Positions 1-64,000 of a DNA stretch of 64,000 nucleotides are shown piece by piece; the stretch's first letter is position 1; the number at the start of each line of letters is the position of its first letter. A program made the translations under genes and the position numbers. Below the pieces are notes generated by a model. That model made no database searches and was not told the DNA's origin. It saw only the letters and a program-made list of their open reading frames with translations. The stretch is from assembly GCF_013128195.2 (NCBI RefSeq), contig NZ_CP053452.2, positions 2,852,001-2,916,000 on the forward strand. The letters run 5' to 3'. The DNA is from Frigoriglobus tundricola (GTDB taxonomy: Bacteria > Planctomycetota > Planctomycetia > Gemmatales > Gemmataceae).

Positions 1-1
1 C

Positions 2-3000
2 GGCGTGGCCGGGACGTGGAAGGACCTGACGGACTCGGTCAACGCGATGGCCACCAACCTCACCGCGCAGGTCCGCAACATCGCGACCGTCACGACGGCG
101 GTGGCGCGCGGCGACCTGTCGCGCAAGATCACGGTGGACGTGAAGGGCGAGATCCTGGAACTCAAAGAAACCATCAACACGATGGTGGACCAGCTCAACG
201 GGTTCGCGTCCGAAGTGACCCGCGTGGCCCGCGAGGTGGGCACCGAGGGGAAGCTCGGCGGCCAGGCCCAGGTGGGCGGCGTGGCGGGCACGTGGAAGGA
301 CCTGACCGACTCGGTCAACTCGATGGCGTCCAACCTCACGGGTCAGGTGCGCAACATCGCCGAGGTCACCACGGCCGTCGCGAAGGGCGACCTGTCGCGC
401 AAGATCACGGTGGACGTGAAGGGCGAGATCCTGGAGCTGAAGAACACGATCAACACGATGGTGGACCAGCTCAACGGGTTCGCGTCCGAAGTGACCCGCG
501 TGGCCCGCGAGGTGGGCACCGAGGGCAAGCTCGGCGGGCAGGCCGAGGTCCGCGGCGTGGCGGGCACGTGGAAGGACCTGACCGACAACGTCAACTTCAT
601 GGCGTCCAACCTCACGGGTCAGGTGCGCAACATCGCCGAAGTCACCACGGCGGTCGCGAACGGGGACCTGTCGAAGAAGATCACGGTGGACGTGAAGGGC
701 GAGATCCTGGAGTTGAAGAACACGATCAACACGATGGTGGACCAGCTCAACGGGTTCGCGTCCGAAGTGACCCGCGTGGCCCGCGAGGTGGGCACCGAGG
801 GCGAACTCGGCGGGCAGGCCGAGGTCCGCGGCGTGGCCGGGACGTGGAAGGACCTGACCGACTCGGTCAACGCGATGGCCACCAACCTCACGGCGCAAGT
901 GCGCAACATCGCCGACGTCACAACCGCGGTCGCCAACGGCGACCTGTCGCGCAAGATCACCGTCGCGGTGCGGGGCGAGATTCTGGAGCTAAAGAACACG
1001 ATCAACACGATGGTGGACCAGCTCAACGGGTTCGCGTCCGAAGTGAGTCGGGTGGCCCGCGAGGTGGGCACCGACGGCAAGCTCGGCGGGCAGGCCCAGG
1101 TGCCCGGCGTGGCCGGTACGTGGAAGGACCTGACCGACAACGTCAACTCGATGGCCTCGAACCTGACGGGTCAGGTCCGCAACATCGCCGACGTGGCGAC
1201 GGCGGTTGCCAACGGGGACCTGTCGAAGAAGATCACGGTGGACGTGAAGGGCGAGATCCTGGAGCTGAAGAACACGCTGAACACGATGGTGGACCAGCTC
1301 AACGGGTTCGCGTCCGAAGTGAGTCGGGTGGCGCGCGAGGTGGGCACCGAGGGCAAGCTCGGTGGGCAGGCCCAGGTGCGCGGCGTGGCGGGCACGTGGA
1401 AGGACCTGACCGACAACGTCAACTCGATGGCCAACAACCTCACCGGTCAGGTGCGCAACATCGCCGACGTCACGACCGCCGTGGCGCGCGGCGACCTGTC
1501 GCGCAAGATCACCGTCGAAGTGAAGGGCGAGATCCTGGAGCTGAAGAACACGATCAACACGATGGTGGACCAGCTCAACGGGTTCGCGTCCGAAGTGACC
1601 CGCGTGGCCCGCGAGGTGGGCACCGAGGGCAAGCTCGGCGGGCAGGCCCAGGTGCCCGGCGTGGCGGGCACGTGGAAGGACCTGACCGACAACGTCAACT
1701 TCATGGCGTCCAACCTCACGGGCCAGGTCCGCAACATCGCCGACGTGGCGACCGCCATCGCCAAGGGCGACCTGTCGAAGAAGATCACGGTGGACGTGCG
1801 CGGCGAAATTCTTCAGCTCAAAGAGACCATGAACACGATGGTGGACCAGCTCAACGCGTTCGCCGGCGAGGTGAGCCGGGTGGCGCGCGAGGTGGGCACC
1901 GACGGCAAACTCGGCGGTCAAGCCCATGTGCTCGGTGTGGCCGGGACGTGGAAGGACCTGACCGACAACGTCAACTCGATGGCCAACAACCTCACCGGTC
2001 AGGTGCGGAACATCGCGGAGGTGACGATCGCGGTCGCCAACGGGGACCTGTCGAAGAAGATCACGGTGGACGTGCGCGGGGAGATCCTCCAGCTCAAAGA
2101 GACCATGAACACGATGGTGGACCAGCTCCGCTCGTTCGCGGCCGAGGTGAGCCGCGTGGCGCGGGAGGTGGGCACCGACGGCAAGCTCGGCGGTCAGGCC
2201 CAGGTGCCCGGCGTGGGCGGCACGTGGAAGGACCTGACCGACAACGTCAACTCGATGGCCTCGAACCTCACCGGTCAGGTGCGCAACATCGCCGACGTGG
2301 CGACCGCCATCGCGCGCGGCGACCTGAGCCGCAAGATCACGGTGGACGTGAAGGGCGAAATCCTTCAGCTCAAAGAGACCATGAACACGATGGTCGATCA
2401 GCTTTCGGCGTTCGCGTCGGAAGTGACCCGCGTCGCGCGGGAGGTGGGTACCGAGGGGAAGCTCGGCGGTCAGGCCCAGGTGTCCGGCGTGGCCGGCACG
2501 TGGAAGGACCTGACCGACAACGTCAACTCGATGGCCTCCAACCTGACGGGCCAGGTGCGGAACATCGCGGAGGTGACGATCGCGGTCGCCAACGGGGACC
2601 TGTCGAAGAAGATCACGGTGGACGTCCGCGGCGAGATCCTCCAGCTCAAAGAGACCATTAACACGATGGTGGAGCAGTTGCGCTCGTTCGCGTCGGAGGT
2701 GACCCGCGTCGCGCGCGAGGTGGGCACCGAGGGGCGGCTCGGCGTGCAGGCGGTGGTGCCCGGCGTGGCGGGCACGTGGAAGGACCTGACCGACTCGGTC
2801 AACACGATGGGCGCCAACCTCACCGCGCAGGTCCGCAACATCGCGGAGGTGACCACCGCCGTGGCCCGCGGCGACCTGAACCGCAAGATCACGGTGGACG
2901 TGAAGGGCGAGATCCTGGAGCTGAAGAACACGATCAACACGATGGTGGACCAGCTCAACTCCTTTGCCGGCGAGGTCACGCGGGTGGCGCGCGAGGTGGG

Positions 3001-6000
3001 CACCGAGGGGAAGCTCGGGGGCCAGGCCCAGGTGTCCGGCGTGGGCGGCACGTGGAAGGACCTGACCGACAACGTCAACTTCATGGCCTCCAACCTGACC
3101 GAGCAGGTGCGCGGGATCGTGAAGGTCGTGACCGCGGTGGCCAACGGGAACCTGACCCAGCGGCTCGCCGTGCAGGCCAAGGGCGAGGTGGCCGCGCTCG
3201 CGGACACGATCAACGACATGACCGACACGCTCGCCACGTTCGCCGACCAGGTGACCAACGTGGCCCGCGAGGTGGGCGTGGACGGGCGCCTCGGGGGCCA
3301 GGCCAACGTGCCCGGGGCCGCCGGCACGTGGAAGGACCTCACCGGGAACGTGAACCTGCTCGCCGCCAACCTCACCACCCAGGTCCGGGCCATCGCCGAG
3401 GTCGCCACCGCCGTGACCAAGGGCGACCTGACGCGGTCCATTCAGGTCGAGACGCGCGGCGAGGTGGCCGAGCTGAAGGACAACATCAACACGATGATCT
3501 TCAACCTGCGCGAGACCACGGAGCGGAACCGCGAGCAGGACTGGCTGAAGACCAACCTGGCCAAGTTCACCGGCATGCTCCAGGGCCAGCGCGAGCTGAA
3601 CACCGTGGGCCAGATGCTCCTCAGCGAGCTGACCCCGCTGGTCAAGGCGTACCAGGGCACCATCTACCACCTGGGCGGGACCGACGACGACACGGAGCTC
3701 AAGCTGCTCTCCAGCTACGCCCACAAGGGCAAGCGGCTGCGGGAGACCATCGAACTGGGCGAGGGGCTCGCCGGCCAGTGCGCGGTGGAGAAGAAGCGCA
3801 TCCTCCTGACCGACGTGCCGCCGGACTTCATCACCATCGCGTCCAGCCTCGGCGAGGCCCGGCACGTGAGCATCATCGTGCTGCCGGTCCTCTTCGAGGG
3901 GCAGACCAAGGCGGTCATCGAGCTGGCCGCGCTCCAACCGTTCACCGAGGTCAACCTGACCTTCCTCGACCAGCTCACCCAGAGCATCGGCGCCGTGTTC
4001 AACACGATCGAGGCGACCATGCGGACGGAGGGGCTGCTGACCCAGTCGCAGCAGCTCACCGTCGAGTTGCAGTCGCGCCAGAGCGAGCTCCAGAAGACCA
4101 ACGAGGAGCTGGGGACCAAGGCGAAGCTGCTCGCCGAGCAGAACGCCGAGGTGGAGCGCAAGAACGCCGAGGTCGAGCAGGCCCGCCACGCGCTGGAAGA
4201 GAAGGCCGCCGAGCTGGCCCTCACGTCGAAGTACAAGTCCGAGTTCCTGGCGAACATGTCCCACGAGCTGCGCACGCCGCTCAACTCCATCCTGATCCTC
4301 AGCCAGCAGCTCGCCGAGAACGCCCCGGGCAACCTGTCCGCCAAGCAGGTCGAGTTCTCCCGCAACATCAACTCGTCCGGCTCCGACCTGTTGCACCTGA
4401 TCAACGACATCCTGGACCTGTCGAAGATCGAGTCCGGCACGGTGACCGTCGAGGTCGAGGAGATCCCGTTCCCGGGCCTGCGGGACAACATCGACCGCAC
4501 CTTCCGGCACGTGGCCGAGGCCAAGAACCTGCCGTTCCACGTCCACTTCGCCGAGAGCCTGCCGCCGGTCATGGACAGCGACCCGAAGCGGCTGCTGCAG
4601 ATCCTGAAGAACCTGCTGTCCAACGCCGTCAAGTTCACCGCCCACGGGCACGTCGAGGTGCGGGTCGGGCTCGCCACCCAGGGCTGGACCGCCGACCACC
4701 CGGTCCTCGCGAAGGCGGGCCAGGTCGTCGCGTTCGCCGTCGAGGACACCGGCATCGGGATCGCGCCGGAGAAGCAGCGGATCATCTTCGAGGCGTTCCA
4801 GCAGGCCGACGCCGGCACCTCCCGGAAGTACGGCGGCACCGGCCTGGGCCTCGCCATCAGCCGCGAGCTGGCCGTGCTGCTCGGCGGCGAGATCAAGCTC
4901 GCCAGCGTCCACGGCCAGGGCAGCACGTTCACCCTCTACCTGCCCGTGCGGTACACCGGCCCCAACAGCGCGCGGGCCGCGGCCCCGCCCGGGGCCGCGG
5001 CCGCGGCCCGCGAGCGCACGGTCCTGCCCGTCGCCCGCGACGAGCACATCGAGGACGACCGCAACACCGTCGCGGACGGCGACCCCGTGTTGCTCATCAT
5101 CGAGGACGACCCGCACTACGCCCGCATCCTGCTGGGCCTGGCCCGCGACAAGGGGTTCAAGGGCGTCGTCGCCACGAAGGGGGCGACCGGCCTGGCCCTG
5201 GCCCGGAAGTACCGCCCGGCCGCCGTCTCGCTCGACATCTTCCTGCCCGACATGCTCGGCTGGACGGTCCTCAACCAGCTCAAGCTCGACCCGGCCACGC
5301 GGCACATCCCGGTCCAGATCGTGTCGCTGGAGGAGGAGCGGCAGCACGGCCTCGCCCACGGCGCCTTCTCCTACCTCGTCAAGGCGCCCACGACCGACGG
5401 CCTGGAAGCGGCGTTCGACCGGATCAAGGACTTCACCGCGCCCCGCACCAAGCGCCTGCTGGTGGTCGAGGACGACGCCATCGAGCGGGCCGCCATCATC
5501 GAACTGATCGGCTACCACGACATCGAGGTGGCCACCGCCGCCAGCGGCGCCGAGGCGCTCGCGGCGCTGCTCGACCGGCCCTTCGACTGCGTGGTGCTCG
5601 ACCTGCGCCTGCCCGACATGAGCGGCTTCGACGTGCTCACGAAGATGCACGGCGTGCCGGCCCTGGCCGCCGTGCCCGTGGTCGTGTTCACCGGCAAGGA
5701 CCTGAGCCCCGAGGAGCAGACGCGGCTGAGGGCGCTGGCCAAGAGCATCGTCCTCAAGGACGTCCGCTCCCCGGAGCGGCTCCTGGACGAGACCGCCCTC
5801 TTCCTGCACCGGGTCGTCACCGACCTCCCGGCCGAGAAGCAGCGCATGCTGGAGCGGCTGCACAACTCCAAGGAGGTGCTGCGCGGCCGCAAGGTGCTCG
5901 TGGTGGACGACGACGCGCGGAACATCTTCGCCCTCACCTCCGTTCTGGAGAACCAGGAGATGGAGGTGATCAGCGCGACGAACGGCCGGCAGGCGATCGA

Positions 6001-6253
6001 CATCCTGGAGCACACGGCCGGCGTGGACATGGTGCTCATGGACATCATGATGCCCGAAATGGACGGGTACGAGACGATGCGGGAGATCCGCACCGTGCCG
6101 AAGTTCCGCACGCTCCCGATCCTGGCCCTCACCGCGAAGGCGATGAAGGGGGACCGCGAGAAGTGCCTCGACGCCGGGGCCAGCGACTACATCGCCAAAC
6201 CGGTGAACACGGACCAGCTGGTGTCGCTCATGCGCGTGTGGCTGTTCCGCTGA
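2..6253 (+). CDS. poly-HAMP hybrid histidine kinase (5' partial)
   Basis: Cytoplasmic multi-domain hybrid sensor kinase whose start lies before the window; the frame is open from the first bases. Counting from the codon at nt 5, residues 1-1196 are 13 near-identical 92-residue HAMP-like units, each opening GTWKDLT. Then come a GAF domain (about 1200-1345), a coiled coil (about 1350-1405), a HisKA domain with phospho-acceptor H1420 in SHELRTPL, and an HATPase domain with N box [10 protein letters not shown] (about 1536) and G boxes DTGIGI and GGTGLGL. Three receiver domains follow with Asp at 1744 (SLDIFLPD), 1866 (VLDLRLPD) and 2013 (VLMDIMMPE). The order resembles group III fungal (Nik1/Os-1) and related bacterial poly-HAMP kinases, which sense osmotic or envelope stress; the signal here is unknown. 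A second hybrid kinase starts 32 nt downstream, probably in the same operon. Confidence 0.95.
5..3592 (+). repeat. 13 tandem 276-bp HAMP-coding repeats
   Basis: The HAMP-coding units begin at 5, 281, 557, 833, 1109, 1385, 1661, 1937, 2213, 2489, 2765, 3041 and 3317, an exact 276-bp period without indels. Units 1-11 are nearly identical at nucleotide level; the last two are clearly diverged, which fits recent duplication or gene conversion in the N-terminal part of the array. More units may lie upstream of the window. Confidence 0.95.
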
Positions 6254-6285
6254 CTCTCCGTCCCGACCCGAAGGACCGTGTGCCC

Positions 6286-8397
6286 ATGAGCACGACCACC
6301 CCCGGCGGCCCGACCGGCCCCCGGCCGCCGGCGCCGGCGGAGCCCGCGGGCGCCGAGCCGATCAACATCCTGATCGTGGACGACGAGCCGAAGAACCTCA
6401 CCGTCCTCGAAACGGTCCTGAACGACCCCGCGTACCGGCTGGTGCGGGCGGGGTCCGCGGACCAGGCGCTACTCGCGCTCGTCGTCGAGGAGTTCGCGCT
6501 GCTCATTCTGGACGTCCGGATGCCCGGGATGACCGGCTTCGAACTGGCCAAGATGATCAAGGAGCGCAAGAAGACCGCCCGCGTGCCGATCATCTTCCTC
6601 ACCGCGTACTACAACGAGGACCAGCACGTCCTCGAGGGCTACGGGACGGGCGCGGTGGACTACCTGCACAAGCCGGTGAACCCGGCCGTCCTCCGCTCCA
6701 AGGTCGCCGTGTTCGCCGACCTGCACCGCAAGACCCGCGAGGTCGGGGCGGCCAACCGCGCCCTGCTCGCCGAGGTGACCGAGCGGCGCCGGGCCGAGGA
6801 GCGCCTGCGCGAGCTGAACGACACGCTCGAAGAGCGGGTCGCGGAGCGCACGGAGGCGCTGCGGGAGAGCGAGACGCGGATGCGGCTGGCGCAGGACGCG
6901 GCCCGCATCGGCACGTTCGACTGGAACGTCCAAACCGGCGCGTACGTGTGGACGCCGGAACTGGAGGCCATGTACGGGCTGCCCCCGGGCGGCTTCGGGG
7001 GCACGCCGGCGGCGTGGGAGCAGCTCCTCCACGCCGAGGACCGGGCCGAGGCGGTGCGCCTCGTCGCGCGGGCGTTCGAGACCGGGCTCCCGGTCGAGGG
7101 CGAGTGGCGCGTCCCCTGGCCCGACGGGAGCGTGCACTGGCTGATGAGCCGGTTCCAGGTGTTCAAGAGCGCCACCGGCGCGCCGCTCCGCATGACCGGG
7201 GTGAACATCGACATCACCCGGCGCAAGCAGGCGGAGGAAGTGCTCCGGGCGTCCGACCGGCAGAAGAACGAGTTCCTGTCGATGCTGGCCCACGAGTTGC
7301 GGAACCCGCTCGCCCCGATCCGCAACGCCACCGAGGTGCTCAAGCAGTGCGGCGCCGACCCCGGCCGCCTGCGGTGGGCGCACGGCGTGATCGACCGCCA
7401 ACTGGCGCACCTCGTGCGCCTCGTGGACGACCTGCTCGACGTGTCGCGGATCACCCTGGGCAAGATCCGCCTGTCGGTCGAGCCGACCGAACTGGAGGCC
7501 GTCCTCGGCCAGGCGGTGGAGGCCGTGCGCCCGCTGGTGGACAAGTTCGGCCACCACCTCGAGGTCGCGCTGCCCCCGCACCCGGTTCACCTGCGCGGCG
7601 ACCCCACGCGCCTGGTGCAGGTGTTCGTGAACCTGCTGACCAACGCCGCCAAGTACACCGAGGCGGGCGGGCACATCCGCCTCGCGGCGGCCCGAACGGA
7701 CCCGGGCGCGGAACCGGGGGGCGTCCCGGCGGTCCGGGTGCGCGTGCGGGACACCGGGATCGGGATCGCCCCCGACCTGCTCCCGAGCGTGTTCGACCTG
7801 TTCACCCAGGCGAGCCGGTCGCTCGACCGGTCACAGGGCGGCTTGGGCGTCGGCCTGACTCTGGTGCGCCGGCTCGTCGAACTCCACGGCGGGACCGTTG
7901 AGGCGCACAGCGACGGGGTGGGCCGCGGGAGCGAGTTCACCGTAACGCTGCCGGTCCCGGACGTGCAGGGGACCGACGAGCGGCCGTCCGGGGCGGAGCG
8001 GATCGAGCCGCGCGCCGATCCGGGGCCGTTGCGGGTGGTCGTGATCGATGACAACGTCGACGGGGCCGAGAGCCTGGCCGATCTCATCGGCCTTCTCGGT
8101 CACGAGGTCCGGATCGCCCATGACGGGGCCGCGGGCATCGGGCTGGTCCGCGACTTCGAACCCGACATCGTGCTGCTCGACATCGGGTTACCGGGGATGG
8201 ACGGCTACGAGGTGGCGCGGCGGCTCCGCCGCGATGCCGCCACGCGGGCCGTACTCGTCACGCTCAGCGGGTACGGGCGGGAGGAGGATCGAACGCTGTC
8301 CCGGGAGGCCGGGTGCAAGCAGCACTTCGTGAAGCCCGTGGATCTGGGCACGCTGCAAACGATTTTTTCGACGATCCGCCCCGCCGCCCGGGTCTAG
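6286..8397 (+). CDS. hybrid histidine kinase REC-PAS-HisKA-HATPase-REC
   Basis: A 703-residue cytoplasmic kinase with no membrane segment. An N-terminal receiver domain (D76 in LILDVRMPG, KPVN signature near 125) is followed by a coiled coil (about 150-200), a PAS fold (about 205-325), HisKA with H336 in LAHELRNPL, HATPase (NLLTNAAKYT near 449, DTGIGIAPD near 489) and a C-terminal receiver (D632 in LLDIGLPG). The ATG at 6286 follows the preceding kinase stop by 32 nt, so the two are probably co-transcribed and this protein may receive phosphate from the poly-HAMP kinase through its N-terminal receiver. That partnership is inference. The gene is followed by a perfect 45-bp inverted repeat that probably ends the transcript. 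Confidence 0.9.
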   Translation: MSTTTPGGPTGPRPPAPAEPAGAEPINILIVDDEPKNLTVLETVLNDPAYRLVRAGSADQALLALVVEEFALLILDVRMPGMTGFELAKMIKERKKTARVPIIFLTAYYNEDQHVLEGYGTGAVDYLHKPVNPAVLRSKVAVFADLHRKTREVGAANRALLAEVTERRRAEERLRELNDTLEERVAERTEALRESETRMRLAQDAARIGTFDWNVQTGAYVWTPELEAMYGLPPGGFGGTPAAWEQLLHAEDRAEAVRLVARAFETGLPVEGEWRVPWPDGSVHWLMSRFQVFKSATGAPLRMTGVNIDITRRKQAEEVLRASDRQKNEFLSMLAHELRNPLAPIRNATEVLKQCGADPGRLRWAHGVIDRQLAHLVRLVDDLLDVSRITLGKIRLSVEPTELEAVLGQAVEAVRPLVDKFGHHLEVALPPHPVHLRGDPTRLVQVFVNLLTNAAKYTEAGGHIRLAAARTDPGAEPGGVPAVRVRVRDTGIGIAPDLLPSVFDLFTQASRSLDRSQGGLGVGLTLVRRLVELHGGTVEAHSDGVGRGSEFTVTLPVPDVQGTDERPSGAERIEPRADPGPLRVVVIDDNVDGAESLADLIGLLGHEVRIAHDGAAGIGLVRDFEPDIVLLDIGLPGMDGYEVARRLRRDAATRAVLVTLSGYGREEDRTLSREAGCKQHFVKPVDLGTLQTIFSTIRPAARV

Positions 8398-8409
8398 CGG
8401 AGTGTCAAT

Positions 8410-8510
8410 CCGAGAGTCTCAGGTCATAAGTCGAAAGTCGTAAAGTCGAAGACCGAAATTGTTCAGGTCTTCGACTTTACGACTTTCGACTTATGACCTG
8501 AGACTCTCGG
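8410..8510. repeat. perfect 45-bp inverted repeat, likely terminator
   Basis: Arms 8410-8454 and 8466-8510 are perfectly complementary over 45 nt with an 11-nt loop. The arm contains iterations of AAGTCGAAAGTCGTAAAGTC. It lies between the kinase operon (+) and the tRNA array (-), which converge here, so it could terminate both. A diverged copy of the same motif occurs at 22057-22091. Confidence 0.85.
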
Positions 8511-8518
8511 ACAAGATG

Positions 8519-8591
8519 TGCCCCGGCCAGGAGTCGAACCCGGAACCTCACGTTCGAAGCGTGGCGTGATATCCGATTTCGCCACCAGGGC
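8519..8591 (-). tRNA. tRNA-Arg(TCG)
   Basis: Minus-strand cloverleaf of 73 nt: acceptor GCCCTGG/CCGGGGC, anticodon loop CTTCGAA, T-loop TTCGACT, discriminator A. Last gene of the array in the direction of transcription. CCA is not encoded; the discriminator is followed by CAT. Confidence 0.85.
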
Positions 8592-8615
8592 AGTTGCACT
8601 CGTCCGTCTCTGGAG

Positions 8616-8704
8616 CGGAGGGGGTGGGATTCGAACCCACACGCCCCGTGAGGGGCTATCGCTTTAGCAAAGCGACCCGGCCAGGCCGTATCCGGCTCCC
8701 GTCC
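8616..8704 (-). tRNA. tRNA-Ser(GCT)
   Basis: Class II tRNA of about 89 nt with a long variable arm, anticodon loop TTGCTAA, T-loop TTCGAAT and discriminator G typical of serine. The acceptor GGACGGG/CCCCTCC has one C-C mismatch, so the 5' end could be off by a few bases. CTC follows position 73. Confidence 0.8.
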
Positions 8705-8748
8705 GTGCGTCCATCACCCGCGCGGGTACGCGGGGTTCCGATCGGGGA

Positions 8749-8844
8749 TGCGGTTGCGAGTGCCGGTCGCGGGATGGGGAACGAACCCCAGTCGGCCGGA
8801 CGTTTGTCTGCCCCCGCACCCCGCGGCCGGCGCTCGCAACCGCA
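8749..8844 (-). other. tRNA-like element inside a 25-bp stem
   Basis: Arms 8749-8773 and 8820-8844 pair over 25 bp with two G-U wobbles. Inside, on the minus strand, 8767-8825 (59 nt) has a perfect 7-bp acceptor-like stem CGCGGGG/TCCCGCG, a T-arm-like hairpin TGGGG-TTCGTT-CCCCA and an A in the discriminator position, but only about 28 nt where the D and anticodon arms should be and no recognisable anticodon loop. It sits in a tRNA slot of the array. It could be a decayed tRNA or a tRNA mimic; the sequence does not decide. Confidence 0.5.
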
Positions 8845-8849
8845 CCCAG

Positions 8850-8920
8850 TGGACCCGCCGGGAATCGAACCCGGACTACAGGCATGCCATACCCGCGTCA
8901 TACCGTTAGACCACGAGCCC
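8850..8920 (-). tRNA. tRNA-Ala(GGC)
   Basis: 71 nt, acceptor GGGCTCG/CGGGTCC containing the G3-U70 pair that specifies alanine, anticodon loop ATGGCAT, T-loop TTCGATT, discriminator A, trailer CTG. Confidence 0.85.
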
Positions 8921-8938
8921 ACGTTTCGGCACTGTCAG

Positions 8939-9006
8939 TGGAACCGCGGGGAGTCGAACCCCGTCGTCGTGTGTGCAAGACACAACTCTCGCCCGCGAGC
9001 GATCCC
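8939..9006 (-). tRNA. tRNA-Ala(TGC), short D arm
   Basis: Only 68 nt. Acceptor GGGATCG/CGGTTCC keeps G3-U70, anticodon loop CTTGCAC, T-loop TTCGACT, discriminator A, trailer CTG. The D arm is shortened, so activity is less certain than for a canonical tRNA-Ala. Confidence 0.7.
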
Positions 9007-9015
9007 GGCGCCCAG

Positions 9016-9086
9016 TGGACCCGCGGGGAGTTGCACCCCGATTTCCCGCGTGCGAAGCGGGCGTCTTCCTGTTGGACGACGGCCCC
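9016..9086 (-). tRNA. tRNA-Ala(CGC), unusual T-loop
   Basis: 71 nt, anticodon stem CCCGC/GCGGG around loop TTCGCAC, acceptor GGGGCCG/CGGGTCC with G3-U70 and one G-G mismatch. The T-loop reads TGCAACT instead of TTCRANY, so U55 is absent. Discriminator A, trailer CTG. Confidence 0.7.
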
Positions 9087-9114
9087 ATCTGTCGGCGCCT
9101 ATTGGGACGCCGAG

Positions 9115-9196
9115 TGACCCCGGTGGGACTCGAACCCACACGCCTCACGGCAGCCGGCTCTCAACCGACTCTGACTACCAGTTCCAGCACGAGGTC
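9115..9196 (-). tRNA. tRNA-Leu(GAG)
   Basis: Class II, 82 nt: acceptor GACCTCG/CGGGGTC, anticodon loop TTGAGAG, long variable arm TGCCGTGAGGC, T-loop TTCGAGT, discriminator A, trailer CTC. A regular leucine tRNA. Confidence 0.85.
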
Positions 9197-9210
9197 GTTT
9201 CGATCACCAG

Positions 9211-9294
9211 TGGCCCAGGAGGGACTTGCACCCTCACGCCTGTTACGGCACCGGCTTCTGAGACCGGCGTGACTCCTAATTCCACCACCAGGCC
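9211..9294 (-). tRNA. tRNA-Leu(CAG), class II
   Basis: 84 nt with long variable arm, acceptor GGCCTGG/CTGGGCC, anticodon loop CTCAGAA, discriminator A, trailer CTG. The T-loop is TGCAAGT, the second of three UGCAA-type T-loops in the array. Confidence 0.8.
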
Positions 9295-9321
9295 AGTTCC
9301 GTACCGCGGAGCGGCACGAAG

Positions 9322-9391
9322 TCGCGGAGCCTGGGACTCGAACCCAGCGATCCGGGCATATGAAACCCGGTTGAGCGCCTGCCCGCCCGCG
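9322..9391 (-). tRNA. tRNA(CAT), degenerate acceptor
   Basis: About 70 nt. Anticodon loop TTCATAT on stem CGGGT/GCCCG, T-loop TTCGAGT. The acceptor CGCGGGC pairs with GCTCCGCG only if one U is bulged, so this copy may be decaying. Anticodon CAU could be elongator Met or, if lysidine-modified, Ile. Confidence 0.6.
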
Positions 9392-9434
9392 AGAGTGTTG
9401 TTGTGCCGCGCGGCCGGTCGCCGCGCCGCTCCAG

Positions 9435-9502
9435 TTGCGGACCTGGGAGTTGAACCCAGCATCCAGGCTTATGAGACCCGGCCGGGCGCCGGCCCGTCCG
9501 CA
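9435..9502 (-). tRNA. tRNA(CAT)
   Basis: 68 nt, perfect acceptor TGCGGAC/GTCCGCA, anticodon loop CTCATAA, T-loop TTCAACT, discriminator A, trailer CTG. Similar in body to the CAT tRNA at 9322-9391. Elongator Met or Ile2 cannot be told apart by eye. Confidence 0.7.
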
Positions 9503-9516
9503 ATACCAATACCAGG

Positions 9517-9591
9517 TGGTGACGGTGGGATTCGAACCCACACTGTCCACGTTCTGAGCGTGGCGACTCCTTCCCGTTGGTCTACATCACC
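9517..9591 (-). tRNA. class-I tRNA with Leu anticodon CAG
   Basis: 75 nt, acceptor GGTGATG/CGTCACC, D stem GAC/GTC, anticodon stem CCACG/CGTGG around CTCAGAA, five-nt variable loop ACAGT, T-loop TTCGAAT, discriminator A. The anticodon reads CUG (Leu), but the long variable arm of leucine tRNAs is missing. Followed by CCT rather than CTG. Confidence 0.75.
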
Positions 9592-9629
9592 ATGTGGGAA
9601 CGTACCGTTGGTGAATCCATCCGTTCCAG

Positions 9630-9702
9630 TGACCCGTGGGGGAATCGAACCCCCGTTTACAGGTTGAGAACCTGTCGTCCTGTGCCGCTAGACGAACGGG
9701 CC
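9630..9702 (-). tRNA. tRNA-Glu(CTC)
   Basis: 73 nt, acceptor GGCCCGT/ACGGGTC, anticodon stem ACAGG/CCTGT around TTCTCAA, T-loop TTCGATT, discriminator A, trailer CTG. Confidence 0.85.
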
Positions 9703-9731
9703 GTGCGTAACACCCAATCATTCCTATCAAG

Positions 9732-9804
9732 CGGCTCGTACGGGAATCGAACCCGCATCGCCAGGTTGACAACCTGACATCCTTAACCGTTGGAAGAACG
9801 AGCC
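9732..9804 (-). tRNA. tRNA-Asp(GTC)
   Basis: 73 nt, acceptor GGCTCGT/ACGAGCC, anticodon loop TTGTCAA, T-loop TTCGATT and discriminator G as expected for aspartate. Trailer CTT. Confidence 0.85.
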
Positions 9805-9822
9805 TCACGAAATCCGGACCAG

Positions 9823-9908
9823 TGCCCCGGGTGGGAATCGAACCCACATTGCCCACAAAGGGCGACTGCTTTACAGGCAGTCTGGCGGCCCACCGCGCGT
9901 CCGGAGGC
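9823..9908 (-). tRNA. tRNA-Tyr(GTA)
   Basis: Class II, about 86 nt: anticodon stem ACTGC/GCAGT around CTGTAAA, long variable arm, T-loop TTCGATT, discriminator A, trailer CTG. The 5' acceptor strand pairs with CCGGGGC only with a bulged C, so the 5' end is approximate. Confidence 0.75.
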
Positions 9909-9930
9909 ATTTTCCCGGCGGTTGCCGGAG

Positions 9931-10005
9931 TAGCACGGGAGGGATTCGAACCCACACACACCAAGGTTTGAGCTTGGTCGCTGCTTCCTGTTGGCGTACC
10001 GTGCC
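9931..10005 (-). tRNA. class-I tRNA with Leu anticodon CAA
   Basis: 75 nt, acceptor GGCACGG/CCGTGCT (first pair G-U), D stem CGC/GCG, anticodon stem CCAAG/CTTGG around CTCAAAC, variable loop TGTGT, T-loop TTCGAAT. Like the gene at 9517-9591 it has a leucine anticodon on a body without a long variable arm, and the two share a CAAC(G/A)GGAAG D-loop core. Confidence 0.7.
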
Positions 10006-10024
10006 TCAACGCTGCACTCACCAG

Positions 10025-10095
10025 AGCCCCCGGCGGGAATCGAACCCACACGTCCGCCATACCAAGACGGCAGGCTGCCACTACATCACAGGGGC
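10025..10095 (-). tRNA. tRNA(GGT) on a Gly-like body
   Basis: 71 nt, acceptor GCCCCTG/CGGGGGC, discriminator U, anticodon loop TTGGTAT (anticodon GGU, Thr). Body and U73 closely match tRNA-Gly(GCC) at 10175-10245, differing mainly in the anticodon arm and acceptor. It may be a Thr acceptor or a chimera charged with Gly. Confidence 0.65.
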
Positions 10096-10097
10096 GG

Positions 10098-10172
10098 TTA
10101 CAGTGGGCAGCAAGCAACAGACATCATCCGCCGTCAACTGCTCACTGCTCACTATTCACTGCTCACTCCATC
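10098..10172. repeat. AGTGGGC/GCTCACT-type intergenic repeat
   Basis: Between two tRNA genes: starts with ACAGTGGGCAG and ends with iterations of CTGCTCACT. Same family as the elements at 23805-23912 and 25123-25230. It shows that this repeat family also invades the array. Confidence 0.6.
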
Positions 10173-10174
10173 AG

Positions 10175-10245
10175 AGCGCCCAGTGGGAGTCGAACCCACA
10201 CGTCCGCCATGGCAAGGCGATAGGCTACCGCTACATCATGGGCGC
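10175..10245 (-). tRNA. tRNA-Gly(GCC)
   Basis: 71 nt, acceptor GCGCCCA/TGGGCGC, anticodon loop TTGCCAT, T-loop TTCGACT, discriminator U as in glycine tRNAs, trailer CTG. Confidence 0.85.
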
Positions 10246-10271
10246 GTCGTTCACGAACCGGACCGGGCCAG

Positions 10272-10342
10272 AGCATCCGGCGGGAGTTGCACCCGCGTAC
10301 CCACTTTGGAAGAGTGGCGTGTTGCTGTTACACCACGGACGC
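10272..10342 (-). tRNA. tRNA-Gly(TCC), unusual T-loop
   Basis: 71 nt, acceptor GCGTCCG/CGGATGC, anticodon stem CCACT/AGTGG around CTTCCAA, discriminator U, trailer CTG. The T-loop is TGCAACT, the third case in this array lacking U55. Confidence 0.8.
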
Positions 10343-10353
10343 ACCCCGACGAG

Positions 10354-10425
10354 TACCCCGCACGGGACTCGAACCCGCCTGGACGGCTTGAGAGGCCGTC
10401 GACCTCACCCGAAGTCGAACGGGGC
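10354..10425 (-). tRNA. tRNA-Glu(CTC), second copy
   Basis: 72 nt, acceptor GCCCCGT/GCGGGGT with a G-U first pair, anticodon stem ACGGC/GCCGT around CTCTCAA, T-loop TTCGAGT, discriminator A, trailer CTC. Closely related to tRNA-Glu(TTC) at 10715-10788. Confidence 0.8.
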
Positions 10426-10436
10426 GTTCGGAACAG

Positions 10437-10510
10437 TGGAAGCGGTGGGAATCGAACCCACGTACACCTGCTTAAGAGGCAGGCTCCTCGCCAACGTCGG
10501 ACACACTTCC
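10437..10510 (-). tRNA. tRNA-Lys(CTT)
   Basis: 74 nt, acceptor GGAAGTG/CGCTTCC, anticodon stem CCTGC/GCAGG around CTCTTAA, T-loop TTCGATT, discriminator A, trailer CTG. Confidence 0.85.
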
Positions 10511-10516
10511 GGACAG

Positions 10517-10589
10517 CGGTTCCGAGGGGAGTCGAACCCCCGCTCTTCTCCTTGACAGGGAGACGGCCACTCCACTGGCCCGCGGAACC
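10517..10589 (-). tRNA. tRNA-Asp(GTC), second copy
   Basis: 73 nt, perfect acceptor GGTTCCG/CGGAACC, anticodon stem TCTCC/GGAGA around CTGTCAA, T-loop TTCGACT, discriminator G, trailer CTG. Body differs strongly from the Asp copy at 9732-9804. Confidence 0.8.
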
Positions 10590-10610
10590 CTAAACATCGG
10601 CACTCAGCAG

Positions 10611-10691
10611 CAGGTGGCGGAGGAATCGAACCCCGCAGGACGAGCCGTCGGTTTTGGAGACCGAGTGCGTTCCCAGACGCGATCACCACCT
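10611..10691 (-). tRNA. tRNA-Trp(CCA)
   Basis: 81 nt, acceptor AGGTGGT/GCCACCT with A1-U72 and discriminator G as in bacterial tRNA-Trp, anticodon stem TCGGT/ACCGA around CTCCAAA. The variable region of about 12 nt is longer than usual for Trp. Trailer CTG. Confidence 0.8.
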
Positions 10692-10714
10692 GTATTTCGT
10701 CACGTCGAACCCAG

Positions 10715-10788
10715 TACCCCGTGCGGGAGTCGAACCCGACCTCTGCGGCTTGAAAGGCCGCCGACCTCAACCGGAAGTCGAACGGGGC
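10715..10788 (-). tRNA. tRNA-Glu(TTC)
   Basis: 74 nt, acceptor GCCCCGT/ACGGGGT, anticodon stem GCGGC/GCCGC around CTTTCAA, T-loop TTCGACT, discriminator A, trailer CTG. First gene of the array in the direction of transcription. Confidence 0.85.
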
Positions 10789-10803
10789 GTTCATTCGCAC
10801 CGC

Positions 10804-10844
10804 AAAAAAGCGAACCGGCCGGGGGTCGCTTCACCCCCGGCCGG
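10804..10844 (-). terminator. intrinsic terminator upstream of the tRNA array
   Basis: Perfect 12-bp GC stem (10815-10826 with 10833-10844) and a six-nt loop; read on the minus strand it is followed within five nt by six U residues (A-run 10804-10809). It would stop minus-strand transcription just before the array, insulating the array from any upstream reading. Confidence 0.7.
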
Positions 10845-11213
10845 CGCGGTTGCCATAACATGGCGTGCCGGGGGTTATCCGCTCGTATCCAGTTCCGCAC
10901 TCGTATCCAAACCGCGACCCGCTTCCGAGCGGCCCATAAGGCTGGCGGCGAGATCGATCGTCGTCGCGGCGACCGCAGTGGTCGGTAAGCGAAGGTCATA
11001 GCTCGCGTGCCAGAGTGTCATGGTTGTAGCGTGTGTACGTTGTGATCCGTGTTGTGGTATTGGCGAGTGAGTCGGGCGTTGGGGGAACCGTTGGGTTCCT
11101 CTCATCACCCGTGGGTCGGTTCCCACTCGCGGTGTACGATAGATAGACGCGGAACTCATAGATAGGTTCGCACAGAACCCAAAAATGTTTCGCACCTCGT
11201 TGAGACGTGGCCC
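10845..11213. other. intergenic, no gene seen
   Basis: No coding signal on either strand between the terminator and ribD. It should hold the ribD promoter, but I see no confident -35/-10 pair. Confidence 0.5.
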
Positions 11214-12344
11214 GTGAATGAATTGGAACACTGGATGCGGCATGCTCTTGCGCTCGCCGCAAAGGGTCGCGGGTCTGTTGAGCCCAACCCGATGGTCGGC
11301 GCGGTCGTATTGGACGCGGCCGGGCGACTCGCGGGCGAGGGCTGGCACCAGACGTTCGGCGGCCCGCACGCCGAAGTCTTTGCCCTTTCGAGTGCCGGCG
11401 AACGCGCCCGGGGCGGCACACTCGTCGTCACGCTCGAACCGTGCTGCCACCACGGGAAGACGCCGCCGTGTACCGACGCGGTGCTGAGGGCGGGAATCGT
11501 CCGCGTCGTCGTCGCGATGGCCGATCCGTTCCCGAAAGTGGCCGGGGGCGGGATCGCGCTCCTCCGCGCCGCGGGGGTTGAGGTTCACGTCGGGCTGTGC
11601 GAGGCGGACGCGGTCGCGCTGAACGCGCCGTACTTGAAGCTGCTCCGAACCGGGAGGCCGTGGGTTCACTTGAAGTGGGCCATGACCCTCGACGGCAAGA
11701 TCGCCACGTGGACCGGCGATTCCAAGTGGATCAGCGGCGAGGAGTCGCGCCGCCGCGTTCACGAGTTGCGCGGGCGGGTGGACGCGATCATCGTCGGGCG
11801 CGGCACGGTGGTCGCGGACGATCCGTTGCTGACGGCCCGGCCCCCCGGCCCGCGCGCGCCGGCGCGAGTGGTTCTGTCGGCGTCCGGCGAGCTTCCGGAG
11901 CGGTGCCAGTTGCGCACGACCGCACGCTCGGTCGGTTCCGATACCGGAGGGCCGGTGATCGTGTACACCGCGAACGCGGACAAGCTCGTCGGTTGGGCGG
12001 CCGACGGCGCGGACGTGGTGGCACTCGGCGACGGGGTCTCGCTCGACGCGGTCCTCGCGGACCTCGGGCGGCGACGGTTCACGAACGTGCTGATCGAAGG
12101 CGGGGCCGGGCTGCTGGGTTCGGCGTTCGATGAACGGGTGGGTGACGAATTTCACGTGTTCGTCGCGCCGAAGCTGATCGGCGGGACCGCGGCCCCGGCG
12201 CCGCTGGGCGGTTTAGGGGTTCAACAAATGGCCGACGCGGTCGCGCTGGACCGCGTCACCTCTGAACCGTTCGGTGCGGACGTGTACATTCACGGCTTCG
12301 CCCCGCGAGGGGGGCAGTCGGCCGGCCCACCGGTCACCGGTTGA
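11214..12344 (+). CDS. ribD: riboflavin biosynthesis deaminase/reductase RibD
   Basis: Bifunctional enzyme of riboflavin synthesis: the N-terminal zinc deaminase (about 1-145) deaminates the diaminopyrimidine product of GTP cyclohydrolase II and the C-terminal reductase (about 148-365) reduces its ribosyl chain with NADPH. Zinc ligands are visible as H52 (with catalytic E54 in PHAEVF) and C77 and C86 in EPCCHHGKTPPC; the reductase shows KWAMTLDGKIA and GDSKWISG. At 376 residues it has normal full length. GTG 11214 is chosen because the nearby ATG at 11218 is out of frame. No other rib gene is adjacent. The 3' end overlaps the end of the convergent FG-GAP gene by 11 nt. Confidence 0.92.
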   Translation: MNELEHWMRHALALAAKGRGSVEPNPMVGAVVLDAAGRLAGEGWHQTFGGPHAEVFALSSAGERARGGTLVVTLEPCCHHGKTPPCTDAVLRAGIVRVVVAMADPFPKVAGGGIALLRAAGVEVHVGLCEADAVALNAPYLKLLRTGRPWVHLKWAMTLDGKIATWTGDSKWISGEESRRRVHELRGRVDAIIVGRGTVVADDPLLTARPPGPRAPARVVLSASGELPERCQLRTTARSVGSDTGGPVIVYTANADKLVGWAADGADVVALGDGVSLDAVLADLGRRRFTNVLIEGGAGLLGSAFDERVGDEFHVFVAPKLIGGTAAPAPLGGLGVQQMADAVALDRVTSEPFGADVYIHGFAPRGGQSAGPPVTG

Positions 12345-15189
12345 CGCTCCCGGCGACGTTGACGCCGCCGGTCCCGCTGGGTTGCCCGTTCACGGCCAGC
12401 AGTTGGAACGACCGCCCGCTGTAGCGTGCGATCAGAGGCACGTTGCTCGTGAACCCGGTGACGATGTCCGCGTACCCGCCGTCGGTCGGGTCCACGGTCG
12501 CCACCGTCACCCCGAACGACTGGTCCGGGTAGGCGAAGAACCAACCCATCAGACCGTCGGATTCTGCGTCGTACGTCAGTACCAGCGTCGAGTCCTTCGC
12601 GCCGAGGATCACGTCGGCGCGACCGTCCCCGTTCAGGTCGCCGGCCGCCACGTTCACGCCGTTTATGGGGACCGGGGCGAATAGCAACTGAAGCATTTGG
12701 CCGGACGGGTCGAACACCCCGGCCGCACCCACCCGAGAGGCGGTGCCGACGATGATCTGGTCGCGCCCGGTAGCGTACACGTCGCCGGCCGCGATCGTCA
12801 CCCCGCCGGTGAACCCGCCGAACGCCGAGAACGGCGACACGAGGAAACTGGTGCTTGCTCCCGCATAGGCGAACACGAAGTCGCCCCCGGTGGCCGTGGA
12901 GAAAATCACGTCCGCGATCCCGTTGCCCGTCAGGTCACCGGCCGCGATGTTGAACGCGCCCTGGTACCCCGGGAACGCGAAGTACGTACTGACCAGTGAG
13001 AAATCTCGGCCGCTGTAGATCTGCACCAGGCCGTTGAGGGCGCCGGGGCCGGCCATCACGATCAGGTCGCTATAGTGGTCCCCGTTCACGTCCCCGACCG
13101 CCACCTTGACCCCGCCCGCGTAGGCACCGAACGGCTGGAACTGAACCAGGGTCCCGCCGGTCATCGGGCTGAACGCGGTGACGACGCCGGGGCCGCCCGC
13201 GGCGCTGCCGGCCGCGTACAGCGGTACGGGGCCAACGGCTTGGAGCAGGGTGGTGGAACTGGTGAGGTAGGTGCTGTCGCCGGAGTAAACGGCCTGGATC
13301 AAGTCGGTGCCGAAACTCAACCCGGAGGTGGTCAGTTGTGCCGCCCCATTTCCATTGAGGTCCGCGGTCCCGAGGAAGGCGCCGGTGGTCGCGTCGTAGA
13401 AGTTGACCGTACCAGTCGCCGCTGCGAAGGCCCCCGTCACCTGAGCGGTGAAGGTGACCGGGGTGCCGTAGACGGACGGGTTCGCCGAGGACGAGAGCTG
13501 GAACGTGACGTCCGCTGTGACCGCCTGGGTGGTAGTGCCGGTACTGGTCAGGTACGTTCCGTCCCCGGAATAGGTGGCCCGGATCGTGTTGGTCCCGCCG
13601 GGCACCGCTGTCGTGGTCAACTGCGCCGTTCCGGTCCCGTCCAGGCCGACGGTACCGAGCGCCGCGCCGGTGGTCGTATCGACGAACGTGATCGTGCCGG
13701 TCGGCGTAACGTCTGCCCCCGTTACCTCGGCCGTGAACGTGACCGGGGTGCCGTAAGCGGTTAGGCCGGACGAGGTCGAGACCTGGACCGCGCTGGTCGT
13801 TTTGGCCACGGTCAGGGAGGCGCTGCCGTTGATAGACCCCGTGGTCGTGTCGGTGGCGGTAATGGTGAGCGAGCCGACGGCGGTCGGGGTGACGCCAAGA
13901 GTGAAGGTGTGGGCCCCGTGGTCGCCGGGCGTGAACGTGTAGTCGGCGGGGAGGCCCGCCGCCACACCGGCCTCGGTGAAGTGGACCGTTCCGGTGTAGT
14001 TGAGGTCGGTTCCCCCGCCGGCGTTTCGGGCGGTGACGGTGACCGAGAACGGCTGGCCGATCGTCGCCCCGACCGGGACGGTCACCGCCAGCGCGGCCGG
14101 CTGCACGACCGTGGTGTTGAGCGCGGTCGAGATCGACCCCGGACTGGTCGTGTTCGAACTGACCAGGTCGAGCAGGCCGTCCCCGTTGAGGTCGCCCAGG
14201 GCGATTTGCGAGGCGTTGATGCCGGTCGACACGTTGACGGGCGCCTGGAACGTGCCGTCGCCGTTGCCGACGAACACCTCGGCTCTGCTCGCAGAGAAGA
14301 TGTCCGCGACCAGGTCGAGGTTCCCGTCCAGGTCCACGTCCCCGACCGCGAGTGACCCCGCGCTGTTTGACCCGGTGCCGTACTCCACGGGTGCCTGTAA
14401 CGTGCCGCCCGCGTTCGAGAGCAAGATGGCGAAGGCGTTGGTGTTGGGGTAGCTCACGACGATGTCGTCGCGGCCGGTGTGGGCGAAGTCGCCCGTCGCG
14501 AGACCGGTCGCGTGGTCGGGGAGCGCATAGGTCTCGGGCGCACCGAACGTCCCGTCACCGTTGTTCAGGTAGACGTACAGGGCGTCGGTACTGTACCCAC
14601 CGAGAACGATGTCGGGGCGCCCGTCCCCGTTGAAGTCGCCGGCGGCAATCGTCTCGCCGTCGTTGCCGCCGGGGAGAAAAATCGGGGCGTTGAAGATCGT
14701 GGACGTGCCGTTGTTCATGAGGACCGCGGCCACGCCGGTCGCCACCACCGCGTCGGGCCTCCCGTCGCCGTTGAAGTCGGCGACGGCGACGGACTCCGAC
14801 CCGCCGTTAATGTTGACCGCGACCGGCGATTGGAACGTGCCGTCCCCGTTGCCCAGCGCGGCCACCACCTGTAGACCGTCCCCGTTCGCGTACACGAGGT
14901 CCAGCTTGCCGTCGCCGTTCAGATCGACCAGCTCGGCCTTCCGCGGATCGGTGTCCGAAAAACTGCTCGCGAGCACCGGGTTGCCGGCCGCGTCGCTGAG
15001 GAAACTGTACGCGCCGGTCGCCGTGAGGAGGACCGCGTCGGCGCGCCCGTCGCCGTTGAGATCGCCGGACGCGACGGCCATCCCGTTATAGCCGGCGTAG
15101 ATACTCGTACCACCGCCGAACGAGACGGGTGTGGTCCGGTCCTCGAGGCGCTCGGCGCCCAACCGGGCACGAAAGGGGCGATGTTTCAT
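12334..15189 (-). CDS. FG-GAP/VCBS and Ig-like repeat surface protein
   Basis: Predicted 951-residue extracellular protein. The N-terminus (MKHRPFRARLGAERLEDRTT) is the arginine-rich LExLEDR-type leader common on planctomycete surface proteins, in place of a classical signal peptide. Residues about 30-370 hold FG-GAP/VCBS repeats with Ca-binding loops such as GDLNGDGRADAV and DLNGDGKLDLV; the middle (about 380-650) has bacterial Ig-like folds, two of them closely similar and starting near AYGTPVTFTAEV and VYGTPVTFTAQV; the end returns to FG-GAP repeats (GDVNGDHYSDLIV, GDLNGDGRADVIL). Such proteins form beta-propellers and are thought to act in adhesion or envelope structure. The precise role is unknown. 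It stands alone, convergent with ribD. Confidence 0.88.
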   Translation of the reverse strand: MKHRPFRARLGAERLEDRTTPVSFGGGTSIYAGYNGMAVASGDLNGDGRADAVLLTATGAYSFLSDAAGNPVLASSFSDTDPRKAELVDLNGDGKLDLVYANGDGLQVVAALGNGDGTFQSPVAVNINGGSESVAVADFNGDGRPDAVVATGVAAVLMNNGTSTIFNAPIFLPGGNDGETIAAGDFNGDGRPDIVLGGYSTDALYVYLNNGDGTFGAPETYALPDHATGLATGDFAHTGRDDIVVSYPNTNAFAILLSNAGGTLQAPVEYGTGSNSAGSLAVGDVDLDGNLDLVADIFSASRAEVFVGNGDGTFQAPVNVSTGINASQIALGDLNGDGLLDLVSSNTTSPGSISTALNTTVVQPAALAVTVPVGATIGQPFSVTVTARNAGGGTDLNYTGTVHFTEAGVAAGLPADYTFTPGDHGAHTFTLGVTPTAVGSLTITATDTTTGSINGSASLTVAKTTSAVQVSTSSGLTAYGTPVTFTAEVTGADVTPTGTITFVDTTTGAALGTVGLDGTGTAQLTTTAVPGGTNTIRATYSGDGTYLTSTGTTTQAVTADVTFQLSSSANPSVYGTPVTFTAQVTGAFAAATGTVNFYDATTGAFLGTADLNGNGAAQLTTSGLSFGTDLIQAVYSGDSTYLTSSTTLLQAVGPVPLYAAGSAAGGPGVVTAFSPMTGGTLVQFQPFGAYAGGVKVAVGDVNGDHYSDLIVMAGPGALNGLVQIYSGRDFSLVSTYFAFPGYQGAFNIAAGDLTGNGIADVIFSTATGGDFVFAYAGASTSFLVSPFSAFGGFTGGVTIAAGDVYATGRDQIIVGTASRVGAAGVFDPSGQMLQLLFAPVPINGVNVAAGDLNGDGRADVILGAKDSTLVLTYDAESDGLMGWFFAYPDQSFGVTVATVDPTDGGYADIVTGFTSNVPLIARYSGRSFQLLAVNGQPSGTGGVNVAGSVNR

Positions 15190-15322
15190 GCGTCAACCTG
15201 AAATTGAGATCGGGGTGCAGTGGTGATGGTATCACGGTCATCAGCCTCTGCAAGCCCGACCTCACAGACAAATGGCTTATAGTTACTTCATTGCGGTTAG
15301 CTCGATTCGTTGGCCACGGAGC

Positions 15323-15404
15323 AAAACGGCCCCGGGCACCGGCCGGGGCCGGTCAGAAGAACTTTCTCCTGACCGGTGCCGGCCGCGGTGCCCGGGGCCG
15401 TTTT
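15323..15404. terminator. strong bidirectional hairpin terminator
   Basis: Perfect 19-bp outer stem 15323-15341/15386-15404 with an inner 8-bp stem (15349-15356/15369-15376); flanked by A and T runs on the two sides so it can act in either direction. It lies just downstream of otsA (-). Confidence 0.85.
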
Positions 15405-15459
15405 TGAGCGTTCGTTCCGCCGGTGCTGCGGGCTGCCGGCGCCCGTCGTGTTCTGAAAA

Positions 15460-17055
15460 CTACAGGCCCGCGCTCGCGAGGTGCATCGCGGTCAAGTAGT
15501 TCGCGGTGGCGATCCGCTCCGCCATCGCTTGCTCGCTCCGCCCGGGCTCGGGCTCCTCGTCTTCCGCCCCCGGGGCCGGCAGGGGATCGGGCACGCGCTT
15601 CCCCACCTCCGACAGCAGTGTGCCGGCCCAGCGGAAGATGTTGTGGTCGTCCACCTGGGCGCGCATGCGGCGCATCCGCCGCTCCTGTTCGGGGGCCGGC
15701 ATGGTGAGAGCGGTGTACAGGCCGTCGGCGGTCTCCTCCACGTCGAACGGGTTGATGAGGACGGCGTCCCGGAGCTCCCGCGCCGCACCGGTGAATTTCG
15801 ACAGCACCAGCACGCCGCGGTCGTCGCCGCGGGCCGTAACGAACTCCTTCGCCACGAGGTTCATGCCATCGTGAAGCGAGCTGACCACGCACCCGGCGGC
15901 CGTGCGGTACAGTGCGAAGATGTCCTCCGGTCCGTGGTGCTCGTTCAGGAACACGACCGGCTGCCAGCCGTCGTCGCCGTGCGTCCAGTTGATCTGCTCG
16001 GCGAGCCCGTTCACCTCTTCCGTGAGATCGCGATAGGCCGGGATGTGCGTGCGGCTCGGCGCGCCGATCTGGACGAAGTGGAACTGCCCCTTGAGTTCCG
16101 GGTGCTTGTGCAGCAGCCGGTCCACGCCCCGCAGGCGCTCGGGGATGCCCTTCGTGTAGTCCACGCGATCGACGCCCACGAGGAGCGCCCGGTCGCCGAG
16201 GCGGTGCCGCTTGCGGACCGCCGCGGCGCGGGCGGCCCAGTCGTCGCCGAGGTACTCGTCGGCCAGCGCCGGATCGACGCTGATCGGGAACGGTTTCACC
16301 GCGGTGTCGTGCCCGCCCCGCTGCACCGCGAACCGCTCGCGGTCGATGCGGCACTCCACGGCGCGGTCCACGCACTCCAGGAAGTTGTTGCAGTCGCCCT
16401 GGGTGTGGAACCCGATCAGGTCGTTGCCGAGCATCCCGTCGAGCAACTCCTTGGCCCAGGGGCAGACGAGGAACTTCTCCGCGCTGGGCCACGGGATGTG
16501 CCAGAACTGCGCGACCACGAGGTCGGGCCGCGCGGCCTTCAGGAGCCGCGGCACGAGCGCGAAGTGGTAGTCCTGCACGAACACGAGGGCCGGCCCGTCG
16601 GCGGCCTCTTCGAGAACCGCTCGGGCGAACGTCTCGTTCACCTTCTTGTACTTGTCCCAGTGGTTCGGGTCGAACACGGGGCGGGCGAACACCTGATGGC
16701 ACAGGGGCCACAACATGCTGTTGGCGAAGCCGTAATAGTAGCCCTCCTCGTCGTCCTTGCCGAGCCACACGCGGCGCAGCACGTAGCTCGGGTCGTCCGG
16801 CGGGACGCCGACGCGGCCGCTGGCGTCCGCGGCCTGAACGTCCGCGTCGCCGGAGCCGTGTGCGACCCACACGCCGCCGCACGCCCGCATCACGGGATCG
16901 AGCGCGGTCGTCAGGCCGCCGGCGGGCCGGATCCATTCCACCTCGCCGTTCTTGTAGTGGTGGATGTACGGCTCGCGGTTCGCGACCACGATCAGCTTGG
17001 CCCCGCCCAGACGTGTGCGCGCGACCTCTTCCAAACGTTCCTTGCTCCAGCCCAT
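15460..17055 (-). CDS. otsA: GT20 trehalose-6-phosphate synthase
   Basis: Cytoplasmic retaining glycosyltransferase joining glucose from a nucleotide sugar to glucose-6-phosphate to give trehalose-6-phosphate, an osmoprotectant precursor. The 531-residue protein shows family GT20 motifs: VVANREPY at the start, [32 protein letters not shown], and the donor-binding [15 protein letters not shown] 17055 is preferred because it follows a GAGG site at the right distance; the open frame continues upstream only through a 49-bp tandem repeat and is not coding. The acidic tail (after about 490) is not part of the family. No otsB phosphatase is adjacent. A related enzyme such as glucosylglycerol-phosphate synthase cannot be excluded from motifs alone. 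Confidence 0.85.
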
Positions 17056-17126
17056 GTGATTGGACCTCGCAGGCTTGGGTTGGGGCGACGGGATGGCGAT
17101 GTACGGGGCGTTGACGTTGACCTGGA

Positions 17127-17265
17127 GCGGCCGTGAAGCAGCGCTTCGCTGCGCCAAACCGCGATCCACACGTGCGCGGCCGTGAAGCAGCGCTTCGCTG
17201 CGCCAGGCCGCGATCCACACGTGCGCGGCCGTGAAGCAGCGCTTCGCTGCGCCAGGCCGCGATCC
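17127..17265. repeat. three tandem 49-bp repeats upstream of otsA
   Basis: Copies start at 17127, 17176 and 17225 (last one 41 nt). Each contains a short inverted repeat GCAGCG-CTT-CGCTGC. They sit 72 nt upstream of the otsA start, so they lie in or near its promoter/leader. Confidence 0.85.
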
Positions 17266-17775
17266 TCAAAGGGCGACGGGAACAGCGAGTCGAAACGGGT
17301 GGCGTCACCGTCTCGCGCGATCCGTCACGAGTCAGCCGGCCATTGTGCGGGGGTGCCGCATGTGTGCCGGGATGTTTAGCAAACGTGGTGCCGAGTAAGT
17401 GTCCAAATGGCTGATTCGAACAAATTGCCCCCGCATTTCAACAAAAACCAAACTCCCCATCCTATAGGAACGTCAAGCGCCCCGTTCGTGTTGGCTCCGT
17501 GTGAAGTTGGGGCGAGTAGCGAACTCATTCTGCCGCCCACCCGGGGCGGCTGTTTGTCGAAAGTGCGTCCGGTAGCAACCAGCGGCGGTCATAATTACCG
17601 GTGCTGGTAGAAATGGGCATCGCAAGGGAAACGAACGGTGACGTTCTGGTGCTCGACGTTCCCGGCCTTCTCCGCCCGACCGCGCTTCGCCCGAAAATGG
17701 GCGATTCATTGACTTTCTCACATATTCTGCCCACAGTAACCCGGTTCAGCATTTCCCCAGGTCGGGAGACATTCC
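17266..17775. other. intergenic, no gene seen
   Basis: AT-richer than its surroundings in places; no coding signal or recognised element on either strand. It should contain promoters for otsA (-) and the following gene (+). Confidence 0.4.
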
Positions 17776-19005
17776 ATGTTACGATGGGATCGCACCGCGC
17801 CGCTACTGTCGGCGGCCCTCGCCGTCGCGCTCGCGGTGCTGCCCGTGCGCGCCACGGACGACGAGACCACCCGCGCGTTGAGCGCCCTGAAGTCGGTCAC
17901 GAAAGAAGGCAAGGGCAACGAGGACGCCGGGCCGGCGTGGAAGACGCTCGTGAGCAAGGGCGGCGCCGCCCTGATGCCGGCCCTCGAAGCCTTCGACGAC
18001 ACGAACCCGACCGCGACCAACTGGCTCCGCGCCGCGGTGGACGCCATTGCGGAAAAAGAGACAACCGCCGGGCACAAGCTACCGGTGGAAAAGCTCGAAG
18101 CATTCGCGAAGGACACGAAGCACGCGCCGTCCGCGCGGCGGGTCGCGTACGAGTTGCTCGTTTCCCAGGACGCGACCGCGAAGGACCGGCTCCTCCCGGG
18201 CTTCCTCAACGACAAATCGGCCGACCTGCGCCGCGACGCCGTGGCCCGCGAACTCGGCGCCATCGAAAAGGCCGCCCGGCCATCGCTCCGGGCCGACCTG
18301 GAGAAGCTGTTCGCCTACGCCCGCGACAAGGACCAGGTCGATCTGATCGCGAAGAAGATCGGCGAGACCGGCGGAGCGGCGAGCGTCAGCGAGCACTTCG
18401 GGTTCGTCACGCACGCGGCGGTCGTCGGCCCGTTCGACAGCACGGGCGGCAAGGGGTTCGCCACGGCGTACCCGCCGGAAGCGGCGAGGGACGCCAGCGG
18501 CACCTTTAAGGGTAAGGGCGGCGCGGAGGTCAAGTGGGTCACGGCCGACACCACGGACAAGTACGGCAAGTTCGACCTGAACCGGATCGTCCCGAAGGGC
18601 GCCGCCCAGGACCGGTACACGGACGCGGTCGCGTACGCGCTGGCGGTTGTCGTCGCGGAGGCGGAGACGCCGTGCGAGATCCGCGTGGCGAGTGCGACCG
18701 CGGTGCAGATCTTCCTCAACGGCAAGAAACTGTTCGAGCGCGAAGAGTACCACCACGGCGACGCGCTGGACGCGAACATCGGGCGGGGCGTGCTGAAGAA
18801 GGGCGAGAACGTGATCGTGCTGAAGGTGTGCCAGAACAGCCAGGACCAGGAGTGGGCGCGGGTGTGGTCCTTCCAGATGCGCGTGTGCGACGAGACCGGC
18901 GGCCCCCTCCCGCTCAAGCAGAAGATCACGGCGGACAATAAGGACAAGATCGTTCCTCTCGGTTACATCCCCGACGCGCCGGCGACGAAGGAGGAGAAGA
19001 AGTGA
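17776..19005 (+). CDS. secreted protein with helical repeats
   Basis: A 409-residue exported protein of unknown function. A signal peptide (about 1-26, hydrophobic LLSAALAVALAVLPVRA) precedes an alpha-helical region (about 30-200) whose spacing resembles HEAT-like repeats, then a probable beta-sandwich (about 215-385) containing VQIFLNGKKLFERE and KGENVIVLKV, a pattern seen in carbohydrate-binding jelly-roll folds. The C-terminus is lysine-rich. It ends in a GTGA overlap with the PQQ-propeller gene, whose Shine-Dalgarno sequence AAGGAGGAG lies inside this gene, so the two are translationally coupled and probably work together in the periplasm. Confidence 0.75.
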   Translation: MLRWDRTAPLLSAALAVALAVLPVRATDDETTRALSALKSVTKEGKGNEDAGPAWKTLVSKGGAALMPALEAFDDTNPTATNWLRAAVDAIAEKETTAGHKLPVEKLEAFAKDTKHAPSARRVAYELLVSQDATAKDRLLPGFLNDKSADLRRDAVARELGAIEKAARPSLRADLEKLFAYARDKDQVDLIAKKIGETGGAASVSEHFGFVTHAAVVGPFDSTGGKGFATAYPPEAARDASGTFKGKGGAEVKWVTADTTDKYGKFDLNRIVPKGAAQDRYTDAVAYALAVVVAEAETPCEIRVASATAVQIFLNGKKLFEREEYHHGDALDANIGRGVLKKGENVIVLKVCQNSQDQEWARVWSFQMRVCDETGGPLPLKQKITADNKDKIVPLGYIPDAPATKEEKK

Positions 19006-20204
19006 CCCGCTTCATCCTGACCGTAACACTCGCGCTCACTCTCGCGCTCGGTCTCCGGGCGGCCGACTGGGCGCAGTTCAAGGGGCCGAACGCGAGCGGC
19101 GTGTCGCCCGAAAAGGACCTGCCCGTCGAGTGGTCCAAGGACAAGGGCCACAAGTGGAAGTCGCCGCTGCCCGCCCGCGGCGTGTCGTCGCCGGTGGTGT
19201 ACGGCGACCGCGTCTACGTGACGTGCAGCTCCGGCGTCCGGGACGACCGGCTGCACGTTGTCTGCTTCGACGCGAACACGGGCAAGCAGCTCTGGCACCG
19301 CCAGCTCCAGGCCACCGGCGGAACGGCGGCGCACCCGAAGTCGTGCATGGCGGCCCCGACCCCGGTGGCCGACGACTCGGGCGTCTACGCGCTGTTCGCG
19401 ACCGGCGACCTGGCCGCGTTCGACGCCGACGGCACGCTCCGCTGGTACCGCTCGCTCGTGGGCGACTACCCGACCGTTACCAATCAGGTCGGCATGGCCT
19501 CGTCCCCCGTACTCGTGAAGGACCGGCTCATCGTGCCGATGGACAACGCCGGTGAGTCGTTCATCGCCGCGGTGGACACCAAGTACGGCAAGAACGTGTG
19601 GAAGGCGGAACGGCCGCGCGAGATCAACTGGGTCACCCCGCTCGTGCGCACGGTCGGGACCGCCACGGAAGTGCTGTTCGACGGTCCGAGCGGGCTGACC
19701 GCCTACGACGCCGGGAGCGGCGAGCAGCGGTGGGTCTCGAAGCTGACCAAGGGGTCGATCCCCACCGGCGTGCTGGACGGCGACACGCTGTACGTGCCGA
19801 CCGCCGGCGTGACGGCGTTCAAGCTCGGCGCGAAGGGGCCGGAAGGCGCGCCGGTGATGAAGGCGGACAAGTTGCAGACCGGGATGCCGTCGCCGCTGGT
19901 GTACCTCGGCAAGGTGTACTCGACCAACGGCCGCGGGCTCGTGTCGTGCGCCGAGGTGAAGACCGGCAAGTTGCTCTACAAGGAGGGGCTCAAGGGCGCG
20001 TTCTCGGCGTCCCCGGTTGCGGGCGACGGCAAGGTGTACCTGCTGAACGAGACGGGCACCTGCACCGTGATCGACGGCAAGGCGGACACGTTCGAGATCC
20101 TCGCGTCGAACGACCTCGGCGGGGAGACGCTCGGCACGCCGGCCATCGCCAACGGCCGCATCTACATCCGCACTGACAAGGCGCTCTACGCCATCGGGAA
20201 GTAG
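19002..20204 (+). CDS. PQQ-like beta-propeller secreted protein
   Basis: A 400-residue exported beta-propeller. After a signal peptide (about 1-20, cleavage likely after GLRA) come repeated blades of the PQQ type, for instance VVCFDANTGKQLWHRQL, AFDADGTLRWYRSL and AYDAGSGEQRWVSKL, each ending in a Trp-containing docking motif. The start WAQFKGPNASGVSPE is typical of large planctomycete PQQ families. Lack of a dehydrogenase catalytic motif suggests a scaffold or binding role (BamB-like fold) rather than an enzyme. GTG 19002 overlaps the stop of the previous gene by four nt with a strong upstream AAGGAGGAG site. Confidence 0.85.
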   Translation: MTRFILTVTLALTLALGLRAADWAQFKGPNASGVSPEKDLPVEWSKDKGHKWKSPLPARGVSSPVVYGDRVYVTCSSGVRDDRLHVVCFDANTGKQLWHRQLQATGGTAAHPKSCMAAPTPVADDSGVYALFATGDLAAFDADGTLRWYRSLVGDYPTVTNQVGMASSPVLVKDRLIVPMDNAGESFIAAVDTKYGKNVWKAERPREINWVTPLVRTVGTATEVLFDGPSGLTAYDAGSGEQRWVSKLTKGSIPTGVLDGDTLYVPTAGVTAFKLGAKGPEGAPVMKADKLQTGMPSPLVYLGKVYSTNGRGLVSCAEVKTGKLLYKEGLKGAFSASPVAGDGKVYLLNETGTCTVIDGKADTFEILASNDLGGETLGTPAIANGRIYIRTDKALYAIGK

Positions 20205-20240
20205 GCGCGGTACGCGGTCGGTGACCCGTTGGAGGCGCTC

Positions 20241-20861
20241 ATGGCGTTCCCCGACTTCCCGTACCCGGACGTGATCGCCCAGTTCGTCCTGACCGAGAGC
20301 AGCGCGGACCTGTTCCCCGGTGTGCCGGACCTGCCGGCCAGTGCCGCGCTGCAATCGTTTCTCGGGACGAACCTCACTCTGGCGAATCTGATCAACACCG
20401 AAAAGGCGCGGTCCGAACTCCTCGTGGCGCCGGTTTTGAGTGAACTGTGGGGGCGCTGCGGCGGGCGAATCAACCTCTTTTCCGGGATCGAGTTCGCCGC
20501 CGATCCCGCTGCGCAGTTGACCGGGTTCGTCGATTTCCTGATCGGCCTCGGGCCGCAACTGCCGCGCGTTTCCACGCCGGTCGTGGTGCTCTTCGAGGCC
20601 AAGCGGGACAACATCGCCGAAGGGTACGGCCAGTGCATTGCGGCGATGGTCGGCGCACAACGATTCAACCAGCGCGCCGGGAACGCGGTCGAGACGATCT
20701 ACGGGTGCGTGACGACCGGGATCAACTGGAAGTTCCTGCGGTTGGAGGGGAGCCGGATCACGTTCGACCTGTCCGAGTACACCATTCAGCAACCGGCCCG
20801 CATCCTCGGCCTGCTCGCGCATATGGTGACGCAGGCGCCAGCGCCGTCAGCCGCCGCATAG
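20241..20861 (+). CDS. PD-(D/E)XK nuclease-fold-like protein
   Basis: A 206-residue soluble protein without signal peptide. The central part reads GFVDFLIG, then about 25 residues later VVVLFEAKRDNIAEGYGQ: the D, the E-x-K and the downstream Gln match the restriction-endonuclease-like PD-(D/E)XK core. The segment ending YGCVTTGINWKFL is typical of standalone proteins of this kind. Function unknown; it may be a nuclease or a defence-related relic. ATG 20241 is chosen for the GGAGG site nine bases upstream; it begins 37 nt after the propeller gene. Confidence 0.65.
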   Translation: MAFPDFPYPDVIAQFVLTESSADLFPGVPDLPASAALQSFLGTNLTLANLINTEKARSELLVAPVLSELWGRCGGRINLFSGIEFAADPAAQLTGFVDFLIGLGPQLPRVSTPVVVLFEAKRDNIAEGYGQCIAAMVGAQRFNQRAGNAVETIYGCVTTGINWKFLRLEGSRITFDLSEYTIQQPARILGLLAHMVTQAPAPSAAA

Positions 20862-20960
20862 TCGTGACGGGCCAGCGGGAATGTCGGGAGGGGCAACGGG
20901 GACGTGAGTAAAACGGAGGCCACGGTCCGGCTCGAGCCAAACGCCGTGCCCCCGGCTCAC

Positions 20961-21869
20961 CTACCAATCGCCGCCGACTTCGCCGCGGGCCGGGGTCACG
21001 AGCGCCCAGAAGATGTCGGGGCGAACGGCCGGAGCAATGGTGCGGACCGCGCCGTCCCCCATCCCAACCAGCATCCCGCTCAGATGCGGGGTCTGTGGGA
21101 GCGTGTAATCGCAGTCGTCCGGCGCGCGTGGTGCATCCGGATCGCCCACACGCGGACGCACCTGGAACGTGGCCCCGGACCGACTCGGCCGACTGATCGG
21201 AGGGGAGCCCTCGGTGATCGGGTAGACGTGACCGTTGTTGTCCCCGTTCAAGATCGGCCCTCCGTCGGCAAACGTCGGGCGGCCGTACAGAAAGCTCGTG
21301 TAGACCATCGGGCTACCTCGGCACTCCGCATAGCGCTCGGCGAACCAGATCGTCTGCGACAACCCGTCCGGAAAGCTGGCGTCGAGGCTCGGGCGGTTGA
21401 CGAACGCGAAGGCGTTCGCGCAATAACTCGTCGCGGCCTCTTGGGACCGGTCGAGTAGAACCCGCTCCTCGTCAACATCGATCCAAACCGGCGTGAGGCG
21501 GGCCGCCAACGACGGGTCCGCGGGACTCACGAGCGTTCGGAGGAACGAGGTCGGATAGCCGAACGACTCGTGGGAAATCGCCCCGTCGAGGTACTTTGCC
21601 GCGGCCATGTGCGGGGACGGGACGAAGCGCCAGGGCGTGGACGAGGCGTTGCCATCGATCAGGGGCAGTTGGCCCGCGCTGGCCTCGGCGTAGGTGTGAA
21701 CGGCGAGGCCGATTTGTCTGAGGTTGTTCTGGCTCTGCATTCGGATCGCAGCCTCGCGGACCTTTTGAACAGCCGGCAGCAGGAAGCCGATCAGCGCGGC
21801 GATGATCGCCACTACGACGAGGAGTTCGAGGAGCGTGAACCCGGACCGCGGGGAGGAGGTTTGACACAT
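20961..21869 (-). CDS. DUF1559-type pseudopilin-like protein
   Basis: A 302-residue member of the very large planctomycete family with a type IV prepilin leader and a DUF1559 body. The leader [20 protein letters not shown] lies near residues 11-30, with the +5 Glu needed for prepilin peptidase processing, followed by [12 protein letters not shown]. The C-terminus has the family ending: a [12 protein letters not shown] motif, FWALVTP and a final GEV-GGDW. Probably anchored in a membrane and assembled or exported by a type II/IV-pilus-like machine; role unknown. ATG 21869 has a GAGGG site; an upstream TTG is less likely. Confidence 0.88.
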
Positions 21870-22056
21870 CCTGTGAGCCCTCAACAATTGGATTGCCAGA
21901 CACGAGTAGAGGCTTCTCGCTCTCCGCGAGTCGGCGCAGCGACCGGTCCTTCGGACCGATTCCAGTCGGAGGTGACAGGCGTCCGCATTGCGGACCCGGC
22001 AACGCGGTACTCTGTTGCGTGCCGCGAGAAGTCTGCACTTTCCACGGTGGGTTCAC

Positions 22057-22091
22057 AAGTCGAAGACCGGACCGGCTCCGGTCGTCGACTT
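22057..22091. repeat. small hairpin of the AAGTCGAAGACC family
   Basis: Arms 22057-22071 and 22077-22091 (15 nt, one mismatch) with a five-nt loop, followed by another CGACTTTA. It is a diverged relative of the perfect 45-bp repeat at 8410-8510 and lies downstream of pheS (-). Confidence 0.7.
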
Positions 22092-22123
22092 TACGACCGG
22101 CGACTTTATGAATTGGGACCCTA

Positions 22124-23164
22124 TCAAAACTGCTTCAAGAACCGCAGATCGTTCTGCCAGAACAGGCGGATGTCGTCGATGGCGTGCTTGAGCATCAGCA
22201 TCCGCTGCGGCCCCATGCCGAACGCGAATCCGGTCACCTTGTCCGGGTCGTAGCCGCCGGCGCGCAGCACGTTCGGGTGAACCATGCCCGCCCCGAGGAT
22301 TTCGAGCCAGCCCGTCCCCTTCGTGAGCCGGTCGCGGTTCGGGTCGTCCTTCGGCCAGTCGATGTCCACTTCGATGCTGGGTTCCGTGAACGGGAAGTAG
22401 CTGCTCCGAATCCGCACCTGGCGCTCGGGGCCGAACATCCGCCGCGCGAACGCCGAGATCGTCCCCTTCAGGTCGGCCATCGTCACGCCCTCGCCGACGA
22501 CCAGCCCCTCCACCTGGTAGAACTGGATCTCGCTCCGGGTGCTGATGGCCTCGTTCCGGTAGCACATGCCGGGCAGGATCACGCGGATCGGCTTGCCGGC
22601 GGCCTCGCGCATCACGTGGATTTGGCCCGGCGAGGTGTGCGTGCGGAGGACGACGCCCGGCGTGGTGGTGAAGAACGTGTCCCACATGTCGCGCGCCGGG
22701 TGGTGGGCGGGCATGTTCAGGAACTCGAAGTTCATCTCGTCCGTTTCGACCTCGCGGGTGCGGTACACCTGGAAGCCGAGGTCGGCGAAGATGGTGTAGA
22801 TCTGCCGGAGGATTTGCGTCGCGGGGTGCAACCGCCCGCGCGCCCGCGGCCGGCCCGGGAGCGTCACATCGAGCGGGTTCGTTGTGAGGCTGATTTGCAG
22901 CCTGCGTTCCTTCGCTTCCGCGAGCGCGTGTTCGTAGGCCGTTGTGAGCGCCCCCTTCACGCGGTTCGCTTCCTCGCCGAACACTTTCTTCTGGTCCTTC
23001 GGGATCGCCCCCATCTTCCCGAACGCGGCCTTCATCAGCCCGTTGTCGCCGAAGTACCGGGTGTTCCACTCGCGCAGGGCGACTTCGTCGCCACAGGTGG
23101 CCAGTTCGCTCACCCCCCGCGCTTCGAGCGCCTTCAGTTCGTCGATCGGCGTCGCATCGGCCAT
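22124..23164 (-). CDS. pheS: phenylalanyl-tRNA synthetase alpha subunit
   Basis: Catalytic alpha subunit of the alpha2-beta2 class II synthetase that charges tRNA-Phe. The 346-residue protein has the N-terminal coiled coil (about 1-90), motif 1 region HPATQILRQIYTIFADLGF, motif 2 with MCYRNEAISTRSEIQFYQVEG, and motif 3 GFAFGMGPQRMLMLKH. ATG 23164 follows GGAGGGG. The beta-subunit gene pheT, adjacent in most bacteria, is not in the neighbourhood; it must be encoded elsewhere. Confidence 0.95.
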   Translation of the reverse strand: MADATPIDELKALEARGVSELATCGDEVALREWNTRYFGDNGLMKAAFGKMGAIPKDQKKVFGEEANRVKGALTTAYEHALAEAKERRLQISLTTNPLDVTLPGRPRARGRLHPATQILRQIYTIFADLGFQVYRTREVETDEMNFEFLNMPAHHPARDMWDTFFTTTPGVVLRTHTSPGQIHVMREAAGKPIRVILPGMCYRNEAISTRSEIQFYQVEGLVVGEGVTMADLKGTISAFARRMFGPERQVRIRSSYFPFTEPSIEVDIDWPKDDPNRDRLTKGTGWLEILGAGMVHPNVLRAGGYDPDKVTGFAFGMGPQRMLMLKHAIDDIRLFWQNDLRFLKQF

Positions 23165-23537
23165 TTTCCCCACCCCTCCGGCGTAAACGCACCAGTCGGT
23201 TGACTCTCGCGACCGGTCGCCCGCCCGCGGGCGTCACGGTTGCTTCTGTGCTCCAGGGTGACAGGATACGATCGCGCGGGGTTCACGTCAGGTTTCGGAG
23301 CCATTGGCCGGAGCCGCGCCCTCCCAGGACGCGCGCAACTCGATCTCTTGATTTTCAACAGACAAGCGGCACGGCTTGTGGCGAACCCGCTCGAAAATCG
23401 CGTGAATGGCCGTTCCCGACCCACCGCTCGTGCGGGCCGGTTGACTCGTCCGCACCCGATCGGCGTGACTACGTGCCTTGACGCGGGGCCTCTGGCGCTG
23501 TGTGCTAGTGCAGGGCCACAACTCACGGAGTCGAGCG
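23165..23537. other. intergenic, divergent promoter region
   Basis: No coding signal. It lies between the divergent pheS (-) and a small helical protein (+) and must hold both promoters; one candidate is listed separately. Confidence 0.4.
23478..23506 (+). promoter_or_regulatory. candidate promoter
   Basis: TTGACG at 23478-23483 and TGTGCT at 23501-23506 with a 17-nt spacer, about 32 nt before the start codon of the small protein. The -10 is a poor match, so this is tentative. Confidence 0.3.
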
Positions 23538-23804
23538 ATGGGGATGGAGAACTACTCGGCGCACCAGCAGAAGATCATCAAGCGGTACTACGAAAATATC
23601 GATCAGGTCGCGTGGCAGCGGCTGTCGGAACTGGTGGCCGACCTGTACCTCGCGGAGGGCAAGAAGCGCGAGAAGATGTGGGCGTCGGCCGCCTCCTTCA
23701 TGCAGAAGCTGAAGGTGTCCCAGACCCGCATCGACGTCATCCTCGCGAAGAAGGACCTCGAAGGGCTCGCCAAGCTGGTGAAGGAACTGATGGACAAAGA
23801 GTGA
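23538..23804 (+). CDS. small conserved-looking helical protein
   Basis: 88 residues, predicted all-helical and charged, with no signal peptide or Cys pair (for example QQKIIKRYYENIDQVAWQRL and EGLAKLVKELMDKE). Codon use and the amphipathic pattern support a real gene. I do not recognise the family. A repeat element of the AGTGGGC family begins right at its stop codon. Confidence 0.7.
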   Translation: MGMENYSAHQQKIIKRYYENIDQVAWQRLSELVADLYLAEGKKREKMWASAASFMQKLKVSQTRIDVILAKKDLEGLAKLVKELMDKE

Positions 23805-23912
23805 ACAGTGGGCAGTGGGCAGTGGGCAGTGGGCAGTCAAGAGTAAAAGGTTAAGAGCAGCGCGCTCTTGGTTTTCGCTGCCCACTCTCTACTTTCCACT
23901 GCCCACTCTTCC
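23805..23912. repeat. AGTGGGC-iterated palindromic element
   Basis: Starts with four AGTGGGC iterations right after the stop codon of the small protein and ends with inverse GCCCACT iterations near the end of the ABC permease gene (-). The arms can pair imperfectly, so it may terminate both converging genes. Related copies: 10098-10172 and 25123-25230. Confidence 0.75.
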
Positions 23913-23916
23913 GCCG

Positions 23917-25122
23917 CTACTGCCACCCGCGGCGGCGGAACACCCAGCCGGCGGCGAACAGCCAGGCGGTCGCCAGACCGAGCGCGCCGAGCAGGTTCAG
24001 CCAGTGGTGGTTCTGCACGGTCCCGCTGAGCGCCGCGTGCAGAATGCGCGGCCCGTGGTACTCGACCGCCAGGTTCGACAGGAACGGGATGCCATTAGTC
24101 GAACAGATGAGCAGCACCATCGAGACGGACAGCAGGTAGCACATCCCGCCCAGGAACGCCGCCCGTTGCGTCTTGGCCCACGCAGCGATCGTCATGCCGA
24201 TGCCCAGGAACCCGCCGCCGACCGCCATGAGCGACAACCAGAAGAACAGGCTCGACAGCACTTCCGGCTTGTAAATCGCGGCGAGCGTCGCGGCCAGACC
24301 CAGGCCGAACGCCGGGTAGAACAGGAACTTCGCCGCGAGCAGTTCTGCCGGTGACGCCGGGGTGAGCGCCTGCGCCAACAGCACGCCGCGCTCGCGCTCC
24401 TCGCAGTTGAGCGTCGGCAACAGGTAGACGCACGCGAAGTACAGGGCGAACACGACCATGCCCGTTGCGATGGCGGCCCGGAAGTCGAGGACCGGCCCGG
24501 CGAGTCCCTTACGGTGAACGGCCAGTTCGGGGACCGCCCCGGCCGGCGCGCCGGCGGCGACGGCCTGTTCCTTCAGGTGCGCGTGCGCGTCCATGAGTTC
24601 CCAGGGCGCGTCCGAATCGAATTTGGGGTCCGGCGGGAGGTTCGGCGCGGTCTTCCGCACGCTCGCGGCCAACCCGCGGCGGGTCTCCTTCCAGAACCAC
24701 GTCTCGTATACGGCCATTGCCTCCGGTTGCCCGTCCGGGTGCCAGATGTAAACGTCCAGCACCGGCGGCTTGCCCGGTTCGTACCGCACGGTCATCTGAA
24801 TCGACCCCGTGCCCGGTTGGGCCTCGATCAGTGTCCCGATCCGCGCCGGGTCGGTCACACGAAACACCAGTTGCGTCTTCAGGTCCGCGGGTACGTTCTC
24901 TTGGAGGTGCTTGAAGAGCGGCGTGGCCCGGTCGGCGTCCACGTAACAGTGGTGAACACCGCCGACCATGCTCGTGCCCGCGGCCGCGGCCTCCTGCGGC
25001 GCGAACACCGAGAGGAGCACCGCCGCCGCGATCAGCAGCAGCGCGAGCGCGATGCCGCCCCGGTTCGCCAGGTGCCGGGCGAACTCCTTTTGCAACAGGG
25101 CACGGAGGATGTACCATCTCAT
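23917..25122 (-). CDS. ABC-2-type transporter permease
   Basis: A 401-residue inner-membrane permease paired with the ATPase encoded upstream. One N-terminal membrane helix (about 21-40, GIALALLLIAAAVLLSVF), a long extracytoplasmic domain (about 45-230), then five or so helices (ATGMVVFALYFACVYLLPTL, LGLAATLAAIY, SLFFWLSLMAVGGGFLGIG, FLGGMCYLLSVSMVLLIC, LLGALGLATAWLFAAGWVF). The CEERERGVL motif before the helices is typical of ABC-2 exporters. The substrate is unknown. The start ATG 25122 abuts a repeat element; there is no recognisable Shine-Dalgarno in front. Confidence 0.85.
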   Translation of the reverse strand: MRWYILRALLQKEFARHLANRGGIALALLLIAAAVLLSVFAPQEAAAAGTSMVGGVHHCYVDADRATPLFKHLQENVPADLKTQLVFRVTDPARIGTLIEAQPGTGSIQMTVRYEPGKPPVLDVYIWHPDGQPEAMAVYETWFWKETRRGLAASVRKTAPNLPPDPKFDSDAPWELMDAHAHLKEQAVAAGAPAGAVPELAVHRKGLAGPVLDFRAAIATGMVVFALYFACVYLLPTLNCEERERGVLLAQALTPASPAELLAAKFLFYPAFGLGLAATLAAIYKPEVLSSLFFWLSLMAVGGGFLGIGMTIAAWAKTQRAAFLGGMCYLLSVSMVLLICSTNGIPFLSNLAVEYHGPRILHAALSGTVQNHHWLNLLGALGLATAWLFAAGWVFRRRGWQ

Positions 25123-25230
25123 AGTGGGCAGTGGGCTGTGGGCTGTGGGCTGTGGGCAGTTCGTGACAATCAGCAACCTTGAGCTCTCGCATCTTCTGCT
25201 GAGTGCCCACTGTTCACTAACCACTGCACA
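25123..25230. repeat. AGTGGGC/CTGTGGGC element inside the ABC operon
   Basis: Fills the gap between the stop of the ATPase gene (25231) and the start of the permease gene (25122). On the plus strand it opens AGTGGGCAGTGGGCTGTGGGC and closes with GCCCACTGTTCACT-type units. It is the same family as 23805-23912. Both borders fall within a few bases of codons, leaving the permease without an obvious ribosome binding site. Confidence 0.75.
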
Positions 25231-26070
25231 CTATTCAAACACCAGCCCCGTGAGCTTCAGGAACGTCGCGTGGAAGTCGAACTCGCGGGTGCGGATGCTC
25301 AGCGCCCGGCCGGCGGTCACCAGCCCCGCCAGTCCGGCGCGGCCGGTCGGGTCGTCCAGGTCGAACACGAGCCGCTCGCCATCGTCGCGGATCACGTCCA
25401 CCTTCCGCTCCGTGTGCTGCTGCTTCAGGGCGAGCGGCGAGTCGAGCGCCACCAGCTTGCCGCGGCACACGATCCCCACGCGGTCGCAGATCTTCTCCAC
25501 CTCGTCCATGTCGTGCGTGGTGAGGATGACCGTCGCGCCGTGCTTCACCCGGTCGCGCAAGATCCGGTGAACGACTTCCGCCGAGTGGATGTCGAGGTTC
25601 GCGGTCGGTTCGTCGAGGTACAGGATTTGTGGTTCGTGTAAGAGCGCGCGGGCCAGGAGGAGCTTCTTGCGCATGCCGAGGGAGTAGCCGCGGACGGGCA
25701 GGTCGGCCGCCTCGTCCAGCTCCACCATCTTCAACACCTGATCGGCGCGCAACTTGGGCACGCCGTAGAGCTGGCCGAAGAACTCCAGGTTCCGCCGGCC
25801 GGTGAACTCTTCGAAGTGGTTCTCGCGGTCGGGGACGTAGCCGAAGTTCGGTTTGATCTGCGCCCACTCGCGGACCACGTCCCGCCCGCCGATCGTGACG
25901 CTCCCGCCGCTGGGGCGCCGCTGACCGATCAGAACGCGAATGGTGGTCGACTTCCCCGCGCCGTTCGGGCCGAGCAGGCCGAACAGTTCCCCGCGGCGGA
26001 TGTCGAGGTCCAGCCCGTCCACCGCGGCGAACGCGCCGTACAGCACGCGCAGCCCGGCGATCCGGATCAT
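25231..26070 (-). CDS. ABC transporter ATP-binding protein
   Basis: A 279-residue cytoplasmic ATPase powering the permease encoded next. Walker A GPNGAGKSTT (about 35), a Q-loop region with GYVPDRENHFEEFTG, a signature YSLGMRKKL replacing LSGGQ, Walker B ILYLDEPTANLD and H-loop TTHDMDE are all present. The variant signature is common in ABC-2 exporters. ATG 26070 is preferred to a TTG six codons upstream; neither has a clear ribosome binding site. Confidence 0.92.
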   Translation of the reverse strand: MIRIAGLRVLYGAFAAVDGLDLDIRRGELFGLLGPNGAGKSTTIRVLIGQRRPSGGSVTIGGRDVVREWAQIKPNFGYVPDRENHFEEFTGRRNLEFFGQLYGVPKLRADQVLKMVELDEAADLPVRGYSLGMRKKLLLARALLHEPQILYLDEPTANLDIHSAEVVHRILRDRVKHGATVILTTHDMDEVEKICDRVGIVCRGKLVALDSPLALKQQHTERKVDVIRDDGERLVFDLDDPTGRAGLAGLVTAGRALSIRTREFDFHATFLKLTGLVFE

Positions 26071-26227
26071 CACGTCGGGTGGGATCAAATGAGTTCACCG
26101 CCGGGGGCGCAGAGACCGCCGAGTCTACAACGGAGAAGATAGAACAGGATTTCGGCCACGGCTCCAGAGAGGGCACCGGGCTTCCGCCCTGTGCCCGGTG
26201 CTTGCGCCCTGTGCCCGGTGCCGTGGC

Positions 26228-29200
26228 TCACTCCCCCGTCGCACAACCGGAGCTTCGGACCGTGTTGAAGTACTTGGCGTCCGGGTGGTGAACCACGAGC
26301 GCGGTGGTGGACTGTTCCGGTTCGAGCTGGAACTGCTCGCTCAGGGTGATTCCGACACGTGTGGGGTCGATGAGCGCGAACAACTGCTTCTGGTCCTCGA
26401 GCGCCGGGCACGCCGGGTAGCCGAACGAGTAGCGGTTGCCGCGGTAGTGGCCCTTGAACAGCTTCTGAATGTGGGGCGAGTCGGCCGCGCCGATCCCCCA
26501 CTCGCGGCGCAGTTGCTGGTGGAACATCTCGGCCAGACCCTCGGCGCACTCGACGCCCAGGCCGTGCAGGTACAGGTAGTCCTGGTACTTGCCGGCCTGG
26601 TACCAGTCGTGGGCGACGCGGGTGACCTCGCGGCCCATCGTCACCGCCATGAAGGCGACGTAATCGACGGCCCGCCCGTCGCGGAGCGGCTCCACGTAGT
26701 CCGAGAGGCAGAGGAACTCGCCGAAGTCCTGGCGCGGGAAATCGAACACGGTGCGCGGGGTGCGGTGGTCGGCCTCGTACACCGTGAGCTTCGTGCCGTC
26801 GCCCGCGGCCGGGAAGAACCCGTAGGTCACGGCGGGGCGCAGGACGTTCTCGGCGAGACAGAACGCCTTGAGGCGCTCGAGCGCCGGCCGGGCGACCTCC
26901 GCGATCTGCCGCGCGTGTTCGGCCGGCTTCACGCCGCCCTTTTTGAACTGCCACTGCGTACCGAACAGTGTGATCTCGTTAATGAACTGGAACACGTCGT
27001 TCAGGTCGAAGTCGGTGCGCACCCGGGAGCCGAGGAACGGCGGCGTCGGCACGTCGGGCGCCTTCGGCAGCGACGGCGACCGCGGCGGGAGCGCCTTACC
27101 ACTCTTATTCGGGTGTTGGACGCCGACCCGTTCGCCCTTCGACCCGTTGACGCTCGCCGCCTCCACCGGTCCGCCGATCTCGCGGCCCCGGCGCTCGGCC
27201 GACTTCGCCACCCCCGCCACCGCCACGCTCCCGACCTTCTGGAGCTTCTTGCGGGCGGCGAGTTCGTCCATCACGCGCAGCCCCTCGAAGGCGTCCTCGC
27301 CGTAGAACACCTTCCCCTTGTAAATCGCCTGAAGGTCCTGTTCGACGTACCGGCGGTTGAGCGCCGCGCCGCCGAGGATCACCGGCGGGGCGAGGCCGCG
27401 TTCGTTCAGCGTGACGAGGTCCTCCTTCATGATGACGGTGGACTTCACGAGCAGCCCGCTCATGCCGATGGCGTCAGCGTTCTGCCTCTGGAGCTCCGCG
27501 ATCATGGTGTCGATCGGCTGCTTGATGCCGAGGTTGAACACCTTGTAGCCGTTGTTCGTGAGGATGATGTCCACGAGGTTCTTGCCGATGTCGTGAACGT
27601 CGCCCTTCACGGTGGCGAGGACGATCTTGCCCTTCTCGTCGCCCTCCACCTTCACCATGAACTGTTCGAGGTGCGCGACCGCCGCCTTCATCACCTCGGC
27701 CGATTGCAGCACGAACGGCAGTTGCATCTGCCCGCTGCCGAACAGCTCGCCGACGACCTTCATGCCGTCGAGCAGGATGCGGTTGATGATGTCCAGCGGC
27801 GAGTGCTTCTCGCGGGCCGCGTCGAGGTCCGCAACGAGCGACTCGCGGCGCCCCTGGATGATCGCCTGTCGCAGCCGCTCCTCGACCGTTTCGCCGAGCG
27901 ACTGGCCCTTCTTGTTCTCGCTCTTCTTGTCCGCGTAGTGCTCGATGAGCATCTGGAGCGGGTCTTCGACGCAGTTACCGGCGGTGTCGAAGGTCCGCTC
28001 GTCGAACAGCAGCCGGCGGCACAGTTCCTTGCCCTTCTCGTCGATGCTCGCCAGCGGCATGATCTTGGCCGCGTGGAGGATCGCGGAGTCGAGACCGTAC
28101 TCAAGGGCGTAGTGCAGGTACACGCTGTTCAGCACCTGCCGCGTGTACGGCGTCAGGCCGAACGAGCAGTTGGACAGGCCGACGTGCGTGAGCGCGCCGG
28201 GCAGGTTCTCCTTGATGAGCTTGATCGCCCGGAACGTCTCCAGCGCGCTCTTGCGGGTCTGCTCCTGGCCGGTGGAGACCGGGAACACGAGGGGGTCGAA
28301 GAGCAGGTCCGACGGCGGGATGCCGTACTCGTGGACCACGATGTCGTAGATGCGCTTGGCGACCTCGAACTTCCACTCCGCCGTATCGGCCTGGCCCTTC
28401 TCGTCGATGGTCAGGGCGACGAGGCTCGCGCCGTACTTCTTCGCCAGGAGCGTCTTCGGGTCGAGCGTCTTGCGGCCGTCCTCCAGGTTGATCGAGTTGA
28501 TGAGCGCCTTGCCCGAGCAGAGCTTCAGCCCGGCCTCGATGACCGGCAGTTCGGTGCTGTCGAGCATGATCGGCTTGGTCAGCACCTCGTTGTACCGCTT
28601 GATGACCTCCTTCATGTCGCGGACGCCGTCGCGGCCGACGTAGTCCACGCACACGTCGAGGACGTGAACGCCCTCGCGCTCCTGCTCCTTCGCCATCTCC
28701 ACCAGGCCGTGCCAGTCGTCCTTCTCGAGCAGTTGCTTGAACTTCTTGGAGCCGTTCGTGTTCGTCCGCTCGCCCACGAGAAGCGGGCGCTGATCGACCA
28801 TCAGATCCTGCGCCGACTGGAGGCTGGACACGGCGGGGACGTACACCGGCGTGCGCGCCGCCGGCTTCTTACCGCCGACCCGTTCGACCACGGCCTTCAG
28901 GTGCGCGTGGGACGTACCACAGCACCCGCCGATAATGTTCGCCCCGTACTCGGTCACGAAGCGATGGAGCCACCGCGCAACCGTCTCCGGGTCCATCGGA
29001 AATACGGCCTCGTCGCCCACGGTCTTCGGCATTCCGGCGTTCGGCAGCACGCTGAGCAACTTGCGGCTGTGCCGACTGAGATGTCGGACGTCGTCGTCCA
29101 TCCAGTCCGGACCGACGCCGCAGTTCATCCCGAGGACGTCGATCTCATCGAGCGGGTCGAGCGCGACCAACGCCGCCGGGATGTCCGTCCCCGGCAGCAT

Positions 29201-29854
29201 CCGTTTCTTCTCGTCCGTGATCGTCAGTTGCACCATGAGTGGGAGCCGCACACCGGCGCGGCGCATTTCTTCAATGGCCGTGATCGCGGCGCATTTCGCC
29301 TCGAGGACGTCGAAACACGTTTCGATGAGGATCGCGTCCACGCGCTCCTCAATCATCACGCGAAGCTGTGGGCGGTACGCCGCGGCCAACGTGTCGAAGT
29401 CAACGTAAATAGCCGGGTTGGTCAGCGACGGCATCTTCGGACCCGGTCCGACCGAACCGACGACGAACCGCGGGCGCTGTGCGGTGCTGAACTCGGCCGC
29501 AACCTCTTTCGCGATTCGGATGTTCAGCCGGTTGATCTCCTCGATCTTCTCGGCCATTCCGAAATCGTCCGGATTAGCAGGGTCGCCCAAGCCGATCAGG
29601 TTCGCGTTGAACGTATTTGTCTCGACCCCGTCGCACCCGACCTCGAAGAACCCGCGGTGGATCTCCGCGATCCACTCCGGGCGCGTGTACACGAGGGCGT
29701 CCGACAGGTTCATCAGCGACTTGCCGTTCGGCCCGCGCCCCCAGTCCTTGTCGGTGGGCTTGTACTTGTGCAGGCTGGTCCCCATGCCACCGTCGAGAAT
29801 GACGACGCGCTCGCGGGCGGCGTTCAGGAACGGGTGGTCGAGTGGGGTAGGCAT
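26228..29854 (-). CDS. metH: cobalamin-dependent methionine synthase
   Basis: Makes methionine by moving a methyl group from methyltetrahydrofolate to homocysteine through methylcobalamin. The 1208-residue protein has all four modules: homocysteine domain (1-325) with zinc ligands C245, C311 and C312 (GGCCGTS); folate domain (about 355-620, GERTNTNGSKKF); B12 domain (about 650-890) with axial ligand H754 in GDVHDIGKNL; and AdoMet reactivation domain (about 960-1208, RGNRYSFGYPACPALEDQ). A Pro/Lys-rich linker of about 70 residues separates the B12 and AdoMet modules. ATG 29854 is the conserved start. The long leader upstream shows no B12 riboswitch that I can recognise. Confidence 0.95.
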   Translation of the reverse strand: MPTPLDHPFLNAARERVVILDGGMGTSLHKYKPTDKDWGRGPNGKSLMNLSDALVYTRPEWIAEIHRGFFEVGCDGVETNTFNANLIGLGDPANPDDFGMAEKIEEINRLNIRIAKEVAAEFSTAQRPRFVVGSVGPGPKMPSLTNPAIYVDFDTLAAAYRPQLRVMIEERVDAILIETCFDVLEAKCAAITAIEEMRRAGVRLPLMVQLTITDEKKRMLPGTDIPAALVALDPLDEIDVLGMNCGVGPDWMDDDVRHLSRHSRKLLSVLPNAGMPKTVGDEAVFPMDPETVARWLHRFVTEYGANIIGGCCGTSHAHLKAVVERVGGKKPAARTPVYVPAVSSLQSAQDLMVDQRPLLVGERTNTNGSKKFKQLLEKDDWHGLVEMAKEQEREGVHVLDVCVDYVGRDGVRDMKEVIKRYNEVLTKPIMLDSTELPVIEAGLKLCSGKALINSINLEDGRKTLDPKTLLAKKYGASLVALTIDEKGQADTAEWKFEVAKRIYDIVVHEYGIPPSDLLFDPLVFPVSTGQEQTRKSALETFRAIKLIKENLPGALTHVGLSNCSFGLTPYTRQVLNSVYLHYALEYGLDSAILHAAKIMPLASIDEKGKELCRRLLFDERTFDTAGNCVEDPLQMLIEHYADKKSENKKGQSLGETVEERLRQAIIQGRRESLVADLDAAREKHSPLDIINRILLDGMKVVGELFGSGQMQLPFVLQSAEVMKAAVAHLEQFMVKVEGDEKGKIVLATVKGDVHDIGKNLVDIILTNNGYKVFNLGIKQPIDTMIAELQRQNADAIGMSGLLVKSTVIMKEDLVTLNERGLAPPVILGGAALNRRYVEQDLQAIYKGKVFYGEDAFEGLRVMDELAARKKLQKVGSVAVAGVAKSAERRGREIGGPVEAASVNGSKGERVGVQHPNKSGKALPPRSPSLPKAPDVPTPPFLGSRVRTDFDLNDVFQFINEITLFGTQWQFKKGGVKPAEHARQIAEVARPALERLKAFCLAENVLRPAVTYGFFPAAGDGTKLTVYEADHRTPRTVFDFPRQDFGEFLCLSDYVEPLRDGRAVDYVAFMAVTMGREVTRVAHDWYQAGKYQDYLYLHGLGVECAEGLAEMFHQQLRREWGIGAADSPHIQKLFKGHYRGNRYSFGYPACPALEDQKQLFALIDPTRVGITLSEQFQLEPEQSTTALVVHHPDAKYFNTVRSSGCATGE

Positions 29855-30041
29855 GGCGTACCGTCCGGGTGCAAACACAAAGATGATACTGTTGTACCGG
29901 ACGCGGCGCCGGTTCTAAAGAGCGCATCGCACCGCGAACCCGATTCGGCTAACGACTGAACCGCCAACGGCACCGGGACATCACGCGGGCGATGCCACTC
30001 CGATTCGACGCTGCTTTCGACTTGTGGGACCGCGAAATGAA

Positions 30042-30430
30042 CAGCGGCCGGCCCTCCTCGTTCCGTGAGGCGAGCCGGCCGCGGCCTGCCGTGGCGTCCC
30101 TGCCACAGGCCACACGTCGGGCTGGTATCGGATCGCGGTTCGGGGCTCGCATCGGGGCGGAGGAAGCGTGTCCGCCCCGGGCGTCGTCCGTGACACCGGT
30201 CCCGGCGCGTCCGTGCGGCGGGTGCGAGCGCGAACCACGGAACCAGCCCGGTGCCGTGCTTCGTAGCGATGCCCCCCGCCGGAAGGAGCCGGCGGCGTGG
30301 GGGCGTCGAGTGTTCTTCGTGACGAATCCGCCTTGCGAGTGGCGGACGGGCTGAGACCGGGCGCGGCGAATGAACGGAGAAAGGATGTCGCCTGTCGCCC
30401 GGCTGCCGCTACCGGACCGGAAGTCCGGGA
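30042..30430. ncRNA. candidate structured non-coding RNA
   Basis: Several stems nest around each other: 30119-30126/30242-30249, 30137-30142/30231-30236, 30145-30151/30223-30229, then a hairpin 30154-30161/30171-30178. Flanking hairpins are at 30043-30082 (GCGGCCGGC/GCCGGCCGC), 30083-30109, 30271-30304, 30327-30346 and 30412-30428. No start codon, Shine-Dalgarno or codon bias supports a protein. I could not match it to RNase P RNA, tmRNA, SRP RNA or a known riboswitch. Strand and borders are unknown; it could also be the metH leader. Confidence 0.4.
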
Positions 30431-31087
30431 CTGGTTCTGCGTCGCGGGAGGACGTTCATGTTGAGTCGGTTCCGTCGGGTCATCCCGATTCCTCGCGGGT
30501 CGCGTCAACCAGATGGGGGGAACGATACCCTCTCTGCGGGATGTGTCAACGGCTAAGGCAGTGACACCGCGTTGCCAATGAAATATCGCCGGAAAATCAA
30601 TCTCGGTAAAGAGTTGTGGCTAATCGCTGTGGGGCGCGAAGCCACGTCAAGTCTCGATTCGGGCTGTGTAGCGCAGAAACGGAGGAACCCAGGCAGGCCG
30701 CGTAATTCGTTGCGGGAGTGAGGGTTGAGAAATTTGCGAGACGTGGGTGAAGGAGAAGAGAAGAAAAAATCGAATGCAGAGAAAAAGAAAATGCCTCCGC
30801 CTGTGCCGTGTGAGTCGTTCTTCGGGAACCCGCTAATTGAGAAGGGCGCCTCGCGGGTGAGTTTCGGATCCCACTACAGTCCCGACGACGAGCGCCGGGG
30901 ATGGGCTTGCGAGCGTCACCCGCATTAAAATAAAGGCTCCCAAGCAGGTTAGTGTAGGTTCGCCAATAGCACACGACTCATCACGAACACCGCAGAGGCG
31001 AACGAATAATACCACCACATGCGCGTTGAAGCAAACCGAGTGTCCACGCGCGAAATCGGTACGCGGGCGCCCCTGGCGGCGAGCGGA
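30431..31087. other. intergenic, no gene seen
   Basis: About 650 nt with lower GC, including a purine-rich stretch near 30740-30795. No convincing coding frame or known RNA. Confidence 0.4.
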
Positions 31088-31321
31088 TCAGCCGTCGAAG
31101 AACGTGCGGTCGTAACTCACCTCGGCGCTCGGGACGTCGCGCCAGAGGATCGCAATGCAGCGGTGCAGAACGGCCCCCGCGCTCCCCGGCTTTTTCGTCC
31201 CGAGGCTGTTCACCCGCAACATCCGGTAGATCGACCGCAACAGCCCCTGAAACTCGCCGGGCCAGAGGGGAATGTGCCCCAACTCGAGGACGACCTGCCG
31301 CAGCGCTTCTGACCGTTCCAT
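31088..31321 (-). CDS. small hypothetical protein
   Basis: 77 residues, N-terminal half helical (MERSEALRQVVLELGHIP), second half RCIAILWRDVPSAEVSYD. GAGAG upstream of ATG 31321 is a weak ribosome site. Codon-position GC pattern supports coding. Not recognised. Confidence 0.5.
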   Translation of the reverse strand: MERSEALRQVVLELGHIPLWPGEFQGLLRSIYRMLRVNSLGTKKPGSAGAVLHRCIAILWRDVPSAEVSYDRTFFDG

Positions 31322-31515
31322 GAGGCACTCTCGGATCGGATTCCGGCCGGTGGGGCACTAGCATCATACACCCGCGCGGACCAAGAGTTTATTAGTTGTC
31401 GAAACGAATGTCCTTTGAGCCGCTCCGTCATCACCCCTTCGGCCCGGCTCCGCGTTTGGCCCCCTCAACACACTTCGTTTGAAGACGCTGTATCGATCGT
31501 GCCGATTGTTCCGAA

Positions 31516-32761
31516 ATGGACGATCTCGCCGTGGGGGCGTGGATGGTACGCGCGGTCCTGGTCTTGTGGTGCGTGGCGGGCGCGGTGACCGGCTGCTGTT
31601 CGCCGGCCGCGCCACTGGTGCGCCCGGCGCCGGCTCCCCCCCGCGCAACTGCCCGTCACCGGTCGCGCGCCGGTCGAGCCGGACGTGTCCGCCGTGCCCA
31701 CCGAACCCGCCGCCCCCGCGCGCGCCCGGCCGAATACCGCCGGCTCACCGCGGCCGAGTGTCGCGCGCGGGCCGTGGCGAACGCGCCGTTCGCGGACGAT
31801 CTGGACCGCCACCCGGAGAACGACCCGCCGGCGCACCCGAAGTCCCACCCGGACGCGGCCCGCACCGCCGAGACGAGCCGGCTCGTGCGCGGGTACGCGG
31901 CCGACGAACTCCGCAACCGCGCCGCCGGCGAGGCGCTCGACGAGTTCTTCAAACTCGCCAACGCGGAAGGTCAGTTCGATCTGCTCGCCGCCGCGGACGC
32001 GGAGCTGCGGACGCAACTCGCTGCGGCGCTCCAGGCGGAACGGGGCGGGTTGAAGGACCGGGCCGATATTCCCGGCCTCCGCCGCAGCTCCTCGACCTCG
32101 AGGCCCAGCGGGCGAAACTCGAAGCGAGCGCCGGCGCGCTGGACGCGAGCCTCCGCGCGCGCCTCAATCTGTCCGCGAACGACCCGCTCCCGCTCTGGCC
32201 GGCCGACCCGCTCAAGGTGCCGGCCGGCGACCCGGATGTGGACCAGGCGGTTGCCACGGGCTCCCGCTACCGCCCGGACCTGAACGTGCTTCGCGTCCTC
32301 GCGGGCGGGAGCGGCGGCGAGGTGGCCAACGCGGTGTTGACCGGTGTGGACCCGCTCCTCGGTAAACTGAATGCCGCGAACCCGCTCGCGGCGCTGGTCG
32401 CCCCGGTCCTCGCGCCGGTCGCCCGGGAGCCCAAGCGCCAGCGCGAAGCCGCCACCGCACGCGTCGCGGCCGTGCTACAGCGCGCGAGCGTCAGGCCGAG
32501 GCCGAGATCCGCGCCGCGGCGGCGCTCCTCCGCGGGGACCGGGCCGCCGTTGCCGCCCGCGCGTTGGACGTGAAGCAGGTCGAATTGCGCCTTGAGGAAC
32601 TCCAGACGCGGCAAAAGGCGGGCATGAACGTGACGGCCGAACTCGTGAGCGCGAAGCTCGACCTGCTGAAGGCCAAAGGCGACCTGCTGACCGCGGTAAC
32701 GGACTGGCACGCGGCCGAGGTGAAGTTGCACCTGGCGATGGGGTTGCTCGTGCGGCAGTGA
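31516..32761 (+). pseudogene. TolC-family lipoprotein gene with frameshifts
   Basis: Reading across frames gives a protein of about 410 residues of the planctomycete TolC-like efflux lipoprotein type: a lipoprotein leader (GAVTGC), Pro-rich stretch, YRRLTAAECRARAVANAPF, then long helices ending AGMNVTAELVSAKLDLLKAK. Four shifts are needed: +1 in a seven-C run (31636-31642), -1 near 31715-31735, -1 near 32090 and -1 near 32487. Each segment is well conserved, so either the gene is a recent pseudogene or the assembly has single-base errors. It would act in outer-membrane export if intact. Confidence 0.75.
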
Positions 32762-32937
32762 TCCGTAGGGTGGAACCAGGCGCGGCCGTGCGGGTTCGTT
32801 GACCGTTCGGGTGGGCCGACTGTCTCCGACGGTCGGGGTCGCACCCCCGATAGCGTCATCCGGTTCTCGAACAGGCTCCGCGCGCGGGCGCCATCGCTGT
32901 CGGAGACCGCGACCCACCCGGGAAGGTTGTGGCACTC

Positions 32938-33621
32938 ATGCCGAAAGCCGTTGTCCTTCTGAGCGGCGGGCTCGACAGCACCACGGCCCTCGCCGTCGCA
33001 CGGAGCCGGGGGTTCGACTGTTACGCGCTGTCGGTCGATTACGGCCAGCGGCACCGCGTCGAACTGGACCGGGCCGCGGCCGCCGCGAAGGCGCTCGGCG
33101 CGGTCGAACAGCGCGTGGTGAAGATCGACCTGCGTCAGATCGGCGGCTCCGCGCTGACGGCGGACATCGACGTTCCCAAAGACCGCAGCGCGGACGACAT
33201 GGGCCACGGCGTGCCGGTCACCTACGTCCCGGCCCGCAACACGATCCTCCTCGGCCTCGCGCTCGGTTACGCCGAGACGGTCGGGGCGTTCGACCTGTTC
33301 ATCGGCGCGAACGTACTCGACTACAGCGGCTACCCCGACTGCCGGCCGGAGTTTTTGAGCGCGTTCGGGGCCCTCGCGAACCTGGCTACGAGGGCCGGCA
33401 CCGAGGGCACGGGCACGTTCCGCGTTCACTCGCCGCTCTTGAAGATGACCAAGGCGGAAATCATCCGCGAGGGGACGAAACTCGGCGTGGATTACGGGGC
33501 GACGCTCAGTTGCTACGACCCCGACGCGGCCGGCCGGGCGTGCGGCCGGTGCGACTCGTGCCTCCTGCGAAAGAAGGGCTTCGCCGAGGCCGGCGTCCCG
33601 GACCCGACCGCGTATCAGTGA
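32938..33621 (+). CDS. queC: 7-cyano-7-deazaguanine synthase QueC
   Basis: Converts 7-carboxy-7-deazaguanine to preQ0 with ATP and ammonia, on the way to queuosine in tRNA anticodons GUN. The 227-residue protein has the PP-loop SGGLDSTT (9-16), YGQRHRVEL, and the zinc site C192, C202, C205 and C208. ATG 32938 sits 11 nt after GGAAGG; a GTG nine bases earlier is possible. No queD, queE or preQ1 riboswitch is adjacent. Array tRNAs Tyr(GTA) and Asp(GTC) in this window would be queuosine substrates. Confidence 0.95.
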
Positions 33622-33696
33622 CGAGTGAGCGGGACACGCGTCTTCGTTTCCGTGTGCGGACGTCGGCCCTGGGGCTCGAGACTTGCAGCGATACGA

Positions 33697-34203
33697 CTAC
33701 GGGGCGAGCGGAACTTTCGCGTCGGTCAGGATCTTGTCGAACGTCTTCTGCGGCGTCCTCGTGGTGTGGACCTCCTGTTCGCGCTTGTCCCCGACGTAAA
33801 CGACGATGTTCGTGCATTCAAAGCAGATGACCAGATCGGTCGTCTTGCCGTCGTGAACGGCGCGAATGCCGTGTCGCGGGTTGAAGCACGCTGCGGAACC
33901 GGAGCCGCTGTTCTTCACGCCGTCCAGTAGCGCGGCCAGGAGCGCTTTGCGGTCATCGCCTTTGACCGTGGTCTGACCGAGGATCTTGTAATTGTGGAAG
34001 GTGTCTTTCCCCCGCTTGTCCTCCGGTTCGTTTTTCGGGTTCAGCGAGAGCAGCTCCAGTTGATCGGCCTTCTCCAGAATCGCCCGTGCCGCGTCCGGAA
34101 CCCTGTCGTACGGTTTCTCGCCCGGCGCGCCGGAACAGGCAACCGAAAGCGCGACCCCCGAGACGAGACCGAACAGAACAGCGGGCCGCAGTTGGAAACG
34201 CAT
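33697..34203 (-). CDS. hypothetical lipoprotein
   Basis: 168 residues. N-terminal hydrophobic leader ending in a lipobox-like VAC (LFGLVSGVALSVAC) predicts membrane anchoring at the Cys. The body contains a Cys pair in LVICFECTNIVVYV and another Cys in AACFNPRHG. Not recognised. ATG 34203 has GGAG 10 nt upstream. Confidence 0.7.
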   Translation of the reverse strand: MRFQLRPAVLFGLVSGVALSVACSGAPGEKPYDRVPDAARAILEKADQLELLSLNPKNEPEDKRGKDTFHNYKILGQTTVKGDDRKALLAALLDGVKNSGSGSAACFNPRHGIRAVHDGKTTDLVICFECTNIVVYVGDKREQEVHTTRTPQKTFDKILTDAKVPLAP

Positions 34204-34322
34204 GGCGCGATCTCCGGGTTCGGGGGCGAGCAGGGGGCGTTCCTCGGGCACCATTCTAATCACCCGCGGGCGACCTCACACCGCCTGATACACTTCTAAA
34301 AACGACTCCCGTTGGGGCTCTC

Positions 34323-35237
34323 ATGATCGACCTCTCTGTCACGCTCGGCCGGCTGGAACTGCGCAACCCCGTGTTGGTGGCGAGCGGCACGTTCGGCTAC
34401 GCGAAGGAGATGGCGCCGCTCGTGGACTTCGCGAAGCTCGGCGGCGTGATCCCGAAGACCGTGACGCGGTCCCCGCGGGCCGGGAACAGGCCGCCGCGCA
34501 CGGTCGAGACGGCGTCCGGCATGTTGAACGCGATCGGCCTCGACAACGACGGCCTCGAGCACTTCCTCACGCACCACCTGCCGTACCTGCGCACGCTGCC
34601 CACCGCGGTCGTCGGCAACATCGCCGGCAAGAGCGCGGACGAGTTCGTCGCGATGGCCGCGCGCGTGCACCAGAGCCGGGCCGGTCTGGCCGCGCTGGAA
34701 CTGAACCTCTCGTGCCCGAACGTGTCCGGGGGGACGGATTTCGCCAGCGATCCCGAGCTGACGCGGTCCATCGTGCGCCGGTGCCGCGACGCGTGCCCGG
34801 ACCTGCCGCTCGTCGCGAAACTCACCCCGAACGTGACCGACATCACACTCATCGCGCGGGCCGCGGCCGACGGCGGGGCGGACGCGGTGAGTGCGGTGAA
34901 CACCTTCGTGGGGATGGCGGTCGATTGGCGGCGGCGCCGCCCGATCCTCGGCAACGTGACCGGCGGGCTGAGCGGCCCCGCCATCAAGCCGCTCGCGCTC
35001 CGGGCCGTGTGGCGGATCGCACAGTTGAAAGCGATCCCGGTGATCGCCGTGGGCGGGATCGCCGCGCTCGACGACGTGATGGAGTTCCTCGTGGTCGGCG
35101 CGTCCGCGGTGCAGGTCGGCACGGCGAACTTCTACGACCCGACCGCGAGCGTGCGCATCGTGGACGCGCTACCCGGCGCGGTCGAGGCACTGGGTGCGAC
35201 CCGAGTGCGGGACGTGACGGGAACGCTTCGGGTATAG
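34323..35237 (+). CDS. pyrD: dihydroorotate dehydrogenase, class 1B-like
   Basis: FMN enzyme of pyrimidine synthesis oxidising dihydroorotate to orotate in the cytoplasm. The 304-residue TIM barrel has [12 protein letters not shown] at the start, the catalytic C131 in [16 protein letters not shown], and the phosphate site [14 protein letters not shown] with VQVGTANF. A Cys base and length point to class 1, and the SxxN(V)S pattern to 1B, which normally needs PyrK for NAD; pyrK is not adjacent. A long inverted repeat follows. Confidence 0.92.
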
Positions 35238-35308
35238 GCCGGCGCTGAGTGGCCCCAAAATTGCCGCACCTATCACTTCCCAGGAACGTATCCACGGAAT
35301 TGTGCGAT

Positions 35309-35441
35309 GCAGAAGCGTGTGATCCGCAGATTACACAGAGGACACAGATTAGAAGACAGAAGTAGAGTCTGACAAGATCTTATTTCGATAGTGTCTTTTA
35401 ATCTGTGTCCTCTGTGTAATCTGCGGATCACACGCTTCTGC
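35309..35441. repeat. 50-bp inverted repeat after pyrD
   Basis: Arms 35309-35358 and 35392-35441 pair over 50 bp with a single G-U wobble; the outer 43 bp are perfect. Loop 33 nt. Core motif ACACAGAGGACACAGATTA. It may terminate pyrD transcription. The whole 35238-35552 gap holds nothing else I can identify. Confidence 0.85.
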
Positions 35442-35552
35442 CTTCCATCCTGTGACCGACACGCCGTGCAAGGACGCGACCGGGGTGTGGTATCTCCGGA
35501 CAGTTCACCTCTCGGGATGCACGTCCACAATCCACCGATCTCGGAGCGAGTC

Positions 35553-35942
35553 ATGTTCTGGGCTGTTCTTGTTGCGCGCGTACTGGTCGGGCTGCCGGTC
35601 TTCGTTTTTGGCCTGAACCACTTTCTCAACTTCATGCCGATGCCGGCGATGACTTTGCCGCCGGCGGCGATGAAATTCATGGAGGCGCTGAACGAGTCGA
35701 ATTACATGACCGTCGTGAAGGTGCTGGAGGTGGTCGGCGGGGCGCTGGTGCTGTCCGGTCGGCTGGTCTCGCTCGGGCTGGTGCTCATTACGCCGGTCGC
35801 GGTGAATATCGCCCTGTGGGACGTGGTCCTGGTGAAGCAACCCGGCTTGGGCGTGGTCCTGACCGCCCTGTGCTTCTTTCTCGTGTGGGCGTACCGCTCA
35901 CACTTCGCGGGGGTGTTCGCCGTGAAGCCGCGGATCGGGTAA
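35553..35942 (+). CDS. DoxX-like membrane protein
   Basis: 129 residues with four predicted membrane helices (ARVLVGLPVFVFGLNHF, VLEVVGGALVLSGRL, LVLITPVAVNIALWDVVL, GVVLTALCFFLVWAYRS). The N-terminal GLNHF(L)NFMPMP and the overall pattern resemble the DoxX/SURF4 family. Function unknown in this family outside thiosulfate-linked examples. ATG 35553 follows GGAG. Confidence 0.75.
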   Translation: MFWAVLVARVLVGLPVFVFGLNHFLNFMPMPAMTLPPAAMKFMEALNESNYMTVVKVLEVVGGALVLSGRLVSLGLVLITPVAVNIALWDVVLVKQPGLGVVLTALCFFLVWAYRSHFAGVFAVKPRIG

Positions 35943-35969
35943 GCTGAACGCGACGCTCCGAGGTTTCAC

Positions 35970-36446
35970 ATGAACCCGCCATTCATCCCGCCCGGCGGCG
36001 GCCCAAAGGTTGCCATCGCCGGCGACGTGTACCAGATCAAGCTGACCGGCGCCGAAACCGGCGGCCGGTGCGCCGTGTTCGAATTCTTCGTCCCGCCCGG
36101 CGGCGGCCCGCCCCCGCACGTCCACAGTCGCGAAGAAGAAACGTTCTACGTCCTTGAGGGCGAACTCGCGTTCACCGTCGCGGGCACGAAGTTCGTCGTT
36201 CCCACCGGCGGGTTCCTCAACGCCGTGAGGGGCGTGCCGCACGCCTTCAAGAACGAGGCCGACGGGCCGGCGCGGGCGGTCGTCGTGGTCAGCCCGGCCG
36301 GGCTGGAGGAGTTCTTCCTCGAAGTCGGCATCCCGTGGGACGACGCGTACCGCGCGCCCGGCCCGCCGGAACCGGACCAGCTCGCGCGGATGGCCGCCGC
36401 GGCGCCGAAGTACGGTCTCGAAATCCTCCCGCCCCCCCCGCACTGA
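35970..36446 (+). CDS. cupin-domain protein
   Basis: 158 residues with a single cupin barrel. Motif 1 PPPHVHSREEETFYVLEGEL supplies His, His and Glu metal ligands; motif 2 VPHAFKNEADGPAR supplies the fourth His. Substrate unknown; small proteins of this type bind metals or act as isomerases or dioxygenases. The next gene begins one nt after its stop, so they form an operon. Confidence 0.85.
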   Translation: MNPPFIPPGGGPKVAIAGDVYQIKLTGAETGGRCAVFEFFVPPGGGPPPHVHSREEETFYVLEGELAFTVAGTKFVVPTGGFLNAVRGVPHAFKNEADGPARAVVVVSPAGLEEFFLEVGIPWDDAYRAPGPPEPDQLARMAAAAPKYGLEILPPPPH

Positions 36447-36447
36447 A

Positions 36448-38514
36448 ATGCCGCTTTTCGTGGTCCTCGGCGCGCTCGCGTTCGTCGCTCAGCCGGCGCG
36501 TCCGGCCCGGCTGCCGGACGGGTGCGCCTGGGTGCGCGCGGAGAACGACGGCGCCGGCGGCGGGTTCGTGGTCGATGTCGAGAAGCGGCTCCTGGTCACC
36601 TGCCGGCACGTCGCCGCGGACCGCAAGACGGTGGACGTCTTCTTCCCCTGGGTGCGCGGGGGCGCGCTGGTTACCGACCGGCGCGAATACCTCGGCAACC
36701 GTGCCGCTCTTCGCGAGCGCGGGCTCCTCGTGACGGGCACCGTGCTGAAATCGGCCGACGAGTTCGACCTCGCGCTCGTGCGCCTCGATTCGCTCCCGCC
36801 CGGTACGAAAGCGGTGCAGCTCGCCCCGCGTGTACCGCGGCCCGGCGCGGCGCTGCGCGTGGTCGGTCACCGGCTCGACCTCGACACCGTGTGGAACACG
36901 ACGACCGGTCCCCTCCGGGCGACCGGCAAACTCGCGGACGGGTACTTCTGGCGCGGAAAGAAACTCGCGACCGACGCGTCCGTTCTCATCGGGCAACTTC
37001 CGATCGAAGAGGGCGATTCCGGCGGACCGGTGTTCGACGCAACGGGTGCCGTGGTCGGCATGGCGTGCGCGTTGCGGCGCCAGTGCCCGCTCGCGGCGGT
37101 CGTCCTCTCCGCGGAGGAGGTCCGGCGGTTCCTTGGCGCGGCCGTTTCGCCTGCGAACAAGGCCGAGCCCGCAACAGTCGGGGCAACGCTGGTCCGCGCG
37201 ACGGTGTGGGTGAAGCCGACCGCGACCGATGTCCACATCGCCGGCGTGCTGATCGAGAAAGATGTGGTCCTCACCTGTGCTCGCGGGTTGAGCGCGAGCG
37301 ACCGTGTCGGCGTGGCGTTTCCGCTGCGCGACGGCGACAAGTGGGTGAGCGCACGAGTGGCTTACCGCGATCCGCTCGCGCTGCAACTCCGCGGCGTGTG
37401 GCGGGCGGGGACCGTTCTCGCTCGTGACCCGGCTCGTGATCTCGCGCTCATTCAACTCGACACCGGGTGCGAGCACATGGCGCCGGTTACCCTCGCGGCG
37501 ACCGTGCCGGCCGCGGGCGCGGCGCTGCACGCGATGAGTCACCCCGGCGGATTGGAGTTCGCGTGGGTGTACGCGGGCGGGGCCGTTCGCCAGCGGGGGC
37601 CGATCGCACTCGGGACCGGCGAGCGGGCTCCGACCGTGGACGTACTGGTGTGTCAACTCCCGGCGCAATCCGGTTCGCCCGGCGGGCCGGTGCTGAACGC
37701 GACCGGCGAACTGGTCGGAGTGCTGTCCGCACGCGAGGGGGCACAACTGGTCGGCTACGCGGCCACGGCGGTGGAAATTCGCGCGTTCCTTGACGTCGCT
37801 CGTCGCGACCGACCCGCGTGTACGCTGGTGGGCCTGGTCGCCCGCGTCGAGGCACTGCCCGATGTGTACGCCGGCGCCTTGGCCCGCGGGCTCGCGGTTC
37901 GCGCCGAACGGCACCGCGCCGCCGGCCGCACGGCCGATGCAGTGCGGGACTGTGCCAGCGCGCTGGCACTCGATCCGAACTGTGCGGCGGCGCGGCTCTG
38001 TCACGCGCGGGTGCTCGCGCCCGAAGCGGCGCTAGCGGAACTGGACACGGCCGTTGAGAAGGGACGGTTCCACCGCGACGTGCTCGTGCTTCGGGCCGAA
38101 CTCGCGGCTCGGGCGAAGGACTGGCGAAAGGCCCGCGGGGATCTCGAACGCGCCCTCGACGTCTTCCCCGCGGATGCGGAGGCCCGCCAGCGCCTGGTCG
38201 GAGTCTATCTGGGCCTCGGAGATGACGCCAGGGCCGCCGCGGCAATTAGCGACACGCTCCGCGCCGACCCGAAGCGACTCGCGGCGGTTGCGGCCGATCT
38301 GCTCACGCACGCCGACGCCCTTGAGCAAAGGTTCCCGGATCTGCCCGCGGTGGCGGCCGACTGGCTGATCCGGGCACTCGCCGCGGCTGAGAAGGGCACT
38401 CCCGACGCAAAAGCGAAATCCGCAGTCGCGGACGTTCGCAAGGCGGGGGCCGCTGCGGCGACTGATGCCGAGCGCCTCCGGGTGTTGCGGGCCGGTTTGA
38501 AGGGCTTGCGATAG
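36448..38514 (+). CDS. tandem trypsin-like protease with TPR tail
   Basis: 688 residues. A short hydrophobic N-terminus (LFVVLGALAFVA) suggests export. The first chymotrypsin-fold domain (about 25-235) has a full triad: H54 (TCRHVAAD), D107 (EFDLALVRL) and S191 (EGDSGGPVF). The second (about 245-450) has S410 (SGSPGGPVL) but R279 replaces the His in TCARGLS, so it is probably inactive. Residues about 470-640 form TPR helices (AVRDCASALALDPNC, GDLERALDVFPADAEA). Likely a periplasmic protease or scaffold; target unknown. One-base spacing to the cupin gene. Confidence 0.85.
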   Translation: MPLFVVLGALAFVAQPARPARLPDGCAWVRAENDGAGGGFVVDVEKRLLVTCRHVAADRKTVDVFFPWVRGGALVTDRREYLGNRAALRERGLLVTGTVLKSADEFDLALVRLDSLPPGTKAVQLAPRVPRPGAALRVVGHRLDLDTVWNTTTGPLRATGKLADGYFWRGKKLATDASVLIGQLPIEEGDSGGPVFDATGAVVGMACALRRQCPLAAVVLSAEEVRRFLGAAVSPANKAEPATVGATLVRATVWVKPTATDVHIAGVLIEKDVVLTCARGLSASDRVGVAFPLRDGDKWVSARVAYRDPLALQLRGVWRAGTVLARDPARDLALIQLDTGCEHMAPVTLAATVPAAGAALHAMSHPGGLEFAWVYAGGAVRQRGPIALGTGERAPTVDVLVCQLPAQSGSPGGPVLNATGELVGVLSAREGAQLVGYAATAVEIRAFLDVARRDRPACTLVGLVARVEALPDVYAGALARGLAVRAERHRAAGRTADAVRDCASALALDPNCAAARLCHARVLAPEAALAELDTAVEKGRFHRDVLVLRAELAARAKDWRKARGDLERALDVFPADAEARQRLVGVYLGLGDDARAAAAISDTLRADPKRLAAVAADLLTHADALEQRFPDLPAVAADWLIRALAAAEKGTPDAKAKSAVADVRKAGAAAATDAERLRVLRAGLKGLR

Positions 38515-38550
38515 GACATTGGCATCCGCGTGCCTTGAGAAGAGGGCCGT

Positions 38551-39726
38551 ATGGCTGCGTCGTTTGACGTGATCGTGCTGGGCGTGGGCGGCATGGGCTC
38601 CGCGGCGTGCTTCGAACTCGCGCGCCGCGGGCGGCGCGTACTCGGCCTGGAGCAGTTCCCGCTCGTCCACGCGCGCGGCAGTTCGCACGGCCACACGCGC
38701 ATCATTCGCACCGCATACGCCGAACACCCGTGTTACGTCCCGCTCGTGCGGCGCGCGTTCGGGCGCTGGTACGAACTGGAACAGCTCACGGGCCGGCACC
38801 TGCTCACGGAGTGCGCGTGTCTGAACGTGGGCACGCCGGGCAGTGAACACGTTGAGGGCGTGCGCGCGTCGGTGCGCGAACACGTACTCGCGGCCGAAGA
38901 GCTGTCGGGCGACGCCATCAACCGCCGGTACCCGGCCTTCCGCTTTCCGGCCGATTACACCGGAGTATTGGAGCAGGCCGCGGGCTTTCTTTACGTGGAG
39001 GAGTGCGTCCGCGCTCACATCGACGCCGCCACGGCCCTCGGCGCGGAGGTTCGCGCGGAGGAAGCCGTGCGCGCGTGGAGGGCGGTCGGTGCGGACGTGG
39101 AAGTGACCACCGATGGGGGAACGTACCGTGCCGCGAAGCTCGTCGTCACGGCCGGGGCGTGGGCGGCGAAGCTCCTCGCCGATATCGGCGCCCCGCTCCG
39201 CGTCATGCGCCAGACGTTGCACTGGTTCGGTGGCGGTGACTTCATGCGCGCCGGGCGCCGCGACCACTTCCCGATCTTTATTGCCGACGTCCCGGGCGGG
39301 CCGTTCTACGGGCTCCCCGCGATCGACCCGTCCGGGTTAAAGGTCGCCCGCCACTACAACGCGCCGGAACTGCCCGGCCCCGATGATGTGGACTGGATCT
39401 CTACGGCCGCGGACGCTGCGCCGGTCGCTCAGTTCCTCACGAAGTACACCAGTCTTCCGTCACTGGTTGAAACCCGAGCGCAGGTGTGCATGTACACCGT
39501 CACGCCGGACCACCATTTCGTGATCGACGTTCACCCGCGGTGGGCGCAGGTGAGCGTCGCGTGCGGGTTCTCGGGTCACGGGTTCAAGTTCGCGTCCGCC
39601 GTCGGCGAGATCATGGCGGACCTCGCCGAGAGCGGGAGGACGAAGCACGACATCGAAATGTTCGGCGCGACCCGCTTCCGGGCGCACGGCCGGCACGCGC
39701 CGGCTGGTGGGACCGACGCGCTCTAA
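38551..39726 (+). CDS. solA: monomeric sarcosine/N-methyltryptophan oxidase-like
   Basis: A 391-residue FAD-dependent amine oxidase that removes N-methyl groups giving formaldehyde and peroxide. The Rossmann motif GVGGMGSAACFELARRG (11-27), GSSHGHTRIIRTAY, the covalent-flavin Cys C313 in VCMYTVTPD and GFSGHGFKFA are all diagnostic of the MSOX/MTOX family. Substrate (sarcosine, N-methyltryptophan or other) cannot be fixed from sequence. It begins 36 nt after the protease gene. Confidence 0.9.
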   Translation: MAASFDVIVLGVGGMGSAACFELARRGRRVLGLEQFPLVHARGSSHGHTRIIRTAYAEHPCYVPLVRRAFGRWYELEQLTGRHLLTECACLNVGTPGSEHVEGVRASVREHVLAAEELSGDAINRRYPAFRFPADYTGVLEQAAGFLYVEECVRAHIDAATALGAEVRAEEAVRAWRAVGADVEVTTDGGTYRAAKLVVTAGAWAAKLLADIGAPLRVMRQTLHWFGGGDFMRAGRRDHFPIFIADVPGGPFYGLPAIDPSGLKVARHYNAPELPGPDDVDWISTAADAAPVAQFLTKYTSLPSLVETRAQVCMYTVTPDHHFVIDVHPRWAQVSVACGFSGHGFKFASAVGEIMADLAESGRTKHDIEMFGATRFRAHGRHAPAGGTDAL

Positions 39727-39760
39727 CGAAGTGCGGGGACACACCAGCCGTTCGCTCGCG

Positions 39761-40135
39761 TCAGGCGTACTTCTTCAGCAGCGCGTCGAACTCGGGACTG
39801 GTTTTCGTCGCGGACGCCTTCAGGTCTTTCAAAAACGCCTTTTCCGAATCGTCCACCACGCCGTCGGCGGTGACGAACTTCTCCAGCCACGCGGCCTCGG
39901 CCGCGCTGATGTCGCCGTCCGCGAGGATCGCCTTCTTTACGACGTCGAACACGAGTTGGTGGAACTTCTGCACGGCCTTGGGTGCGTTCTTCCGCAGGTC
40001 GAGCAGGAACTCGGCTTCGGACTTGCTCACCACCCCGTCGGCCAGGATCTCCTTCTTGATGATGTCGGTTTCCTTTTCCTCAATGTACCCGTCCGCCAGA
40101 ATCAGGTTCTTCGCGAGTTTCTTCCAATCGGCCAT
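39761..40135 (-). CDS. TerB-like protein with LADG repeats
   Basis: 124 residues, all helical, no signal peptide. Four repeats of an acidic loop, LILADGYIEEKE, EILADGVVSKSE, AILADGDISAAE and VTADGVVDDSE, spaced about 27-33 residues, resemble the metal-binding TerB fold of tellurite-resistance proteins. The role is unknown. Divergent from the RNA ligase, 165 nt apart, so both may share a regulatory region. GAGGG upstream of ATG 40135 fixes the start. Confidence 0.75.
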   Translation of the reverse strand: MADWKKLAKNLILADGYIEEKETDIIKKEILADGVVSKSEAEFLLDLRKNAPKAVQKFHQLVFDVVKKAILADGDISAAEAAWLEKFVTADGVVDDSEKAFLKDLKASATKTSPEFDALLKKYA

Positions 40136-40300
40136 GAACGGACCCTCAGTGAGGTGTGTGCGGGTACCGGCCCCGTGGCCGGCGCGTCGGAGGTCGGGCC
40201 GCCGGCAACTATACCAACCCGGCCGGGCGGATGCACGCGGCGAACCTGCCCGCGCCGGCCGCCGTCTTCCGGTTACACCGCCCGGACCGGAACCACCGAT

Positions 40301-41620
40301 ATGAACCTGCGCCTCGACCACCTGTTAGACGAACTTCGCTCCCGCGGCGCGGACATTTTGCGCGCCATCGACGCCGATCCGCTCCTACTGAAGCGGCCGT
40401 CGGGGGCGCTCGTGCTGGCGAACGCCGGACCGATGCTCTTCACCCCACAAGAACCGCACCAGCTGTACGCGAAGGGCATCGTGTACCGGCGCGAGCCGTG
40501 GGAGCTGGTGTCGCTGCCGCTCGTGAAGATTTACAACCTGGGCGAAAAGGACGTGTCGGTCGCGGACCTCGCGGGGATCGCGGCCGAGCCGGGGCACGCG
40601 CGGTTGCACTTCCTCCGGAAGCTCGACGGCACGCTGCTCCAGCGCTTCCAGCACGAGGGGCGCGTGTACTTCACCACCCGCGGCATGATCGAGGGCGGAC
40701 CGTCCTACGGTTCGTTCGACGAAGATGCCCCCGTCTCCTGGGCGAGAGAACTCCCCGCGGGTTCCCCCGCGCCCCCTCCTGCTTCCGCCAACTTCGATTT
40801 CCTCGGAACCGCCCGGCGCATCGCGGCGACCAAGTACCCCGCGCTGTGCGAGCCGCGCCCGGAATGGGAGCACCGGACGCTGGTGTTCGAGTTCATTCAC
40901 CCGGAAACGCGGGTCATCACCAACTACGGCGCGCGCGAGGACCTCGTGCTGCTCGCGTGCTTCGACCGGACCGACTTCCGCTATCTGACCTACGCGGAGG
41001 TGAAGGAGATCGCCGCGCGGCACGCGCTCGCGCACGTCGATGAGTTCGTCCCGCCGGGCCGCACCATCGGCGAGCAGATCGAGGGGCTTCTGGCGTCGAT
41101 TGCCGGAACGGACGAGGAGGGGACGGTCATCACCATCGAACACGGCCACCGGGTCGTGTACCGGGTGAAGGTGAAGTCGCCGGACTACCTCCGCGTGCTG
41201 AAGCTGGTCGTCACCTGTACGTACCCGCGCGTGGTCGAGATGATCGACACGCACCCGGAGTGGCGCGGCTGGCCGGACATGGAATCGCACCTCCGGTCGC
41301 TCGGCCGCGAGCAGGTGCCGGAGGAGGTGCTCGGCTTCTACCGCGAACACTACGACGCGTTCGCGGCGTACCTGGCGGACTGCGAGCGGCTCCGCGCCTG
41401 GGCCACGGACGTTGCCGCCCGCATTCGGGCGGAGGCCGAAGCCGAGGCCGGCACGGAAAACGTGCGGCTGTTACGGAAGTGCTTCGCGGCGCGGGCCGTG
41501 AAACTGCCTCTGAAGGCGCTGGCGTTCACGGCGTTCGATGGCCGGTTGGACGTGGCCGCGGTCCGCGAGATTGCCCGCACCCCAGAAGAAGCCCGGGAGG
41601 CGGTGCGGCACATTGTGTGA
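40301..41620 (+). CDS. Rnl1-type RNA ligase
   Basis: A 439-residue nucleotidyltransferase that would seal 5'-phosphate/3'-hydroxyl RNA breaks with ATP. Motif I KLDGT has the adenylated lysine K107; upstream RREPWELVSLPLVKIYNLGE matches the conserved segment of T4 RNA ligase 1; motif III is FEFIHPETRVI, motif IV GTVITIEHG and motif V KVKSPDYL. The C-terminal helical part (from about 290) is specific to this subfamily. In phage T4 such ligases repair tRNA cut by host anticodon nucleases; whether this one does is unknown. ATG 40301; no clear Shine-Dalgarno. Confidence 0.82.
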   Translation: MNLRLDHLLDELRSRGADILRAIDADPLLLKRPSGALVLANAGPMLFTPQEPHQLYAKGIVYRREPWELVSLPLVKIYNLGEKDVSVADLAGIAAEPGHARLHFLRKLDGTLLQRFQHEGRVYFTTRGMIEGGPSYGSFDEDAPVSWARELPAGSPAPPPASANFDFLGTARRIAATKYPALCEPRPEWEHRTLVFEFIHPETRVITNYGAREDLVLLACFDRTDFRYLTYAEVKEIAARHALAHVDEFVPPGRTIGEQIEGLLASIAGTDEEGTVITIEHGHRVVYRVKVKSPDYLRVLKLVVTCTYPRVVEMIDTHPEWRGWPDMESHLRSLGREQVPEEVLGFYREHYDAFAAYLADCERLRAWATDVAARIRAEAEAEAGTENVRLLRKCFAARAVKLPLKALAFTAFDGRLDVAAVREIARTPEEAREAVRHIV

Positions 41621-41645
41621 GACGGAATTGGCGTGATTTCTGACC

Positions 41646-41712
41646 GTAGCCGGCCTCTGTGAGACCGGTGCTATGGTTCCCGTGTCGCTCCGGCCTCACA
41701 GAGGCCGGCTAC
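41646..41712. repeat. palindromic GTAGCCGGCCTCTGTGAG element
   Basis: Arms 41646-41668 and 41690-41712 pair over 23 bp with one mismatch, loop 21 nt. It lies between the converging RNA ligase (+) and lipoprotein (-) genes and may terminate both. Confidence 0.8.
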
Positions 41713-41761
41713 AGAAGGAACGACACCACCGTGAATCCACACAATTGCGGTTGATTCGGTG

Positions 41762-43201
41762 TCACTTGCCCAGGTTTTGCTTGATAGCGGCTTCGAGTTC
41801 CGTCTTTTTCCCCGGGTGCCCCTTCCACAGGACCTTACCCGTCGCATCAAGCAGGACCGCGTGCGGGTAGCTCTGCACGTCGAACCGGTCGCGGACGGTG
41901 CCCGCGACACCCGGTTCCACGAACAGCGCGTAGTTCAGATTGTAGTCGCGACTGTACTTCGCCGCCGTCGCGGCCCGATCCTTCTGCGGAAGGTCGTCGC
42001 ACATCACGCCAGCGATTTGCAGGCCATTGGCACCGTACTTCGCTTGCAGATCCTTCAGGATCGGGACGGCCCTCTGGGAGTGCTCACAGGTGGAGGTCAC
42101 GAATTCGATCAGGACGAGCGACCCGGGCGGGACCGAATCCAGACTCCACGTGCGGTCGAGGGAGTCGATCAGAGCGAACTTGGCCGGCGTGCTGCCGGTT
42201 GTGGTGCTCATCGCGGAGCGGCCGCCTCCGCCGGACGGCGCGAACGACGGCGGGAGCGCCGGCACCGGAGGAACGGGCGGCCCCCCATTGGGATTGGGAA
42301 TCGACGCGGGCGGCGCCTTGTTCGGGTCCTTCGGTCCTTCGACGACGTTCTCCGGCCTCGCCGGTTTGGGAGCCGGCGGAAGGCTCAGGTCGTCGGGGTC
42401 GGGCAGTGCCCCCGTTCCGCCACCCGTCGGCGCTGGCTTCGGTCCGTCGAGGGTTGCCGGCGGAACGCCCTTAATAGGCCCGGCGGACGGTGCGTACGAC
42501 CCGTCCGTCGGCGACTTCTGCGCGGCCGGAGGGGTACCCGCGGGCGGGCCGGATTCGCCGACCCTGTCGCTCGGTTTCGGGAGCGGCGGGAAGGCGCCGC
42601 TCGGTCCCCGCGGCGCGGGCGCCCCGCTGCCGGGGGGCAGCGGCAGGTCGTCGCGCAGCTCGATCGTCAGCGTCGGGTTCGGCACCAACGTTTGCACGAC
42701 GCCGACGAGCGCCTTGCCGTTCTGTTGGGACGCTTTCGCCGTCAGGTCATACGCCTTGCCCGGCTTCAACCCGCGGGTGAAGAAGTACCCGTTGTTGTCG
42801 GTGTAGATGCCCATCGTGGCCGGCCCGCTCGGTGCGACACCGGCCTCTTCGATGCCGATGAAGATGTTCCGCGCCGGCTTGCCGTACGTGTCGAACACGC
42901 GCCCGCCGATGGCGTCTTGTGCTTCGGCCTTCGCGTTGAAGCCGGGGTCGCCCGGGCTCACCCAGGGACCGGTGCTCTTGGGGACCCCGCTGCCGGCACC
43001 GGGGAGCTTGCCGTCGTCGAGCCACGACAAGTTGGTGGGGGCGGCCTTTCCGTCTTTGTCTTTATCTTTGTCCTTGTCTTTCAATTTGTTGCGCGAGGCG
43101 ACGCCGGCGGACGATCGATCGTCGCTCGACTTCGAGTCCGTGCCTTTGCACCCGGCGAGTGCCAGCACGGCGGCGATCAACCCGGCCCCGGCCCGCCTCA
43201 T
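41762..43201 (-). CDS. lipoprotein with thioredoxin-fold C-terminus
   Basis: 479 residues. Lipobox LAGC at about 15-18, then a KDKDKDKDKD run (about 41-50), a carboxypeptidase-regulatory-like beta-sandwich (about 98-185, GRVFDTYGKPARNIFIGI), a Pro-rich linker (about 190-325) and a TlpA/peroxiredoxin-like thioredoxin fold (about 335-479). The active site reads TSTCEHSQR, so only one Cys of CxxC is present and disulfide exchange is unlikely. Probably tethered to a membrane. Function unknown. Confidence 0.8.
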   Translation of the reverse strand: MRRAGAGLIAAVLALAGCKGTDSKSSDDRSSAGVASRNKLKDKDKDKDKDGKAAPTNLSWLDDGKLPGAGSGVPKSTGPWVSPGDPGFNAKAEAQDAIGGRVFDTYGKPARNIFIGIEEAGVAPSGPATMGIYTDNNGYFFTRGLKPGKAYDLTAKASQQNGKALVGVVQTLVPNPTLTIELRDDLPLPPGSGAPAPRGPSGAFPPLPKPSDRVGESGPPAGTPPAAQKSPTDGSYAPSAGPIKGVPPATLDGPKPAPTGGGTGALPDPDDLSLPPAPKPARPENVVEGPKDPNKAPPASIPNPNGGPPVPPVPALPPSFAPSGGGGRSAMSTTTGSTPAKFALIDSLDRTWSLDSVPPGSLVLIEFVTSTCEHSQRAVPILKDLQAKYGANGLQIAGVMCDDLPQKDRAATAAKYSRDYNLNYALFVEPGVAGTVRDRFDVQSYPHAVLLDATGKVLWKGHPGKKTELEAAIKQNLGK

Positions 43202-43505
43202 GGACTTACCCTCGCCACCGGTACACCTGTGAAACCCGACCTAATGGGCACCGAAGCCGCGCGGTCGATCAATCAGGGCGGGAGCTGGTGCGTAAGAATT
43301 ACACCCCCCGGCGCATCATTCCCGCGCCCCGGCCGCAGGTCAAGGCCACCCGTTGCGCCCGGCGCGCGCGGCTCGTGTTGAGTCGGTCGCGGGGAGCGGG
43401 TATAGCGGTCGTTCCGGTCGGGCAGGCTTTCTTGACGGGTCCGCGCAACGGACCTATCGTGGTGTATAGCCCGACAACTCACTCACCGCTCGGACGGACG
43501 CACCG
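43202..43505. other. intergenic, divergent promoters
   Basis: About 300 nt between the divergent lipoprotein and lspA genes. No recognisable element. Confidence 0.4.
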
Positions 43506-44168
43506 ATGGCCGACCGCACGTACCGTTGGTTGCTCGTGTCCCTCGCGGTCATCGGCCTGGCCGCGGACCAGACGAGCAAGTATGGCGTGTTCAAGTGGCT
43601 GTACAAGGACGGACAGTTCTCCGACAACAGCCGCACCGGTAACGATCACGTCGTGGTGCCCCACTGGTTCAAGCTGATCGCTCAGTTCGACCCCGATGCC
43701 CCGCTCTGCGACTGCGGGTTCTCGGCCCTTCAGACGGTGAGCGCCCCGGTGATGCCGCGGGTGAACCACGGCGCCCTGTTCGGCCTCGGCGGGTCACACA
43801 AGGGGCTGGCGAACGGCATCTTCGCGGCGGTGAGCGTGGCGGCGGCCCTCGCCATTGTGGTCTGGGGGACGCGGCCGAACACCGCCCGCGAGCGCGGCCT
43901 GATGGCGGCGCTGGGGCTCATCCTCGGCGGAACCATCGGTAACCTCTACGACCGCCTCGTGTTCGGTGGCGTGCGCGACTTTCTGTACTTCTGCGTCGAG
44001 CGCGACGGGCGCGTCGTGTTCGATTGGCCCGTCTTCAACGTGGCCGACTGCTGCCTCGTCGTCGGCGCCGGCTTGCTGCTCGTGCAGGCGGTGTTCGTCC
44101 ACCCGACGGCCGAGGAATCGGCGGTCCCGGAACCGGCAACGGCCGTCCCGGAAGCCCCGAAGGTCTGA
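43506..44168 (+). CDS. lspA: lipoprotein signal peptidase
   Basis: Inner-membrane aspartyl protease that removes signal peptides from diacylglyceryl-modified prolipoproteins. Family motifs are AADQTSKYGVF at the start, GGTIGNLYDRL with catalytic D149 and FNVADCCLVVG with D181. At 220 residues it is longer than the usual 160-170 because of a periplasmic insertion (about 35-85) and a C-terminal tail. ATG 43506 gives the expected N-terminus. It would process the lipoproteins predicted in this window. Confidence 0.9.
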   Translation: MADRTYRWLLVSLAVIGLAADQTSKYGVFKWLYKDGQFSDNSRTGNDHVVVPHWFKLIAQFDPDAPLCDCGFSALQTVSAPVMPRVNHGALFGLGGSHKGLANGIFAAVSVAAALAIVVWGTRPNTARERGLMAALGLILGGTIGNLYDRLVFGGVRDFLYFCVERDGRVVFDWPVFNVADCCLVVGAGLLLVQAVFVHPTAEESAVPEPATAVPEAPKV

Positions 44169-44303
44169 CGCGGTGGACAGAAGAGCAAACAGCCCCAGAT
44201 GATACAGACAGCGTCGCGGCACCGAGTTGCGACCGGCAGTGAGTGGGCTGGCCCCGTGAGCCAAATAGGTGCAACCGGTCGGGCTCGTCTTTGCAAAAGA
44301 GAC

Positions 44304-44401
44304 ACAGAGGTCGGAACAAACCGAGAGAAAGAGTCTTCTCTTTCCACGGCGTACCCGGCTTCGGTCTTTCTCAGTCTTGTTCTTCTCTCGGTGCCCTCTG
44401 T
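44304..44401. repeat. imperfect CACAGAGG palindromic element
   Basis: ACAGAGG 44304-44310 and CCGAGAGAA 44321-44329 pair with TTCTCTCGG 44383-44391 and CCTCTGT 44395-44401. It resembles the 35309-35441 element in its ACAGAGG core. The remaining part of the 44169-44549 gap shows no gene. Confidence 0.6.
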
Positions 44402-44549
44402 GGCGCTGTGGTGAATCCGCCTTTTCTTCGGGGTTCAGACCCGAGCGGTCGGTTACGCCCTATCCAAATGGAACCCGCCCGCTCCCTGCCGCGGCTCGAC
44501 GGAGTCACCCGGAGTTGAGCCGCGGGTGCCATCTGCCCGCGCCGGTTTC

Positions 44550-46862
44550 CTAATCCTCGCGCTTCTTCCACGCCGCCAGCAGGTTCGCGAAGTCGTCGCG
44601 CCACAGCGGGGCGTCCGGGTTCCGCGGCACCCGCTCCCAGACCTGTCGCTTGGTCCAGGGGGGCAACTGTCGGAACGTCAGCACCGGCCGCAGGTCCTCC
44701 TCGGTTCGCGCCAGCAGCATCCACTGCGACGCGGCCTTGCCGTCTTCCCGCTCCTCGTCGTTCGGCATGGTGTCGTTGCAGACGCGGACGTGGAGCGGCG
44801 GATCGTGGTCATCGGCCAACCGGGCAATAATGGGCGGCAGATCGAGGTGGACGTTCGAGACGTGCATGGCGATCACCCCGTTCGGGGCCAGTTTCGCTGT
44901 GTAGAGGCGGAGCGCTTCGCGGGTGAGCAGGTGAATGGGAATGGCGTCGGAGCAGAACCCGTCGAGGATGATGACGTCGTAGGTACTGTCGGGGGCTTTG
45001 ATCAGTTGCCGGCGGGCGTCGCCGAGAACGACGTCGCACGCGGCCCCGCGGTTGCGGCAACTGGACAGGAAGCGGAAGTACTGCGTGTCCTCGGCCACGC
45101 GGACGACGGCCGGGTCGATCTCGTAAAAGGTCCATTCCTGGCCGGGCTTCGCGTACGCCGCTACCGCTCCGGTTCCCAGTCCGACCACACCGACCTTCTT
45201 GACCCGCGCGTCCGGCAGGCACGCGAACAGGTGCCCGACCGGTCCCCGCTGGTGGTAGTACGTCATGGGCCGCGGCGGCCCGGGTTCGTCGGCGTGCTGC
45301 TGGCCGTGGAGCGTGGTGCCGTGAAAGAGCCGGACGAACTTCCCGTCCGGCGAGCGGGTCACGCGGATCACCCCGAAGAAGTTGCGCTCCATGTGGAGCG
45401 TCTCCCCGAAGTGGCTGCTGTTGAACGTGCCGGCCACCAGGAGCGCCGTCAGCGCGAGCGCGTACCGGGCCGGCTTGCGGACCAGCGCGAACGCGGCCAC
45501 CGCCGGCAGGCCGAACATGAGCCCGCTGCGCAAGAGCCGCGCGATCGTGTCGTCGTCCGCGCCGAATTGGGCCGCCACCCCCATGCGGTTGAACGCGTAC
45601 GGGACCAGCAACACGAGCCCGATCGAAATGCCGAGGAGCAGCACCACGAGCGCGGCGTCCGCGAAGCGGAACGGCGCGTCGGGTCTTCCGCTCCGGGGCC
45701 GGACGGTGGCCGCGAGGACCAGCGCGAGCGGGTACTCGACCATGCCGAGGTGCGTGAACAGCATCGGCGCGACCAGCGCGTTGAACAGGCCGCCGAGGAC
45801 CCCGCCCATCGACAGCCAGAAGTAGAACGCGGTCAGGTGCTCCGCGGGCGGCCGGTCCCGGGCCAGTTCGCCGTGACACACCAGGCACACGCCGAAGAAC
45901 GCCGCCATGTGCAGCGCCCCGACCAGGCCCAGGGGTTCGGCGGCGTGGGTCAGGAGCGTGATGACGACGAACAGGATCAGCATGGGCGTGACGCGGCCGA
46001 CGACCCGGTGAACGCCGTCGGGCCACCGGGCGAACACCAGAATGAAGCTTACCAGGTACAGCGCGAGCGGCACCACCCACAGGAGCGGCACCGGCGCGAG
46101 GTCGGTGGACACGTGCGTGGTGACGCCCAGTAGCAGGCTCGACGGGAGCGCGGCCAGCCCCACCCACCGTGCGACGCGCCAGCGGTCCGGGTTCGGGCCG
46201 GTGTCCTCGTGTTCCGCCACGGGCGGCGGCTTCCGGAGAATGGTCAGCGCGCACACCAGCACCAGCCCCACGTAGCCCAGCACGCCGCCCGCGAACACCC
46301 ACTCCTGGTGCGCCAGCGTGAGCCGCGGTTCGATCAGGAGCGGGTACGCGAGCAGCCCGAGCAGGCTCCCGGCGTTGCTGGCCGCGTAGAGGAAGTACGG
46401 GTCTTTCGCCGCCGGGTGCCCGGTGGACGCGAACCACCGCTGGAGGAGCGGCGAGGTCGTGGACAGCACGAAGAACGGCACCCCGACCGCCACCCCGATC
46501 GCCGCGCCGAGCTGGGCGAACACGAGGAGTTCCGAGTCCTGGTCGTCGGGCAGGATGGTCGGCACGACGGCGACCGGGGACCCGTTCGGGGTGCTCGCCA
46601 TCGCGAGTTTGAACGACACCGCAACGGCCGCGAGGAGCACCACGTGGAACGCGGCCTGTTTCCGGACGCCGAGCTTGCCGGTGCTGCGGTGCGCGTAGAG
46701 GTAGCCGCCGAGGAGCACGATCTGGAAGAACACCATGCAGGTGTTCCACACGCCGGGCGTGCCGCCGACGAGCGGGAGCAACAGTTTGCCGATGAGCGGC
46801 TGCACGAGGAACAGCAGGGCTGCCCCGGTGAACAGCGTGACGGCGTACAAGGCGGGGAGCAA
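44550..46862 (-). CDS. membrane protein fused to spermidine-synthase-like domain
   Basis: A 770-residue integral membrane protein. Residues about 1-500 have 12 or more hydrophobic helices (for example LFTGAALLFLVQPLIGKLLL, GGYLYAHRS); the C-terminal part (about 515-770) is a SpeE-type Rossmann fold with VGVVGLGTGAVAAY, FYEIDPAVVRVA and YDVIILDGFCSD. Such fusions are frequent in environmental bacteria, but their substrate is not known; the domain may move aminopropyl groups or simply bind the nucleotide. Start TTG 46862 is chosen because GGAGG lies six nt upstream and the protein then begins with its first helix; longer reading frames run through the 5' hairpin. Confidence 0.82.
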   Translation of the reverse strand: MLPALYAVTLFTGAALLFLVQPLIGKLLLPLVGGTPGVWNTCMVFFQIVLLGGYLYAHRSTGKLGVRKQAAFHVVLLAAVAVSFKLAMASTPNGSPVAVVPTILPDDQDSELLVFAQLGAAIGVAVGVPFFVLSTTSPLLQRWFASTGHPAAKDPYFLYAASNAGSLLGLLAYPLLIEPRLTLAHQEWVFAGGVLGYVGLVLVCALTILRKPPPVAEHEDTGPNPDRWRVARWVGLAALPSSLLLGVTTHVSTDLAPVPLLWVVPLALYLVSFILVFARWPDGVHRVVGRVTPMLILFVVITLLTHAAEPLGLVGALHMAAFFGVCLVCHGELARDRPPAEHLTAFYFWLSMGGVLGGLFNALVAPMLFTHLGMVEYPLALVLAATVRPRSGRPDAPFRFADAALVVLLLGISIGLVLLVPYAFNRMGVAAQFGADDDTIARLLRSGLMFGLPAVAAFALVRKPARYALALTALLVAGTFNSSHFGETLHMERNFFGVIRVTRSPDGKFVRLFHGTTLHGQQHADEPGPPRPMTYYHQRGPVGHLFACLPDARVKKVGVVGLGTGAVAAYAKPGQEWTFYEIDPAVVRVAEDTQYFRFLSSCRNRGAACDVVLGDARRQLIKAPDSTYDVIILDGFCSDAIPIHLLTREALRLYTAKLAPNGVIAMHVSNVHLDLPPIIARLADDHDPPLHVRVCNDTMPNDEEREDGKAASQWMLLARTEEDLRPVLTFRQLPPWTKRQVWERVPRNPDAPLWRDDFANLLAAWKKRED

Positions 46863-46868
46863 ACGCGA

Positions 46869-46898
46869 CCTCCGCGGGGGGGCTACGCACCCCCGGAG
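46869..46898 (-). promoter_or_regulatory. hairpin covering the ribosome binding site
   Basis: On the minus strand the GGAGG of the membrane-protein gene (46869-46873) lies in the 3' arm of a GC-rich stem with 46890-46898 (CTCCGGGGG), loop TGCGTA. In the folded form translation start would be blocked, so it may act as a translational control or thermosensor. Tentative. Confidence 0.35.
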
Positions 46899-46996
46899 CG
46901 GTGGCGGGGGAGAGACCCGACCGGCAGGAAACCGGTGCTGACAGGATGCGGAGCCGACCGCGTCGGGGCAAGAGGGGAGTTCGCTGACGCGACAGG

Positions 46997-47602
46997 TTAC
47001 TGTGCGGAGTGCGGGTCGGTGGGAACGATCCCACCCGCCGGCGGCACTTCTTCGAGGGGCGTAACGCGGAACAATTCGACGCCGGCCCGCTCGCCGTTCG
47101 ACCAACAGACCACGTCCCAGAGGACGGCCCTGTCCCACGCCTCAAAGGAGAACGTCGAACACACCGCGCGTTCGGGTGCGCGCCCGACGAACCGCGAAAG
47201 AAGGCCCACGGCGGGTGGCGCGGTAAAGACCGACCGGGCCGTTTCGATGATCGCTGCTGCGTGTTCGTCCGGCGGCGGAACGAGTTCGTACCGCAAGCCC
47301 TCGACGATGTAGATCAAGCGGCCGTCGCTCCGCCAAGGGTGGTAATGCACGGAGGTGGCCCGATCGCGCTCAGCCATGAGGAGCACAAGCCCCCAGAGCT
47401 TCTGAATTTCCTTCGGGAATTGAAACACCACGAAACCGGAACGCCAAGCCTCCCAAATTTCCTCCGAGAACCCCTCCGGGATTTCCTCCGGATATTGGGC
47501 CACGTCGTCGGAGATGGTGAAGAACAAGCGCCCGTCGGCAGCTCTCTGAAGTGACACCGCGTCCCCAATCAGATCCGTGGCACGAACGATGATCGGCGAC
47601 AC
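46997..47602 (-). CDS. hypothetical protein
   Basis: 201 residues, mixed alpha/beta, no signal peptide or membrane segment. Recognisable stretches are EGFSEEIWEAWRSGFVVFQF, RLIYIVEGLRYELVP and VCSTFSFEAWDRAVLWDVV. No family recognised. GTG 47602 is preceded by GAGG at a normal distance, and it lies 29 nt after the phosphodiesterase gene, so the two may be co-transcribed. Confidence 0.65.
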   Translation of the reverse strand: MSPIIVRATDLIGDAVSLQRAADGRLFFTISDDVAQYPEEIPEGFSEEIWEAWRSGFVVFQFPKEIQKLWGLVLLMAERDRATSVHYHPWRSDGRLIYIVEGLRYELVPPPDEHAAAIIETARSVFTAPPAVGLLSRFVGRAPERAVCSTFSFEAWDRAVLWDVVCWSNGERAGVELFRVTPLEEVPPAGGIVPTDPHSAQ

Positions 47603-47631
47603 GCTGCACCTCTGTGGTCGATCCGAAGGGT

Positions 47632-48276
47632 TCACCCCGGCGGAGCGGGGGGAGACGTGTCGGGCGCGGCGGGCAGCGTGCCGGGCGTGGGGAGCGTGGG
47701 CAGGCCGGCGCCCGGGGGCATGACGATGGAGCCGACCCCCTCGTCGAGCGCGGCGGTCGGCGCGTGCGGGGTCGCGTGGCCCGGCGGCTTCCCCGGGACG
47801 ATGATCGGTTTGATCTCGCCGGTGACGAGGTCGAGGACGATGCACGTCTTCGGGTTCGCCCGGAACAGCGCGCCGGGGTTGGCGACGAGCGTGCGCCCGG
47901 TGCGGTGCTGCTCGCGGACGTGCGTGTGCCCGTAGAACACGTAGTCGAAGTAGTCGGCGTTCTCCAACTGCCGCAACTGGTGCCGCTCGTGGCTGTGGAC
48001 CCAGGCGACCCGCTTGTCGGCCAGCGTCAGGAAGCCGAACGAGTCGTAGTGCGTACCGCCGACCTCCTTGATCGCGGCCGCCAGCTTCAGCTTGTCCTTG
48101 TCCCAGTTGCCGAACACGAAGTGTGTGGGAATGGGCTTAAATACCCGCACCGTGTCCGGCGATTCGATGTCGCCGCAGTGCAGGATCAGCTCGACGTGCT
48201 GCTCCATCAGGAGGCGAACGGCTTCCGCGACCGCCTCCTGGCGGTCGTGGGTGTCGCTGACAACCCCGATCCGCAT
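47632..48276 (-). CDS. YfcE/MJ0936-type metallophosphodiesterase
   Basis: A 214-residue cytoplasmic calcineurin-like enzyme. Metal-binding motifs are in order SDTHD (7-11), HCGDIE, FGNWDKD, HSHERH and GHTHVREQH, with NPGALF after the last. Family members hydrolyse phosphodiesters, often bis-p-nitrophenyl phosphate in vitro; the natural substrate is unknown. Pro-rich C-terminal tail of about 45 residues is not part of the fold. Confidence 0.88.
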   Translation of the reverse strand: MRIGVVSDTHDRQEAVAEAVRLLMEQHVELILHCGDIESPDTVRVFKPIPTHFVFGNWDKDKLKLAAAIKEVGGTHYDSFGFLTLADKRVAWVHSHERHQLRQLENADYFDYVFYGHTHVREQHRTGRTLVANPGALFRANPKTCIVLDLVTGEIKPIIVPGKPPGHATPHAPTAALDEGVGSIVMPPGAGLPTLPTPGTLPAAPDTSPPAPPG

Positions 48277-48465
48277 GGTTCCCCCGTTGCGCCCCGGTCC
48301 CGGTAAGTGCCCGCCCGTAATACCTTAACAAACCCGTCGCGGTTCGGGTATGTCATGTGTTCGGGAGCGTTTCGAGTTCGGATTTCCGCGTTCATACGAG
48401 AGTTTTTCCCACCCCGCCCGGGGCAGAACGCGACTCGCGGCCGAACGCGGGTGCCGAACGCCGGG

Positions 48466-49785
48466 TCACTTTTTCACCGGGAACGCGAGCGCGTGGATCA
48501 GTTCGCGGTCGCGGGTGCCGACGGTTTTCGCCTTGTCCGGCTTCATCGCGAACGTGACCGCCGCCTGGTCGCCCTGCGGACCGGCGAGCAGGTAGAAGCT
48601 CTGGACCACCGGCAGCTCGTCCATCTTCCCCTCCGCCACAATGCGGTACAGCCACCGGCCGTCCGGCGAGACCGTCTCGGCGTCTTCGAGGAGGCGGCTC
48701 GCCGCCCAGCCCGGCGTGCTGTTGACCGCCTTTTTGAACTCGTCCGCCGGGGTGTGCTTGCCGGCCTCGGCCTTCTTCCAGGCGACCACCGTCGCCTGCG
48801 CGACGAACTCGCCCTTGTCGAGCAACCGCAGGATGAGGTGCTGGTCGGTCTGCCCGGTGACGTGCCAGTCGCGCGGGTACACCAGTGAGTACCGGTCCTT
48901 CGGGTCCGTGTACCGGAGCAGCGTCATCGCGGCCGGTACGTCGCCCCTTGGGACGGTTTTGAGCGCTTCGTCGGTCAGTTCCTTGGGCAGTTCGGCCACG
49001 GACTGGCGCTTGAGAACGATGGTCGCTTCCACCTGCGACGCGGGCGCCACCGGTCCCTGATCGCGGTCGTCCTTCTGCTTCCACGTGAGCCCGACAATGC
49101 GCTTGGCCGCGGTGTCGTACACCCCGGTCGCGGCGACGGTGAGTGTTACTTTCGCGCCGTGTTCGATGCCCTCGGCGGTGCCCTCGATTGTGAACGTCGC
49201 CTTGCCGTCGGCCGCCGCCGCGAACTTGCCGGTCAGGTTGTTCTTGATGAGCCCGTCGAACTGCCCGGCGGCCTGCGCCGCGGCCGGCGCCACGGGCCAG
49301 GTGTCACCGACGTTCACCGCCTTGCCGGGCAGCAGGCCCGCGAGGCACTGCGGGTTGAAGTGTTCGGTCACCAGGTCGAGCTCGTCGCGCGTCACGGGGC
49401 CGGCCGGGCTGAAGCAGGACGTGCCTTCCGAACTGCGAACCGCGACGACCAGCCGGCGGTCGTCCGGCAGGGCGCGGTTCACCTTCTCGACATCGACCAC
49501 CGCCGACGCAACGGCATCTTCGTAGTAGCGTGCCGAGCGGGCCGGCAGGCCGTCGGCGACGGCGAGCGTGCGTTCCCCGAACAGGTGCCGGGCCTTCGCT
49601 TCGAGGCGGATGGATTGCTTGTTACCGTCCTGCGTGATGGTCATCTTGCCGGCCAGGTCGAGTTCGACGCTGTACCGGAAGCCATCGCCCGCGGCCGGTG
49701 TTTCGGTCAGGACGACCGGCTGCGCGCGGGCGCTCGGAGCGAGGGCGATGAAAACGAAGAGGGTTGCGGCGGCACGGCGCACCAT
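48466..49785 (-). CDS. secreted hypothetical protein
   Basis: 439 residues. A signal peptide (ATLFVFIALAPSARA, cleavage near 21) precedes a beta-rich domain with GDTWPVAP and VGLTWKQKDDRD and a C-terminal segment (about 300-439, SLVYPRDWHVTGQTDQHLIL) like PsbP/LpqN-type lipoprotein folds. The export and beta content suggest a periplasmic or surface role. Not further recognised. Confidence 0.7.
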   Translation of the reverse strand: MVRRAAATLFVFIALAPSARAQPVVLTETPAAGDGFRYSVELDLAGKMTITQDGNKQSIRLEAKARHLFGERTLAVADGLPARSARYYEDAVASAVVDVEKVNRALPDDRRLVVAVRSSEGTSCFSPAGPVTRDELDLVTEHFNPQCLAGLLPGKAVNVGDTWPVAPAAAQAAGQFDGLIKNNLTGKFAAAADGKATFTIEGTAEGIEHGAKVTLTVAATGVYDTAAKRIVGLTWKQKDDRDQGPVAPASQVEATIVLKRQSVAELPKELTDEALKTVPRGDVPAAMTLLRYTDPKDRYSLVYPRDWHVTGQTDQHLILRLLDKGEFVAQATVVAWKKAEAGKHTPADEFKKAVNSTPGWAASRLLEDAETVSPDGRWLYRIVAEGKMDELPVVQSFYLLAGPQGDQAAVTFAMKPDKAKTVGTRDRELIHALAFPVKK

Positions 49786-49983
49786 CGGTGGCTCCTCGCG
49801 GACACGGCACGGTCAGGGTGCGCGCGGCAATACTCGCGGCGGGGCCAAACGGTCAAGGCGATCTTGACGACCTCTTGGGGCGATGTGGCAATAGGGGTAA
49901 GGCGGTCGGTCGAAAAGGCACCTCGATCGAATCCGCTTGCGTACACTGATCCCCCAACTACCGCCCGCCAGAGGAACCGGCCC

Positions 49984-50871
49984 ATGAAGCTCCGCGGCAT
50001 CATTCCACCCGTCGTTACCCCGATGACCCCGGACCAGGAGATCGACCTACCCGGCCTGCGGCAGCACATCGACTTCCTGCTCGCCCGCGGCGTCCACGGC
50101 ATCTTCGTGTTGGGTACGAGCGGCGAGTTCTACGCGCTCGACGAAGCCGAGAAGCAGAAGGTGGTCGCGGCGGCCGTTGCGCACGTCAACGGTCGGGCGC
50201 CCGTGTACGCCGGCACCGGCGCGGAGACGACGCGCGAAGTCGTCCGCCTCACGAAGATGGCCGAACACGAGGGCGCCGTCGGCGTGTCCGTCATCACCCC
50301 GTACTTCATCAAGCCGAACCAGACCGAACTCGCCGACCACTTCCGCCGCGTCGCGGAGAGCACGAGCCTGTCGGTGGTGCTGTACAACAACCCGGCGACG
50401 TGCGGCGGGCTGAGCATCGAGCCGGAAACGGTCGCTCGGCTCGCGGAGGTGCCGAATATCGTCGGCATCAAGGACTCGTCCGGCGACCTCCAGAACACCA
50501 TCGAAATCGTCCGCTCCACGCCGCGCGAGACGTTCAGCGTCCTGAACGGGCGCGACACCCTCATCCTCGCGGCGCTCCAGTCCGGCGCCCAGGGCGCGAT
50601 CCCGGCGGCGTGCAACATCGCGCCGGAACTGTGCGTCGGCATCTACGAGTCGTTCACGAGGGGCGACGCGGACGCGGCCAAACGGGCGCAGTCGCGGTTA
50701 CACGGCGTCCGCATGGCGATGAGCCTCGGCACCGGGAACAGCGCCGTCAAGGAAGCGATGGCGCTGCTGGGCCGCCCCGCGGGGCCGATGCGGTCACCGG
50801 TTCTGCCCTTCGGTGAGGCCCAGAAGGCGAAGCTGAAAGCGATTCTGGAGACGGCCGGGCTGATGGGGTGA
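49984..50871 (+). CDS. dapA: dihydrodipicolinate synthase family protein
   Basis: Class I aldolase of the DapA family; the canonical enzyme condenses pyruvate with aspartate semialdehyde for lysine and diaminopimelate synthesis. The 295-residue TIM barrel has GTSGEFYAL (about 41-49), the catalytic Tyr in VLYNNPAT and the Schiff-base Lys in IVGIKDSSGDL. Family members also include N-acetylneuraminate lyase and other pyruvate aldolases, so the exact reaction is uncertain. ATG 49984 follows AGAGGAA. Confidence 0.85.
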   Translation: MKLRGIIPPVVTPMTPDQEIDLPGLRQHIDFLLARGVHGIFVLGTSGEFYALDEAEKQKVVAAAVAHVNGRAPVYAGTGAETTREVVRLTKMAEHEGAVGVSVITPYFIKPNQTELADHFRRVAESTSLSVVLYNNPATCGGLSIEPETVARLAEVPNIVGIKDSSGDLQNTIEIVRSTPRETFSVLNGRDTLILAALQSGAQGAIPAACNIAPELCVGIYESFTRGDADAAKRAQSRLHGVRMAMSLGTGNSAVKEAMALLGRPAGPMRSPVLPFGEAQKAKLKAILETAGLMG

Positions 50872-50892
50872 CCGGCCTCCGCCGCGCCCGGG

Positions 50893-51714
50893 TTACGAGC
50901 GTTTGAGGAGATCGTCGGCCCACTCGGTCTCGATCTGGTCGGCCTTGAGTTGGGTGCAGAAGTGGACGGCCGCGTCGCGCAGGCTGCCCGGTTTGCGGGG
51001 CAGAATCAGGTTGGCGATCAGGTCGCGCAGGTGCGGCGCGTAGGGGGAGCCCGCGAACTTGGCCGCGGACTGCGTGTACAGGTCCTGCTTCGAGTCGAAC
51101 CCGCCGAACGACGCGCCGAGCAGTTTCACGCACAGGGCCGACGCGCGCGGGTCCGCGTCCTGTACGCGGGCCAGGAGCGCCAGCCGTAAGGCGCCTTCCT
51201 GGCGGGCGGTTTCCGCGAGTTCGGCCTGAACGGACGGGTGCAGATTGCTGTGGGACAGGCTCGTGTCCTCGGTCGGCCCGTCCAGCACCTTGGCGGCCGC
51301 CGCTTCGAGCGACCGCGGCGTCTCGTGGGCGAGCGCGGTGTCGTCGCCGGACCGGGAGCCGCCCTTGCTCTTCCCCTTCGGCGCCTTGACCCCCGCGACC
51401 GACGCGCCGAACAACGCGTTCAGATCCAGAGGCCGTCCGTCCGTTCCCGTCGCGCGTTCGACGATCAACTGGCCCGCGCGCCACCGGAACACGACCCGCG
51501 CGGCCAGAACCGGGGGCCGGGACACGGACTGCGGCTGGAGGCAGTAGGCGTAGCCCTCGGCCGCCTCGACCCGCACCTGAGCGTCTTCGTCCAGGTGCGG
51601 CTCGATGGCCCGCCGGAACCAGTCGCTCGTCTCCGGGATCACGACGACAACGGTGCCCCGAGCCCGGACGAGCGGGAGCACGTGATTCCGCGTTCGGTAG
51701 GTTTCGGTGGACAT
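50893..51714 (-). CDS. hypothetical protein
   Basis: 273 residues, soluble. N-terminal part (about 1-90) with GTVVVVIPETSDWFRRAIEP; a Lys/Gly-rich linker (KGKSKGGSRSG); a helical C-terminal part ending ADQIETEWADDLLKRS. Not recognised. ATG 51714 is the best start because the longer frame lacks a ribosome site. Confidence 0.65.
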   Translation of the reverse strand: MSTETYRTRNHVLPLVRARGTVVVVIPETSDWFRRAIEPHLDEDAQVRVEAAEGYAYCLQPQSVSRPPVLAARVVFRWRAGQLIVERATGTDGRPLDLNALFGASVAGVKAPKGKSKGGSRSGDDTALAHETPRSLEAAAAKVLDGPTEDTSLSHSNLHPSVQAELAETARQEGALRLALLARVQDADPRASALCVKLLGASFGGFDSKQDLYTQSAAKFAGSPYAPHLRDLIANLILPRKPGSLRDAAVHFCTQLKADQIETEWADDLLKRS

Positions 51715-51828
51715 TACCGGGGAGTTTAACTCGCGGTCTGACACATTACCAGATAACTCGACCGATCCACACACGGTCTTCACGGCTCGTCCGACGCCTC
51801 AAAACTGGGTCGGACCGGGCGCGTTCCA

Positions 51829-52093
51829 TCACATGTGCATGAACGCGTTCGCGTTTTTGGTGGCATCGCTCATGAGTTCGTTCGGAGCGTCGCGGCCGAT
51901 CGCGATCGATGCTTAGCGCCGCAAGCCGTCGCGCCAGCCACAGCACCTTCTGATCAAGTGTACGATATACGAACGCCCTGTTCCACACGCGCGTGCCCGC
52001 CGCCACAGCCTCGCGGTATTCGTCCGCCCCGGCCGGGTTCATCGCTTTCAGGCCGTGGGCAAGGCGAAGCGTCTTTGATGTGTCGAGGTTCAC
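51829..52093 (-). pseudogene. possible frameshifted small-gene remnant
   Basis: A coherent stretch from GTG 52093 reads NLDTSKTLRLAHGLKAMNPA and RAFVYRTLDQKVLWLARRLAAL; near 51915 the meaning moves to the adjacent frame and ends NANAFMHM-stop at 51829. The rest of the 51715-52219 gap shows no gene. Low confidence; it may be chance reading. Confidence 0.3.
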
Positions 52094-52219
52094 CCCGCCG
52101 GGCCGGCGAGGCGCCGGCCGCCTTCTCCCATGCCAGGAGGGGGGAACCCGCGGGGGGGCACCGATTGCAGCACGAGAGAGGGCAAACCAACCACCGCTAC
52201 CCGTCAACTCGATTGCGCA

Positions 52220-53179
52220 TCACTGCGCCGCCGGCTTCTCACCCCCCGGCGCCGGACCGTCGGGCGGGTTTTGCCCCTTCGGGTGGAACTGCCGGTGAAT
52301 GGCCTTCAACCGGTCGCGGTCGATGTGCGTGTAAATCTGCGTCGTCTGGATCGACGCGTGGCCGAGCATCTCCTGCACGCTGCGGAGGTCCGCGCCGCCG
52401 CTGAGCAGGTGCGTGGCGAAGCTGTGCCGCATCGTGTGCGGGCTGACCGTGCTCGGCAGCCCGGCGCGCTTGCAGTACTTCTTCACCAGCGCCCACAGGT
52501 GAATCCGCGTGAGCGGGCGGCCGGTCTTGCTGACGAACACCACGTCGGCGCCGCCGGTCGGGGACCGCCCGCCCTCCGCCGACGCCCCGCTGATGTACGC
52601 CCGCAGCGCCGCCAGCGCCGGCCGCCCGAGCGGCACCACGCGCTGCTTGCTCCCCTTCCCGACGCACTTGAGGAACGCGGCGTCGAGGTACACGTCGACG
52701 AGTTTCAGGTTCACCACTTCGGACGCGCGGCAGCCGGTCGCGTAGAGCGTTTCGAGCATCGCGCGGTCCCGGAGGAAGAACCGGTCGCCGGCTTGCGGCG
52801 CGGTGATGAGCGCCTCGACCGCGGTGGGCGGCAGCACCTCGGGGACGCGCTCCCACAATTTGGGTGAGCCGAGTAGATCGACGGTCGCGGCGTCCGCGCG
52901 CTCCTCCATCCGCAGGAAGCGGTAGAACATTTTGAGCGAAACGAGGTGCCGGGCGATGCTCGGCGGGGCGAGCTTCTCGTCGTGTAAGAAGCCCACGTAG
53001 CGCGCGAGATCCTTGAGAGCCGGCTTCAGGTACTCCTCGAACTTCACGAGCGCGGCCCATTTCGCGTACCGTTCGAGATCGCGGCCGTAGGCCTGCACCG
53101 TGTTGTCGGCCATGCCCCGTTCGGACAGCATGTAGTTCCGGAACGCGGCCACGTCGGATACCAGTTCGGAGAGGGACAC
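52220..53179 (-). CDS. xerD: tyrosine recombinase XerD
   Basis: A 319-residue site-specific recombinase that resolves chromosome dimers at dif with XerC, or serves mobile elements. SAM-like N-terminal domain (about 5-90) and catalytic domain with R151 (GCRASEV), K175 (GKGSKQR), H248-x-x-R251 (HTMRHSFATHLL), H274 (LGHASIQTTQIYTH) and nucleophile Y283. A 10-residue Pro/Gly tail extends past the usual C-terminus. GTG 53179 has GAGGTG seven nt upstream. Stand-alone context and sequence favour a chromosomal XerD/C. Confidence 0.88.
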   Translation of the reverse strand: MSLSELVSDVAAFRNYMLSERGMADNTVQAYGRDLERYAKWAALVKFEEYLKPALKDLARYVGFLHDEKLAPPSIARHLVSLKMFYRFLRMEERADAATVDLLGSPKLWERVPEVLPPTAVEALITAPQAGDRFFLRDRAMLETLYATGCRASEVVNLKLVDVYLDAAFLKCVGKGSKQRVVPLGRPALAALRAYISGASAEGGRSPTGGADVVFVSKTGRPLTRIHLWALVKKYCKRAGLPSTVSPHTMRHSFATHLLSGGADLRSVQEMLGHASIQTTQIYTHIDRDRLKAIHRQFHPKGQNPPDGPAPGGEKPAAQ

Positions 53180-53245
53180 GGTTCACCTCGAGTGTGCCGT
53201 CGTGCTACGTCCCAGGGGAAGGAGCCCATCCACGCGATTCGGTTA

Positions 53246-53854
53246 TCACCCGCCGCCCAGGAGTTCGCGAACAATGACCGGGCGCAGTTGCTCGAACGCC
53301 CGCGCCCGGTGGCTCATCTGCTGTTTCACTTCGGGCGGCAGTTCACCGAACGTCTGACCGTACTCGGGCACGAGGAACAGCGGGTCGTAGCCGAACCCGC
53401 CGCTGCCGCGGTACTCGGTCACGATGGAGCCGTGGCACCGTCCTTCCACCTCCGCGACCACCCGGCCCGTCGGGTCGGCCAGAACCGCGGTGCTGACGTA
53501 GTACGCGGCCCGCTGGTCGCCGGTGAGTGCGGACATCTCGCGTAAGAGTTTCTCGTTGTTGGCCGCGTCGTCTCCGTGCGTGCCGGAGTACCGCGCGGAG
53601 TACACGCCCGGCGCGCCGCCGAGGGCCGGTACGCACAAGCCACTGTCTTCGCCGATCACCCACGCTCCCAGGACCGGGGCGAGTTGGGTCGCCTTGAGGG
53701 TCGCGTTGCCGACGAACGTTTCCGCGGTCTCCTCGACCTCCGGCGCGTCGGGGTACGGCGTGAGGTCGGTCAGGTCCAGCGGCAGGTCGCCGAGCAGCGC
53801 GAGCATTTCCTTGAGCTTCTTCTTGTTGCGGCTGCCGAGTACGAGTCGCGTCAT
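53246..53854 (-). CDS. rdgB: XTP/dITP diphosphatase
   Basis: Cleans the nucleotide pool by hydrolysing non-canonical purine triphosphates (ITP, XTP, dITP). The 202-residue Ham1-family protein shows LGSRNKKKLKEM (about 5-16), ETFVGNATLKA, the metal site GEDSGLCV, GVYSARYSG and GFGYDPLFLV. ATG 53854 is the conserved start; GGAAAGG upstream. Normal family length. Confidence 0.93.
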   Translation of the reverse strand: MTRLVLGSRNKKKLKEMLALLGDLPLDLTDLTPYPDAPEVEETAETFVGNATLKATQLAPVLGAWVIGEDSGLCVPALGGAPGVYSARYSGTHGDDAANNEKLLREMSALTGDQRAAYYVSTAVLADPTGRVVAEVEGRCHGSIVTEYRGSGGFGYDPLFLVPEYGQTFGELPPEVKQQMSHRARAFEQLRPVIVRELLGGG

Positions 53855-54149
53855 CGCGGCCTTTCCGAGGGTGAATGTGTGCCGGTCACGGCGTCCCATT
53901 CGGTCGTCATCTGTTCAACGTTCGGTGGATGGTACACGGGGCGCGGGTCCGTTTCGAGTGCCATCCCGGCGGGCGCGAGCGCTCGACCCCGGCCGCGACC
54001 ACGAGATGCGGCGGAACCCTTATGAGTGGACCGAGTGGGGCGCCGCAAAAATCCGTTCGGAACGACCCGGTGGCGGGACGCGGGGCGCGCGGTTAGCATG
54101 TCTCTGCGCTCCGCGCGCGAGTCCTCCCTAAACTCGAAGAGTGTTCACC

Positions 54150-54854
<705 letters not shown>

Positions 54855-54863
54855 TTTGGCGAA

Positions 54864-54883
54864 CCGCCGGCGTGAGCCGGCGG
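54864..54883. terminator. GNRA-loop hairpin CCGCCGGC-GTGA-GCCGGCGG
   Basis: Perfect eight-bp stem with GTGA loop 10 nt after the sod stop, with no T run. Likely a repeat hairpin that can act as terminator. The rest of 54855-55167 shows nothing. Confidence 0.55.
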
Positions 54884-55167
54884 GTGAGACTCATGTGGTG
54901 ATACGCGCCCATACGATCGCGTATCGCCTCATGGAAGCCGGCCCCCCAACCCGTTCGACCGCCCGCGACGGGAAGAGTCCGCGGCGATCATTGTGGTCCC
55001 GTCGTGCGTATATAGTGTGCCGACGCACTGCCGGCCGCACCCGGGCGGGTTCCTCTGCCGATTTGCCCCCCGCTCTTGCTTCCCCGTCCGGTGCAGGTAG
55101 AACATCCGACACCCATATTTCCGTTCCGGCCGATGGCCGAGAGTTTCGGACGCCTGGAGGTTCACCC

Positions 55168-56208
55168 GTGCTCCGTACCCGTTTCGCCGTCGCCGCCCTG
55201 CTGGGCGTCGCCCTGACCGCCGTCGCCGGTGGCCAGGACCGCACGTTCACGCTGAAGTTCAAGGACGACAAAGGGGCGCTGGTGCCCTTCTACCAGGAGA
55301 TGAGCACCGAGGTCACGCAGCACATCAAGGTGCAGGGCCAGGACCTGCCGCAGCAGCAGAAGAGCACGTTCTGGTACGCGTGGACCCCGGTGAAAGAAGA
55401 CAAGGTCAAGGAGGGGACCGAGGACGTCGCCAAGTGGACGCTGAAGGAGAAGATCGAGGGGCTGAAGATGGACATCGACATCTCCGGCAACCCGATCAAG
55501 TACGACTCCCGCACCCCGGACGCCCCCGGCAGCGCCGGGAACCCCGGGCTGGTCGAGTTCTTCAAGAGCCTGAAGGACTCGGAGTTCACGGTGACGCTGG
55601 GCAAGAACTACAAGGTCGAGAAGGTGGACGGGAAGGAAGACTTCATCAAGAAGCTCGTCGCCGGCAGCCCGCAGATGGACGCGCTGTTGAAGAAGGTGAT
55701 GACGGACGACGCGCTGAAGGAGATGACGGACCCGACGTACAAGCTGCTGCCGGAGGGGCCGAAGAAGAAGGGCGACAAGTGGGAGCGGAAGACGAGCCTG
55801 AACCTGGGGCCGATCGGGAGCTACGAACTGACCTACAAGTTCACCTACCTGGAGCCGGACAAGGAAGGGGACAAGAAGGACTTCGACAAGATCGAGGTGG
55901 AGACGGCGATCAGCTACACGGCCCCGAAGGAGACGACGGACGGCCTGCTGTTCCGGATCAAGGACGGGAGCAAGCTGACGAGCGACCCGTCGGGGAGCAA
56001 GGGCGTGGTGTACTACGACCCGAAGGCCCAGCGGATCGCGGAGGCGACGATCAACATCAAGCTGCGGGGCGACCTGATCGTGGTGATCGGCGGGACCGAC
56101 ACCAAGGTGGAACTGACCCAGGAGCAGAAGACCACCATCAAGACCGCCGACACTAGCTTCCTCGCGCCGCCGAAGGCGCCCACCGCGCCGACCCCGCCCA
56201 AGTCGTAA
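55168..56208 (+). CDS. secreted hypothetical protein
   Basis: 346 residues. Signal peptide (FAVAALLGVALTAVAGGQ), then a Lys- and Glu-rich beta protein with KSTFWYAWTPVKED, KNYKVEKVDGKEDF and EGPKKKGDKWERKTSLNLG. The pattern resembles the planctomycete DUF6263-type secreted proteins, but I am not certain. A Pro/Ala-rich tail ends it. Start GTG 55168 is set by GGAGG seven nt upstream. Confidence 0.72.
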   Translation: MLRTRFAVAALLGVALTAVAGGQDRTFTLKFKDDKGALVPFYQEMSTEVTQHIKVQGQDLPQQQKSTFWYAWTPVKEDKVKEGTEDVAKWTLKEKIEGLKMDIDISGNPIKYDSRTPDAPGSAGNPGLVEFFKSLKDSEFTVTLGKNYKVEKVDGKEDFIKKLVAGSPQMDALLKKVMTDDALKEMTDPTYKLLPEGPKKKGDKWERKTSLNLGPIGSYELTYKFTYLEPDKEGDKKDFDKIEVETAISYTAPKETTDGLLFRIKDGSKLTSDPSGSKGVVYYDPKAQRIAEATINIKLRGDLIVVIGGTDTKVELTQEQKTTIKTADTSFLAPPKAPTAPTPPKS

Positions 56209-56276
56209 TTCTCGCCCGACCGCGATCACTCTCCGCCCGGCCCCCGCGCCGGGCGGTTTCGTTTCGGGAGTTCCTC

Positions 56277-57158
56277 ATGAAGATCGCCGTTCTGGGGGCG
56301 GCCGGGCAACTCGGCCGCGACCTGTGCCCGCGCCTCGCCGCCCTCGGCGACGTGGTCCTGCTGTCGCGTGCCGACATCGACCTGTCGCGGCCCGAGGCGG
56401 TGCCCCCGGCCGTGTTGGCCGCGAGTCGCCCCGACGTGTTCATCAACTGCGCCGCGTACAACCTCGTGGATAAGGCCGAAGTGGAGCCCGAAGCGGCGTT
56501 CGCCACGAACGCGCTGGGCGTTCGGGCGCTGGCGAAAGCGTGCCACGCGGCCCGCGTTCGGTTCGTCCACTTCAGCACGGACTACGTCTTCGGACTTCAC
56601 ACCCCGCGCCGCGCGCCGCGCGCCGAGACGGACGTGCCCGGCCCGGAGAGCGTGTACGCCGCGAGCAAACTCGCGGGCGAGTGCTTCGCGCTCTCCGAAG
56701 CGCGGGACGCGCTCGTCGTCCGTACTTGCGGCCTGTACGGCGTCTGGGGCAGCGGCGGGAAGGGCGGGAACTTTGTTGAGACGATGTTGCGGGTCGCGGG
56801 ACAGGGCAAGCCGCTGCGGGTGGTGAACGATCAGCACTGCACCCCGAGTTACACCGCCGACGTGGCCGACGCGACCGTGCAACTCGTCCGCAACGGTACG
56901 AGCGGGTTGTTTCACATCGTGAACCGGGGTGCGGGTACGTGGTTCGAGTTCGCGGCGGAGATTTTCCGCCAGGCCGGACTGAAACCCGATCTCACGCCCA
57001 TCACCAGCGCCGAGTTCAACGCCGCCGCGAAGCGGCCGGCCTACAGCGTCCTCGCGACCGACAAACTCGTGGCGGCGGGCGTGCCGGCGCTGCGCCCGTG
57101 GCCGGAGGCGCTCGCCGCGTACCTCGCGGAGCGGCAGAACAAACCCGCCGGAAAGTAG
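56277..57158 (+). CDS. rfbD: dTDP-4-dehydrorhamnose reductase
   Basis: Last step of dTDP-L-rhamnose synthesis, using NADPH, for cell-surface polysaccharides. The 293-residue short-chain dehydrogenase has GAAGQLGRDL (8-17), INCAAYNLVDKAE, FSTDYVFG and catalytic YAASK with LAGE. Complete. The other rfb genes are not adjacent. ATG 56277 has GGGAG upstream. Confidence 0.92.
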   Translation: MKIAVLGAAGQLGRDLCPRLAALGDVVLLSRADIDLSRPEAVPPAVLAASRPDVFINCAAYNLVDKAEVEPEAAFATNALGVRALAKACHAARVRFVHFSTDYVFGLHTPRRAPRAETDVPGPESVYAASKLAGECFALSEARDALVVRTCGLYGVWGSGGKGGNFVETMLRVAGQGKPLRVVNDQHCTPSYTADVADATVQLVRNGTSGLFHIVNRGAGTWFEFAAEIFRQAGLKPDLTPITSAEFNAAAKRPAYSVLATDKLVAAGVPALRPWPEALAAYLAERQNKPAGK

Positions 57159-57161
57159 GTC

Positions 57162-57237
57162 ACTCGCTCCGCGAGTGGCACCAATCACCAACCCCCAATA
57201 GCGCGGGCGCGGTGGCGGAAAGTCGGTCGCTCGTTCC
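57162..57237. repeat. two REP-like hairpins CACTCGCTCCGCGAGTG
   Basis: The first pairs CACTCGC/GCGAGTG near 57162-57178, the second TCGCTCG/CGAGCGA near 57225-57245; both have TCC-like loops. They occupy the rfbD-feoA gap, along with a possible promoter. The remaining part of 57159-57533 shows no gene. Confidence 0.55.
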
Positions 57238-57357
57238 GCGAGCGATGCGAGCCACCGGCTCCAAAAATCGGAATGGCGCGACTCGCGGCGCGAGGTCGCC
57301 TACTTTCCCGCGACGCGCCCACCATTTTTCGATTTCTTTCATTCCCGCTGCGCCCCC

Positions 57358-57386
57358 TTGACACGAGGCGTCTGCGCAGCGAAACT
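57358..57386 (+). promoter_or_regulatory. candidate feo promoter
   Basis: Perfect -35 TTGACA 57358-57363 and weak -10 GAAACT 57381-57386, spacer 17. No Fur box recognised. Tentative. Confidence 0.3.
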
Positions 57387-57533
57387 GAAATGAGACGAAA
57401 TCTCAACAAGATTCGCCACGGGCGATTTTCCGCCGCACCGCGCGAGCCGGGAGTGAGAGTGGCGACGAGCTGGCAACCGGCAGCCCCGACTTTGTCGGAA
57501 ACGGCTGCGAGCCCCGAAGGGGCGGGACGTCTC

Positions 57534-57770
57534 ATGCTGATGCCCTTGGACATGCTGAACGCCGGCGAGTGGGCCGAGGTGGAAGAGGTATCCGGCCAAC
57601 CGGCCTGGGTCGGGCGCCTCGCCGAACTCGGCATCCGCCAGGGGTGCCGCGTGCAGGTGATGCAGCCGGGAACGACGTGCCTGCTGAACGTGTCCGGCTG
57701 CAAGTTGTGCCTGCGCGGCGGCGAGTGCTCGCAGATCCTCGTCCGGCCCGTTGCCGGGCAGATCGGTTGA
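57534..57770 (+). CDS. feoA: FeoA-domain protein 1
   Basis: 78 residues with one SH3-like FeoA fold (LNAGEWAEVEEVSG, LAELGIRQGCRVQVMQPG). The C-x-x-C in GCKLCLRGGEC is unusual for FeoA. It is thought to regulate FeoB. The start is uncertain: an in-frame ATG at 57390 would add 48 residues with no domain; ATG 57534 gives a standard length. The next feoA starts one nt after its stop. Confidence 0.78.
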   Translation: MLMPLDMLNAGEWAEVEEVSGQPAWVGRLAELGIRQGCRVQVMQPGTTCLLNVSGCKLCLRGGECSQILVRPVAGQIG

Positions 57771-57771
57771 T

Positions 57772-57999
57772 ATGGCCACCCTTGCCGACCTGTCACCCGG
57801 CCAGAGCGCCGAGGTGCTGTCCCTGTCCGGTGACCCCGCTCTCGTGCAGCGCCTGTACGAGTTCGGCCTGCTCGAGGGGGAGCGGGTCGAACTCCTCGCC
57901 CGTGCGCCGTTGGGCGATCCGATCGAGATCCAGCTCGGTAACTCCCGCCTGAGCCTGCGTAAAGCCGAAGCGGCACAAATTACCGTTCGGATCGTTTAG
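57772..57999 (+). CDS. feoA: FeoA-domain protein 2
   Basis: 75-residue FeoA fold (LSPGQSAEVLSLSGD, LYEFGLLEGERVELLARAP, RKAEAAQITVRIV). Full length for the family. It lies one nt after the first FeoA and 23 nt before feoB, so the three are an operon. Confidence 0.88.
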   Translation: MATLADLSPGQSAEVLSLSGDPALVQRLYEFGLLEGERVELLARAPLGDPIEIQLGNSRLSLRKAEAAQITVRIV

Positions 58000-58022
58000 A
58001 CGCGCCCCCACGCGCCACCACA

Positions 58023-60287
58023 ATGCACACCTCTCCACTTACCGTCGCACTGGTTGGGAACCCCAACGCCGGAAAATCGACGCTGTTCAACGCGCTCTCC
58101 GGCCTGCGGCAGCGGGTCGGCAATTACCCCGGCGTCACCGTCGAGATGAAGAAGGGGCAGTTCACCGCCGACGGCGTGGCGGCCGATCTCATCGACCTGC
58201 CGGGCACCTACAGTCTCGCCGCGCGCAGCCCGGACGAGATGGTCGCGGTCGATCTGCTCCTCGGGCGGCGGCCGGACGAGCCCCGGCCCGCGGTCGTCGT
58301 CTCCATCGTCGATGCCACCAACCTCGACCGGCACCTGTACCTCACCAGCCAGTTGCTCGACCTCGGCGTGCCGGTCGTCGTCGCGGTCAACATGATCGAC
58401 GCGGCCCGCGCGCAGGGGCTGACGTTCGATTACGCGAAGCTGTCCGCCGCCCTGGGGGCACCGGTGGTGCCGATCCAGGCGAACAACGGCGCCGGCCTGC
58501 CCGAACTGACGAAGGCGATCCGGACCGCGGCGGAGTCCGGTTCGGTTCCCCACGGCCCGCAGTTCCCGGCCGCCTTCAACGAGGTCGCCGAGCAGTTCCA
58601 GAAGGAGCTTTCGGACGAGGTCCCGGCGTTCCTCGTGCGCCGGCTGCTCATCGACGTGGGCGGTTACACGGAACAGTGGCTCGTGGAGCGGCACGGAGAT
58701 GGGCTGAAGGCGAAGCTCGCCGCCGCGCGAGACAAACTCGCCGCGGGCGGGCAGGGCGTGCCGGGCGTGGAGGCCCGCACGCGGTTCGGCTGGGTGCGCG
58801 CCGCCGTGGCCGCGGCCGTGACGAAGCCCGCGGTGCGGCCCGTCACCTGGACCGATCGCATCGACCGGGTTCTGACGCACCGGCTGTGGGGCACGGTCGT
58901 GTTCCTGGCGGTCATGTTCCTGATGTTCCAGTCGATCTTCCTGTGGGCGAAGCCGCTCATGGATCTGATCGACGGCGGGCGCGAGGCGATCGCGAAGGGC
59001 GCCGAAGGGCGGCTCCCCGTCGGCCCGCTCCGCGCGCTGCTCGTGGACGGGGTCATCAAGGGCGCGGGCAGCGTGCTGGTGTTCCTGCCGCAGATCATGA
59101 TCCTGTTCGGGTTCATCGGGGTGCTGGAGGACTGCGGGTACATGGCCCGCGCCGCGTTCCTCATGGACCGGGTCATGTCCCGGTGCGGGCTGAGCGGGAA
59201 GTCGTTCATCCCGATGCTGTCGAGCGTGGCGTGCGCGGTGCCGGGCATCATGGCGACGCGGGTGATCGAGAACCGCCGCGACCGGCTCGCGACCGTTCTC
59301 GTGGCGCCGCTCATGAGCTGTTCGGCCCGGCTGCCGGTGTACGTGCTCCTGATCGGCGCGTTCCTCGCGAAGCCGGGGGGGGCGACCTGGCTGCCGGGGC
59401 TGGTCCTGTTCGCGATGTACATGATCGGCTTCACGGTCGCGCCGCTGGTGGCGCTCGTCCTGAAGCGGACGCTGCTCCGCGGCGCGCCGCCGGTGTTCGT
59501 GATGGAACTCCCGGCGTACCGCCGCCCGAAGCTGAGCGGTGTTGCCCGCCGCATGTACGACGCCGGCCGGGCGTTCACCGTGCGGGCCGGCACCATCATC
59601 CTCGCCGCGATGGTGCTGGTGTGGGCGCTGCTGTACTTCCCCTACACGGACCCGAACGGCGGGTCGTACCCCGACCGCATCGACGAAGCGGAACGGGCGG
59701 CGAAGCAGACCGAGGACCGGCTGAAGGAACTCAAGGCGAGGGCCGCGGCCACGGGCGACGAGAAGGCGGAGCTGGAGCAGCTCGAAGAGGCCGCGGCGCT
59801 CCCCGACAAGCTGAACGGTGAGTGGAAGCGCTCCAGCGCGCTGGGCCGGGCCGGGGTGTGGATGGAGCCGGCGTTCCGGCCGCTGGGCTGGGACTGGAAG
59901 ATCGGCGTGGCCGCGATGGCGAGCTTCCCGGCCCGCGAGGTGATCGTCGGCACGTTCGGCCTGCTGTACGACGTGGGCGAGGTGGACACGAAGGCGATCG
60001 GCAACGACCAGGCCGACGACGACGCGAAGGAAAAGGCCGCGGGTCTGACGAAGGCGGTTCAGGAGGAGTGGGCGAAGGACCCGATTCGCGGCAAGTACGG
60101 CGTGCCGGTGGCGCTGTCGCTGATGGTGTTCTTCGCGCTCTGTTGTCAGTGCGCGTCCACGCTCGTGGTGATCCGCCACGAGACGAAGAGCTGGCTCTGG
60201 CCCGCGTTCACCTTTACGTACATGACGGTACTGGCGTACCTCGGGGCGCTCGTCACGTTCCAGGTGGGCCGGCTGATCGTGGGGTGA
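58023..60287 (+). CDS. feoB: ferrous iron transporter FeoB
   Basis: Inner-membrane Fe(II) importer of 754 residues. The cytosolic G domain carries GNPNAGKST (12-20), the conserved Thr in GNYPGVTVE, DLPGTYSL and the NMID guanine motif. Membrane Gate motifs follow, with ELPAYRRPKL and several helices (VVFLAVMFLMFQ, GSVLVFLPQIMILFGFIGVLE). One feature is a charged 60-residue insert (about 550-610, KQTEDRLKELKARAAATGDE), likely a cytosolic coiled coil between membrane segments. Confidence 0.95.
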   Translation: MHTSPLTVALVGNPNAGKSTLFNALSGLRQRVGNYPGVTVEMKKGQFTADGVAADLIDLPGTYSLAARSPDEMVAVDLLLGRRPDEPRPAVVVSIVDATNLDRHLYLTSQLLDLGVPVVVAVNMIDAARAQGLTFDYAKLSAALGAPVVPIQANNGAGLPELTKAIRTAAESGSVPHGPQFPAAFNEVAEQFQKELSDEVPAFLVRRLLIDVGGYTEQWLVERHGDGLKAKLAAARDKLAAGGQGVPGVEARTRFGWVRAAVAAAVTKPAVRPVTWTDRIDRVLTHRLWGTVVFLAVMFLMFQSIFLWAKPLMDLIDGGREAIAKGAEGRLPVGPLRALLVDGVIKGAGSVLVFLPQIMILFGFIGVLEDCGYMARAAFLMDRVMSRCGLSGKSFIPMLSSVACAVPGIMATRVIENRRDRLATVLVAPLMSCSARLPVYVLLIGAFLAKPGGATWLPGLVLFAMYMIGFTVAPLVALVLKRTLLRGAPPVFVMELPAYRRPKLSGVARRMYDAGRAFTVRAGTIILAAMVLVWALLYFPYTDPNGGSYPDRIDEAERAAKQTEDRLKELKARAAATGDEKAELEQLEEAAALPDKLNGEWKRSSALGRAGVWMEPAFRPLGWDWKIGVAAMASFPAREVIVGTFGLLYDVGEVDTKAIGNDQADDDAKEKAAGLTKAVQEEWAKDPIRGKYGVPVALSLMVFFALCCQCASTLVVIRHETKSWLWPAFTFTYMTVLAYLGALVTFQVGRLIVG

Positions 60288-60290
60288 GAC

Positions 60291-60479
60291 ATGTCGGTGG
60301 CGCTTCAACTCGTTCTGGTCGCGGTCATCGTGGCCGGCGCTGCGGGGTACGTGGTGCGCGCCTCGTGGAAGACGTGGTTCGGCCGGTCGAAGTCCGGGTG
60401 CGGCTCCGGGTGCGGCAAGTGCGCGGCGCCTGCGCCGGAACCGGTGGTGACGGGGCGGCGCCCGCTCCCGATGGCGTAG
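60291..60479 (+). CDS. FeoB-associated Cys-rich membrane protein
   Basis: 62 residues: one N-terminal membrane helix (LQLVLVAVIVAGAAGYVV) then GCGSGCGKCAAP, a C-x3-C-x2-C cluster. This pattern and its place three nt after feoB match FeoB-associated Cys-rich proteins. It may bind Fe(II) at the membrane. Start ATG 60291. Confidence 0.85.
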   Translation: MSVALQLVLVAVIVAGAAGYVVRASWKTWFGRSKSGCGSGCGKCAAPAPEPVVTGRRPLPMA

Positions 60480-60527
60480 CACGGCACGCCACCGCGGGCC
60501 GCGTACCACGATCGCGAGTGGGCGAAG

Positions 60528-60845
60528 ATGATGTGTGACGTCGGGCTGATCCCGAGCGACACGGGCGAAGAGGGCGGCAAGCAAACCGGGCAGCGGATGA
60601 CGCACTACATCGAAAAGGGGGGCCGATTCGAAACCGCCTTCAAGGCCATGCCGGAAACGATCCGGCTGCCCTGGACGAGCGGTGGCGCGCTCCTCGGCAT
60701 CAAAGGACCGAAGGAACCGAAAGCGAAAAACAAGATCAAATACACGTGCGCGGGCGGGTGCGACGTGAACGTGTGGGGCAAGCCCGGTCTTCGGATCGCG
60801 TGCGGCGAGTGCGAAGAATTGTTCGAAGAGATCGAAGCCGATTGA
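60528..60845 (+). pseudogene. C-terminal fragment of a SprT-like protein
   Basis: The 105-residue frame begins CDVGLIPSDTGEEGGKQTGQ and continues to a zinc-ribbon pattern (CAGGCDVNVWG, CGECEELF), which match the C-terminal part of phage- and plasmid-type SprT-like proteins. Upstream in frame YHDREWAKMM fits the same family, but the HExxH metallopeptidase part is missing: the frame closes at the stop of the preceding gene (60477). So it is a 5'-truncated remnant unless a short form is used. Confidence 0.6.
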
Positions 60846-60857
60846 CGCTGACAGGGC

Positions 60858-60886
60858 GCGGGCGCTACTTTCGGAGCAGCGCCCGC
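60858..60886. terminator. 9-bp hairpin between converging genes
   Basis: Perfect GCGGGCGCT/AGCGCCCGC stem with an 11-nt loop between the SprT-like fragment (+) and the small-protein remnant (-). No strong T run; likely bidirectional. Confidence 0.6.
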
Positions 60887-60893
60887 ATCGCGA

Positions 60894-61270
60894 CTACTTC
60901 TCAGGCTTTTTTTCAGGAGGAGGCAGCAGAACACGGCGGACGGACGGTTTCGGCCCTTTACCCGTAACCGTTACCTTCTTGACCACATCCTTGCCGAATG
61001 AATAGATCGTAACTCGATCCTCGTCCTGCTTCACTTTCCATAGCGGATCATTTAGTGTCATCGCAACCGTCGTAGCGGCGTTTTTTGGACCGGCCACCTC
61101 ACCAATACCAATCGAAAGCGGGACGCTCTCTCCAGAGGCCAGGGTGATCGTGACATAAAATCTGTACGTGCATTGTTGGCAGCGGGCAGGGGCCGGAAAT
61201 CGAGTTCGTAAGCTGCCGGCAGAGTGCCAAGCGCTGCCGGCAGCACCAAGCCGCAAACGAGCATGAGCAT
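60894..61270 (-). pseudogene. frameshifted small secreted-protein gene
   Basis: ATG 61270 starts a signal peptide (LMLVCGLVLPAALGTLPAA) in one frame; after about 61175 the coding pattern moves to the next frame (YRFYVTITLASGESVPLSIG, DRVTIYSFGKDVVKKVTVTG) and ends PPPEKKPEK. One indel would restore a protein of about 125 residues. Its ending resembles two neighbours (61304-61663 and 63257-63629). Confidence 0.55.
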
Positions 61271-61303
61271 GGCAGCAAACCTTTCGGTGTTTATTAATAC
61301 GGA

Positions 61304-61663
61304 CTACTTCTTTTTCGGCAGCATTGGCACCCAGCAAACAGCCGGCTTCCACCCCTCTGACGAAAAGGTGATGGACCGGAAGGTAGAAGCCTTCGAAGAT
61401 TCCAGCACGAAAAGGGTCTTGCCCACCTCCCGCGCCTTATAGCCGGACACCTCCTTAATGCGGTAGGCGAGCACCTCGCGTACCGCCTCTGCGGTCGTGC
61501 CTGGTTGATATGTGCCTCTGTAGATAAAGACAGTGCCGTTCGCTGCAACGATACGCGCGCTGATTTCGACCGCTTCTTGTCCGGGCCAACTGGAGGTGTC
61601 GATGTGGTATTCGCACGGGATAACGTGCAGCACCGAAGCTAACGTAAACGCGGAGAGAGACAT
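61304..61663 (-). CDS. small hypothetical protein
   Basis: 119 residues, hydrophobic N-terminus (MSLSAFTLASVLHVIPCEY) and a beta/alpha body (ISARIVAANGTVFIYRGTY, VREVLAYRIKEVSGYKA) ending WVPMLPKKK. AGGTG precedes ATG 61663. The last residues recall the C-terminus of the truncated gene at 63257. Family not recognised. Confidence 0.6.
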   Translation of the reverse strand: MSLSAFTLASVLHVIPCEYHIDTSSWPGQEAVEISARIVAANGTVFIYRGTYQPGTTAEAVREVLAYRIKEVSGYKAREVGKTLFVLESSKASTFRSITFSSEGWKPAVCWVPMLPKKK

Positions 61664-61694
61664 GGGTTCACCTGATGTAAGCGAAACGCCGAAC

Positions 61695-61723
61695 AGGTGG
61701 CGGCCGTCAACGGCCCGCCACCT
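61695..61723. terminator. GC hairpin in front of the small gene
   Basis: Arms AGGTGGCGG 61695-61703 and CCGCCACCT 61715-61723, extended by CCG/CGG around a TCAA loop. Could end a transcript coming from the right. Confidence 0.5.
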
Positions 61724-61779
61724 ACCGAACACGTCGGAATTGACAGGACTAGCTATTACCTCGGCAAGGAAGTTGCTCA

Positions 61780-62910
61780 AGGTGTAACATAAAAGGGGCC
61801 TCGTAGTGGCCCCGATCGGTCTCACCATCGTCCGCTGAGCGGCTGCGTCATGGCGATCACATTGCCGGATTCTCGTGGGCTGTCCGACGAAGTCCTGCAG
61901 GCGTTGCGCCTGCGCGCGTTGCACGGGATCGAGTCCGGGTTCTCGCAAGCCGATGTGGCCCGGTTGCTGGGTGTCGCGGGTGAAACCGTGTCGCGCTGGT
62001 GGACGGCCTACACGGCGGGTGGGCTGCAGGCCCTGCCCCAGGAGCGCACCGGGCGACCGGTGGGAACCGGGCGCACCCTCTCCGACGAGCAAGGGGCCCA
62101 CCTGCAACTACTGCTCGACACCAAGAGCCCGTCGGATCTGGGGATCGCCGCGCCCGTGTGGAACCGTCGCGCGGTTCGCGACCTGATCCTCAACGAGTAC
62201 GGGCTCCGGGTGCCGATTCGCACCGTGGGGGAATACTTGCGGCGCTGGGGCTATACGGCCAAGAAGCCGTCCCGCCACGCCCGCAAGCAAGATCCCGACG
62301 AGGTGCGTGAGTGGCTCGAGCAGACGTATCCGGCCATTGAAAAGCTGGCTCGGGCGGAACGGGCCACCATGTTCTGGTGCGATGAGACCGGGACGGCCGC
62401 CGACGCGTATCCCGGTTACGGGTACGCCCGCGAGGGCCAACGGGCGACGATCGAGGTTCCCGATCCGCACATCCGGATGAACATGGTCTCCGGGATCAGT
62501 AACACGGGCGATGTGCGGTTCCTGACGTATTCCGGCACGATGACGGCCGAGCGGTTCATCACGTTCCTGAAGCAGTTGCTGACGACCGTGCCGGGTACGA
62601 TCTTCGTGATCGTGGACAACTTGCCCGCCCACGCCAAGGATGCGGTCGTCGCTTGGGTCCAACAGCATGAGGATCGGCTCGCCGTGTTTTATCTGCCCCG
62701 GTACAGTCCCGAATTGAACCCCGACGAGTATCTCAACAACGACCTGAAGGGGCAGGTGCATGACGCCGGCTTGCCCGACACGAGCAAAACCCTGCGCTCG
62801 CGAATCCAACGCTTCATGCACAAGCTCCTGATGCTACCCAAACATGTGATGAGCTACTTCCTCCATCCAAAAGTAAACTATTGCGCATCAGGTTAATGAT
62901 AAAATTATTT
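61780..62910 (+). mobile_element. IS630-family insertion sequence (ends uncertain)
   Basis: A transposase gene of the IS630 group with little non-coding DNA around it. I see only a weak match between 61773-61795 and the complement of 62868-62892 as terminal repeats, so the borders are estimated. No TA duplication could be confirmed. Confidence 0.6.
61850..62896 (+). CDS. IS630-family transposase
   Basis: 348 residues. N-terminal helix-turn-helix (about 25-60, FSQADVARLLGVAGETVSRW) for binding the ends, then a DDE nuclease domain with D178 (FWCDETG), D256 (VDNLPAH) and E293 (YSPELNPDEYLN). Complete and probably active. ATG 61850. The gene stands in opposite orientation to the remnants on both sides. 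Confidence 0.92.
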   Translation: MAITLPDSRGLSDEVLQALRLRALHGIESGFSQADVARLLGVAGETVSRWWTAYTAGGLQALPQERTGRPVGTGRTLSDEQGAHLQLLLDTKSPSDLGIAAPVWNRRAVRDLILNEYGLRVPIRTVGEYLRRWGYTAKKPSRHARKQDPDEVREWLEQTYPAIEKLARAERATMFWCDETGTAADAYPGYGYAREGQRATIEVPDPHIRMNMVSGISNTGDVRFLTYSGTMTAERFITFLKQLLTTVPGTIFVIVDNLPAHAKDAVVAWVQQHEDRLAVFYLPRYSPELNPDEYLNNDLKGQVHDAGLPDTSKTLRSRIQRFMHKLLMLPKHVMSYFLHPKVNYCASG

Positions 62911-62952
62911 GCCGGGGTAATAAGACAAACAACCGACGTCTCGCAATCCCGG

Positions 62953-63186
62953 TTATTCCGCCGAAGGTGCCCATACCGGGGCTACACCGTTCGGACCTTT
63001 CGTTGCCTCGTCAAGCTTTGGATAGCTGGACATCAAGCCGGTGTTCTGGTTGAACTTGAACGCCTCCACCTTTGAAAGCTGGGACGTTGCCGTACCCTTA
63101 ATGTCCAGCCTTGTAGTTCCGACTGCCGTAACCTTGAAGCCCAGCGCAAGCCGGCCCGGTTCATACGCGCCGCGGACTTGTGCGGA
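62953..63186 (-). pseudogene. 5'-truncated gene fragment
   Basis: An open minus-strand stretch reads AYEPGRLALGFKVTAVGTTR, ATSQLSKVEAFKFNQNTGL and ends APVWAPSAE-stop. It has coding-like composition but no start codon between it and the palindrome at 63189-63228. Not recognised. Confidence 0.5.
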
Positions 63187-63188
63187 AC

Positions 63189-63228
63189 CGCGAGTGGCCC
63201 CGGTGGACGTCCACCGGGGCCACTCGCG
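63189..63228. terminator. perfect 40-nt palindrome
   Basis: Two 20-nt halves are exact reverse complements (CGCGAGTGGCCCCGGTGGAC and its partner) with no loop. It sits just after the stop of the small-protein remnant at 63257 and probably terminates it, but also bounds the fragment at 62953-63186. Confidence 0.75.
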
Positions 63229-63256
63229 TCTGGCGATTCGTATCGCCAGATCGGTG

Positions 63257-63629
63257 CTACTTCTTCTTTTCGGGCTTCAGTGGTACCCAGCGCACGGTAA
63301 CCGGGATCGCCTTATCGGATTTGATCACGACCGTCTTGACGGGCGATTTGCTTTTAATTGCGTTAGTCACGACGAGACTGTTCCCGTCGCCCGCACGGCT
63401 CGCCCAGTCGTGCTTTTTGAGGAAATGCATCATCAGATCCCGATTACCCTCCGGATCGGACCCCTCATTGAATTGAGGGTTCAACTTTTCGAGCCGCGTG
63501 CCATCGCGTGCTTCGCAGGTCACAAACATCTCATAGGTGAACGGGACGGGAGCCGGGCCAAAGTCAATCGTACACGACCGGCGAACGGCGTCATTGACAG
63601 GTAAGGTAAGTTCGATGGCATCCGTTTTC
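63257..63629 (-). pseudogene. small-protein gene cut by the IS66 element
   Basis: Reading from about 63629: KTDAIELTLPVNDAVRRSC, then TYEMFVTCEARDGTRLEKLN and a C-terminus VRWVPLKPEKKK. No start codon precedes the conserved part; the frame runs into the left end of the IS66 element. So it is a 5'-truncated gene. Confidence 0.6.
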
Positions 63630-63645
63630 CCTGGAGGATGCCGCT

Positions 63646-63993
63646 GTGCCTGCTGTCCCTGCTGCCTCTCGCCGTGACCCGGCCGCCACCCGTCGCCGGT
63701 GGGCCGAACGACTCGAACGGTTCCGCCGGTCGGGGCAGACGATCGCTCAGTTCTGTGCCGCCGAGGGCGTCTCACCGCCGTCCTTTTATGTGTGGCGGCG
63801 AACCCTCGCGGACCACGCCCCATCACCCGTACCGGTCACTCCGACGCTCGTCCCCATCCGCCTGACCCCGTCGCCCGCCGGACCGCCGATCGAGGTGGTG
63901 TTCCCGTCGGGAACCGTCCTGCGGTTCCCGGTCGATGCCCGACCGGAGGTCATCGCCGCCCTCGTGCATGCGGTGGAGGGGCGCCCGTGCTGA
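63646..63993 (+). CDS. tnpA: IS66 accessory protein TnpA
   Basis: 115 residues. Helix-turn-helix region RRRWAERLERFRRSGQTIAQ and AEGVSPPSFYVWRRTL is the signature of the IS66 orfA family, which assists transposition with TnpB and TnpC. GTG 63646 follows GGAGG at eight nt; the ATG at 63638 is out of frame. The C-terminal half (VFPSGTVLRFPVDARPEVIA) is normal. Confidence 0.85.
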   Translation: MPAVPAASRRDPAATRRRWAERLERFRRSGQTIAQFCAAEGVSPPSFYVWRRTLADHAPSPVPVTPTLVPIRLTPSPAGPPIEVVFPSGTVLRFPVDARPEVIAALVHAVEGRPC

Positions 63994-64000
63994 GCATTCC
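63987..64000 (+). CDS. tnpB: start of IS66 TnpB (cut by the window)
   Basis: GTG at 63987 overlaps the tnpA stop and reads V-L-S-I-P, as many TnpB proteins begin. Only 14 nt visible. Confidence 0.4.

What the first reader, a model, noticed from the sequence alone, without database searches (positions are those of the whole stretch)
8519..10788. Dense array of 22 mostly divergent tRNA genes on one strand
22 tRNA-shaped genes lie in 2.3 kb, all minus, with 9-80 nt spacing. Only a subset of amino acids is covered (three Ala, three Glu, two Asp, two Gly, four Leu anticodons; none for Phe, Val, Pro, His, Gln, Asn, Cys). Bodies of isoacceptors differ strongly from each other. Such supplementary arrays are known from some mobile elements and phages; no integrase lies next to it here.
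Basis: partly seen in the sequence, partly recalled or inferred. Interest (0 to 1): 0.75.

Follow-up and report, generated by a model that had tools for sequence, protein, structure and literature searches.

The report
Backup tRNA set behind codon-polling switch
This planctomycete bacterium carries a second set of transfer RNAs in long arrays, and each array sits behind a tiny gene made mostly of the amino acids its own tRNAs carry plus a stop-or-go RNA switch, so the cell probably turns on spare tRNAs only when its normal ones run short.

Summary
The array is real: 20 tRNA genes by ARAGORN, one more by Rfam and one by eye, all minus, at 8518-10788. The genome also has a full ordinary tRNA set and a second array (B, 214 kb away) with most amino acids that this array (A) lacks. 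The DNA of both arrays matches all 18 same-genus genomes searched; tandem tRNA runs occur in 68 of 148 genomes of the class. The new point is upstream. Both arrays have the same promoter-like motif (its exact form occurs only twice in 9.86 Mb), a leader ORF of 48 or 36 codons, and a strong terminator just before the first tRNA. Leader peptides consist mostly of amino acids served by their own array (A leaders 98% set A; B leaders 87% set B). Swapping leaders and arrays over 24 genus-by-array groups never reached the observed fit (0 of 2000 permutations in each of 60 draws), for amino acids and codons. A segment at the leader stop codon can pair with the terminator arm. Best reading: ribosome-mediated attenuation polls many codons at once and releases replacement tRNAs when a ribosome stalls. 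Regulation and function are untested.

The parts
11140..11171 (-). promoter-like motif GCGAACC-N14-GCGTCTAT (ECF-sigma-like, recalled type)
   Evidence: Pattern GCGAACCN{13,15}CGTCTATN{1,2}A has 2 matches in the whole 9.86 Mb genome, one before each array; reversed-pattern control 0. A wider form is upstream of 61 of 93 arrays against 23 of 1723 control windows. The motif was read from these loci.
10875..11021 (-). leader ORF, 48 aa, MTLWHASYDLRLPTTAVAATTIDLAASLMGRSEAGRGLDTSAELDTSG
   Evidence: Start, frame and DTSG end (DTDG in G015) recur in the genus; translation; no Pfam family; composition tests.
10867..10874 (-). antiterminator strand CCCCCGGC directly after the leader stop codon
   Evidence: Complementary to 10834-10841; pairs in the fold of 10828-10878 (-24.5 kcal/mol, but 10 of 200 shuffles fold as well).
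10834..10841 (-). GCCGGGGG, part of the terminator 5' arm, shared by both folds
10814..10845 (-). intrinsic terminator (13 pairs, then TCGCTTTTTT) before the first tRNA
   Evidence: fold of 10804-10862 -34 kcal/mol, 0 of 200 shuffles as stable. The scan found 1 such site where shuffles gave 2.5, so position and conservation carry the weight, not the count.
10714..10788 (-). tRNA-Glu(TTC), first gene
   Evidence: Rfam 44.1 bits
10610..10691 (-). tRNA-Trp(CCA)
10516..10589 (-). tRNA-Asp(GTC)
10436..10510 (-). tRNA-Lys(CTT)
10353..10425 (-). tRNA-Glu(CTC)
10271..10342 (-). tRNA-Gly(TCC)
10174..10245 (-). tRNA-Gly(GCC)
10024..10095 (-). tRNA-Thr(GGT)
9930..10005 (-). tRNA-Leu(CAA)
9824..9906 (-). 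tRNA-Tyr(GTA)
9731..9804 (-). tRNA-Asp(GTC)
9629..9702 (-). tRNA-Glu(CTC)
9515..9591 (-). tRNA-Leu(CAG)
9434..9502 (-). tRNA-Met(CAT)
9322..9390 (-). CAU-anticodon tRNA-like gene
   Evidence: by eye; not called by ARAGORN or Rfam here
9210..9294 (-). tRNA-Leu(CAG)
9114..9196 (-). tRNA-Leu(GAG)
9016..9086 (-). tRNA-Ala(CGC)
   Evidence: Rfam 44.8 bits; not called by ARAGORN; anticodon read by eye
8938..9012 (-). tRNA-Ala(TGC)
8849..8920 (-). tRNA-Ala(GGC)
8615..8704 (-). tRNA-Ser(GCT)
8518..8591 (-). tRNA-Arg(TCG), last gene
11214..12344 (+). ribD, divergent neighbour conserved beside the array (not part of the operon)

Best explanation
The locus is a conserved chromosomal operon of back-up tRNAs, one of two that together with scattered singles form a second tRNA set covering all 20 amino acids. 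Expression is probably controlled by ribosome-mediated transcription attenuation. RNA polymerase starts at the shared promoter motif and a ribosome translates the leader ORF. If every leader codon is read promptly, the ribosome reaches the stop codon and covers the segment beside it, so the terminator forms and the array stays off. If a ribosome stalls in the leader because a tRNA is cleaved, uncharged or scarce, that segment is free, pairs with the terminator's 5' arm, and the array is transcribed. The leader is rich in codons that the array's own tRNAs can read, so it senses mainly the shortages it can cure and shuts off once they are cured. Shown by computation: gene content, conservation, shared promoter motif, leader composition, terminator, alternative pairing. 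Inferred: attenuation itself, charging by the ordinary synthetases, and the natural trigger (tRNA-cleaving toxins or phage defence, starvation, translation inhibitors).
For: Strict promoter motif: 2 matches in the genome, one before each array. Of 93 arrays with at least 250 nt upstream, 61 have the class-wide form against 23 of 1723 control windows and 2 of 1860 shuffles; the spacer is 14 nt in 48 of the 67 whose spacer was counted (the form was read from these loci). Leader fit in the window's genus: 15 A leaders 0.977 to set A and 0.193 to set B; 15 B leaders 0.872 to set B and 0.429 to set A. Swap test on every leader found (63 leaders, 24 groups): 0 of 2000 permutations in each of 60 draws, for amino acids (0.741 against 0.596) and codons (0.589 against 0.434); still 0 without the window's genus. 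Other frames of the same DNA fit 0.58-0.61 against 0.775. Serine: arrays with only Ser-GCU have leaders with 65 AGY and 11 UCN codons; arrays with a UCN-reading Ser tRNA have 22 AGY and 67 UCN. Stop-codon segment against terminator arm: 15 of 25 at or below 0.05 against shuffles, combined p 6e-16; in 11 aligned array-B leaders six pairs are kept in all 11 and two change on both sides. tRNA stems: 9593 of 9678 cells paired and 158 of 562 predicted pairs compensated in 26 clusters.
Against: No transcript, charging or phenotype data. 30 of 99 array runs show no motif in the fetched upstream DNA (some are cut by contig ends). 6 of 69 motif-bearing arrays gave no ATG leader. Some leaders fit poorly (L247 0.14, L279 0.27, L214 0.35, L212 0.46, L250 0.56, L267 0.58); these arrays have 3 to 8 called genes. 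10 of 25 antiterminator tests exceed 0.05, and in G014, G009 and G015 the array-A segment has one or two mismatches. The window's antiterminator fold alone is no better than 10 of 200 shuffles, and the full stretch folds as the terminator. Codon fit is uneven: in A leaders Thr (64 observed, 82.8 expected), Leu (98, 108.5) and Arg (6, 8.6) lie below expectation. G012 and G017 have shrunken arrays.
Confidence: 0.8

Rival explanations
1. The clusters are horizontally acquired, partly degraded and dispensable tRNA genes, as suggested for planctomycetes in PMC4807772.
For: That paper (passages read) states it. Array tRNAs score lower than most main ones, some relatives have shrunken arrays, and no tool calls the 22nd gene.
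Against: 18 of 18 same-genus genomes match each array's DNA. Gene order is conserved, stems are kept by compensation, and leader and array are matched.
Confidence: 0.06
2. The array is regulated mainly by its promoter (an alternative sigma factor), and the small ORF encodes a functional small protein rather than a sensor.
For: The promoter motif is specific; the ORF start and end are conserved in the genus.
Against: Leader composition and codons track the array's tRNA set across genera, and arrays A and B of one genome have unlike leaders. The promoter may still give a second layer of control.
Confidence: 0.1
3. The second tRNA set is orthogonal, charged by its own synthetases for a separate translation programme.
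For: Array bodies are divergent, mean identity 0.64 to the main set, and complete over 20 amino acids with array B and singles.
Against: No doubling seen in the two synthetase families searched: PF00133 matches fall in 5 ORFs (one below the cut-off) and PF00587 in 4. Other synthetase families were not searched and the ORFs were not named.
Confidence: 0.04
4. The array supplements codon usage, as proposed for some phage tRNAs.
For: Extra gene copies of common anticodons.
Against: All array-A anticodons are already in the main set; a sensor leader would not be needed.
Confidence: 0.03

Closest known systems
Ribosome-mediated transcription attenuators of amino-acid biosynthesis operons (trp, his, leu, thr type, recalled; PMC1183508, abstract start in the search listing only)
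   Same: Leader ORF rich in regulatory codons, terminator, alternative antiterminator; regulatory codons are cognate to what the operon supplies.
   Different: The operon supplies tRNAs, not amino acids. One leader polls many amino acids at once, and its codon set tracks the array's anticodons.
Anabaena PCC 7120 trn operon of 26 tRNA genes, repressed by TrcR (PMC10272220: abstract, introduction, one results section and discussion read)
   Same: Large tRNA operon beside a dispersed housekeeping set, induced by translation-blocking antibiotics.
   Different: Plasmid-borne and repressed by an RHH protein. Here the arrays are chromosomal, widespread in the class, and have a leader-terminator switch. 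Whether the Anabaena operon has a leader was not checked.
tRNA array units of mycobacteria, their phages and plasmids (PMC5966550 abstract and discussion; PMC12803027 passages)
   Same: 20 or more clustered, divergent, redundant tRNA genes.
   Different: Many of those are on mobile elements; no leader switch is mentioned in what I read. Here the locus is fixed in the genus.
Degenerate tRNA gene clusters of planctomycetes (PMC4807772, passages read)
   Same: Very likely the same class of loci, in relatives (not compared by sequence).
   Different: That paper reads them as degraded, often horizontally acquired and perhaps dispensable.
Phage tRNAs that evade anticodon nucleases (PMC10264068: abstract and results read)
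   Same: Divergent spare tRNAs against tRNA depletion.
   Different: Carried by the cell itself and apparently inducible by the shortage; resistance to nucleases was not tested here.

Membership tests
tRNA array unit | dense run of about 20 or more tRNA genes (threshold recalled) | tested here: met
   20-22 genes in 2.27 kb
tRNA array unit | redundant with a dispersed main set | tested here: met
mobile-element tRNA array | carried by phage, plasmid or integrative element | tested here: not met
   conserved gene order and ribD neighbour; no phage or plasmid record covers 80% of it, listed rows at most 6%. Integrase genes were not searched for.
ribosome-mediated transcription attenuator | short leader ORF between promoter and terminator | tested here: met
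   ATG leader in 63 of 69 motif-bearing arrays
ribosome-mediated transcription attenuator | regulatory codons cognate to the operon's product | tested here: met
ribosome-mediated transcription attenuator | intrinsic terminator and mutually exclusive antiterminator | tested here: met
   by sequence and folding only; 10 of 25 antiterminator tests not significant
ribosome-mediated transcription attenuator | transcription responds to stalling in the leader | not testable with these tools
   needs a reporter assay
T-box riboswitch | T-box leader that binds uncharged tRNA | tested here: not met
   no T-box family among Rfam matches of the window at gathering score or of 8350-11250 at E up to 1
Anabaena-type trn operon | TrcR repressor binding at the promoter | not tested
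   the paper describes TrcR as restricted to cyanobacteria and two cyanophages; no search made here
Anabaena-type trn operon | silent in normal growth, induced by translational stress | not testable with these tools
   no expression data

The most novel reading that the evidence does not exclude
Planctomycetes carry an ancient, self-adjusting tRNA back-up: a second tRNA set for all 20 amino acids whose operons are switched on by leader genes that poll many codons at once. Each leader evolves to contain the codons its own array can read, so loss of almost any tRNA, for example by a phage-triggered or competitor anticodon nuclease, releases nuclease-divergent replacements until the shortage is cured. 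It would be, to my knowledge, the first attenuator that senses the tRNA pool as a whole.
Probability: 0.6. Interest if true: 0.95.

Novelty: new variant of a known kind. Interest (0 to 1): 0.9.

Why it matters
Large redundant tRNA arrays lack a general explanation and have been called degenerate or mobile. Here the DNA itself states which shortages the cell expects: the leader is a readable record of the tRNAs the array replaces. If right, it gives a general tRNA-pool sensor, a direct way to test what supplementary tRNAs are for, and a way to recognise such operons elsewhere (leader composition against array content). It also predicts that tRNA depletion is a recurrent threat for planctomycetes.

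Tried and rejected
Mobile-element origin: searched phage and plasmid collections; 0 records cover 80% of the array, and the rows listed (21 of 21 plasmids, 20 of 152 phages) show matches of tRNA size, at most 6% of the query. Orthogonal synthetases: two families searched, no doubling seen. Wider regulon: a relaxed motif gave 9 matches in the genome with 3 in the reversed control, so apart from the two arrays these may be chance. Occurrence outside the class: the phylum pattern was badly designed; it misses the window's own arrays because the ATGA distance is too short, its control also rings, and I draw nothing from it. The palindrome at the array's 3' end (8412-8510) is a dispersed repeat, 80 matches on both strands in the genome, so I do not count it as a part. 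The Rfam microRNA matches to it are below their cut-offs. The Anabaena plasmid was not held under the accession I recalled, so I could not check that operon for a leader. Literature: ten searches listed no title or abstract start about leader-peptide control of a tRNA array; most subscription papers are not held, and a recalled DOI of the 2021 Anabaena paper was not found.

Leader choice rule: longest ATG ORF after the motif. It mis-picks at least G005 array A (wrong frame; a conserved-frame ORF ending DTSG exists), and for the window it takes an in-frame upstream ATG (76 aa); I used the conserved 48-aa start. For the A and B figures I left out G005 array A (mis-picked) and had no ATG leader for G015 array B; sets A and B are unions that I defined. 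The 25 representatives were chosen by me, one per genus and array type, with an extra one in some genera; one search repeats the swap test on all 63 leaders, mis-pick included, without choosing. In one search I aligned 11 of the 15 array-B leaders and 15 array-A leaders. My first terminator finder mis-picked many hairpins and was replaced by a stem search. Arrays are runs of 3 or more ARAGORN genes with gaps up to 1600 nt in loci I had fetched, so amino-acid sets miss genes that ARAGORN does not call. The motif forms were read from these same loci before they were counted.
Full report
Observation. ARAGORN finds 20 tRNA genes at 8518-10788, all on the minus strand. Rfam adds one at 9016-9086, Ala(CGC) by eye. 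A 22nd CAU-anticodon gene near 9322-9390 is visible by eye only. The window lies at 2852001-2916000 of contig 1 of a 9.86 Mb, two-contig genome. The best ribD matches in named genomes are labelled Gemmataceae, Gemmata or other planctomycetes.

It is supplementary. Rfam RF00005 gives 101 matches in the genome at E <= 1. I ran ARAGORN on the matched regions and split the result by hand: a dispersed main set (45 distinct sequences, 44 anticodons, all 20 amino acids) and divergent genes, namely this array (A), a second array (B) at 3076765-3079085 with Asn, Gln, Lys, Phe, Gly, Pro, Arg and Ile, and 14 scattered genes, some of them odd, including Cys, His and Val. A, B and the scattered ones together cover all 20 amino acids. 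Array-A genes have mean identity 0.64 to the best same-isotype main gene.

It is old and vertically inherited. The DNA of array A matches all 18 same-genus genomes searched and that of array B likewise (40 relatives plus own in each; lists capped). Gene order is conserved with gaps (Glu-Trp-Asp-Lys-Gly-Thr-Leu-Tyr-Asp-Glu-Leu-Met-Leu-Ala-Ser-Arg), and in many relatives Val, His and Thr follow at the end, so the scattered divergent Val and His of this genome are probably displaced members (not aligned). ribD is the divergent neighbour in G008. Contig lengths and positions put it beside the array in G001, G004, G007, G011, G012 and G014 too; others were not checked. In 148 genomes of the class, 68 hold three tightly spaced T-arms in tandem, in 9 of 16 family labels, with no reversed-pattern match. 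Some arrays are larger: 27 tRNAs for all 20 amino acids in G120, and 37 in G126.

The genes are not decaying. I clustered 480 array tRNAs of the genus with the anticodon masked. The 26 clusters of 6 or more hold 456 genes. On pairs predicted from the same alignments, 9593 of 9678 stem cells are paired and 158 of 562 pairs have compensated changes. Within clusters the amino acid is mostly the same; the exceptions are neighbouring families that merged (Gly with Thr, Asp with Glu, Val with Asp) and three single genes (Arg and Ile in the Met cluster, Gln in the Phe cluster).

The switch. Upstream of array A in the genus lie a conserved block GCGAACC-N14-GCGTCTAT, a short ORF with conserved ends, and a terminator just before tRNA-Glu. 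Array B has the same block, a different ORF (MSRFMKRPVNPQQPRQQRGRGFGPFFNPNPIRTSTG) and a terminator before tRNA-Asn. The strict motif occurs exactly twice in the genome, once before each array; the reversed control is 0. In fetched arrays with at least 250 nt upstream, a class-wide form is present in 61 of 93, against 23 of 1723 other windows of the same loci and 2 of 1860 shuffles; in the 67 whose spacer was counted it is 14 nt in 48. The forms were read from these loci, so the counts describe them. That it is an ECF-type promoter is recalled, not tested.

The leader matches its array. In the window's genus 15 A leaders consist 97.7% of amino acids of set A and contain no Phe, 0.3% Pro, 0.5% Gln and 1.1% Asn; 15 B leaders consist 87.2% of set B. 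Across the class I took 63 leaders by one rule from the 69 motif-bearing arrays. They fall in 24 groups (16 genera, 6 families). Pairing leaders with arrays at random never reached the observed fit (0 of 2000 permutations in each of 60 draws): 0.741 against 0.596 for amino acids and 0.589 against 0.434 for codons. It also holds for the 16 groups with at most 14 amino acids outside the window's genus: 0.658 against 0.489, and 0.516 against 0.340. Groups of one family are not fully independent. Other frames of the same DNA fit less well (0.58-0.61 against 0.775). Examples: G051 array Glu Asp Leu Met Ser Arg has a leader containing ...MLRAMTRESSESLDRSERFSLECESLERLSQLELSL...; G048 array Asn Gln Leu Lys Phe Pro has MKPQLPNPPFNQPQPNSG.

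Codons match too, unevenly. Against codon usage of seven window ORFs, A leaders have 352 of 461 codons readable by the array (324.0 expected) and B leaders 172 of 235 (150.9 expected). In A leaders Ser is 56 of 58 where 20.5 is predicted and Val 32 of 33 where 14.0 is predicted; in B leaders Gly is 36 of 43 where 13.1 is predicted. Below expectation in A are Thr (64 of 106, 82.8), Leu (98 of 120, 108.5) and Arg (6 of 21, 8.6); Ala in A and Pro, Arg and Ile in B are near it. Across all leaders, arrays whose only Ser tRNA reads AGY have 65 AGY and 11 UCN codons, and arrays with a UCN-reading Ser tRNA have 22 AGY and 67 UCN (37 codons from arrays without a called Ser tRNA left out). Leaders within a genus share ancestry; the group draws allow for that in the swap test but not in the codon counts.

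The alternative fold. In the window the strand directly after the stop codon, CCCCCGGC (10874-10867), can pair with GCCGGGGG (10841-10834) of the terminator's 5' arm. Without the 3' arm that stretch folds so at -24.5 kcal/mol (10 of 200 shuffles as well); the terminator folds at -34 (0 of 200), and the whole stretch folds as the terminator. In 25 representatives the stop-codon segment pairs with the terminator arm and loop better than shuffles at 0.05 or below in 15, median 0.0275, combined p 6e-16. In 11 of 15 array-B leaders that I aligned, the six pairs GACGCC/GGCGTC are kept in all 11, with changes to GATGCC/GGCATC, GACATC/GGTGTC and wobble forms, so two pairs change on both sides; of 15 array-A leaders three (G014, G009, G015) have one or two mismatches (counted by eye). 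Because the segment starts at the stop codon, a ribosome that finishes the leader would cover it, while a ribosome stalled on an earlier codon would leave it free. This gives one logic for all polled codons.

Function. The simplest reading is a back-up supply opened by tRNA shortage and closed by its cure. The array tRNAs are presumably charged by the ordinary synthetases: PF00133 matches fall in 5 ORFs and PF00587 in 4, with no doubling seen (other families not searched). The trigger in nature is open: anticodon nucleases, starvation and translation inhibitors would all stall the leader. The Anabaena trn operon, induced by translation-blocking antibiotics (PMC10272220), supports the role by analogy; its control by the TrcR protein differs.

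What was known. A 2016 genome paper notes 'degenerate tRNA gene clusters' in many planctomycetes and calls them often horizontally acquired and perhaps dispensable (PMC4807772, passages). I found no description of the leader, terminator or promoter in the searches listed under Tried and rejected. Both ingredients, tRNA arrays and ribosome-mediated attenuation, are known; their union, with a leader whose codon set tracks the array, is to my knowledge new.

Limits. All evidence is from sequence. 30 of 99 array runs show no motif in the fetched upstream DNA, 6 of 69 motif-bearing arrays gave no ATG leader, and six leaders fit below 0.6. Two genomes of the genus have shrunken arrays (G012, G017). 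Nothing was learned about groups outside the class.

Noticed in passing
window 8412-8510: Near-perfect palindrome just past the array's last gene; 80 matches on both strands in the genome, a dispersed inverted-repeat (MITE- or REP-like) element.
   Followed up: partly
window 30790-31001 (-): 6S RNA by Rfam (52.6 bits).
   Followed up: no
window 5-6253 (+): Very long hybrid histidine kinase with 13 HAMP matches, GAF and three receiver domains; it may start before the window.
   Followed up: no
L032, G000:C1:9201581-9201899: Three (ARAGORN) or four (Rfam, one weak) similar tRNA-like genes in tandem, with Glu(CTC), Ser(GCT) and TCA anticodons on much the same backbone.
   Followed up: no
G000:C1:1882341-1882426: Leu(GAG) gene identical to the main gene except in its 5' part, as an integration or duplication at a tRNA 3' end might leave.
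   Followed up: no
window about 8760-8842 (-): A further degenerate tRNA-like stretch between Ser(GCT) and Ala(GGC), seen by eye, called by no tool.
   Followed up: no
L031 10766-13086: In array B a coding stretch on the other strand (an amidohydrolase by eye, not searched) separates tRNA-Ile(GAT) from the other genes; the far Ile gene recurs in L193, L196, L197, L202 and L203.
   Followed up: partly
array leaders L091, L092, L223, L253-L255, L258, L260-L262: Leader peptides of differing composition share the end ...LRL before the TGA at the antiterminator segment, so the last codons may be kept for RNA pairing rather than for the peptide.
   Followed up: partly
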